A stretch of DNA of 32,998 bases from a virus. Numbering within the stretch: the first letter of the stretch is position 1; every line of letters begins with the position of its first letter. The DNA lies in the IMG/VR virus record IMGVR_UViG_3300028840_002226, positions 1 through 32,998 of that record. One strand, written 5' to 3'. A program made the translations under genes and the position numbers. Shown piece by piece: positions 1 through 32,998 of this stretch. The notes beneath the pieces were generated by a model. It was not told where the DNA came from. It worked only from the letters and a program-made list of their open reading frames with translations, and made no database searches.

Positions 1-671
1 TCCACTTCACCGGGCTGCCCCAGCCGTGGGTGGCGGGCTTCAAGTTCGATGGCGAACTCTACATCGGCAGCGGGGTCGCGTGGCAGTCGGAGGAGCCCAA
101 CGCGAAGGCGGGCTACCTCGAGTTCACGGGGCAGGGGCTCACGGCTCTCAAGGACGCGATGGCCGACAAGGAGAAGGGGATGGCCGCCATGGGCGCCCGC
201 CTTCTCGAGGAGCAGCAGCCGGGAGGCGCTGCCGAAGCTGCCGAGACCGTCAAGCTCCGCCAGTCGGGCGAGGGCTCGGCGCTCTCGCGCGTCGCAGACG
301 CGACCAGCTACGGCCTGTCGCGGGTGATGCGCTACCTGGCGACCTTCATGGGTGCGGAGTCCAGCGAGAACGAGATCACGCTGAACACGGACTTCGGCGT
401 CGAGGGCATGACCTCGGACATGCTGAACGCGCTTATGGGGCAGGTGGTCTCCGGCCTGATGAGCTGGGACACCTATGTCTACAACGTGCGCCGAGGCGAG
501 CTGTACCCCGACGACTTCGACCAGGACGCGGAAGCCTCGGCCATCCAGCAAGGGCCTCCCGGACAGGACCTCGGTTCCATGATGGGCCGCCAGCCCGAGG
601 AAGCCTCGCCGCCGGACGAGGACGATCCGGTCGAGGACGACGAAGAGGACGAGTCCTCGGATGGCGAATGA
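1..671 (+). CDS. Portal protein, C-terminal part (DUF4055-like), 5' partial
   Basis: The frame is open to the left edge, so only about the last 220 residues are visible. They contain the stretch GMAAMGARLLEEQQ followed by a long helical segment. This pattern fits the C-terminal half of DUF4055 phage portal proteins, where a KxxxMAxLGARLLE-type motif is typical. A portal is the dodecameric ring at one capsid vertex through which DNA is packaged and to which the neck attaches. The tail of the protein is strongly acidic (runs of D and E in the last 25 residues), a common feature of portal C termini. The stop lies inside the next gene: the head morphogenesis ATG at 661 overlaps by 11 nt. Terminase genes would be expected just to the left, outside the window. 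The family call is from remembered motif similarity. Confidence 0.75.
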   Translation, partial: HFTGLPQPWVAGFKFDGELYIGSGVAWQSEEPNAKAGYLEFTGQGLTALKDAMADKEKGMAAMGARLLEEQQPGGAAEAAETVKLRQSGEGSALSRVADATSYGLSRVMRYLATFMGAESSENEITLNTDFGVEGMTSDMLNALMGQVVSGLMSWDTYVYNVRRGELYPDDFDQDAEASAIQQGPPGQDLGSMMGRQPEEASPPDEDDPVEDDEEDESSDGE

Positions 672-1833
672 TCTGAACGCCGCCGAGCTGTTCGCTCTGG
701 AAATGACGGACAGCTTCATCGACTTGAACCGGATCACAGCGACGACCCGGCGACGAGTCGTGTCCATGCTCCGAGTCCTCGAGGCTGACCTCGTGCGCGA
801 GCTTCGCCGTGTGGACCTCGGGAGCATCGTCAGCACGCCTCGCAGGCTGCGCCGCCTCGAGGCGTTGCTCCGCGATGTGCGCGCCACCCTGGCGACCCGC
901 TACAGCGGAGCCGAGCGCCGACTTCTGGCCGGTCTTCGTGAGGCAGCGCCCTTCGCGAACGATGCAGCGATCCAGGTGGTGAACGGCGTCTTCCGCGTGA
1001 ACGTGATCCGCCCGATCTTCACCCGGGAGGATCTGCGGACCCTGACCGACCGCGACATCATCCTCGGCGCCCCGCTCGAGGATTGGTGGTCCGAACAGCG
1101 GGAAGCGACTCGGCGCCGCTTCGCTCGCGAGATGAGGATGGGCGTGTTGCGCGGCGAGACGAACGACGAGCTGGTGAAGCGCCTGCGCGGCGGATCCACG
1201 GGCAAGACCATCAGCATCGAGCTTCCGAACGGGAAGTCTCGCCGCATCCGCGAGTACGCGGGTGGCTTCATGGACATCAGCCGCCGCCAAGCAGATGGCC
1301 TCGTCCGCACGGCGACTCAGTCGATCTCGAACAGCGTCATCGAGAAGACCTACGAGCAGAACGCGGACATCATCAAGGGAGTCGAGGCCCTGACCACCCT
1401 CGACGCCCGCACCTCGAAGATCTGCATGGCGCGCACGGGCGCCGCCTGGGATCTGACGACGGGCGAGCCCCTGCCCCGGTCCACCCGTCAAGAGACTTAC
1501 CCCGGACCTCCGCCCTGGCATCCCAACTGCCGGACCACCCTCAGCCCGATCACCTTCTCGTGGGACGAGTTGATCGAGATGCACACGGGCACGAAGCTGG
1601 GGCAGAAGCTCAACAGCGTCCCCGACTCCCAGCGGGCCTCGATGGACGGCCTGATCAACACCGGGAAGGTCAAGACCTTCGATGACTGGTTGAGAATCAA
1701 AGGCGACACCTTCGCCCGCGAGAAGCTCGGCCCCGGCTTGTTCGATCTCTGGAAGTCGGGCAAGATCACCACGAGCCAGCTCATCGACGCTGGCGGCAAC
1801 CCGCTCACCCTGCGAGAGCTTCGCAGGCGTTGA
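661..1833 (+). CDS. Phage head morphogenesis protein (Mu gpF / SPP1 gp7 family)
   Basis: The protein has 390 residues. An arginine-rich helical N-terminal half is followed, around residues 245-300, by the family signature: TTLDARTSKICMA, then PGPPPWHPNCRTTLSPIT. The conserved Cys and the HPNCR motif are what define PF04233-type minor head proteins, which bind the portal and act during capsid assembly or DNA ejection. Position directly after the portal is the usual one. The ATG at 661 is chosen because it overlaps the portal stop and leaves a normal N terminus; a translationally coupled start is likely. The middle (about residues 160-215) is basic and may contact DNA. No protease or toxin domain is visible at the C terminus. 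Confidence 0.9.
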   Translation: MANDLNAAELFALEMTDSFIDLNRITATTRRRVVSMLRVLEADLVRELRRVDLGSIVSTPRRLRRLEALLRDVRATLATRYSGAERRLLAGLREAAPFANDAAIQVVNGVFRVNVIRPIFTREDLRTLTDRDIILGAPLEDWWSEQREATRRRFAREMRMGVLRGETNDELVKRLRGGSTGKTISIELPNGKSRRIREYAGGFMDISRRQADGLVRTATQSISNSVIEKTYEQNADIIKGVEALTTLDARTSKICMARTGAAWDLTTGEPLPRSTRQETYPGPPPWHPNCRTTLSPITFSWDELIEMHTGTKLGQKLNSVPDSQRASMDGLINTGKVKTFDDWLRIKGDTFAREKLGPGLFDLWKSGKITTSQLIDAGGNPLTLRELRRR

Positions 1834-1858
1834 GCCCAACCCGAGGACGACGAGAATC

Positions 1859-2680
1859 ATGCTGCGCTACAGCTACGACACGAAGGACGAGATCCCGGAG
1901 CCGTTCCGAGAGCTCTACACCGAGAGGGACGGGAAGTGGGTGCTCGAGGTCGAGGGCGCCCCGAAGGGCGAATCCGGCGGTGGTGGCGCCGACCCGGCCA
2001 AGCTCGACGAGTTCCGTTCCGCGAACAACCAGCTCCGGCAGCAGCTCGAGGAGCAGAAGGCCGAGTTCGGTCGCTTCAAGAAGCAGTTCTCGGGCGTCGA
2101 TCCCGAGGAGTTCGCCCAGTTCCGCCAGAAGCTCGACGAGATGGCGGAGGACGAGGAGCGCAAGCTGATCGCGCAGGGCAACATCGAGGAGGTGGTGAAG
2201 CGCCGGACGGCCAAGCTCCTCGAGGAGAAGAACACCGAGATCAAGAACCGGACCGACGCCTACGAGGAGCTGCGCCAGAAGTACGACAAGCTCTCGGGCA
2301 GCTACGCTCAGTCGCAGGCGCTCACGCGCATCGACGCCCTGATCAGCGAGCAGGGCCTCCAGGTCCGCAAGGGCGCCAAGGAAGACCTGGCGCACCGGAT
2401 CACCCAGGACTGGTCGGTCAGCGAGGACGGCACGCTCGAGCCCAAGCGCAAGGACCTGATCGGGGAGACCGGCTCCGCCATGGACCCGACCGAGTACGTG
2501 ACGAAGGAGCTGCTCGGGAAGCGCGGCTTCTTCTTCGAGCCCGCGTCGGGCGGTGGGTCGAAGGGGAACGACGGCGGCGACGGACCCCCGTCGGGCGGCG
2601 TCATCTCCCGAGACCCGCTCTCGATCGGCAAGAACCTCAAGGACCTCGCCGCTGGCCGGAAGACCGTTTCGCGGGACTGA
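1859..2680 (+). CDS. Probable capsid scaffolding protein
   Basis: This 273-residue protein is highly charged. A Gly-rich linker (about residues 40-46) leads into a long predicted coiled coil (about 47-165) rich in E, K, Q and R. A shorter C-terminal segment and a Gly/Ser/Asp-rich tail follow. Composition, length and location between minor head protein and capsid genes match phage scaffolding proteins, which fill the procapsid and direct coat assembly. No catalytic motif of a maturation protease is visible. The ATG at 1859 follows a purine-rich stretch (GAGGACGACGAGAA) that may act as ribosome-binding site. In this genome the major capsid gene is not next but about 2.5 kb further on, after five unrelated genes. 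Confidence 0.7.
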   Translation: MLRYSYDTKDEIPEPFRELYTERDGKWVLEVEGAPKGESGGGGADPAKLDEFRSANNQLRQQLEEQKAEFGRFKKQFSGVDPEEFAQFRQKLDEMAEDEERKLIAQGNIEEVVKRRTAKLLEEKNTEIKNRTDAYEELRQKYDKLSGSYAQSQALTRIDALISEQGLQVRKGAKEDLAHRITQDWSVSEDGTLEPKRKDLIGETGSAMDPTEYVTKELLGKRGFFFEPASGGGSKGNDGGDGPPSGGVISRDPLSIGKNLKDLAAGRKTVSRD

Positions 2681-2705
2681 TCCTCGCCATGCGTAGGTAG
2701 ACGGC

Positions 2706-3551
2706 ATGGACCGGGATCAGTTCTGGGTGATCGACGGGCACGGGCTGATCTACCGTTCGATCTTCCGTCCCGGCAAGCCCCTGACCTCGCCCGTGACGGG
2801 TGAGCCGACTCGAGGAACGCACGCCTTCCTCAAGTCGCTGGCAGCCATGGTCGATAGGCACCGCCCCGCCTATCTGGCCATGGCTGTCGATGCCCCCCGG
2901 CACTCGACCTTCCGCCGCAAGCTGTTCGAGCCGTACAAGGCGAAGCGCGACGAAGGCGAGTTCCCCGAGGAAGTCGGCATCCAGTTCACGAGGATCAAGC
3001 AGCTCACGACCCTTCTGGGAGTCCCGATGGTCATGGTCGAAGGCTTCGAGGCCGACGACATCATGGCGAGCTTCGCGAAGGTCTGCGCTGGCCCCTCGTG
3101 CGAGGTGGTGATCGCCAGCGCCGACAAGGATCTGCACCAGCTCGTCGGCCCCGATGTCCGAGTCTTCGACTTCGGCAAGGAGGAGTGGTACGACGAGCGC
3201 ATGGTCGAAGCGAAGTGGGGCGTCCCCGCTTGCAAGATCGTCGAGGTGCAGACGCTCATGGGCGACAGCACCGATGGCGTCCCTGGCGTGAAGGGGATGG
3301 GGCCGAAGATCGCCACCAAGTTGATCCAGGAGCACGGGAGCGTAGAAGCCCTCGTCGAGAACACGGCTGCGCTCTCCGAGTCGCAGGCGAAGAACCTGGC
3401 CTGCGCGGACCTCGAGTTGTGCCGGAAGCTGGTCGAGCTTCGGACCGATACGCCTCTCGCTGTCTCGCCTTCGGACCTCGAGTGGAACGGGTTCGATTGG
3501 GCCTCCGCCGAACCCCTGCTACGGAAGCTGGGGTTCAAGTCCTTCCTGTAG
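2706..3551 (+). CDS. 5'-3' exonuclease / flap endonuclease (Pol I N-terminal domain family)
   Basis: The 281 residues match the stand-alone 5' nuclease family (T5 D15, T4 RNase H, N-terminal domain of DNA polymerase I). Metal-binding acidic residues are visible in order: D10 (VIDGHG), D62 (AVDAPRHSTFR), E115/D117/D118 (GFEADDIM), D140/D142 (SADKDLHQL) and D187/D190 (MGDSTDGVPG). The last runs into a helix-3-turn-helix DNA-binding motif, GVKGMGPKIATKL. The usual TGDKD is SADKD here, a mild variant. The expected role is removal of RNA primers or flaps during phage DNA replication. It is odd for a replication gene to sit between scaffold and capsid genes. The start ATG is preceded by a 25-nt gap containing the word TGCGTAGGTAGA. 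Confidence 0.92.
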   Translation: MDRDQFWVIDGHGLIYRSIFRPGKPLTSPVTGEPTRGTHAFLKSLAAMVDRHRPAYLAMAVDAPRHSTFRRKLFEPYKAKRDEGEFPEEVGIQFTRIKQLTTLLGVPMVMVEGFEADDIMASFAKVCAGPSCEVVIASADKDLHQLVGPDVRVFDFGKEEWYDERMVEAKWGVPACKIVEVQTLMGDSTDGVPGVKGMGPKIATKLIQEHGSVEALVENTAALSESQAKNLACADLELCRKLVELRTDTPLAVSPSDLEWNGFDWASAEPLLRKLGFKSFL

Positions 3552-3560
3552 GTGACCCCC

Positions 3561-3827
3561 ATGAAGTACCTCGCCGTGCTGGCGAGCGTCGCACTCCTCT
3601 CGAGCTGCGACTCCCTCAGCCAGTTCCGACCGGCCCCGGCCTACGTGGCCGCCGACCGCGCCACTTTCAACGTGGTGGCGCCGGTCGTGCGAGACCTGGC
3701 CGACGACGACCCCTCGAACGACCCGGACCTGACGGGCGTGAACGGCGAGGCGTTGCTCCAGCTCATCGAGAGCTGGGAGCTGCGCCTCACCTCAGCGGAA
3801 GGCGAGATGGAGGCGAGCGATGAGTGA
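3561..3827 (+). CDS. Small phage lipoprotein
   Basis: An 88-residue protein starts at ATG 3561; an in-frame GTG at 3552 would add only three residues. It has a classical lipoprotein signal: a Lys after Met, a hydrophobic core (YLAVLASVALL) and the lipobox LSSC, giving a lipidated Cys at residue 16. The residue after the Cys is Asp. By the enterobacterial +2 rule this would keep it in the inner membrane, but the host is unknown. The mature part is short and acidic with a Pro patch. Phage lipoproteins of this size serve as superinfection-exclusion factors or spanin-like lysis components; neither can be assigned here. It overlaps the next gene by 8 nt and so is probably co-translated with it. 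Confidence 0.8.
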   Translation: MKYLAVLASVALLSSCDSLSQFRPAPAYVAADRATFNVVAPVVRDLADDDPSNDPDLTGVNGEALLQLIESWELRLTSAEGEMEASDE

Positions 3828-4137
3828 TCTCGCTGCCGAAGTCCAAGCCCTCGTCGAAGCCGAGAAGGTCGATCTGCTGCACCTGCTCACGAAGCTCGAG
3901 AACGACAGCGACGAGATCCGTGCCCAAGCGGCGCGTGCGATCGACCTGTCGGGACAGATCCTCGCGGAGCAGCTCCAGGGCCGGGACACCACGATCGCGG
4001 AGAACAGTCTCCGGGCGATCCGGTTGAACCTCGTCAGCGCGGGTGGCAACGCCTTCGCCTCGGCAGTGTTCGGTCAGATCGAGTCCATGATCGTCCGTGT
4101 GGCAGCGACCCTTGGCCGGATCATCGTGGCGCTGTGA
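3820..4137 (+). CDS. Hypothetical helical protein
   Basis: The 105 residues are not recognised. The sequence is almost entirely helix-forming: an acidic N-terminal half (DLAAEVQALVEAEKVDLL), a middle amphipathic helix, and a hydrophobic, Gly/Ala-containing C terminus from about residue 72 (NAFASAVFGQ to RIIVAL). That last part could be a membrane-associated helix. The start overlaps the lipoprotein stop and its own stop overlaps the next start (GTGA at 4134-4137), so the three genes form a tightly coupled block. Pairing with the lipoprotein makes a membrane-related function plausible, but this is inference only. Confidence 0.7.
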   Translation: MSDLAAEVQALVEAEKVDLLHLLTKLENDSDEIRAQAARAIDLSGQILAEQLQGRDTTIAENSLRAIRLNLVSAGGNAFASAVFGQIESMIVRVAATLGRIIVAL

Positions 4138-4697
4138 ACCACGAGGTCTGGACCGTGCTGGCTCCTGGCCCTTCGCTGAAAGGGCTGGTGAAGTCGGACA
4201 TCGAGGCAGAGGGGCCGATCGTCGCCTGCAACACGGCGGCGCTCTCCCCTCTGCCCCGTGACTTCTGGAGCTGCCTCGACCCGCCCCGGAAGTTCGAGCA
4301 GGTGTACGGCGGGTTCGAGCCCATGGAGCGTCCGATCCTCGGGCTGGTGTGGTGTCGCCACCGCCAGGTGCCGAAGTGGCGCGACCTCGGCTTCCGTACC
4401 TGGTCCTACCCCGAGACGGAGGAGGACTTCCGTGCGGCCTACCTGCCCCGTGCGAAGAAGCTCGTCACCATGACCAACCTCACGATCACGGCCACGATCA
4501 GCAGGTGCATCGGACTCGGCGCCCGTCGAGTGATTCTCTACGGAGTAGACATGGGCAAGGTCGGCTACTCCTACGGCGGCGACCCGACCAACCGGCCCGC
4601 GTCGGCCTGGCCTGCTCGCTGGAAGGAAGAGTCGAAGATCTTCGATCTCGCCATGCAGGAATGGCGCAGCCTCGGCGTCGAGATCGACCGTCGGTGA
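4134..4697 (+). CDS. DUF115 / MptE-like Rossmann protein (possible glycosyltransferase-like)
   Basis: The 187-residue protein starts at GTG 4134, overlapping the previous stop. The N-terminal signature VLAPGPSL (residues 8-15), the ACN after the second strand (31-33) and the later helix-strand unit ending RRVILYGVDMG (131-141) match a Rossmann family. This family includes DUF115 proteins, MptE-type 6-hydroxymethylpterin pyrophosphokinases and sialyltransferase-like enzymes, in which the GxGPSL loop binds a nucleotide. In tailed phages such proteins are often annotated as glycosyltransferase-like, but the substrate is not known. It is shorter than cellular DUF115 proteins and lacks extra domains. 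Surface glycan or nucleotide-sugar chemistry is possible; the family call is firmer than the reaction. Confidence 0.65.
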   Translation: MNHEVWTVLAPGPSLKGLVKSDIEAEGPIVACNTAALSPLPRDFWSCLDPPRKFEQVYGGFEPMERPILGLVWCRHRQVPKWRDLGFRTWSYPETEEDFRAAYLPRAKKLVTMTNLTITATISRCIGLGARRVILYGVDMGKVGYSYGGDPTNRPASAWPARWKEESKIFDLAMQEWRSLGVEIDRR

Positions 4698-4701
4698 GGG
4701 C

Positions 4702-5022
4702 ATGAGTCTCGAAGAAGCCGTGGCGAAGTGGGTGCGGGCGCGCTACCAGCTCGTGCGCCCGCACCTCTGCTCGGATCCTGGAGGCCCGGCGATGGCCCTG
4801 ATCGAGGCCGAGGAGGCGCTGCTCGAGACCTACCTCGGGCGCGCTCCGACCGGCGAGGCCCACAGGCTGCTGGTCGAGGCTGCTTGGAAGGCGGGCGCTA
4901 CCGTCGCGGAGAGCGATGTGCAGAAGCGCCCCGCCACGCAGAATGATCGCCCCGCGCGGAAGAAGCGCCGGAGGCGTACCATCAGTGAGAATGACCCGCC
5001 CGGTGGTGGCGGGCTGTTCTAG
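4702..5022 (+). CDS. Hypothetical protein with basic C-terminal cluster
   Basis: This 106-residue protein is not recognised. The first 70 residues look helical (EEAVAKWVRARYQL, then MALIEAEEALLETYL). They are followed by a flexible, strongly basic patch around residues 89-97 (ARKKRRRRT) and a Gly-rich end. The basic patch suggests nucleic-acid contact, but no domain supports it. It begins 4 nt after the DUF115-like gene and is the last gene before a 210-nt gap leading to the major capsid gene. Confidence 0.65.
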   Translation: MSLEEAVAKWVRARYQLVRPHLCSDPGGPAMALIEAEEALLETYLGRAPTGEAHRLLVEAAWKAGATVAESDVQKRPATQNDRPARKKRRRRTISENDPPGGGGLF

Positions 5023-5034
5023 GCACTTGACGCC

Positions 5035-5051
5035 TGCCCCGGACAGGGGCA
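5035..5051 (+). terminator. GC hairpin after the exonuclease block (weak terminator candidate)
   Basis: TGCCCC (5035-5040) pairs with GGGGCA (5046-5051) around a 5-nt loop, 13 nt after a stop codon. There is no T-tract. The gap from 5023 to 5232 contains at least two more small GC hairpins (around 5108-5122 and 5137-5151), so it may be a structured 5' leader of the capsid gene rather than a terminator. A TTGACG hexamer at 5027-5032 has no convincing -10 partner. Confidence 0.3.
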
Positions 5052-5232
5052 CCATCTCGCCAGAGTCGGCAGCCGGAGGATCCGCCTGCCACCCGCCGCT
5101 CGACGGCCCCCAGGGGGCTCCAGACCGGCGCGGCACCTGCTCGGGGAGCAGGGCTCACCTCGCGGAGAGGACGATTCAACAGCTACCCGCTGTGCGTCTT
5201 CTGCCAGGCGGGTGAACCCAAGCATCCGAGAG

Positions 5233-6372
5233 ATGGCCAACACTCTGACCAACGTGATCCCCCAGCTCCTCGCGCAGGGCCTCCTGGCCCTCCGAGAGAT
5301 GGCGATCATGCCGCTGCTCGTCAACCGGCAGTACGAGACGATGGCCGGGCCGCAGGGCTCGAGCATCGACATTCCGCTCCCGTCCGCCGTCGCCGTGCAG
5401 GACGTGACTCCCGCCGCGACTCCGCCCAGCACTGCTGACCAGGAGCCCGGCACCGTGGCGATCACGCTCGATCGCTGGAAGGAGGCGCCGTTCTACCTGA
5501 CCGACAAGGACATGCTCGAGGTCCAGAACGGCACCCTGCCGATGATGGCCTCCGAGGCGATCCGTTCGCTCGCGAACGAGGTGGACCAGTTCATCCTGGG
5601 CCTCGGCACCAAGTTCTACGGCGTCCACGGCACGGCGGGCACGACCCCGTTCAGCACCGACATCTCGGACGCGACGCAGATCCGCAAGGTGCTGAACAAC
5701 CAGCTCTGCCCCCTCGACAACCGCCGCCTGGTGATGAACCCGGACGCGGAGGCCGAGGCGCTCGAGCTGCGCGCCTTCCACGACGCCAGCTTCGGCGTCG
5801 GCGGTGAGGCGATCCTCGAGGGCCAGATCACGCGGCGCCTCGGCTTCGACTGGTACATGGACCAGAACGTCCAGACCCACACGGCGGGCGCCGCTGCGGG
5901 CTACCAGACGAACCTCGGCACGGCGGCGACGGTCGGCACGAAGACCCTGGCGATCGACACGGGCTCGGGTGCGTTCGCCGTGGGGGACATCATCACCTTC
6001 GCGAACCACGCTCAGACCTACGTGGTGACGGCCTCGGTCGGCGGAGCCAGCGCCACCTCCATCTCGATCGAGCCCGGGCTCACCACCGCCGTCGGTGATG
6101 GCGTGGCGATCACGGGTCCGGGCGACACCGGGGGCATCGGCACGCACGACCTGAACCTGGCGTTCCACCGGGACGCGATCGGGTTCGTGACGCGCCCGCT
6201 CCAGGCGTCGAACCACCCCGCCTCGATCATCGAGTCGGCGGTGGATCCGGTCTCCGGTCTCACGCTGCGCCTCGAGGTGACCCGTGAGCACAAGCGGGAT
6301 CGCTTCTCCTACGACATCCTGTACGGGGCGAACGTGATCCGCCGCGAGCTGGGCGCGCGCCTGCTCGGCTGA
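5233..6372 (+). CDS. Major capsid protein (P22 coat-like, HK97 fold)
   Basis: The 379-residue protein begins MANTLTNVIPQLLAQGL, then REMAIMPLLVNRQYE. This opening is typical of P22-type coat proteins, where a helical N terminus is followed by the DIPLPSAVAVQDV strand region. Roughly residues 215-295 form an inserted beta domain (GTKTLAIDTGSGAF, VGDIITF, SIEPGLT), comparable to the extra insertion domain of P22-like coats. The C terminus returns to HK97-fold strands (VTREHKRDRFSYDILYGANV). About 420 copies would form a T=7 shell if it behaves like P22. ATG 5233 is preferred; an in-frame GTG at 5212 would add seven residues. No signal for proteolytic maturation is seen. A strong hairpin follows the gene. 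Confidence 0.85.
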   Translation: MANTLTNVIPQLLAQGLLALREMAIMPLLVNRQYETMAGPQGSSIDIPLPSAVAVQDVTPAATPPSTADQEPGTVAITLDRWKEAPFYLTDKDMLEVQNGTLPMMASEAIRSLANEVDQFILGLGTKFYGVHGTAGTTPFSTDISDATQIRKVLNNQLCPLDNRRLVMNPDAEAEALELRAFHDASFGVGGEAILEGQITRRLGFDWYMDQNVQTHTAGAAAGYQTNLGTAATVGTKTLAIDTGSGAFAVGDIITFANHAQTYVVTASVGGASATSISIEPGLTTAVGDGVAITGPGDTGGIGTHDLNLAFHRDAIGFVTRPLQASNHPASIIESAVDPVSGLTLRLEVTREHKRDRFSYDILYGANVIRRELGARLLG

Positions 6373-6402
6373 TCCCGAGCAAGCCGTGGGTTTGGGAGCC
6401 CT

Positions 6403-6434
6403 GGGGAGGAGGTCCGGTGAACAGCCTCCTCCCC
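6403..6434 (+). terminator. 10-bp GC stem-loop after the capsid gene
   Basis: GGGGAGGAGG (6403-6412) pairs perfectly with CCTCCTCCCC (6425-6434) around a 12-nt loop, 31 nt after the capsid stop. There is no T-run downstream. It could attenuate transcription or protect the abundant capsid mRNA from 3' decay. The following sequence (6435-6485) is C/A-rich and contains the word AAGCACCC also seen in leaders of the right-hand accessory genes. Confidence 0.5.
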
Positions 6435-6485
6435 AACTCCCTCCCCTGAACAGACGAAGCACCCGAGACCAACCTGAGCCGAGCC

Positions 6486-6734
6486 ATGACCCTCGAGATC
6501 AAGCGCACCCGCCCGGAGCCCCCGCCCCGCAAGGTCCGAAGCTGGAAGACGACCTACGCAGGTCTGATCACTGGTGCCGCGCTGGTCCTCACCGTCGTCG
6601 CAGATTCGATGGCGGACGGGAAGTGGGACACGACCGACACGAGCCTCGTCGTCGCAGCCCTCGCCATCGCCCTTCAAGGGCTGGTGTCCCGCGACGACGA
6701 TGTGACCTCGGAGGGAACCAAGCGGTCCCGCTGA
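6486..6734 (+). CDS. Small membrane protein, holin-like
   Basis: The 82 residues contain a basic N terminus, a hydrophobic segment at about 24-40 (YAGLITGAALVLTVVA), a short polar turn (SMADGKWDTTD) and a second weakly hydrophobic segment (SLVVAALAIALQGLV). The C-terminal SRDDDVTSEG is polar. Small phage proteins with two hydrophobic helices and an RDxDVTSE-like tail recur near structural genes and are often annotated as holin-like. No endolysin is adjacent, so a lysis role is not proven; it could instead be a virion-associated membrane protein. It sits between two hairpins and is probably transcribed with the capsid gene. Confidence 0.6.
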   Translation: MTLEIKRTRPEPPPRKVRSWKTTYAGLITGAALVLTVVADSMADGKWDTTDTSLVVAALAIALQGLVSRDDDVTSEGTKRSR

Positions 6735-6818
6735 CTCGGCCCCGACTTCGTTGCGTCTCCTCGGGTGCAGCGTCCGGCGAGGCGGTGGAACGGTCTGCCG
6801 TCTCGCCACTTTCATCCA

Positions 6819-6841
6819 CTGGCAGCCGCGTTGGCTGCCAG
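6819..6841 (+). terminator. Perfect 9-bp hairpin upstream of the 6864 gene
   Basis: CTGGCAGCC (6819-6827) and GGCTGCCAG (6833-6841) form a perfect stem with a 5-nt loop, ending 22 nt before the next ATG. No T-tract follows. A terminator, an mRNA-processing or stability element, or a hairpin that insulates the ribosome-binding site (TGAGGAA, about 6853) are all possible. Confidence 0.4.
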
Positions 6842-6863
6842 TCACACTGACCTGAGGAACGAC

Positions 6864-7343
6864 ATGAACCCCGCCGAACAGGCAGCCCTGATCGAAGACC
6901 TGCGGAAGCAGCAGCTCGACCTGAACAAGAAGCTCGAGGCGCTCGGCGCCTCCCCGAAGGTGGAGCGCGAGCTGCGGTCCCCCGACGGTGGACCGCCCTC
7001 CGAGGCGCACAACATGATGCGCGTGCAGCCCCGAGCGACGATGCGCGTGAAGCGCACCGGAGCCAACGGCGAGGAGGTGACGACCACGATCGCCCGTGAG
7101 CACTTCAACCCCGAGATCCACGAGTCGCTCGAGGACCCGGAGGAGAAGCCGAAGCGCAAGCCCCGCCGCCCGAAGGTGGTCCTGAGCGAGCAGACCAAGG
7201 ACGAGCTTCTCGTCATGACGGTCCCGGCGCTCCAGGAGCTTCCCGAGGTGGAGCACATCGAGCCCGACGAGCTTTCCGACAAGAAGGCGGAGCTGGTCGA
7301 GCAGATCATCGCCGTCCGCGAGACCTTCGCCTCGGCGGAATGA
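6864..7343 (+). CDS. Hypothetical charged protein, probably virion- or head-associated
   Basis: ATG 6864 is chosen because it follows a Shine-Dalgarno-like TGAGGAA; the same frame is open further upstream but crosses the hairpin at 6819-6841. The 159-residue protein has an N-terminal helical segment (AEQAALIEDLRKQQLDLNKKLEAL), a basic Pro/Lys/Arg-rich middle (EKPKRKPRRPK at about 93-103) and a C-terminal helical part (TKDELLVMTVPAL, then DKKAELVEQIIAV). I do not recognise the family. Location between coat and neck genes, together with charged helices, fits a head-completion or internal protein. Confidence 0.7.
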   Translation: MNPAEQAALIEDLRKQQLDLNKKLEALGASPKVERELRSPDGGPPSEAHNMMRVQPRATMRVKRTGANGEEVTTTIAREHFNPEIHESLEDPEEKPKRKPRRPKVVLSEQTKDELLVMTVPALQELPEVEHIEPDELSDKKAELVEQIIAVRETFASAE

Positions 7344-7379
7344 TCTCGTCTCACATCTGAGCCCCACCCCTGATCAGCC

Positions 7380-7820
7380 ATGACGAAGACGAACGACTGG
7401 GAGAACCTGATGCTGGCTCTCCTGTTCACGAACGCCGATACCGGCGACATCGGTGACGCGACGGGCCTGCGAGGCTCGAGCACCGCAGGGTCGCTGTATG
7501 TGTCCCTGCACACGAGCGACCCCGGTGAGGCGGGCGACCAGACCACGAACGAGGCGAGCTACACGAGCTACGCTCGGGTGGCTGTCGCCCGGAACGGCAG
7601 CTCGTGGACGGTCGCCTCGAACCTGGCGACCAACGCCGCCGCCGTGACCTTCCCCCAGGCGACGGGCGGGTCGGAGACGATCACCCACTTCGGCATCGGC
7701 ACCGATGCGAGCGGACCGGGCGTGCTGCTCTACAAGGGCGCGCTCACCGCGTCGCTGGCCGTCTCCAGCGGGATCACTCCCGAGTTCGAGGCGGGCGACA
7801 TCGACGTGACCGAGGACTGA
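7380..7820 (+). CDS. Small virion protein of the phage 'tail fibre/decoration-like' type
   Basis: The 146 residues read as a beta-rich single domain: an N-terminal helix (NLMLALLFTNAD), then SLYVSLHTSDPGEAG, YTSYARVAVARN, NAAAVTFPQATGGSETITHFGIG and GVLLYKGALTASLAVSSG. The order LYVSLHTxDPG, SYxRVAV, VTFPxAT, ITHFGIGxxxxG is a recurrent pattern in small phage proteins near capsid genes, variously named tail fibre, minor tail or decoration protein. Exact function is unproven. It is followed immediately by the strongest hairpin of the capsid region, so it likely ends a transcription unit. Confidence 0.7.
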   Translation: MTKTNDWENLMLALLFTNADTGDIGDATGLRGSSTAGSLYVSLHTSDPGEAGDQTTNEASYTSYARVAVARNGSSWTVASNLATNAAAVTFPQATGGSETITHFGIGTDASGPGVLLYKGALTASLAVSSGITPEFEAGDIDVTED

Positions 7821-7834
7821 TCTCGGCGCGACCC

Positions 7835-7866
7835 CCGGCCGTCGGCTACCCCCAGCCGACGGCCGG
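7835..7866 (+). terminator. 13-bp perfect GC hairpin ending the capsid unit
   Basis: CCGGCCGTCGGCT (7835-7847) and AGCCGACGGCCGG (7854-7866) are perfectly complementary around a 6-nt ACCCCC loop, 14 nt after a stop codon. A second, weaker hairpin (CCACCTTCGGAAGG region, 7869-7898) follows. There is no T-tract, but stem strength and position between two genes make transcription termination or mRNA 3'-end protection likely. Confidence 0.6.
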
Positions 7867-7924
7867 ACCCACCTTCGGAAGGTCGGCCCGTGGGTGGGGA
7901 TTCATTCGCTGACCAGCGAGAGTC

Positions 7925-10606
7925 GTGGCTGTTCGGAGCTTTGAAGCGCACGTGCTGGACCAGATCGTCCCGACCAGCACGGGAACAGTCGATCTGACGG
8001 TTTCGGGGAAGGGGACCCCGAAAGGCTTCATGGTGTTCGCCTCGAGGCTCCGCCTCAAAAACACGAACATCGACGACATTGCTTGTTCGTGGGGAGTCTG
8101 TGATCTGACCAACTCCCACTGCGTTGGCTTCTGGGCGCAGGACGGGAGTGCGACGCAGAACACGGGGCAGGTGCTCCAGAATGTTGTCGCCTATGTCCCG
8201 GACCCGGACGACAATGGCGCGAGCCCGATCTACGAGCTGTCCTTCGTAACGACCGTGACCGATGGAGTCCGGTTGTCCTTGGACACGGCTCCGCCTGTCC
8301 TCTGCTCTTTCCGCATCGTCCTGTTCTACGGGGAGGACTGCGAGGCGTTCGCTTTCAGCGCGGCTGCCCCGGGCTCGAGCGCGCCGACCACCGTGACCAC
8401 TGGGTTCGAGGTGGACTGTGGGTTCACCGTGAACATGCACGGGACCACGGCAGGGGAGGCGGAGATGAAGATGCAGTTCGGCATCTTCACTCAGACGGAT
8501 CAAGCTGTCTCCCTCTTCTCGTGTGCAGATGGAGGCGGGACATCGTTCTCGGCTCGGGCGTTCTTCGATGATCGCATCAGCATCGACCACGACTACAGCT
8601 CGAGTCCTGGATCGGTAGCGGGCGCCAACATCGTCGAGAACTTCACGAGCACGAGCTTCGACATCGCGGAGTTCAGCCCTGCCGTTGGACCCGGAGACCG
8701 CACAGTCGGACTCGCTCTCGCGACGGGCGTGAGCGATGTCCATGTGGAAGTCGGCGCAAGCACGAGCACTTCGGTCACCTCGAAGGCGTACAACGAAGCG
8801 AGCTTCGAGCCCGAGTTCGTGTACCTGCCCGTAAGTAATGCCACTTCCGAAGGGGCGCTGCTGAATGTCGGGGGCATGAGCCTCGCGTTCTTCGACGCGA
8901 ACACTCAAGCGGTCGAGGCATACTCGGCCAGGTCGAGTAGTGGCACGGGTACTTCCGACAACGATGATCGAGCAGCGGGCACAAAGGCGCTGCACCTTCG
9001 CAATCATGTTACGGGTGCGACGATCATCTCGGCGGAGATCGACGAGGTAACGGGCAGCGGGTTCGGCCTCGACTTCACTGATGTCGTCAGCCCGGCGCGC
9101 TTGTTCGCCTACCTGGTGATCGAGCGCGGCGTCAGCCGGATCCGTGGTCTTACCCTCGCTGGCTCGACGGTCACGGGCACGATCCGCGCCAAGCCCAACC
9201 CGATCGAGGGCAGCTCGGCGGGCGCCGCTTCCGTTACGGGCACGCTGTCCGCCACGGGGGCCATCGAAGGAGCCAGCGCAGGCAGCGCCACGGTGGAGGG
9301 CACCCTCCAGGGCAACATCGCCTTGGAGGCGTCGAGCGCGGGCGCCGCTTCCGTTACGGGCACGCTCGTCGGCAAGGGGGCGCTCGACGCCTCCAGCGCG
9401 GGCAGCTCGACGGTCCAGGGCACGCTCTCGGCCACGGCTGCCATCGAAGGAACCAGCGCGGGCGCCGCTTCCGTGACGGGCACGCTCGCCGCAGCTTCCT
9501 CGATCGAAGGAGCCAGCGCGGGCACCAGCACGACCACGGCGACTCTCGTTGCCACGGGAGCCATCGAAGGCTCGAGCGCGGGCACCGCCACTGTGCAGGG
9601 CACGCTGTCCGCGACGAGCGCCATCGAGGGCAGCTCGGCGGGCACGGTCGCCGTCGAGGGAACGCTGGTCGGCACGGGCTCCCTGGAAGCCAGCTCCGCA
9701 GGCCAGGCGACGGTCCAGGGCACGCTCGCCGCCGCAGGGGGCATCGAGGGCTCCGCTGACGGCGCAGCCACCGTGCAGGGCACGCTCTCGGCCACGGCTC
9801 GCATCGAGGGCAGCACGGCGGGCCAAGCGACCGTGACGGGCGCCGTCCAGTTCGACTCGCTCCAGGGCAGCGCAGCGGGCGTCGCGACGGTCACGGGCAC
9901 GCTCAGCGGAACCGCCAGCATCGAGGGCAAGGTGCAGGCGGGAGCGCGCCCGTCCCCGAGCGCCACCTTGGTCGGCACGGGCGCTCTGGAGGCGACCGCC
10001 GCAGGTGCAGCGACCACCTCGGCCACCCTGGTCGGTTCGTCGTCCCTCGATGGCTCGAGCGCAGGCCAGGCCACTGTCGAAGGCACGCTCGAGGCGAAGT
10101 CCTCGTTCTCCGGCGAAGCGGCGGGCGTCGCGACGGTCACGGGCACGCTCTCCGCGACGGCAGCGAAGCAGGGCACCAGCGCGGGCACTAGCACGACCAC
10201 GGCGACCCTCCGTGCGAAGGTCTCGATCTCTGGCAGCACGGCGGGCCAGGCCAGCACGACCGCCACCGGCAAGGCGCTCGGGAAGATCATCGGCTCGATC
10301 TCCTCCGTCGCGAGCACGGCGGCGACCATCGCCGCCACGGCGGCCCTGTCGGTCTCGATCGCAGCCAGCGCGAGCGCGACCGCCGACCTCTCGGCCACTG
10401 CGCGGATCCAGGGCTCGGTCGCGGGCACCTCGACCGTGACGGCCACGGGCTCGGGAGCGCCCGTGGCCGAGGTCCGGGACATCTTCTCGCTCATGGGATC
10501 CCGCGATGTCGAGACGCCCCTGGTCGGGAGCCGCGATGCGCTCACGCCCCTGGTCGGGCAGCGTTGTACGATCGTCAGCCTCCTCGGAAGCCGGAGCCTT
10601 TCATGA
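7925..10606 (+). CDS. Large repetitive virion protein with 20-residue beta repeats
   Basis: The 893-residue protein starts at GTG 7925. The N-terminal ~400 residues look like globular beta domains (VDLTVSGKGTPKGFMVFAS, later SEGALLNVGGMSLAFFD). From about residue 408 to 845 roughly twenty tandem 20-residue repeats follow the pattern IEGSSAGxATVxGTLxATx, with Gly, Ala, Ser and Thr at fixed positions. At DNA level these are 60-nt repeats (about 9150-10460), some separated by exact 120-nt steps. The last ~45 residues hold about four 10-residue repeats built on LMGSRD/LVGSRD. A beta-solenoid or fibrous stalk is likely, hence a tail- or head-decoration fibre. The gene begins right after a strong hairpin and couples to the next gene by ATGA. 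Confidence 0.75.
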   Translation: MAVRSFEAHVLDQIVPTSTGTVDLTVSGKGTPKGFMVFASRLRLKNTNIDDIACSWGVCDLTNSHCVGFWAQDGSATQNTGQVLQNVVAYVPDPDDNGASPIYELSFVTTVTDGVRLSLDTAPPVLCSFRIVLFYGEDCEAFAFSAAAPGSSAPTTVTTGFEVDCGFTVNMHGTTAGEAEMKMQFGIFTQTDQAVSLFSCADGGGTSFSARAFFDDRISIDHDYSSSPGSVAGANIVENFTSTSFDIAEFSPAVGPGDRTVGLALATGVSDVHVEVGASTSTSVTSKAYNEASFEPEFVYLPVSNATSEGALLNVGGMSLAFFDANTQAVEAYSARSSSGTGTSDNDDRAAGTKALHLRNHVTGATIISAEIDEVTGSGFGLDFTDVVSPARLFAYLVIERGVSRIRGLTLAGSTVTGTIRAKPNPIEGSSAGAASVTGTLSATGAIEGASAGSATVEGTLQGNIALEASSAGAASVTGTLVGKGALDASSAGSSTVQGTLSATAAIEGTSAGAASVTGTLAAASSIEGASAGTSTTTATLVATGAIEGSSAGTATVQGTLSATSAIEGSSAGTVAVEGTLVGTGSLEASSAGQATVQGTLAAAGGIEGSADGAATVQGTLSATARIEGSTAGQATVTGAVQFDSLQGSAAGVATVTGTLSGTASIEGKVQAGARPSPSATLVGTGALEATAAGAATTSATLVGSSSLDGSSAGQATVEGTLEAKSSFSGEAAGVATVTGTLSATAAKQGTSAGTSTTTATLRAKVSISGSTAGQASTTATGKALGKIIGSISSVASTAATIAATAALSVSIAASASATADLSATARIQGSVAGTSTVTATGSGAPVAEVRDIFSLMGSRDVETPLVGSRDALTPLVGQRCTIVSLLGSRSLS
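9150..10460 (+). repeat. Coding minisatellite of ~20 x 60 nt
   Basis: In-frame tandem repeats of 60 nt within the large fibre-like gene. Recurrent words such as GGCGCCGCTTCCGT and ACGGGCACGCT recur near 9226, 9346 and 9466, in steps of 120 nt. One repeat (around 9940) is two residues longer and others near the end degenerate. Such arrays can change copy number by recombination. Confidence 0.85.
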
Positions 10607-11004
10607 CCACGACCAGCCAGGACTTCACGATGTACGCCGGGACCCGGGTGACTGTGCAGATCACGGTTTCCGACGCCGACGGCAGCGGGAACGACGACCT
10701 CAGCAGCAACTACACCGAGCTGGTGTGGGTGCTCGCGCCCTTCGAGAACAACTCGACGAGCGAGTACCGGGATGTGCCCGTGCTGACCAAGAAGTCCACC
10801 GTGGCGCAGGCGAGCACCGGAGGAGACGAGATCGACGTGGCCGGAAGCTCGAACGAGCGCGCCGATGTGCAGCTCATCAAGGCCGACACCGAGGACCTCG
10901 AGGGCAGCTACTACCACGAACTCGAGGGCTTCGATGCCAACGGGAACGGAGTCGTGCTCGCGACGGGCACGGTCACTATCCGCCGGAATGTGATCCACTC
11001 ATGA
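10603..11004 (+). CDS. Ig-like / BppU-type virion protein
   Basis: ATG 10603 overlaps the previous stop (ATGA); the frame is open a little further upstream but lies inside the preceding gene. The 133 residues form a single beta domain: MYAGTRVTVQITVSDADG, YTELVWVLAP, DVQLIKADT, then SYYHELEGFDANGNG and a final ATGTVTIRRN strand. The xDTxxLxGxYYHELxxxDxxG block is characteristic of small phage Ig-like domains related to the upper baseplate protein BppU N-terminal domain. It probably decorates the virion or links the neighbouring fibre protein to the particle. It overlaps the next gene by 4 nt. Confidence 0.65.
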   Translation: MTTTSQDFTMYAGTRVTVQITVSDADGSGNDDLSSNYTELVWVLAPFENNSTSEYRDVPVLTKKSTVAQASTGGDEIDVAGSSNERADVQLIKADTEDLEGSYYHELEGFDANGNGVVLATGTVTIRRNVIHS

Positions 11005-11756
11005 GCCTGATCGACACCACCACGAAGGGCGCCAGCGCCAACAGCTATGTCTCGCTCGATCGAGCGGATGAGATCCTCGGCCAGCGCCTCTATGCGTCGA
11101 GCTGGTTCAACGCCAGCGACGAACCGGATGCGTCGGGCTACGAAGTCGATTCGGGAGGAGCCAGCGCGGGCGCAACCTCAGTTCTCGTGTCCGGCGGGAC
11201 CGGCGTCTTCACCAAGGAGTCGCATGTCCGGTTCGGGACGGGCACGAAGCTGTACAAGGTGACGAGCCCGCTGCGCTCCGACGGACCCCTCAAGATCGAG
11301 CCCGCGCTCACTGCGTCCGTGAACGCGGGCGATGCAGTCACCCGAGTCACGGCCTCGGACAAGGAGAAGGCGCTCATCTGGGCGACCCGCTTGCTCGACA
11401 ACATGATGGTCTGGAAGGGCACGAAGCGCACGAGCGAGCAGGCGCTGCGCTGGCCCCGGTCGGGAGTCGTCGGTCCTGATGGGTTCTTCTACGACTTCGA
11501 CACGATCCCCGTGCTGCTCGAGGAAGGCACGGCGGAGTTGGCCCTCGTGTTGATCGCCAGCGATGTGTTCAGCCGTCCGTCGATCCTCGGACAGGGCATC
11601 GAGCAGGTGAAGCTCGGCCCGATCGACGTGAAGGTCGGCGCGGGCGAGCGCGAGGACGTGATCCCCCAGAACATCCTGTCCCTCCTGTCCCCGCTCGGAC
11701 GCCTCGAGCCTGAGGCGCAGCACGGGACGAAGGTCATTCCTCTGCGCCGCTCCTGA
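11001..11756 (+). CDS. Head-tail adaptor (DnaT-like / neck family) with inserted beta domain
   Basis: The 251-residue protein opens SYVSLDRADEILGQRLYASSWFN and continues after an insertion with KEKALIWATRLLDNMMVWKG, SEQALRWPRSGV and EEGTAELALVLIASD. This is the layout of the phage 'putative DnaT-like' head-completion family (YvsxxeAd, W, LixAtxxlD, W.G, Q.L.WPR), which attaches to the portal as an adaptor. Roughly residues 50-115 are an extra beta domain (GATSVLVSGGTGVF, VRFGTGTKLYKVT, IEPALTASVNAGDAV) closely resembling the insertion in this phage's major capsid protein. Position before the neck and tail-completion genes supports the adaptor role. Start and stop overlap both neighbours by 4 and 1 nt. 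Confidence 0.8.
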   Translation: MSLIDTTTKGASANSYVSLDRADEILGQRLYASSWFNASDEPDASGYEVDSGGASAGATSVLVSGGTGVFTKESHVRFGTGTKLYKVTSPLRSDGPLKIEPALTASVNAGDAVTRVTASDKEKALIWATRLLDNMMVWKGTKRTSEQALRWPRSGVVGPDGFFYDFDTIPVLLEEGTAELALVLIASDVFSRPSILGQGIEQVKLGPIDVKVGAGEREDVIPQNILSLLSPLGRLEPEAQHGTKVIPLRRS

Positions 11757-12145
11757 TGGGCTTTCTCGACGAAGCACTCCGCAAGGTCTCGACTTCCGTG
11801 GTCGGGCTGTTCACCGACGATCCGGCGCTGTTCACGCGGGAGGTGAAGACCTACAACGCCGCCACGGCCACCGAGACCAGCACGAGCACTTCAGTCCAGG
11901 TGAAGACCACGCCGCCGCTCCCGATCACCGTGGACCAGATGCGCGGGAACGGGAACCTCGTGGCGACCGACCTGGTGGTGTACGCTTCCAGCGCCGACTT
12001 CGAGGCCGCGAGCTTCGATCCGAAGCCGGACACCGAGGTCAAGGTGTTCGCCAGGATCGCCGGACGGGACCACAGCGTCATGCAGGTTCTCGACTACCGC
12101 TCGGGAGACCAGTCGGCCCTGCTCGAGATCATCCTCCGAAGCTGA
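11756..12145 (+). CDS. Head-closure / neck protein (probable)
   Basis: The 129 residues start with an amphipathic helix (GFLDEALRKVSTSVVGLF) followed by a beta-rich body (ATATETSTSTSVQVKTTP, DLVVYASSADF, TEVKVFARIAGRDHSVMQVLDYRSGDQSALLEI). A small beta-barrel between the adaptor and the gp10-like gene is where siphoviruses encode the head-closure protein that seals the portal after packaging. The ending VMQVLDYRSGDQxALxEIxLR fits that kind of protein but is not diagnostic. It overlaps both neighbours by one base (TGATG), so translation is probably coupled. Confidence 0.6.
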   Translation: MGFLDEALRKVSTSVVGLFTDDPALFTREVKTYNAATATETSTSTSVQVKTTPPLPITVDQMRGNGNLVATDLVVYASSADFEAASFDPKPDTEVKVFARIAGRDHSVMQVLDYRSGDQSALLEIILRS

Positions 12146-12573
12146 TGGGATTCGCTCAAGATGTGACGACCTTCGCGCAGAAGACCGGGCTGAACACCAG
12201 CCTGGTGATGCGGAAGGCAGGGCTCGACGCCTACGCGGGAGTGCTCAAGCGCAGTCCTGTGAGGACCGGGCGCTTCCGTGCGAGCAACCGGATCTCGCTG
12301 AATGTGCCTGATCTGTCGGTGGCCCCGGAGACCAGCACGATCGTCGGCAACGCGCCCTTCGCCGGAGGGCCGCAGTTGAACCAGGCCGTGAGCATCCTCG
12401 GCCCGGCGGATGGTGGCGACACCATCTTCATCACCAACGCCCTGCCGTACGCGAAGAAGCTCGAGGACGGCGGGAGCGCCCAGACCAACCGCCAGCCCGA
12501 CGGGATCTACGGCGCGACGATCCAGGAGCTTCGAGCGAGCTTCGCGCAGGTGTTGAGGAGGATCCTCCGATGA
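12145..12573 (+). CDS. HK97 gp10-like tail-completion protein
   Basis: The 142 residues contain the hallmarks of the HK97-gp10 family: an N-terminal helix (SLVMRKAGLDAYAGVLKRSPV), the motif SPVRTGRFRASNRIS at about 38-52, a central beta part, and ITNALPYAKKLEDGGSAQTNRQPDG near residues 92-116, then a C-terminal helix ending in LRRILR. Members sit at the head-tail joint and are needed to complete or attach the tail. Gene order (adaptor, closure, gp10-like, tail terminator, tube) is the standard one. Confidence 0.85.
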   Translation: MGFAQDVTTFAQKTGLNTSLVMRKAGLDAYAGVLKRSPVRTGRFRASNRISLNVPDLSVAPETSTIVGNAPFAGGPQLNQAVSILGPADGGDTIFITNALPYAKKLEDGGSAQTNRQPDGIYGATIQELRASFAQVLRRILR

Positions 12574-13010
12574 CCATGCTCGACGAGACCGAGGTGCGAA
12601 AGGTGTTCCGCGCCGAGCTGAACGGGGTGTCCGGCATCCCGGCAGCGGCCTTCCGCGCCTGGGAGAACCGGGGCTTCAAACCGCCGGATCCCGACGATGG
12701 GCAGCTCTGGATTGAGGAGTTCCTCGAGATCATTTCCGAACGCAAGACCAGCTCCGGCTGCATCGAAGCTGTCGGCACGACGACCTACTCGGTCTGGGTC
12801 CCTTCCAGAAGTGGGACTGAGGATGGAGATGCCCTTGCTCGCGGCATCGCAGAAGCCTTCGAGGCCGGGCAGTCGTTGACCAGCAGTGGCGTCACCGCCA
12901 TCCTGGAGCGCACCGAACGAGCACCGTACCGGGGGTCGGATGACTTCCCGCTGTGGGTCTTCAAGTCCGTGACGACGCGATGGCGCGTCTTCACTTCCGC
13001 AACAGCCTGA
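12570..13010 (+). CDS. Tail terminator protein (DUF4128-like)
   Basis: The 146-residue protein has the features of phage tail terminators. There is an N-terminal helix with RKVFRAELN, a conserved WENRGFKPPDPDDGQLWIEEFL segment at about 31-52, strands around TTYSVWVPSRSGTEDG, a helix DALARGIAEAFEAGQSL, and C-terminal strands VFKSVTTRWRVFT. Tail terminators form a hexameric ring that stops tube polymerisation and docks to the head. Two in-frame ATGs (12570 and 12576) are possible; the first overlaps the previous stop. Confidence 0.8.
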   Translation: MTMLDETEVRKVFRAELNGVSGIPAAAFRAWENRGFKPPDPDDGQLWIEEFLEIISERKTSSGCIEAVGTTTYSVWVPSRSGTEDGDALARGIAEAFEAGQSLTSSGVTAILERTERAPYRGSDDFPLWVFKSVTTRWRVFTSATA

Positions 13011-13026
13011 TTCGAGGCACAGAACC

Positions 13027-14514
13027 ATGTCCAGCACCGGAACCACTCTCGCATCGGGTACGCGAGTCTCGCTCGGCTACGCGCGGGAGAAGACCCGAAA
13101 CACCACCCCCGCCGGTATCGGCACGCCCGTCACGAACATCTCCGCCGGAGCCACGGCCCCGGCGGGTGCGGGCTTCTCGTTCTTCCAGCGGTCCACCGGA
13201 TCGTTCGTGGACGACGGCTTCATCAAGGGCCAGAAGGTGACGACCTCCGGGTTCAGCACCTCCGCGAACAACGGCACCTGGATCGTCCACGGAGTCACGG
13301 CCACCGTGATCTCGGTCCGTGACCCGAACGATGTGATCCAGGACGAGACCGCCGACTCGGCGCAGCAGGTGGTGATCAACCTCCGCACGCTTCGCGCCAC
13401 GGGCCGGAACGTGAACCTCGAGAAGAACATCCTCGAGTCGCAGGAGGTGGACCCCGACGGCCAGGAGACCGACGCCCGCCACGGCTTCAACCGTGTGGTC
13501 GGTTCGCCCGGTTTCCAGCTCTCGCGTGCGGACTACGATGACTTCATCGAGTTCGCGATGGGGCGGGAGTGGGACGACGACATCGCCCTGAGCGGTTCGC
13601 CGGACCTGGGAGTCAGCTCGGCGCAGGACTTCACCCGCGACGCGGGCTCGTTCATCACCGATGGCTTCCGTCCGGGCGACATCATCCGCACGGCGAGCTT
13701 CTCGAACACCGAGAACAACGCGGACTGGCGAGTCACCGCCGTCGCGGCGACGGCGCTGACCGTGGTGAAGACCACCGACGGCACCAGCAAGCCCACGGCG
13801 GAATCCGAAGCCGGTGGCAAGTCGCTGACCTTCCCCGGCAAGCGCATCGACATCGGCACCGACCTCTGCACGATCGTCCTCCAGCGGGCGTTCGCGGATG
13901 TGTCGCAGTACCAGGTGTTCAACGGCGTCGCGGTGGACGAGTGGCAGCTCAACGTGGAGCCGGAGTCCATCATCGGCGGGACCTTCAACCTGCTCGGCAT
14001 GAGCGCGGCGGCCCTGGCCTCCAGCTCGATCTCGGGCAGCGCCGTCCTGGACTCGAGCGGCAACAGCCCGTTCGCCGCCTTCGACGGTGAGATCTACGAG
14101 GGCGGCTCCCGGATCGCCGTGGCGACCTCGCTGGACTACACCCTCAGCCGCAGCCGGAGCCTGAACCCGGTGATCGGCTCGCGCTTCTCGCCGGATGTGT
14201 TCGAGGGCACCGCTCGAGCGACGGGCACTCTCACCGCCTACTTCGAGACGGCTGCGCTGCTGAACAAGTTCATCAACGAGACGGAGTCGAGCCTGTGGTT
14301 CCGCTTCGACGATCCGAACGACAGCACGCAGTTCATGAACATCGTGTTCCCCCGCGTGAAGTACAACGGGGGCTCGATGGATCCGCCGCAGGAAGGCCCG
14401 GTGCCCCTGGAGATGCCCTTCCGGGCGCTCAAGGCGAGCAACCTGGCCGTGAACGGCGGCACGACTCGCAACAGCCTCATGACCGTCCAGGTGTCCAACA
14501 GCAAGGACATCTGA
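13027..14514 (+). CDS. Major tail tube protein (Phage_tube_2-like)
   Basis: The 495-residue protein carries the core of the Phage_tube_2 family in its second half: LGMSAAALASSSIS, YEGGSRIAVATSLDYTLSR, FSPDVFEGTARATGTLTAYF, and FMNIVFPRVKYNGGSMDP. It would polymerise into the tail tube around the tape measure. It is longer than a simple tube subunit because two related ~70-residue domains are inserted, at about residues 45-115 and 195-265. Both contain GSFxxDGFxxG, then SxxxNNxxW and a xVTAxATxxxV strand. These may project from the tube surface as decorations. The gene is flanked by short gaps and a weak ribosome-binding site. Confidence 0.85.
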   Translation: MSSTGTTLASGTRVSLGYAREKTRNTTPAGIGTPVTNISAGATAPAGAGFSFFQRSTGSFVDDGFIKGQKVTTSGFSTSANNGTWIVHGVTATVISVRDPNDVIQDETADSAQQVVINLRTLRATGRNVNLEKNILESQEVDPDGQETDARHGFNRVVGSPGFQLSRADYDDFIEFAMGREWDDDIALSGSPDLGVSSAQDFTRDAGSFITDGFRPGDIIRTASFSNTENNADWRVTAVAATALTVVKTTDGTSKPTAESEAGGKSLTFPGKRIDIGTDLCTIVLQRAFADVSQYQVFNGVAVDEWQLNVEPESIIGGTFNLLGMSAAALASSSISGSAVLDSSGNSPFAAFDGEIYEGGSRIAVATSLDYTLSRSRSLNPVIGSRFSPDVFEGTARATGTLTAYFETAALLNKFINETESSLWFRFDDPNDSTQFMNIVFPRVKYNGGSMDPPQEGPVPLEMPFRALKASNLAVNGGTTRNSLMTVQVSNSKDI

Positions 14515-14561
14515 GCGAGGCTGTTGCTGCACCCGAGGAACGCAACGACCCCTACCATCCC

Positions 14562-14972
14562 ATGGACCTGTCCAAGTTCGACACCAGCACCGCGTCCGAG
14601 TCCGGGCGCTTCCTCCACCTCGAGTTCGACGGCGAGAAGCTGTACGAGGACCGCGAGCCCTGCGGTCTCCGCGTGCTCGGCCCGACCAGCTCGACCTACA
14701 AGCGGATCGAGAAGCAGCTCGAGAAGGCGCGCATGGAGCGCATCCGCATCCAGCGCGGCGGGAAGGTCAAGGGCCTGTCCGGCGACAACGACGAGCTGTA
14801 CGCCTCGCTGGTGACCGAGTACGTGAACCTGACCCTCGAGGGCCAGCCGCTCTCGAACCCGACGCCCTCGGACGTGCAGGCGTTGTTCGACCGCTTCCCC
14901 TTCATCCGGGATCAGGTGATCGCCTTCGTGGACGACGACGCCAACTGGCTGGGGGAGTCCTCGACGAGCTGA
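14562..14972 (+). CDS. Tail assembly chaperone, short form (lambda G analogue)
   Basis: The 136-residue protein starts at ATG 14562. It sits between tail tube and tape measure, the invariable place of tail assembly chaperones. The N-terminal part is beta-rich (GRFLHLEFDGEKLYED), the middle is basic and helical, and the end is acidic (FVDDDANWLG) just before a G-rich run. Near its end an overlapping -1 frame continues without a stop, allowing a longer product (see next entry). The chaperone is expected to bind the tape measure and recruit tube subunits, and not to remain in the virion. Confidence 0.8.
   Translation: MDLSKFDTSTASESGRFLHLEFDGEKLYEDREPCGLRVLGPTSSTYKRIEKQLEKARMERIRIQRGGKVKGLSGDNDELYASLVTEYVNLTLEGQPLSNPTPSDVQALFDRFPFIRDQVIAFVDDDANWLGESSTS
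14951..14957 (+). other. Probable -1 programmed frameshift site (G-run)
   Basis: The zero frame reads CTG GGG GAG here. A -1 slip of the P-site tRNA on GGG (14952-14954) re-pairs perfectly with GGG at 14951-14953 and then reads GGA GTC CTC. That joins the short chaperone to the overlapping -1 frame, which is open until 15409. Location five codons before the zero-frame stop fits lambda G/GT-type control. It is not the classical XXXYYYZ heptamer. Confidence 0.65.
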
Positions 14973-15409
14973 CCGCGTTCGCCAGGGGGTTCTTCACGCT
15001 GGAGGCGCCCGTGCAGGGCGCCTCCAAGTCGAAGGCGAGCGCCGGAGCGCACCTGCGCCAGCTCGCGAAGACGAAGGGCGTGGACCCCGAGAAGCTCGTC
15101 GAGGAGCGCATGGAGGGCAGCGGGGCTGAGATCGGCTTCGACTGCCCTCCTGAGCTGGAGTGGCACTTCCACGCCTTCCTGGGCCTGTCCCGGAAGCGGT
15201 CAGGCGGTGGGTTCGGGGCGAATCCGCTCGCCTGGAGCGAGGTGGAGTCCTGGGCGAGACTCTGTAGGATCGAGCTGCTCCCGTGGGAGGTCGATGTGCT
15301 GATGGCGCTCGACGAGGTGTGGCTCGAGGTACAGCATGGTCGATCTGGCGCAACTGGAAATCCGCATCGAGAGTCGGCAGGTGGAAAGCGCCAGCCGACG
15401 CTTGAATGA
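14954..15409 (+). CDS. Tail assembly chaperone, frameshift extension (lambda T analogue)
   Basis: This is the -1 frame entered near 14954, adding about 151 residues to give a fusion of about 282 residues. The segment contains LDELTAFARGFFTLEAP, KGVDPEKLVEERM, then PPELEWHFHAFLGLSRKR and a C-terminal helix LLPWEVDVLMALDEVW. The PPELxWxxxAFxxLxxxR pattern followed by LxxxDxxW is typical of second tail chaperones. A GTG at 15011 with GGAGG six nt upstream could also start an independent product, so both routes should be considered. The end overlaps the tape measure gene by 74 nt. Confidence 0.75.
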   Translation, partial: GVLDELTAFARGFFTLEAPVQGASKSKASAGAHLRQLAKTKGVDPEKLVEERMEGSGAEIGFDCPPELEWHFHAFLGLSRKRSGGGFGANPLAWSEVESWARLCRIELLPWEVDVLMALDEVWLEVQHGRSGATGNPHRESAGGKRQPTLE

Positions 15410-18400
15410 GTTTGAGCGTCGAGCAACGGGAGCCGAGCGAAGCACTCGAGGGTTCGAGCGGGGCCTCTCCCGAGTGGACCGACGCGCGGAGCGAACCTCG
15501 CGCTCGCTCCGCACGCTGAGTCGCGGGCTCAGAGGAGTCCTTGCCTCCCTAACGGCGGGGCTGGGCATCCAGCAGATCGTGTCCACGATCTCGAACGTGG
15601 AGCAGGGCCTCGTGGCTATCGCGAAGACCACGAACGCGACCGACGCCGAGCTGGCCCAGTTGGACTCGAGGTTCCGCCAGCTCGCGTCGAGCACGGCGAC
15701 GCCTCTGACCCGACTGCTCGAGCTGGGCTCGGCAGCCGGACAGCTCGGCGTCCGAGGCACGGACAACATCGCCAAGTTCGCCTCGACCATCGCGAAGCTC
15801 GAGACGGCGACGACGGACGTGCAGGGAGCCGAGGCTGCCCTGTCCCTGGCGCGACTCCTCAACATCGCCGGGGAGGGCGTGGACACGGTGGATCGCCTGG
15901 CGAGCGTGATCGTCCGCCTCGGCAACAACTTCGCCGCCACTGAGGGGGAGATCGTGAACGCGGCGACCTTCATCGGTCAGGCGACGGCGGCGTTCGGGGT
16001 CGCCTCGTCGGACGTGGCCGCGCTGTCGGCGGCGATCGCCGCCACGGGCCAGCGAGCCGAGACGGCTGCTACCTCGATCGGTCGGAGCTTCATCGAGATC
16101 GACCGGGCTGTGAAGTCCGGCGGGGACAGCCTCGCCCGCTTCGCTGCGATCTCGGGCACGAGCGTCGAGGAGTTCGCCACGCTGTTCGAGCAGGACAGCG
16201 TCGGCGCCTTCCAACAGTTCCTCGAGGGCCTCGGGGAGTTGGTGGAGAACGGAGCGAACGTGGCTGATGTCCTCGAGTCCGTCGGGCTGCGGGGAGTCGA
16301 GAGCGTTCGAGCGATCGGTACTCTGGCGACCCGCGCTGAGGTGCTGCGCCAGACGCTCGCGGAAGCTCGCGACGAGGTGCAGCGGAATACGGCCCTCCAA
16401 GAGGAGTACGAGCGCAGCACGACCACTCTGCAAGCCGCCTTCGGACGACTCACAAACTCGGTCACCCTCCTGTTCGTGGCGCTTGGCGACTCCGGGCTCG
16501 GGCGAGCCATCGCTCAAGTGCTAGATCTGTTCGCTGGGGCGATCCGCACGCTTGCGGGCGTTGCTACTGACTCCGACAGGGCGTCAGTAGCCGTGAAAGC
16601 TCTAGTGGTCGCCTTGGTTTCCCTGGCGACCATCGGAGCTGTACTAGCTACGCAAGGAATCGCACTCGCCATCGCGGCTATCGGTCCTGCCGTGCTCGTG
16701 GCCCTGGCCCCGTTCGCCAAGTTGATCTTGGCAGTGACCCTGCTCACTACCCTGTTCGTTTCGATCAAGGACCAGGTGATCGAGTTCCGGGGCGTGACCG
16801 TCTCCGTGGTCGAGGTGGTGCAGGCCGCCTGGCTCACGGCTATCGAGCGCATCGCAGCGGCCTGGCGCCTGTTCACTGGAGTTCTGGGCTTCGTGCTGAC
16901 CGCGACGCGGGCGTTCGTGACCGAGGCGTTCAACGCCTTCAACCAGGGGCTCGTGCAGCCGGTTCGAGTCGCCTTCTCGCTGCTCGGGATCACTTGGGGC
17001 GGTGTGTTGGACACGCTCCTCGAAGCTGCTCGGTCGGTCGTGAACACCGTGGTCGGCATCTTCGTCGGAGGTTTCAACTTCATCGTCGCCCGCGTGGAGC
17101 GCCTGGTGGATGTGCTGGAAGCTGTCGCGGACTTCGATCCGTCCTCGCCCCTCGAGAGCGCCGGGGCTATCGCCTCCCGCTTGGGTGAAGTGCTCGATCC
17201 GGTCAGCGCCGTGCAGGACGCCTCGAAAGCGTTCTCCGAAGCGTTCGAGCGGGACTTCGTGGGTGAAGCCCTCGGCGCTGTGGAATCATTCGGAGATAGG
17301 TTCCGCAACTTCCTCCAGATCGCCTTGGGGTCGAGCGCGGTCGCGGACTTCGACTTGTTGTTCGACTTCGATCGCCTGCTCGCGGACTTCGATGCGAAGC
17401 TGGCCGAGTTCGCGGCCGCCCGAGGTGGTGGGGGCGCCCTCCCCGGCGGAGCGGCTGGAGCCATCGCTGGCGCTCAGATCGCTGGAGGCGCCTCGGGAGG
17501 CGGGGCAGGTGGTGTATCGGTCCCCGTGGTGCCCGAGATCGACGAAGGCGCTCTGAACGATGTGCTGGCTCGCCTCGACGAGCTTCGGAGACTGTCCGGC
17601 GACCTGGAGACCGCTGGCGAGGGAGTCGCGGGACCGATCGCCCTAGCGAACAGCGTCATCGAGCAGAACCTCGCCCTGCTCCAGAACGAGCTGGACCTCC
17701 TGAACCTGGTGGGAGCCGAGCGCCGGGCGGCGCTGACCTTCCTGCAAGCCGAGCAGGATCTCCTCCAGCGCGGATCCGAGCTGACCGACGAACAGCTCGC
17801 CCAGGCTCTCGAACAGCTCGAGCTTCGCCGCGAGGAGATCGAGCTGCTGGAGCAGCGCATCGCGCTCACCGAGCAGTTCGGGCGCATCGGGGAGGACTCG
17901 GGCCGCGTCCTCGGCAACGCCCTCGAGGACGCCGTGTTGCGCGGCGAGGAGTTCGATGCCGTGATCGACCGCCTCGGACAACGCCTGTCCGAGATCGGCT
18001 TCGATGCCTTCGTCACCCAGCCCCTATCCGAGGCGGTGGGGCAACTGGGAGCGAACCTCGGCACCTTCCTCGGACAGAACGACGCCGAGGCCCTCGGCGC
18101 GGCCTCCGAGGCTGCTCAGGCCGCCCAGGCTTCGGGCGCCCTCAGCACCGGGGCTTCGGCAGCGGCCTCGGCGCTCACGACCGCCGGGGCCACGACGGGC
18201 AGCACCCTGACCACTGCGGGCTCCACGGCGGGCGCGTCGCTGGCTGCTGGAGGCACGCAGGCGGCATCTGCGATCATCGCAGCCGCCTCCCAGGCCGCCG
18301 CGACTCTGGCCGCGTCGAACAGCGGGGCCAGCGCCCTCGGGGGCGTCGTCGTTGGGGCTGGTGGCGCTGGGGGCGCCGGGACCGCTGCTCGAGGGGCGAT

Positions 18401-18917
18401 CTTCGCCGCCGGGCGGATCCAGTCGTTCCGGCGAGGAGGCTTCCCGAGCATCGACCGAGGGGTCTCCGCCGGGCTGGCCTCGGGCATCATCTCGAACCCG
18501 ACCATGGTGCCCCAGGCGCTACTCGGGGAGGGCGCGCGGAAGGAAGGCGTGTTCCCGCTCGACCGGACGAACCGGGGCGAGCTGGCGATCATGGCGAACA
18601 TCGCCGGGCGCCGGACCATGCTCCCCGTCGGGCGCTTGGCCGACGGCAACCTCGGAGTGCAGGCGCGCGAGGAGGATGTGCGGGGCTTCCGCACAGGCGG
18701 TATCTTCGGCTCGGGTAGCAGCCTGCCCTTCGGCGGGCCCCCGCCCCCGGCGCGAGGCGAGCCCGACCCGATCGCCGCGAGTCGTCAGGGAGGCTCGACC
18801 TCGGTGACGAATGTGTTCAACATCCGCACGCCCGACGCCGACAGCTTCCGGCGCTCGCAGCGTCAGATCGACCGTGACCAAGCCCGTAGCGGGCGCCGCT
18901 TCACCTCGAAGGGATGA
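15336..18917 (+). CDS. Tail tape measure protein
   Basis: The 1193-residue protein has the tape-measure layout: a coiled-coil N terminus (residues 1-70, rich in R and E), then TMP-type repeats of helices (IAKTTNATDAELAQLDSRFR, LARLLNIAGEG, AATFIGQATAAFGVA). A strongly hydrophobic stretch lies at about 413-475 (KALVVALVSLATIGAVL onward), followed by further coiled coil (about 740-880), a Gly/Ala/Ser/Thr-rich linker and a C terminus resembling the lambda gpH tail. By the rule of thumb of about 0.15 nm per residue the tail would be near 180 nm. It sets tail length and probably enters the cell envelope during DNA ejection. No lysozyme or peptidase motif is visible inside it. Confidence 0.95.
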   Translation: MVDLAQLEIRIESRQVESASRRLNEFERRATGAERSTRGFERGLSRVDRRAERTSRSLRTLSRGLRGVLASLTAGLGIQQIVSTISNVEQGLVAIAKTTNATDAELAQLDSRFRQLASSTATPLTRLLELGSAAGQLGVRGTDNIAKFASTIAKLETATTDVQGAEAALSLARLLNIAGEGVDTVDRLASVIVRLGNNFAATEGEIVNAATFIGQATAAFGVASSDVAALSAAIAATGQRAETAATSIGRSFIEIDRAVKSGGDSLARFAAISGTSVEEFATLFEQDSVGAFQQFLEGLGELVENGANVADVLESVGLRGVESVRAIGTLATRAEVLRQTLAEARDEVQRNTALQEEYERSTTTLQAAFGRLTNSVTLLFVALGDSGLGRAIAQVLDLFAGAIRTLAGVATDSDRASVAVKALVVALVSLATIGAVLATQGIALAIAAIGPAVLVALAPFAKLILAVTLLTTLFVSIKDQVIEFRGVTVSVVEVVQAAWLTAIERIAAAWRLFTGVLGFVLTATRAFVTEAFNAFNQGLVQPVRVAFSLLGITWGGVLDTLLEAARSVVNTVVGIFVGGFNFIVARVERLVDVLEAVADFDPSSPLESAGAIASRLGEVLDPVSAVQDASKAFSEAFERDFVGEALGAVESFGDRFRNFLQIALGSSAVADFDLLFDFDRLLADFDAKLAEFAAARGGGGALPGGAAGAIAGAQIAGGASGGGAGGVSVPVVPEIDEGALNDVLARLDELRRLSGDLETAGEGVAGPIALANSVIEQNLALLQNELDLLNLVGAERRAALTFLQAEQDLLQRGSELTDEQLAQALEQLELRREEIELLEQRIALTEQFGRIGEDSGRVLGNALEDAVLRGEEFDAVIDRLGQRLSEIGFDAFVTQPLSEAVGQLGANLGTFLGQNDAEALGAASEAAQAAQASGALSTGASAAASALTTAGATTGSTLTTAGSTAGASLAAGGTQAASAIIAAASQAAATLAASNSGASALGGVVVGAGGAGGAGTAARGAIFAAGRIQSFRRGGFPSIDRGVSAGLASGIISNPTMVPQALLGEGARKEGVFPLDRTNRGELAIMANIAGRRTMLPVGRLADGNLGVQAREEDVRGFRTGGIFGSGSSLPFGGPPPPARGEPDPIAASRQGGSTSVTNVFNIRTPDADSFRRSQRQIDRDQARSGRRFTSKG

Positions 18918-19873
18918 GCTTCCACGACACACGACTGCCCGAGCGATTCTCGAAGGGTTCGCTGTTCGGCACCGGCTTCAAGACCAAGTTGGTCCAGCTT
19001 CGTGCCGGTGTCGGGCGAGCGACTCAGTTCTGGCCGAACGGACGCCGCCGCTTCCAGCTCGAGCGGGGCGTCGATTCGCTGGACAGCCTGATCGAGCTGT
19101 ACGAGTTCTACCTGGCTCGCCAGGGAGCGGCGAACACCTTTCGAGTGAAGGACTGGCTCGATCATGCGACCAACAGCACGGGGGTCACCTTCCGCGACTC
19201 GGATCCCGAAGTCAGCGAGACCGACGAGCTGCTGGTGCAGATCACGAGCACGACCTACCAGATGGTGAAGCGGTACACCTCGGGGCCGACGACCCAGGTC
19301 CGCAACCTCACGCATCTGGTCGCGGGCACGGTCAAGATCAGCGAGGACGACTCCGAGATCCTGTCGGGCTTCGGAGTCGATCTGCTGACGGGCGTCGTGA
19401 CCTTCAACAGCGCCCCCTCGGGCGTGATCAAAGGCGGGTGCGAGTACGATGTCCACTGCCGGTTCGGTGAGGACGCGGACGAGTTCTTCGCAGCGGCCAT
19501 CGACGCGATCGACACGGGCAACCTGCCCACGATCACGGTCGAGGAGGAGCTGGGGACGGCGGCCTACAACCACCAGATCGACTATGGCGGAGCCAAGGAC
19601 CTCGGAGCCGTGAACTCGAACGTGACCCTCTCCGAAGCAGACCCGAGGCTGATCACCCTGGCGCCGGGCACGGCCAGCCTCGAGATCACGCTGCCCAACG
19701 CCGGTCTGATCCCGCAAGGAGGCCCGTGGTTCGTGCTCGTGAACGAGGGCACGGAGACCATGACCATCAAGTCGTCCACGGGAGTCACGGTCACCTCGAG
19801 CTTCGACCCGGGAGATGTGGCCGAGTTGTGGCTGGGTGAGTTCAGCGGATCGCTGACCTGGTACGTGCTGTGA
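18914..19873 (+). CDS. DUF2460 distal tail protein (GTA gp12-like) with extra C-terminal domain
   Basis: Residues 1-210 of 319 match DUF2460 (TIGR02217). The N-terminal FHDTRLPERFSKGSLFG, then the GRRRFQLERGVDSLDSLIELYEFYLARQG block, and VTFNSAPSGVIKGGCEYDVHCRF are the family's conserved points. It is the distal tail protein, forming the ring that joins tube to tip. About residues 225-319 form an added beta domain (GGAKDLG, LEITLPNAGLI, FVLVNEGTETMTIK) not found in typical family members. This domain resembles the N terminus of the next protein. ATGA overlap with the tape measure gene and GTGA overlap with the next gene indicate a polycistron. Confidence 0.88.
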   Translation: MSFHDTRLPERFSKGSLFGTGFKTKLVQLRAGVGRATQFWPNGRRRFQLERGVDSLDSLIELYEFYLARQGAANTFRVKDWLDHATNSTGVTFRDSDPEVSETDELLVQITSTTYQMVKRYTSGPTTQVRNLTHLVAGTVKISEDDSEILSGFGVDLLTGVVTFNSAPSGVIKGGCEYDVHCRFGEDADEFFAAAIDAIDTGNLPTITVEEELGTAAYNHQIDYGGAKDLGAVNSNVTLSEADPRLITLAPGTASLEITLPNAGLIPQGGPWFVLVNEGTETMTIKSSTGVTVTSSFDPGDVAELWLGEFSGSLTWYVL

Positions 19874-21201
19874 GCCTTCGGAAGGAGGATCTCTACGGCG
19901 GGTCGATCGACTACGCCTCGCAGACGGCGGACATCACCGTGCTGCCCTTCACGCAGCGTCTCGTGATCATCGAGGCAGATGGCGACCTGGATGTGACGCT
20001 GCCGGATGCGCGACTTCTGACCCTCGGGTTCGCTCTGTGGACCATCGTGAACGTGGGAAGCGGCGGGTTCACGGTCACGGTCAAGGACGCCGACGGGACT
20101 TCACTCCAGGATGTCGAGGACGGCGAGACGGTCAAGATGGGCCTGCTCGCGAACAGCACGGCAGCGGGCGAGTGGGTGACGAGTCTTCGGGTGTTCGACT
20201 CCGGCGGAGATGATGTCCCGGACTACGCAGCCGTGGGCGGCTCGCAGGGTAGCGCGCTCGATGATGAGCTGCTGATCCTGTTCAATCATGCCACCTCGAG
20301 TTCATTCGACTCGGCCACTCTGAGCCCCTCGGGAAGCGACGCCTTCCGAGGTGGTGGTGCCGTGCTGTTGGGGGACAAGTGGCATCGCCCCTGCGACGAC
20401 AACACGCCGGTCGGTCCTCCGATCGGAGCCCGGCAGCATTGGGAGTACGAGGTGGACACCTTCGTCGAGCAGTCCACCTTCACAGCGACTCAGCCCAACG
20501 CCCTGGAGCTTTCCGGGTGCGGAGTCGCCTTCGGCAAGATCCTGTATGTCCACATCGGGGACCGGGACTGCTGGGAGTGGGATGTGACGGACACCTGGAC
20601 GCAGATCGGTGACTTCCTCGACAGCGGGCCGTTCAACCCCGGGCTGACTGGCGGCACGATCACGGAGACGGACACCGACGGAACGGTCTTCTGCTTCGAG
20701 CTGGTGAACAATCAGCTCTGGTTCCCCGCCGACAACTTGAACCGCCAGTACGTGCGAGGCACGGAGACGGGCGCTGACGCCCCCGACATTCCGGTCACCC
20801 AGCACCGAGCTGGCGAGGCGTTCAACGCCGACGACAACCGGCACCACATCCTCGGCGGGACCGACAACGGCAGCAACGCCTCGGACCCGGTCAACTGCGG
20901 GACGACACACTACAGCTACGACATGAGCTTGGGCACGCTCGGCACGTGGCTGACCGAGCTGTCGCACCCGAAGAACGGTGAGATCTGCGCGCCGGGAGCG
21001 ACGAATCACTCCGCCGTGACGGGCCGGGTGACTCTGATGGGAGCGATGCCCGCCGAGCCTTTCGCCTCTTCGGTGGACAACGCCTCGAACGACGATGTCT
21101 GGTACTTCGATCAAGTCGCAGATGTCTTCACCTTCGAGGGCACCATGACCTACGATCGGAAGCTCTGCTACCAAGGCGCCGCGAACGTGAAGATCCCCTG
21201 A
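19870..21201 (+). CDS. Kelch/beta-propeller-like tail protein, possible receptor binding
   Basis: The 443-residue protein starts at GTG 19870. Residues 1-105 form a domain that parallels the C terminus of the preceding DUF2460 protein (YGGSIDYASQTADI, LDVTLPDARLL, WTIVNVGSGGFTV). The remainder has kelch-like units with paired Gly and an aromatic/Asp strand end, for example HHILGGTDNG followed by HYSYDMSLGTLGTW, GRVTLMGAMP followed by DVWYFDQ, and KILYVHIGDRDCWEWDVTDTW. A beta-propeller on the tail tip would suit a receptor- or glycan-binding role. It is inserted between DUF2460 and DUF2163 genes, which are adjacent in gene transfer agents. Confidence 0.6.
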   Translation: MSLRKEDLYGGSIDYASQTADITVLPFTQRLVIIEADGDLDVTLPDARLLTLGFALWTIVNVGSGGFTVTVKDADGTSLQDVEDGETVKMGLLANSTAAGEWVTSLRVFDSGGDDVPDYAAVGGSQGSALDDELLILFNHATSSSFDSATLSPSGSDAFRGGGAVLLGDKWHRPCDDNTPVGPPIGARQHWEYEVDTFVEQSTFTATQPNALELSGCGVAFGKILYVHIGDRDCWEWDVTDTWTQIGDFLDSGPFNPGLTGGTITETDTDGTVFCFELVNNQLWFPADNLNRQYVRGTETGADAPDIPVTQHRAGEAFNADDNRHHILGGTDNGSNASDPVNCGTTHYSYDMSLGTLGTWLTELSHPKNGEICAPGATNHSAVTGRVTLMGAMPAEPFASSVDNASNDDVWYFDQVADVFTFEGTMTYDRKLCYQGAANVKIP

Positions 21202-21932
21202 TGAAGCTCCTGCAACTCCTCGAAGCTCACCGCAACAGCCACACGGACTTCCAGGTCGAGCACTTCATCGTCGAGCGAGCGGGTTCGACGCACCTGTGGG
21301 GCATGTACCGGCAGGCGCTCCGCGAGCTGACCGGTCGCGTGAAGGGCTTCGTGTACCGCATCGACCAGCTCCGCGAGCTGGAGGACTCGAGCAGCGCCCA
21401 GGGGAACCTGGCCCTCTTCCAGTGGCGCGACAAGCTGCGCGAGTTCGCGGCCTTCTACAACGCGGCGCTGGGCCTGCACGAGCACTTCCAGTCCATGAGC
21501 GAGGAGGAGTTCCGCGCGAGCGAGCACGACTTCTGGCAGCACCGCTTCCGGGTGATGGCCGCCATCGACCTGCGGACCACGGGCAGGATCTCGAGGACCC
21601 TGTGGGAGATCTTGCCCACGCTGCCGGACAGCATCCGAGCCGACCTGCTCGCCAGCTTCAAGGAGCCGACGAAGTTGCTGGACTGGCACGACCAGCTCTG
21701 CATCGAAGGAACGCCCCGAGCGCCCGAGCCCAGCGAGCGCCTCGAGGTCGAGGACGTGCTCAAGTACATCGAGGAGGTAGCCCCCTATGTCGCTCTCGTT
21801 GAGCAAGAGGATCGAGTCGAAGACGAACACGGCCAAGCTGATGCGCCCGGCGACCTGCTGGAGGATCAGGGCCACGCGCCTCGACTTGCCGGTCCCCCGC
21901 GAAGAAGTGAATGCGGACTTTCGATTCACTGA
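21201..21932 (+). CDS. Hypothetical tail-tip region protein
   Basis: The 243-residue protein is not recognised. It is mostly helical, with a first half rich in aromatic and charged residues (RQALRELTGRVKGFVYRIDQLRELE, then FQWRDKLREFAAFYNAALGLHEHF) and a polar C terminus. It begins one base inside the previous stop (TGATG) and overlaps the DUF2163 gene by 146 nt. The last ~50 residues, which lie in this overlap, are low in hydrophobics (EQEDRVEDEHGQADAPGD) and may be weakly constrained. A role in tail assembly is inferred from position only. Confidence 0.65.
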   Translation: MKLLQLLEAHRNSHTDFQVEHFIVERAGSTHLWGMYRQALRELTGRVKGFVYRIDQLRELEDSSSAQGNLALFQWRDKLREFAAFYNAALGLHEHFQSMSEEEFRASEHDFWQHRFRVMAAIDLRTTGRISRTLWEILPTLPDSIRADLLASFKEPTKLLDWHDQLCIEGTPRAPEPSERLEVEDVLKYIEEVAPYVALVEQEDRVEDEHGQADAPGDLLEDQGHAPRLAGPPRRSECGLSIH

Positions 21933-22752
21933 CCATCCGCACGAGCTGATCCTCCCCGACGGGCTGACCTACCAGCCTCTTCGCCTCGACCCCTCAGCTC
22001 GAGGTCGGCGCGCGGGCTTCGAGCCCGGCGACGTGGAGGTGATCGCGGTCATCGACGACGACCGCATGACGGATCAGCTCTTGCGCTCGGGCGCGCTGCT
22101 GGACGCCGAGGTGACCGAGTACACGGTGGATTGGCTCATGCCGTACCTCCCGCCCGTCGAGACCATCCAGTACCACATCCGCGAGCTGGAGTACGACGGC
22201 GACCGGTGGCTCGCCAAGTGCGGAACGATCTGCACGGTCCTCGAGGAGCAGGTGGGCGACTACTACGGGCCTCTCTGCCCCGTGGAGCTGTTCTCGACCG
22301 GGCTCGGCCAATGCAACGCGGACCCGACGGACCACACAGCCAGCTTCGTGGTGCGAGCTGTTATCGAGCCGTTCTCTCACTTCTCGATCTCCGGTGGGAC
22401 GATCACGGGCTCGTGGGAGCTGCCCGTGGTGTTCGCAGGGGGCGACAAGCGCAGGATGCGCGACGGGAAGATCGTCTGGACGAGCGGAGACAATGTCGGC
22501 CACGTGAGCTACATCAAAGATGCTCCCGAAGACGACGAGGCGATCCTTCACCTGCCCACCCCGAACCCGATGCAGGTGGGAGATGTCGCGACGATCCAGA
22601 CCGGCTGCAACAAGCTGATCGGCACGGGTCAGTCGGGGAATGATCCCGAGAAGGGGGATTGCAGGAACTTCTACTTGAACGACCTGAACTTCCAAGGCGA
22701 CCCGTACATGCCCACGCGAGATGAGACGACACGAGGAATCCAGCTCACCTGA
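21787..22752 (+). CDS. DUF2163 / BR0599-type tail hub protein (GTA gp13-like)
   Basis: The 321 residues match the DUF2163 plus phage_BR0599 architecture. The N terminus has IESKTNTAKLMRPATCWRIRATRLDL, the middle holds the beta core (FEPGDVEVIAVIDDDRMTDQLLRSGALLDAEV), and the C-terminal part contains the Cys pairs CNKLIGTGQSGNDPEKGDCRNF. The segment LNFQGDPYMPTRD corresponds to the family's typical NFRGFPxxP ending. In gene transfer agents and related siphoviruses this is the hub ring below the distal tail protein. The start at 21787 is supported by GAGGAGG 9 nt upstream, although that places it inside the preceding gene. Confidence 0.88.
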   Translation: MSLSLSKRIESKTNTAKLMRPATCWRIRATRLDLPVPREEVNADFRFTDHPHELILPDGLTYQPLRLDPSARGRRAGFEPGDVEVIAVIDDDRMTDQLLRSGALLDAEVTEYTVDWLMPYLPPVETIQYHIRELEYDGDRWLAKCGTICTVLEEQVGDYYGPLCPVELFSTGLGQCNADPTDHTASFVVRAVIEPFSHFSISGGTITGSWELPVVFAGGDKRRMRDGKIVWTSGDNVGHVSYIKDAPEDDEAILHLPTPNPMQVGDVATIQTGCNKLIGTGQSGNDPEKGDCRNFYLNDLNFQGDPYMPTRDETTRGIQLT

Positions 22753-23260
22753 GATCGAGCACCCCGTCCGTGCGAAGATCATCGAGTTCGCGCGGAAAGA
22801 GGCGCAGAACAAGACGAGGTGGGCGCACCTGGCCCGCAAGCCCGGAGCGGCGCTCGACTGCGGCGGGCTCGTCGTCTGCGCTCACAGGCACGCGGGCTGC
22901 GAGGTCGAGGACGAGGCGCTGTACCAGCGCCGGGCCTGGCCTCAGCGGATGCGCGAGGTGCTCGAGCGCAACCTGTACGAGCTTCCCAGCCTCGAGGAAG
23001 CGAAGCCTGGATCGGTCCTCTGGTTCTGGATCCACCGCTCCAACCGACCCCAGCACCTCGGGCTGTTGACGGAGCGTGGTACGATGATCCACGCTTGGTC
23101 GGACTACGGCCAGGTGTGCGAGAACCACCTCGGCCCCTACTGGCTCACGCGACTTCATTCCGTCTGGGACTATGGCGACGACGATCTTCGGAGCGGTCGG
23201 CACAGCGATCGGTGGCCCGGTAGGGGGAGCGATCGGTTCCCTTCTGGGAGCCCTCGTTGA
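22721..23260 (+). CDS. NlpC/P60-family tail peptidase (GTA gp14-like)
   Basis: The 179-residue protein has the papain-like NlpC/P60 signature. The catalytic Cys is C47 in GAALDCGGLVV, and the His is H112 in PQHLGLLTERG, followed by MIHAWSDYGQV, where H124 may serve as the third polar residue. This matches the position and size of the GTA gp14 cell-wall peptidase, which locally cuts peptidoglycan during DNA entry. The C-terminal ~35 residues are Arg/Ser/Gly-rich and lie in the overlap with the next gene. It overlaps the DUF2163 gene by 32 nt and the hub gene by 89 nt. Confidence 0.85.
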   Translation: MRRHEESSSPEIEHPVRAKIIEFARKEAQNKTRWAHLARKPGAALDCGGLVVCAHRHAGCEVEDEALYQRRAWPQRMREVLERNLYELPSLEEAKPGSVLWFWIHRSNRPQHLGLLTERGTMIHAWSDYGQVCENHLGPYWLTRLHSVWDYGDDDLRSGRHSDRWPGRGSDRFPSGSPR

Positions 23261-25772
23261 TCAAGCCCTGTTCGCGCCCGATGTCCCGAAGCCCGATGGG
23301 CCGGGATCCCTCGAGTCGGGCCGTGGTGAAGGCGCCCCCGTGTCCTGGGGCGTCGGCTCCGAAGTGATCCTCGAGGGCACCTGGCGCTACGCCAGCCCGA
23401 TCACTCAAGTCGAAGTCGAGGAGGGCGGCAAGGGCGGAGATAGCAAGTCGCCCGTGGTCAGCTACCGCTACAAGGCGGATGTCGCCATCGCGCTGATGAA
23501 AGGCGAGACCGAGTCCCTCGGGCAGCTCTGGCTCGGCGGAGATCTCTGGTACGACTCGACTTCGGACGTGCAGACCACTTTCAGCTCGGGCGAGCTGACC
23601 ATCCAGCAGACTCCGATCTTCGGGCAGGTCGGAGACACGGTGCCCCGGTACTACATCGTCGAGCTGGTCGCAGACGAGGATGCGGACGACCTCGACCTGC
23701 TCGTCACCGGCTACGAGGCGACGCTCGATGTGCCCGGCGGGGGCTCGCGCTACCCGATCACAGGTGTCGTGACTTGGACCTACCGCAACTCGACCGGCGA
23801 GACCTTCTGCCGGATCAAGTTGGACACCACCGACGACCCGGGCTTCAACGAGTCGAGCCCCGAGACCATCGGGTTCTCGTCCACCGTGACTCAAGCCCTG
23901 CCGGACTTCTCGCCGGGCAACGCGGACGCAGTCACCTACTACACCGGCAGCGCAACGCAGGACCCGGATCCCGTACTCGAGGCTCGGCTCGGTGTCGGCA
24001 ACGTGCCCCGGTGGCGAGGCTGGTCGTACATCGTGATCAAGAACCTGGACGTGACGAAGTGGGGAGCTTCGCTGCCCAGCGTCCGGGCTCGAGTCATTCA
24101 GAACTCGACTGCTGATCTCGCTGATGTCGTGTCCGGCATCTGCCTTCGGAACACGAAGATCGAGGCGGGCGACATCGACGTGACCGCGCTCGAGGGGATC
24201 GCGTGCAACGGGATCAGTGGGCGCGGGCCGACGAGCGCGCGGACGATGCTGACCCAGCTCGCGATCACCCACAACCTGGAGGCGCAGGAGAAGGACGGCA
24301 AGATCGTGTTCTTCACCCTCGACAACGCGGATGAAGTCGAGGTGACGGACTCGGACTGGGGAGCTGTTCCGTTCGGCGGGCAGCCCAACTCGACCATGCC
24401 CCGGAAGACTCGCCCGCTCCAGAGCCTCCCTTCGGGCGTGAGTCTGACCTTCTACGATCCGTTCACTAACTACAACCCGGCGAACGCCGAGTTTCACTAC
24501 ACCTCGCAGCCGGTGACCAGGACGGCGCAGCTTCGCTTCGACATGGTGCTCACTCGCACCGAGGCCCAGGCTGCCGCGAAGCGCCTCGCTGTTCGGGCTC
24601 TCCTCAAGGCCGAGGAGTTCGAGGTGTCCTTGCCCCCGAACTACATCCGCGTCCTCGAGGGCGACCTCGTGACGGTCACGGAAGGAGACGACGAGTACGC
24701 CATCCGAGCGAACCAGGTCGAGCGCGGCGACAACGGGCAGGTCGTGGTGACGGGCCCGAGGGAGCTGGTGAGCACTCTCAGCCAAGACACCTACCCCTTC
24801 GAGTCGATCATCGCAGGGGGCAAGCAGCTCCTCGTGCCCAGGCTGCCCCTCCTGCTCCTGGCTGATCTCCCGCCTCAGTCGGACGACCAGGTGGACGTGG
24901 TGGGCGTCTACAGCTTCATGGGTCGAGCAGCGCCCGGCGACCCCTACAGCGGGGCCGTCGTCTTCCGATCGACGGATGGCGGTTCGGTCTTCTCGCCCTT
25001 CGCCATCCACCCGACCCCGGCAGTCTTCATGCTGATCGAGAACGAGTTGGGCGACGGAGACCCCCACTTCATCGACAACGCGAACACGATCACGGTCGAG
25101 CTGCTGACCAGCTCGATCACTCTGTCGAGCGCGGATCCGGTCGATGTGTACAACGGGACGAACAACATCCTGATCGGTCGGGAGCTTGTCGGCTTCACCA
25201 CTGTCGATGCCCTTGGCGACAACCGCTACACGCTGTCGGGCCTGTTCCGAGGGTTGCGAGGCACGGACGATGCCACGGCGCTGCACTTCGAGAACGAGAC
25301 GGGCGTGCTGTTCACCAGCTCGGGCGTGTTCACCAGCGTCGGAGTCGCAGCCCTTGGCGAGTCGCCTCTCTACAAGGGCGTGCCTTCGGGCGGAGTGATC
25401 GACGACTACGACGACATCAGCCAGGAAGTCGTCGGCAGGTCGGTGACCCCCTTCAACCCCTACAACGTGCAGGGTTCTCGAGACGGCTCGAACAACCTCA
25501 CGGTCACTTGGTCCCGCAGGAGCCGGATCCCCCACCGTGGGATCGCAGCGACCACGGCGCTGCCCCTCGACGAGTCCCAAGAAGAGTACGGGGTTGATGT
25601 GCTCGACGGCTCGACAGTCGTCCGCACCATCTCGGTCAGCTCAGCCACGGCGAGCTACACCGCAGCGCAGCAGACCACGGATGGTCTCACGCCTGGGGAC
25701 CCTGTTACCGTGCGCGTCTACCAGATCGGCGGTGTCGTCGGTCGAGGTCGAGTCACCGAAGCCACCATCTGA
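23172..25772 (+). CDS. Phage-tail_3 tip/hub protein (GTA gp15-like)
   Basis: The 866-residue protein begins with a Gly/Ala-rich hydrophobic helix (FGAVGTAIGGPVGGAIGSLLGALVDQALF). This is typical of gp15-like tip proteins and could act in membrane insertion. Next come the conserved GEGAPVSWGVGSEVILEGTW segment and long beta hub domains. The C-terminal part has the diagnostic YTLSGLFRGLRGTDDAT and ends in a fibronectin-like domain (NNLTVTWSRRSRIP). It would form the baseplate-like tip that carries fibres. The order DUF2460, DUF2163, NlpC, this gene mirrors gene transfer agent genes gp12-gp15, apart from two inserted genes. Confidence 0.9.
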   Translation: MATTIFGAVGTAIGGPVGGAIGSLLGALVDQALFAPDVPKPDGPGSLESGRGEGAPVSWGVGSEVILEGTWRYASPITQVEVEEGGKGGDSKSPVVSYRYKADVAIALMKGETESLGQLWLGGDLWYDSTSDVQTTFSSGELTIQQTPIFGQVGDTVPRYYIVELVADEDADDLDLLVTGYEATLDVPGGGSRYPITGVVTWTYRNSTGETFCRIKLDTTDDPGFNESSPETIGFSSTVTQALPDFSPGNADAVTYYTGSATQDPDPVLEARLGVGNVPRWRGWSYIVIKNLDVTKWGASLPSVRARVIQNSTADLADVVSGICLRNTKIEAGDIDVTALEGIACNGISGRGPTSARTMLTQLAITHNLEAQEKDGKIVFFTLDNADEVEVTDSDWGAVPFGGQPNSTMPRKTRPLQSLPSGVSLTFYDPFTNYNPANAEFHYTSQPVTRTAQLRFDMVLTRTEAQAAAKRLAVRALLKAEEFEVSLPPNYIRVLEGDLVTVTEGDDEYAIRANQVERGDNGQVVVTGPRELVSTLSQDTYPFESIIAGGKQLLVPRLPLLLLADLPPQSDDQVDVVGVYSFMGRAAPGDPYSGAVVFRSTDGGSVFSPFAIHPTPAVFMLIENELGDGDPHFIDNANTITVELLTSSITLSSADPVDVYNGTNNILIGRELVGFTTVDALGDNRYTLSGLFRGLRGTDDATALHFENETGVLFTSSGVFTSVGVAALGESPLYKGVPSGGVIDDYDDISQEVVGRSVTPFNPYNVQGSRDGSNNLTVTWSRRSRIPHRGIAATTALPLDESQEEYGVDVLDGSTVVRTISVSSATASYTAAQQTTDGLTPGDPVTVRVYQIGGVVGRGRVTEATI

Positions 25773-25774
25773 CC

Positions 25775-26443
25775 ATGGCCACCTCAGCGAAGCTCGGGTA
25801 CACCGAAGCCACCTCCGCCACGGACAATGTCCCGTTCGTGAATGATGCCCAGCTTCGGCTGGAGCACGCCCTCGTGATCAATGCGCTGGACTTCGATCTG
25901 GACACGCCTCCCGGCGGGCCGTCGAAGGGCGACACCTACATCCTCGAGGGCGGCAGCGCGAGCGGCGATTGGGCTGGCGAGGACGGGAAGATCGCCGTGT
26001 TCGATGGAACGAGCTGGGTCTTCGTTGACCCGGACTCGAGCATGATCGCGTACATCGACGACACGAAGGAGCGGTGGGCGTATGACGGCAACGAGTCCGA
26101 GTGGTATCCGCTCCAACCGATCTGGAGCACCACTGAACACTGGACGGGCAAGTTCAAGGACGGGTCGAAGGTCTACTCGAAGGTGGTGGACTTCGGAGCC
26201 CTGCCGAACACGACCTTCAAGAACGTGGCGCACGGGATCACGGGCCTGGACCTCAGCTACGAGAAGTCGCCCACCTTCGAGGGCACGATCAGCGACGGGA
26301 CGACCGTGCGGGAACTCAGCTCGGTGTCGGTGAGCGCCGCGATCCACCTGGTCACCATCAGCGCGTCGAACGTGACCATCGCGGCGAGCTATGATGCGAC
26401 GAGCTACGAGGCGTACATCCGGCTCGAATACTGCAAGACCTGA
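25775..26443 (+). CDS. DUF2793-type tail fibre / receptor-binding protein
   Basis: The 222-residue protein starts 3 nt after the hub gene. The first ~115 residues match DUF2793: PPGGPSKGDTYILEG, SGDWAGEDGKIAVFDGTSWVFVDP, then MIAYIDDTKERWAYDG. The second half begins EHWTGKFKDGSKVYSKVVDFGALPNTTFKNVAHGI, a pattern common in phage fibre C termini before a trimeric receptor-binding knob. It is probably the adhesin at the tail tip. It is the last late gene and is followed by a strong terminator. Confidence 0.85.
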   Translation: MATSAKLGYTEATSATDNVPFVNDAQLRLEHALVINALDFDLDTPPGGPSKGDTYILEGGSASGDWAGEDGKIAVFDGTSWVFVDPDSSMIAYIDDTKERWAYDGNESEWYPLQPIWSTTEHWTGKFKDGSKVYSKVVDFGALPNTTFKNVAHGITGLDLSYEKSPTFEGTISDGTTVRELSSVSVSAAIHLVTISASNVTIAASYDATSYEAYIRLEYCKT

Positions 26444-26479
26444 TTCGAGTTCATCTGATCGAGATTCGGGAGAAAGCAG

Positions 26480-26507
26480 TTGCGCCCCCGCCTCAACTGC
26501 GTAGGAT
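26480..26507 (+). promoter_or_regulatory. Weak sigma70-like promoter candidate before the late terminator
   Basis: TTGCGC (26480-26485) and TAGGAT (26502-26507) are separated by 16 nt. Transcription from here would run only about 75 nt before the terminator, giving a short RNA rather than an mRNA. The word TGCGTAGG at 26498 recurs upstream of the exonuclease gene (2690) and of the DUF6876 gene (32196). Confidence 0.25.
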
Positions 26508-26548
26508 CCCGTCAGGCTGGCAGTCTCGAAGCTGCTTGTCTGCGTGTT

Positions 26549-26588
26549 GCCGGGCGCCCCAGGGACCACCAGGGGCGCCCGGCTTTTT
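26549..26588 (+). terminator. Rho-independent terminator of the late region
   Basis: GCCGGGCGCCCC (26549-26560) and GGGGCGCCCGGC (26572-26583) form a perfect 12-bp stem with an 11-nt loop, followed directly by TTTTT (26584-26588). This is the only hairpin in the window with a clear T-tract. It lies 105 nt after the last tail gene and marks the end of late transcription. Confidence 0.92.
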
Positions 26589-26908
26589 CGTCTTGCGGAC
26601 CTTGCTCGACGAGCGTAGGTTCGATCTCGACCCGAAGCCCGATCCGGCACCTCGGTCACGACACGCAGACAAGCACCCGCCGCTCGGCGCCTCCGGGAGC
26701 GCGATGGGGAACGAACAGGGCTGAGGCCCGACCTGCCTGGAGGCATGGGCATCGCAAGAAGCGCATGATGAAGCGGGCGGACCTTGGTCCCTAGCCGTCC
26801 CCGCGAGCTGGCACGCTCGCGCGCTCCTACCAGCCTCGGTAGCGCATCCCGCCCTGGATGGAAATGGTGTGAGAGGCTGGCCGGTCAACCTCCCGTGCAC
26901 TGCACGAC

Positions 26909-26946
26909 GGGCGCACCTGGTCTCCGAGCTGGGGACCGGTGCGCCC
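26909..26946. other. Strong imperfect hairpin, 9 + 4 bp
   Basis: GGGCGCACC (26909-26917) pairs with GGTGCGCCC (26938-26946); an inner GGTC/GACC extends the stem after one bulged T. No T-tract follows on either strand. It may be a terminator protecting the promoter array from upstream transcription or part of a structured RNA. Confidence 0.5.
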
Positions 26947-26965
26947 AGCCCGAACCTGCACGACT

Positions 26966-27021
26966 AAGATGATTCTGAGACTGATGCCGAAGATGATTCT
27001 GAGACTGATGCCGAAGATGAT
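26966..27021. repeat. Tandem 24-bp repeat (2 full + 1 partial copies)
   Basis: Two identical 24-nt units (26966-26989 and 26990-27013), each starting AAGATGATTCTGAG, are followed by an 8-nt start of a third (27014-27021). They lie 29 nt upstream of the first promoter module. The unit is AT-richer than its surroundings. Binding sites for a regulator or replication initiator are plausible; no coding frame explains them. Confidence 0.85.
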
Positions 27022-27049
27022 GTCGGCGCGGGAATCATGCGAAGAGGCT

Positions 27050-27209
27050 GCCCCCTGATTCTATCATATCCACGGCCCTTCGGAAGGACGATGAGGAGGC
27101 GATTCCGACTAATGCGGTGAGCGCAACTGGAATCATACCCCGTACTTCCATGCTGTCGATCATGGGCATTATGCTCGCAGGAAGACGGGCGCTATCATAC
27201 GGTGTGTCC
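27050..27209 (+). promoter_or_regulatory. Promoter module copy 1 (long form)
   Basis: Three TATCAT-like boxes lie upstream of ATG 27210. Box A is in GCCCCCTGATTCTATCATA (27050-27068, hexamer at 27062), box B is AATCATAC at 27131, and box C is TATCAT at 27193, exactly 17 nt before the ATG. Compared with the other copies, the B-C distance is 11 nt longer and the left half of the CGAGCA/TGCTCG dyad is missing; only TGCTCGCAGG remains. If box C is a -10 element, the transcript starts about 5 nt before the ATG, so the mRNA is effectively leaderless. There is no Shine-Dalgarno sequence. Confidence 0.7.
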
Positions 27210-27440
27210 ATGAAGAAGACCACCAGCACCCAGCCCTGCCACGCGATCGTCGTCACCGAGCCCGTGTCCCTCGAGAAGGCCATGGCCTTCCACGGAGAGC
27301 TTCCGCGCTTGAGCACCCTCCAGGCCTCCTACGAGGAGCTGGAGCAGGGCCTCTGGCGAGTGCGAGTCGCCTGCGCTTACCCGTCCTCCCTGGATGTGGT
27401 GAACACCGTGGCCGTGGGCCACGGCATCGTCCTTCACTGA
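27210..27440 (+). CDS. Small accessory protein 1 (MKKTT family leader)
   Basis: The 76-residue protein is not recognised. ATG 27210 is chosen over the upstream in-frame ATG at 27117 because the promoter-like TATCAT lies only 17 nt before it and the MKKTT start is shared with three other modules. After the shared start the sequence looks like a small alpha/beta domain (CHAIVVTEPVSLEKAMAFHG, then YEELEQGLWRVRVACAYPS) ending VNTVAVGHGIVLH. No signal peptide or membrane segment is present. It is the first gene of a two-gene unit with 27488. Confidence 0.7.
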   Translation: MKKTTSTQPCHAIVVTEPVSLEKAMAFHGELPRLSTLQASYEELEQGLWRVRVACAYPSSLDVVNTVAVGHGIVLH

Positions 27441-27487
27441 TCCTCAGCACGCAGGCCCCAAGCACCCCCAAGCACCCCTTCGAGACC
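27441..27487 (+). promoter_or_regulatory. C/A-rich translation leader of gene 27488
   Basis: The 47-nt gap has few G residues and contains AGCACGCAG, then CCCCAAGCACC and CCCAAGCACC, ending CTTCGAGACC before the ATG. No Shine-Dalgarno sequence is seen. Similar words precede 28686, 29621, 31500 and 32269. It probably provides an unstructured ribosome-loading site. Confidence 0.5.
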
Positions 27488-27934
27488 ATGAAGTTCAACA
27501 AGTACACCGACAGCTTCGGCCCGTTCCACAAGCCCGGCGAGCACAGCGACGCCGCCGACCTCTGCGAGTCGTTCTATGTGATCGAGCGGGCTCTCGTTCT
27601 CATCTCCCTGGGCCACGGCGTCTTGTCCTGGCAGGCGTACTGCAAGCACCAGGCGCAGCGCGTCGCGCTCGAGCCGATGGACGAGGGCGACACCTGGCTC
27701 GAGGCCGAGGCGTGGTTCGTCGAGTTCGAGCGTTGGCTCGACGCTAGCGACGGCGTCGAGATCCTCGAGCCCCAAGACCTTTGGATGGCGATCTCCGCCG
27801 TGATGAACCTGATCCGCCGGTCGAGCGCGCGGACGCCCTCGGGGCCGATCTTCCGCCCCGGCGCCGCCTGTAGCGCCCTCGAGATCCTGGAGATCATCCA
27901 GGAGGCCCGCAAGAACGGTACGCTCCTCCAGTAG
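27488..27934 (+). CDS. Hypothetical accessory protein
   Basis: The 148-residue protein is unrecognised. It is acidic and helical: FHKPGEHSDAADLCESFYVIERALVLISLGHGVL, then DTWLEAEAWFVEFERWLD, LWMAISAVMNLIRRS and LEILEIIQEARK. Tryptophans and aromatic residues are regularly placed within helices, suggesting a small helical-bundle protein, perhaps a host-protein binder. It is the promoter-distal gene of module 1 and is followed by a 350-nt structured gap before the next gene. Confidence 0.75.
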   Translation: MKFNKYTDSFGPFHKPGEHSDAADLCESFYVIERALVLISLGHGVLSWQAYCKHQAQRVALEPMDEGDTWLEAEAWFVEFERWLDASDGVEILEPQDLWMAISAVMNLIRRSSARTPSGPIFRPGAACSALEILEIIQEARKNGTLLQ

Positions 27935-28123
27935 GACAGGCAGGTCAGTCCGACCGATTGAGGCCGGTCGGGCGAGCCTCGCCCCTGTAGGCACGGGCTG
28001 AGGATGCCCGTGGACAAGGACCAGGGGATGAAGGCGGGGAGGGTGTCGTTCCCATGGCACCCTCCCTCTTCATGCTCGAGATGCTCGAGCTTCATGCGGG
28101 AACCCACTGCCCGCGAGCAAGGT
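27935..28123 (+). ncRNA. Structured gap: candidate RNA with several nested hairpins
   Basis: Within 27950-28066 there are, in order: CCGACCG/CGGTCGG (27950-27956 with 27965-27971); a short GGGCG/CGCCC hairpin (27970-27984); CCCCTG/CAGGGG (27982-27987 with 28022-28027) enclosing CACGGGC/GCCCGTG (27992-27998 with 28006-28012); and GGGAGGGTG/CACCCTCCC (28037-28045 with 28058-28066), followed by TCTTC. The last may be a terminator. Between 28069 and 28096 lie repeats of ATGCTCGAG and TTCATGC, sharing TTCATGCTCG with the promoter modules. No gene is supported. Confidence 0.4.
28037..28066 (+). terminator. 9-bp hairpin after module 1
   Basis: GGGAGGGTG (28037-28045) and CACCCTCCC (28058-28066) pair perfectly around a 12-nt loop, with a pyrimidine-rich TCTTC after the stem. 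It is placed between the first unit and the promoter of the second, where a terminator would be expected. Confidence 0.5.
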
Positions 28124-28284
28124 GCCCCCTGATTCTACCATAGCGTGCGGGCTCAAGGAGAGGCAGCGGAGCATCATTCCGGCGAAAAGCAGCCGCCACA
28201 ACAGCTCTGTACGGCGGATCATACGAGCAGTCGATTATGCGCTTCATGCTCGCAGGAAAGGTGCGACTATCATACGGTTTGTAC
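28124..28284 (+). promoter_or_regulatory. Promoter module copy 2 (long form)
   Basis: Box A is in GCCCCCTGATTCTACCATA (28124-28142), 149 nt before the ATG. Box B is ATCATACGAGCAG (from 28218), and box C is TATCAT at 28268, 17 nt before ATG 28285. The dyad CGAGCA (28224-28229) N17 TGCTCG (28247-28252) is intact, although the 17 nt between the arms differ from the other copies. The word CATTCCGGCGAAAAG between boxes A and B is shared with copy 3. Confidence 0.75.
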
Positions 28285-28602
28285 ATGAAGCAGCCCCTCA
28301 GCCCCGAGTTCAAGTCCCTGACCACCGAGCACTTCACCAAGGCCGAAGAGGTCGTGAACAAGCTCCTCACCGAGCGCGACGCCAGCCGCATGGGCCTTGG
28401 CCGTCGCACCCTGAACGAGGTGGACGGCGACCTCGTGACCGTGCGCCGCATCCTCGCGCGCCGCTACCGTCACGCCATGACGAACATGCTCCTCTCCGAG
28501 GACTTCTGCCCGAGCGCCTTCCGCCTGCTCGAGCGCCGCGCGCGCCGCTCCGAGCACCTGGCCGACACCGTGGCCGAGCGCCTGAACGCGGCGGGCCACT
28601 GA
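28285..28602 (+). CDS. Small accessory protein 2, helical
   Basis: The 105-residue protein starts at ATG 28285, 17 nt after the start of box C; an in-frame ATG at 28237 lies inside the promoter module. It begins MKQPLSPEF, the most divergent of the five starts. The body is helical and rich in Arg and Leu (FTKAEEVVNKLLTERDASR, TVRRILARRYRHAMTNMLLSE, SAFRLLERRARRSEHLADTVAERL). A net positive charge suggests nucleic-acid or acidic-partner binding. No known domain is recognised. Confidence 0.75.
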   Translation: MKQPLSPEFKSLTTEHFTKAEEVVNKLLTERDASRMGLGRRTLNEVDGDLVTVRRILARRYRHAMTNMLLSEDFCPSAFRLLERRARRSEHLADTVAERLNAAGH

Positions 28603-28615
28603 TCTCCACCGAGCA

Positions 28616-28640
28616 CCCCACGGGCACCGTGCCCGTGGGG
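28616..28640 (+). terminator. 10-bp hairpin between genes of module 2
   Basis: CCCCACGGGC (28616-28625) pairs with GCCCGTGGGG (28631-28640) around a 5-nt loop, 13 nt after the stop of gene 28285 and 45 nt before the next ATG. Without a T-tract, it may lower expression of the second gene or mark an RNA 3' end. Confidence 0.45.
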
Positions 28641-28685
28641 GCACTCCCGCCCTCTCAGCAGGGCAGTCTCCACACGCAGACACCG

Positions 28686-29072
28686 ATGGCCAACAAGCCG
28701 AACCCGCGCGAGGCCAAGAAGCTCGCGCTGGCCGAGAACACCATGATCCTCGGCAAGATCCTCGAGTCCCACTTGGACCTCACCTCGAAGTTCGGGGGTC
28801 CCGTGACCGCAGTCACCTCCCGGCGCGGCAACGCGATCCTCGCGACCGTGGCGTATGACGCCGGTCGCACCCTGGGCTTCTGCCGGGTCCAGGTGAAGAT
28901 CACACTCAGCGGGCTCACGCCGCTGGTGGTGCAGATGCCCGCCGAGCACCTCCTCGAGGAGGCGGGCGTGGTGCTCGACACGAGCAAGCCCAAGCCCCTC
29001 GCGTTGTTCGAGGCCGTGCTCCTCCTTGCCAACAGCCAGAAGGCGCTCGACGATTTGATCGACGAAGGCTGA
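28686..29072 (+). CDS. Hypothetical accessory protein
   Basis: The 128-residue protein starts at ATG 28686, after the leader word CACACGCAGACA. It is unrecognised. The N terminus is basic and helical (NPREAKKLALAENTMILGKIL), the centre is a beta region (VTAVTSRRGNAILATVAYDA, FCRVQVKITLSGL) and the C terminus is helical (ALFEAVLLLANSQKALDDLID). There is no signal peptide or obvious catalytic motif. It is the second gene of module 2 and is followed by a 9-bp hairpin. Confidence 0.7.
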   Translation: MANKPNPREAKKLALAENTMILGKILESHLDLTSKFGGPVTAVTSRRGNAILATVAYDAGRTLGFCRVQVKITLSGLTPLVVQMPAEHLLEEAGVVLDTSKPKPLALFEAVLLLANSQKALDDLIDEG

Positions 29073-29077
29073 GCCGA

Positions 29078-29101
29078 GCGGGAGCCCTTCGTGGCTCCCG
29101 C
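29078..29101 (+). terminator. 9-bp hairpin after module 2
   Basis: GCGGGAGCC (29078-29086) and GGCTCCCGC (29093-29101) pair perfectly around the 6-nt loop CTTCGT, 5 nt after a stop codon and 30 nt before the next box A. There is no T-tract; a terminator or mRNA end-protecting element is likely. Confidence 0.55.
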
Positions 29102-29130
29102 CGTGGTGCAGACGGCGCCCGAATGGCGCT

Positions 29131-29291
29131 GCCCCTCCATTGTATCATAGCGAGCAGCCGTAAGCAGAAGCAGCGGAGGATCATTCCGGCGAAAAGGAGT
29201 GAGCGCAACTGCCCGGTACTCTGAATCATACGAGCAGCCACTTTTGGTTTTCATGCTCGCAGGGAAGGTGTCGTTATCATACGGTTTGTTC
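29131..29291 (+). promoter_or_regulatory. Promoter module copy 3 (long form)
   Basis: Box A is in GCCCCTCCATTGTATCATA (29131-29149), with TATCAT at 29143, 149 nt before the ATG. Box B is AATCATAC at 29224, and box C is TATCAT at 29275, 17 nt before ATG 29292. The dyad is CGAGCA (29231-29236) N17 TGCTCG (29254-29259). The 100 nt from 29207 to 29306 align without gaps to copies 4 and 5, including the first five codons. Confidence 0.8.
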
Positions 29292-29585
29292 ATGAAGAAG
29301 ACCACCGCCACCCGCCGCACCTTCCGCATCGTCGCCACCCTGGAGAACGGCCGCGAGGTCGTGATCGCCTCCGCGCCCCAGGACAAGCTCGGCCGCCTCG
29401 TGAAAGCCTGGGTCGCCTTCTCCGAGACCTTCCACGGCGAGACCGTCGATTTCTATGCCCTCCAGGACAACGGCCTGGGCCGCGGGCTCTACACCGACAC
29501 GCTGATCGAGGACCTCGCAGGTATGAAGCTCCGCGGCGAGGTCGATGGCCTGACCGCGAAGGAGCTTGCCACCCTGACCGCCTGA
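29292..29585 (+). CDS. Small accessory protein 3 (MKKTT start)
   Basis: The 97-residue protein starts at ATG 29292 within the conserved module, so the upstream in-frame ATG at 29199 is rejected. After MKKTTATRR it has an alpha/beta look: FRIVATLENGREVVIA, DKLGRLVKAWVAFSETFHGE, VDFYALQDNGLGRGLY and LIEDLAGMKLRGEVDG. No family is recognised. It is followed by the C/A-rich leader AAGCACGCAGACC and then the metallohydrolase gene, with which it forms a unit. Confidence 0.75.
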   Translation: MKKTTATRRTFRIVATLENGREVVIASAPQDKLGRLVKAWVAFSETFHGETVDFYALQDNGLGRGLYTDTLIEDLAGMKLRGEVDGLTAKELATLTA

Positions 29586-29620
29586 CCCAAGCACGCAGAC
29601 CCCAAGCACCTTCGAGACTC
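29586..29620 (+). promoter_or_regulatory. C/A-rich translation leader of gene 29621
   Basis: AAGCACGCAGACCCCAAGCACC followed by TTCGAGACTC lies between the stop and the next ATG. It matches the leader of 27488 in word order (CACGCAG, CCCCAAGCACC, TTCGAGAC). No Shine-Dalgarno sequence is present. Confidence 0.55.
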
Positions 29621-30286
29621 ATGAAGAAGCCCAAGTTCAAGATCATCCAAGGACCCGCAGCGCACGAGCGCACGCTCGAGTTCCCGATGCCGCGAGGCGC
29701 TCGAGATGGCCGGATCAAGTCCGGGCTCCAGTACCACTACTTCGGCGGCACCGAGGAGGAATGGCGCCACAAGACCCGAGGCGCCGGAGGCTGGCGCGAC
29801 CGTGACTGGCAGCGGAAGAAGGCGTATGAAGCCGAGGGCCTGGCCGCTGCCGCCCTGCGGGTGAAGACCGACGAGGGCTGGCGCGTGGATGTGGCCCCGT
29901 ACTCCTGGGAGCACACCTGCCAGGTCGTTGCTCGAGTCCTGACCAGCACTCGAGTCCAGAATCGCTTCGGCTACATCCCGAAGGTGACCATCCACACGGG
30001 AGCCGGGCGCCGCGTCGCTCGAGGAGGCCGAGTGGGCTCGACTCCCTGGCTGTGCCTTCCGGTCTGGTCCAGGACCGACCTGGTGATCCTGCACGAGATC
30101 GCTCATGTGCTGACGCCCCTGTGGGAGCCGCACGGGCGCTTGTGGGCGAGGACCTACCTCGAGCTGGTGAAGTGGGAGCTGGGCGCCGACAAGCACAAGA
30201 TCTTGAAGGAGGCGTTCCGAACGAAGCGCGTGAAGTTCAACCGGAGGCGAGTGGCGAAGTCCGACGGGTTCTTTCTCGCTGAATGA
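29621..30286 (+). CDS. Zinc metallohydrolase with HExxH (TIGR04338-like)
   Basis: The 221-residue protein has the zincin motif HEIAH (H158, E159, H162) within LVILHEIAHVLTPLWEPHGRLWARTYLELV. H171 nine residues after H162 is a likely third zinc ligand. The HExxHxLTxxxxxxHGxxWxxxYxxL pattern matches the TIGR04338 putative metallohydrolase family, found mainly in actinobacteria and their phages. The N-terminal ~100 residues are basic with many Trp, Tyr and Arg residues (GGWRDRDWQRKKAYE). There is no signal peptide, so it acts inside the cell, perhaps on a host protein. It is the largest accessory product in the array and the second gene of module 3. Confidence 0.75.
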   Translation: MKKPKFKIIQGPAAHERTLEFPMPRGARDGRIKSGLQYHYFGGTEEEWRHKTRGAGGWRDRDWQRKKAYEAEGLAAAALRVKTDEGWRVDVAPYSWEHTCQVVARVLTSTRVQNRFGYIPKVTIHTGAGRRVARGGRVGSTPWLCLPVWSRTDLVILHEIAHVLTPLWEPHGRLWARTYLELVKWELGADKHKILKEAFRTKRVKFNRRRVAKSDGFFLAE

Positions 30287-30375
30287 TCCCAACTGCCCGG
30301 TACTCTGAATCATACGAGCAGCCACTTTTGGTTTTCATGCTCGCAGGCAGGTGGTCACTATCATACGGTTTGTTC
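30287..30375 (+). promoter_or_regulatory. Promoter module copy 4 (short form)
   Basis: The module starts directly after the previous stop. It contains box B AATCATAC (30308), the dyad CGAGCA (30315-30320) N17 TGCTCG (30338-30343) and box C TATCAT (30359), 17 nt before ATG 30376. Box A is absent. The first 57 nt from AACTGCCCGG (30291) to TCGCAGG are identical to copy 3; the ~13 nt just upstream of box C differ. Confidence 0.8.
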
Positions 30376-30627
30376 ATGAAGAAGACCACCTGCCAGCTCA
30401 CCTCCTCCACCCGCATCACCGTGACCGAGACCAGCGAGACCGTGATCCGCCACGCGACCATCGCGGCCGCGCGCATGAGCGCGAGCCTCGGGATCGAAGT
30501 GCCGGTCACCAAGGCGATCGTGAATGTGATCGCCTTCGCGGACAAGTGCCAGCGCGAAGGCTGCGCCATCGAAGGCATCGACCGAGACGAGCTTCTCCAG
30601 CTCGCGGACGAGATCGCGAACGCCTGA
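30376..30627 (+). CDS. Small accessory protein 4 (MKKTT start)
   Basis: The 83-residue protein starts at ATG 30376 in the conserved module. After MKKTTCQLTSSTRITVTETSE it becomes helical (IRHATIAAARMSASLGIEV, then TKAIVNVIAFADKCQREG and RDELLQLADEIAN). It is not recognised. The fold suggested is a short beta hairpin followed by helices. Its first 15 nt are identical to modules 1, 3 and 5, whereas the rest shows no similarity to those proteins. Confidence 0.75.
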   Translation: MKKTTCQLTSSTRITVTETSETVIRHATIAAARMSASLGIEVPVTKAIVNVIAFADKCQREGCAIEGIDRDELLQLADEIANA

Positions 30628-30676
30628 TCGACTCACCACCCAGCAGACCCCCTGCCAGCAAGCCTCAAGGACTCCC

Positions 30677-30928
30677 ATGCAGCTCTCCCTCCTCTCCCCC
30701 ATCATCCTCTCGAGCCTCACCTCCAGCGAGCGTGCCCGTTGGGAGCACGCGCTGGACTACTGCGTCGGTCGGGGTTGGTTCCCCGTCCAGCTCATCGGGC
30801 TCGAGCTGTGCAAGAAGCTCGTGCGCGCGGGCTTCGTCGTGACGGGCCTGGCGGGCGACCACGGGAGCTACGGGTGGAACGGCGGGTTCCGCGTCTACCC
30901 GACCACTTTGGGCCTCCAGGAAGCCTGA
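30677..30928 (+). CDS. Small hypothetical accessory protein
   Basis: The 83-residue protein starts at ATG 30677 after a C/A-rich leader (CACCCAGCAGACCCC at about 30635-30649). The N terminus is hydrophobic (LSLLSPIILSSL) but short. The body is ERARWEHALDYCVGRGWFPVQLIGLELCKKLVRAGFVVTG, followed by a Gly-rich end (DHGSYGWNGGFRVYP). No known family is recognised. The stop (TGA) runs straight into the next promoter module. Confidence 0.7.
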   Translation: MQLSLLSPIILSSLTSSERARWEHALDYCVGRGWFPVQLIGLELCKKLVRAGFVVTGLAGDHGSYGWNGGFRVYPTTLGLQEA

Positions 30929-31017
30929 TCCCAACTGCCCGGTACTCGGAATCATACGAGCAGCCACTTTCCAACTTCATGCTCGCAGGAAAGCTGCGAC
31001 TATCATACGGTTTGTTC
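30929..31017 (+). promoter_or_regulatory. Promoter module copy 5 (short form)
   Basis: Box B AATCATAC (30950), the dyad CGAGCA (30957-30962) N17 TGCTCG (30980-30985) and box C TATCAT (31001), 17 nt before ATG 31018. Box A is absent. The junction after the upstream stop (TGATCCCAACTGCCCGG) is the same as in copy 4, which suggests the module moved as one piece. Confidence 0.8.
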
Positions 31018-31428
31018 ATGAAGAAGACCACCTGCACCTCGACCTCGCCCGACCTGCCGACGATCTGCAAGCTCGTCCGCGACTTCAACTGCCGCCCCGA
31101 TGGGCTGAGCAGCCTCAAGCGACCCTGCCCTCCCATGAACTGGAGCGCCCGCCCGGTCGGGACCGACGGGAAGACCATGCTCCTCGAGGTGTACGGCGTC
31201 AGCTTCCTCGTCTGGGACAACGGCGGCGAGCTGGGCTGCGAGAAGGTGAACAGCGGCGAGCCCCGCTTCGCCCCGCTGACCTACGGGCGGTTCAAGCTGA
31301 ACGAGGTCACGATGGCCTACCGGCTCGCGGCGCTCATCCGCGACGAGGTGTACAGCTACTCGACCCGGTTCCCCGACGAGTTGCAGAAGAGCATCCTGGA
31401 CATGATGGCCGAGCAGCTCGACGCCTGA
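31018..31428 (+). CDS. Accessory protein 5 (MKKTT start)
   Basis: The 136-residue protein starts at ATG 31018; the frame is open far upstream but only through the previous gene and the promoter module. After MKKTTCTSTSPDL come a Cys-containing helical part (TICKLVRDFNCRPDGLSSL), a beta segment (KTMLLEVYGVSFLVWDNGG) and a C-terminal helical region (EVTMAYRLAALIRDEVYSYS, then ELQKSILDMMAEQL). It is not recognised. It is the largest of the five promoter-proximal proteins. Confidence 0.75.
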   Translation: MKKTTCTSTSPDLPTICKLVRDFNCRPDGLSSLKRPCPPMNWSARPVGTDGKTMLLEVYGVSFLVWDNGGELGCEKVNSGEPRFAPLTYGRFKLNEVTMAYRLAALIRDEVYSYSTRFPDELQKSILDMMAEQLDA

Positions 31429-31499
31429 TCGCCAGTCCCCAAGCACGCAGAACCTCAAGCAGAACCCCTAGCCACACGCACCCCTAGCCACACGCAGAC
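31429..31499 (+). promoter_or_regulatory. C/A-rich leader with tandem 16-bp repeat
   Basis: After CCCCAAGCACGCAGAACC the unit CCCCTAGCCACACGCA occurs twice in perfect tandem (31465-31480 and 31481-31496), ending GACATG at the next start. It appears to be an expanded version of the leaders before 27488 and 29621. Confidence 0.6.
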
Positions 31500-31754
31500 A
31501 TGGGCATCGAGAAGTACGAGATGATGGACACCGACGCCGCTGACGCCGAGCGTGAGTTCGAGCGGCATTCTGACGCTAGCCGCCTGATCGAGGTCATGGA
31601 GACCGAGGGCGAGCAGGACCCTGAGCACCAGGCCGAGGTGCTGGTGGACGCGATCGGTGAAGCCCTTGGTGTCGATACCGGCACGATGAGCGAAGCCGGG
31701 TTCGACCTCGCGAAGCAGGCTGCCCTGCGCGCCCTGCGTAGTCTCGGGGCATGA
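31500..31754 (+). CDS. Small acidic hypothetical protein
   Basis: The 84-residue protein starts at ATG 31500. It is very acidic (DTDAADAEREFERHSD, EVMETEGEQDPEHQAEV) with a helical, Ala-rich C terminus (GFDLAKQAALRALRSLG). Acidic proteins of this size in phages can mimic DNA or bind basic host factors, but no motif proves that here. Its stop overlaps the next start (ATGA at 31751), so the following membrane protein is probably translated by coupling. Confidence 0.7.
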   Translation: MGIEKYEMMDTDAADAEREFERHSDASRLIEVMETEGEQDPEHQAEVLVDAIGEALGVDTGTMSEAGFDLAKQAALRALRSLGA

Positions 31755-31969
31755 AGACCACCCGAACCAGCCGAGCGGCCCTCGCCTTGGCCGCCCTGTT
31801 CTTCCTCGTGTCGGCGGCGTACTACGCCCGCCAACGCATCCGAGCGAGCGCCCCCACCCACTCACCCCAAGATCAGCGAGCGAGCAGCTCACAAGAACGC
31901 ACGTGGAGCCCGGGCGAAGCCTGGGGCCCCGGCTCGGTCCATCCGAATCCGAAGGGGGTGATTCGGTGA
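31751..31969 (+). CDS. Small single-span membrane protein
   Basis: The 72-residue protein has a basic N terminus (MKTTRTSR), one hydrophobic helix (AALALAALFFLVSAAYYA, about residues 9-26) and a polar, Pro/Ser-rich tail. The topology resembles an N-in anchor or an uncleaved signal. A lysis or envelope role is possible but there is no partner evidence. It overlaps both neighbours by 4 nt. The next gene starts at GTG 31966 within its last codons. Confidence 0.7.
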   Translation: MKTTRTSRAALALAALFFLVSAAYYARQRIRASAPTHSPQDQRASSSQERTWSPGEAWGPGSVHPNPKGVIR

Positions 31970-32157
31970 CCAAGGCGCAGGAGATCATCGACGACATGCG
32001 CGAGCAGTTGCGCGATGCCCACAAGGCGTTCGCGATCGTTCGCCAGCAGCTTGAGCGCGCCAAGAACGAGCGCGACCAAGCTCGAGCCGAAGCCGACGAG
32101 CTGCGGAAGAAAGTGACCGCGATGGCGGCGGCCATCGAAGTCCTGGACAAGCTCTAG
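31966..32157 (+). CDS. Short coiled-coil protein
   Basis: GTG 31966 is chosen because it overlaps the previous stop (GTGA) and a purine-rich GAAGGGGG lies 8 nt upstream; a start at 31903 would lie inside the membrane-protein gene. The 63 residues form one heptad-rich helix (QEIIDDMREQLRDAHKAFAI, then QQLERAKNERDQARAEADEL). Such short coiled coils may multimerise with the membrane protein encoded just before. No known family is recognised. Confidence 0.7.
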   Translation: MTKAQEIIDDMREQLRDAHKAFAIVRQQLERAKNERDQARAEADELRKKVTAMAAAIEVLDKL

Positions 32158-32268
32158 CGCAGAATCATTTTCTCTGAGACAGCCTCGACTTCAAGTGCGT
32201 AGGTAGATCAGAGTACGGACATCGCCAACAGCCACAGGGCCGAAGCCCACAGCACCAAGCACCACCCC
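32158..32268 (+). promoter_or_regulatory. Upstream region of the DUF6876 gene
   Basis: This gap holds AGAATCATTTTCTCTGAGAC (32161-32180), which shares TCTGAGAC with the tandem repeat at 26966. It also holds TGCGTAGGTAGA (32196-32207), identical to the word before the exonuclease gene, and a C/A-rich leader containing CACCAAGCACCACCCC just before the ATG. A promoter is likely, but no -35/-10 pair is convincing. Confidence 0.35.
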
Positions 32269-32715
32269 ATGAAAGACAGCACGCAGAAGTACCAGCTCAT
32301 CACCGACAACGAGAAGGCCGAGGCCGTGCGGGACTACGCCCGCCAGACGATTGGCAGCGAGAACATGCACCGAGACCCGCTCCATCCGCGCGGGTTCCAG
32401 TACACCGACGGCATCGAGTTCGTGGCCGAGACCTGCGGCGCCTACTGGCTGATTGACCTGGTCGCCAGCCACCAGCCGAAGATCTGCCGCAAGCACCCGT
32501 GCGAGGCGTCGTTCCAGGTGTGGGTCGTTCGCCCGCTCAAGACCAAGGAGGGTTTCAGCGCCGAGTGCTGGAGCGACACGCCGGACCACCCCGAGTCGAA
32601 GCGACTGGCCTACCAGTCCTTCGGGTACTCGGACTTCCCGAGGGAGCTGATGCCCTTCGAGTTCTGGGTCGAGTGGGTCGAGTACGGGACGATGATGCTC
32701 AAGGAGGAGCGGTAG
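32269..32715 (+). CDS. DUF6876 family protein
   Basis: The 148-residue protein matches the DUF6876 pattern: FQYTDGIEFVAETCGAYWLIDLVASHQP in the first half, SFQVWVVRPLK in the middle, then QSFGYSDFPRELMPFEFWVEW near the end. In this family the xYTDGxxxxAExxGAYWLxDxI block and the YTDFP motif are conserved; biochemical function is unknown. It occurs on phages, plasmids and other mobile elements. Start ATG 32269 follows a C/A-rich leader. Here it heads a further small-gene cluster with the zinc-ribbon gene three bases after its stop. Confidence 0.8.
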   Translation: MKDSTQKYQLITDNEKAEAVRDYARQTIGSENMHRDPLHPRGFQYTDGIEFVAETCGAYWLIDLVASHQPKICRKHPCEASFQVWVVRPLKTKEGFSAECWSDTPDHPESKRLAYQSFGYSDFPRELMPFEFWVEWVEYGTMMLKEER

Positions 32716-32717
32716 TC

Positions 32718-32998
32718 ATGGCCTGGCTCTGCCAATGCGGGAACGGGTCGCTCGTGGGCGCCCCTCCCGACGAGTGCCCGCTGTGCGGGTTCCCGCTCGC
32801 TGAATACTTCGGCGGGATCGACGACGAGGACGACGAGGACGCCCAAGCCGCCGCCCACGCCGTGAACACGCTCCCCCTCGCCCTCGACGAGATCGAGCGG
32901 CTGCGAGCGGAGGTGGAGCGGTTGCGGGAGTCGATCAAAGGTTTAGCGCGAGTGTGCGACGGCGAGCCCGTGAAGGCCCGCCGCTCACTCGACTTCTG
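32718..32998 (+). CDS. Zinc-ribbon / coiled-coil protein, 3' partial
   Basis: The frame opened by ATG 32718 has no stop before the window end, giving at least 93 residues. The N terminus has two Cys pairs, CQC at 5-7 and CPLCG at 20-24, which can bind one zinc. An acidic stretch (GGIDDEDDEDA) and a coiled coil (LDEIERLRAEVERLRESI) follow. Such zinc-ribbon plus coiled-coil proteins are common in phage accessory regions and their function is undefined. It starts 2 nt after the DUF6876 stop, so the pair is probably co-transcribed. Confidence 0.75.
   Translation, partial: MAWLCQCGNGSLVGAPPDECPLCGFPLAEYFGGIDDEDDEDAQAAAHAVNTLPLALDEIERLRAEVERLRESIKGLARVCDGEPVKARRSLDF

Follow-up and report, generated by a model that had tools for sequence, protein, structure and literature searches.

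A repeated start-anchored cassette as probable promoter array for small accessory genes of a high-GC bacteriophage

The accessory region of a high-GC bacteriophage harbors a real and non-random array of five copies of one non-coding cassette, each located directly in front of the start codon of a small gene. This array is probably one of promoter/start cassettes. Our preferred explanation, which we hold with moderate confidence, is an accessory-gene array in which one promoter/start cassette is present five times, with near-leaderless mRNAs of the first gene in each unit (gene A). Most likely, the cassette is a plug-in promoter which switches on the accessory genes together. Its sequence is new in the collections searched, and the kind of strategy is already known.

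The window analyzed here is the whole IMG/VR virus record with a length of 32,998 bases. Because records of its capsid-family relatives often comprise 45-78 kb, it is probably a fragment of a larger genome. Head and tail genes occupy the + strand up to about 26.4 kb and are followed by the accessory region, in which all five cassettes lie between 27.0 and 31.0 kb. The array consists of five two-gene units, each composed of a cassette, a small gene A, a CA-rich leader and a gene B (Table 1). Unit 1 is placed after the strong terminator at the end of the tail operon, so that a promoter is required downstream of this terminator. For the ten proteins encoded by genes A and B, there was no match above cut-off in Pfam and no convincing match in PHROGs. 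Mutual similarity of the A proteins is restricted to the first 16 residues, which are partly encoded by the cassette. The first-pass annotation of this DNA did not contain the secondary ATCATA boxes described below, the CA-rich leaders in front of the B genes or the terminator upstream of copy 1.

Table 1. Positions of terminator, hairpins, cassette copies and genes of the array within the window.
Feature	Position	Strand	Description
Intrinsic terminator closing the tail operon	26549..26588	+	12-bp G+C stem followed by TTTTT; fold -38 kcal/mol for 26540-26600, z -4.0
Cassette copy 1	27039..27224	+	Box A 27063, box B 27132, block 1 27171-27181, block 2 27193-27203
Gene A1	27210..27440	+	76 aa, without known family
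Gene B1	27488..27934	+	148 aa, CA-rich leader 27442-27487
Strong hairpin before copy 2	28030..28071	+	Terminator-like, without clear T run; fold -39.8 kcal/mol for 28030-28095, z -6.4
Cassette copy 2	28113..28299	+	Box A degenerate, ACCATA 28137; box B 28218, block 1 28246-28256, block 2 28268-28278
Gene A2	28285..28602	+	105 aa
Gene B2	28686..29072	+	128 aa, CA-rich leader
Weaker hairpin before copy 3	29073..29107	+	Without T run; fold -23.2 kcal/mol, z -2.2
Cassette copy 3	29120..29306	+	Box A 29144, box B 29225, block 1 29253-29263, block 2 29275-29285
Gene A3	29292..29585	+	97 aa
Gene B3	29621..30286	+	221 aa, HExxH motif, CA-rich leader 29588-29620
Cassette copy 4	30287..30390	+	Short form directly after stop codon; box B 30309, block 1 30337-30347, block 2 30359-30369
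Gene A4	30376..30627	+	83 aa
Gene B4	30677..30928	+	83 aa, CA-rich leader
Cassette copy 5	30929..31032	+	Short form directly after stop codon; box B 30951, block 1 30979-30989, block 2 31001-31011
Gene A5	31018..31428	+	136 aa
Gene B5	31500..31754	+	84 aa, CA-rich leader 31437-31499

In the whole 33-kb window, the motif TATCATACGG occurs at five positions only (27193, 28268, 29275, 30359 and 31001), compared with an expected count of 0.001 per strand under a first-order Markov model. As noted in the first-pass annotation, it is an exact match in all five cases and starts 17 nt before the ATG codons at 27210, 28285, 29292, 30376 and 31018. The gapless alignment proposed there for copies 3 to 5 was borne out and extends to all five copies over 108 nt: a repeat finder returned a single gap-free family of five copies of 110 nt each, with 65-100% identity to copy 3. 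Furthermore, copies 2 and 3 have 174 nt in common at 76%, and copies 1 to 3 have an additional upstream stretch in common around a TATCATA/TACCATA box. Copies 4 and 5 represent a short form which begins directly after the stop codon of the preceding gene. Copies 3 to 5 are recent duplicates, and thus much of their likeness is due to shared descent.

The invariant core of the cassette is bipartite and can be written as ATGCTCGCAGG-N11-TATCATACGGT. Both 11-nt blocks are invariant in all five copies, with block 1 (ATGCTCGCAGG) at -39 to -29 and block 2 (TATCATACGGT) at -17 to -7, so that the latter ends 6 nt before each ATG. The spacer between them is fixed in length, and only two of its 11 columns are invariant; among the first 15 coding bases, 11 are invariant across the copies. 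Two invariant runs of at least 11 columns arose in 2 of 100,000 column shuffles. Since the most diverged copies (1, 2 and 3) alone still give both blocks, this conservation is not merely the recent likeness of copies 3 to 5. No sixth core site was detected in the window with a PWM of the core, the best other score being 6.0 versus 49-55, with simulations reaching up to 9.1. Two invariant blocks separated by a variable spacer of fixed length suggest a bipartite DNA site rather than an RNA or coding element. In addition, the cassettes contain boxes with the common core ATCATA, which is found 13 times in the window, 12 of these on the + strand inside cassettes. Boxes A, B and C are present in copies 1 and 3, boxes B and C in copies 2, 4 and 5, and box A of copy 2 is degenerate (TACCATA). 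Box B, counted from its first A/G, lies 68 nt before the ATG in copies 2 to 5 and 11 nt further out in copy 1; the distance between boxes B and C is 62 nt in copy 1 and 51 nt in the other four. ATCATACG is found in block 2 as well as in box B.

In the proposed mechanism, RNA polymerase together with a putative sigma factor or activator would recognize the core as a promoter. TATCAT would act as the -10 element, with transcription starting about 5 nt before the ATG and yielding a near-leaderless gene A mRNA. The upstream ATCATA boxes may be extra binding sites or secondary starts, and new small genes could join the array by insertion behind a duplicated cassette. Against this mechanism, a sigma-70 consensus scan gave no + strand site in the cassette region and no TTGACA-like -35.

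The first-pass annotation had argued that such starts are leaderless as they leave no room for a ribosome-binding site. Such a near-leaderless start would be plausible, but the argument is weak. Shine-Dalgarno (SD)-like motifs at -17 to -4 are at background both in the window phage (0.14 versus 0.17 in the control) and in its closest relative, G001 (0.25 versus 0.22), the fractions being approximate since the gene set was a simple longest-ORF call with the first ATG. Most other relatives, unlike these two, exceed the background. No SD-like 4-mer is found in the last 26 nt before the cassette ATGs; as SD motifs are at background throughout the phage, their absence is not evidence for a leaderless start at these five ATGs. 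Mild support comes from RNA structure. Between -5 and +52, the gene A starts are nearly unstructured (-2.7 to -6.8 kcal/mol), compared with a mean of -13.5 for late genes in this span; a value of -6.8 is reached by 0.5% of random 57-nt windows. This low structure is partly due to the composition of the first codons, and as a folding prediction it would mildly favor a short leader.

The B genes have a different kind of start region. The C+A content of the last 36 nt is 67-81% before the five B genes versus 36-47% before the A genes (window mean 51%, 99% quantile 72%), so that the array has two start classes. The gene order suggests that gene B is read from the same transcript as gene A, in which case it would be translated via its SD-less, CA-rich leader.

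According to the first-pass annotation, a nucleotide search should find the module in related phages, and no such hits were obtained in the collections covered, namely IMG/VR, phage genomes and the capsid relatives (genome contigs were scanned with the capsid only). Five cassette patterns gave only three chance matches in IMG/VR, in AT-rich contigs (L135-L137), and blastn against phage genomes only weak matches of 42-53 nt, also judged to be chance. Among 16 capsid relatives, the records gave one weak 24-nt blast match, and matches to the short box with one mismatch were about as frequent as in the control. Relatives of the tail protein adjoining the array were absent from the viral contigs. 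The contig of G001, which provides the best matches to the tail genes, ends before the array region, and so the missing matches are not a clean refutation. The capsid relatives include viral contigs, genomes of Alphaproteobacteria and Desulfovibrio relatives among others, and named phages such as Vibrio phage MAR10; those of prophage-like character reside mostly in Alphaproteobacteria and Desulfovibrio relatives, with 32-52% identity.

A survey for start-anchored repeats with a custom script, covering 13 relative records and 27 genome loci as well as 55 additional loci of at least 8 kb, some of which overlap these records, detected an array besides that of the window only in G008; it required ungapped similarity at a fixed distance to the ATG, so diverged arrays would be missed. 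In G008, a more distant relative whose capsid is 50% identical, an unrelated start-anchored cassette is repeated in about 14 distinct copies near the record ends. Simple patterns, which make these counts lower bounds, located a TATAAT-like -10 in at least 11 of them, 64-68 nt upstream of the start codon; at least nine of those 11 also have a TTGA/TTGC -35 at -87 to -91. A stem-loop and an AGGAG start signal lie downstream of the promoter. This unrelated array, in which most cassettes have textbook sigma-70 promoters, indicates that the strategy recurs with other sequence, and by analogy only, its recognizable promoters would back the promoter reading of the window cassettes.

The positions of the G008 -10 elements at 64-68 nt, close to that of box B in copies 2 to 5, mean that transcripts in the window could start at box B instead. 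With a promoter at box B (or A), transcription would then begin about 56 nt upstream of the start codon. Block 2 would be part of the 5' leader and have a role in translation like that proposed for the start-associated sequences of cluster K phages, a known type of start element. We consider such a leadered promoter possible but rather unlikely. Box B is displaced in copy 1, and start regions are not unstructured if the mRNA begins 36-56 nt upstream, the leader from -56 to +30 folding with -14 to -30 kcal/mol. Moreover, a translation signal is not expected to have a fixed 11-nt spacer and another invariant block 29-39 nt upstream, and the sequence that box B has in common with block 2 suggests elements of one kind. 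A reading in which a phage repressor or activator uses the ATCATAC boxes as its operators, with the promoter elsewhere or weak, is improbable in our view. Each cassette does contain two to three direct-repeat boxes, the wider spacing from box B to box C in copy 1 corresponds to about one helical turn more, and a + strand sigma-70 promoter is missing; however, the identical distance between block 2 and ATG in every one of the five copies goes beyond the need of an operator, and no regulator was identified in the window.

The different proteins might also have in common an N-terminal peptide (MLAGKVRLSYGLFMKKTT or longer) which is encoded by the cassette, as an open frame with similar peptides runs through all five copies into gene A and begins in copy 4 with an ATG overlapping the preceding stop codon. 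Against this, differences between the copies are distributed over the codon positions as 99/85/80, without third-position bias, and are mostly nonsynonymous, GC3 of the upstream frame is 0.58-0.61 compared with a mean of 0.87 in 31-codon windows within genes, and box B is out of frame in copy 1. The codon-position pattern together with the low GC3 ruled out the cassette as coding sequence, and the peptide fusion is regarded as very unlikely. A conserved RNA structure was likewise rejected: RNAalifold gave 21 pairs, one of them with a two-sided change, and an unfavorable covariation term. Rfam returned no match at gathering score in the window. Hardly credible at all are promoters on the minus strand, where ATCATA reads as TATGAT, a good -10; three minus-strand sigma-70-like sites do coincide with box B (mean 0.5 expected), but no minus-strand gene is seen which they could drive, and the anchoring to + strand start codons would be left unexplained. 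A repeated, strand-fixed, start-anchored and non-coding cassette in front of five proteins without detectable common family agrees with the earlier proposal of one control module before unrelated genes, as does the promoter/start cassette preferred here.

More specifically, the core ATGCTCGCAGG-N11-TATCATACGGT could represent a class of promoters that, in an SD-independent host, is read by a sigma-like factor or activator encoded by the phage, with exchangeable accessory genes expressed as near-leaderless mRNAs and gene B via a CA-rich, SD-free start; we put this forward as a speculative extension that is doubtful as a whole. In MW202864, a more distant phage in which a related tail protein is found, a gene for a sigma region 4 domain protein adjoins the portal gene, and the corresponding place is located outside the window. 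If the promoter/start cassette is true, it would provide a compact standard cassette for the expression of acquired genes without shared ancestry, in a host apparently not using Shine-Dalgarno signals. The arrays of the window and G008 suggest that capsid-sharing phages reached one-cassette-per-new-gene arrays more than once. The cassettes would furthermore serve as a handle for candidate host-interaction genes, which would be sought behind them.

Several known systems resemble the array in part. Leaderless promoters of high-GC bacteria have a TANNNT -10 near the ATG; TATCAT fits this pattern and is placed for a start 4-6 nt before the ATG, whereas the conserved upstream block is not a familiar -35. 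Stoperators of cluster A mycobacteriophages such as L5 are short and asymmetric repeats which all face the same way with respect to transcription, whereas the repeats in the window occur only within the five cassettes, where they are anchored to start codons. The SAS elements described below are set against stoperators in PMC3203893. A literature search for repeated-promoter arrays under other names gave nothing useful. Nearest in logic, and unrelated in sequence as had been claimed, are the start-associated sequences (SAS) of cluster K mycobacteriophages. These are 13-bp elements, GGGATAGGAGCCC, located 3-7 bp before the ATG, in which AGGAG is the SD core (PMC3203893). Both SAS and window cassettes are repeated in one orientation close to the ATG, at a distance of a few nt, and precede unrelated small non-structural genes, but the window element, TATCATACGGT, is without the SD core. 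The extended start-associated sequences (ESAS) contain putative SigA-like promoters, with seven ESAS carrying SigA-like hexamers in Adephagia, and the role of SAS is described as unknown (PMC3203893, PMC11373665). They comprise 17-bp imperfect inverted repeats and -35/-10 elements spaced 17-18 bp (PMC11373665). The window cassette differs from ESAS in having direct-repeat boxes and no SigA-like -35/-10. Its only inverted pairing is a 6-bp CGAGCA/TGCTCG in copies 2 to 5, absent there in copy 1 and without covariation.

Promoter early stem-loop (PeSL) cassettes consist of an early sigma-70 promoter plus a stem-loop and were reportedly described for T4-like phages by Arbiol in 2010 and Comeau in 2014. 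This repeated regulatory cassette of T4-like phages is linked to gene shuffling in accessory regions; both studies are cited in PMC4503421. The window array is similar as a repeated regulatory cassette in an accessory region, with hairpins before copies 2 and 3. It differs by the missing sigma-70 match and by copies 4 and 5, which follow the stop codon directly with no hairpin between. The PeSL picture fits G008 much better than the window array.

Genes of the window without a preceding cassette, the repeated probable promoter/start element, have CA-rich and G/T-poor leaders. These leaders, with common phrases such as CAAGCACGCAGACCCCAAGCACC and CACACGCAGACA, are a second kind of start-associated sequence in the window. 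The gap ahead of the DUF6876 gene contains GAATCATTTT as well as a TACGG stretch, and may hold a degenerate relative of the ATCATA-type boxes of the cassettes.

Features in the window and in the distant phage MW202864.1 (locus L170)
Feature	Position	Remark
24-nt unit AAGATGATTCTGAGACTGATGCCG, two exact tandem copies	26966-27013	a short way upstream of cassette 1
CA-rich leaders	27442-27487, 28659-28685, 29588-29620, 30636-30676, 31437-31499, 32232-32268
DUF6876 gene	start 32269	preceded by 111-nt gap, 32158-32268
Protein annotated as sigma factor cnrH	L170:8386-8973	adjoins portal gene

The product of the cassette-less gene B3 (29621-30286) carries a zinc-peptidase-like HEIAHVLTPLWEPHGRLW motif; it has no match in Pfam, and distant relatives were found in Caulobacter and Brevundimonas phages.

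In the related phage G008 (IMGVR_UViG_3300034409_000017; loci L107 and L110), about 14 cassette copies, composed of a sigma-70 promoter, a stem-loop and AATTAGGAGATAATT-ATG, lie upstream of small genes, and several of these genes code for repeats about 29 aa long. One identical copy occurs near both record ends (L107:175 and L110:12058). The cnrH-annotated protein of MW202864.1 matches Pfam sigma-70 region 4 above the cut-off.
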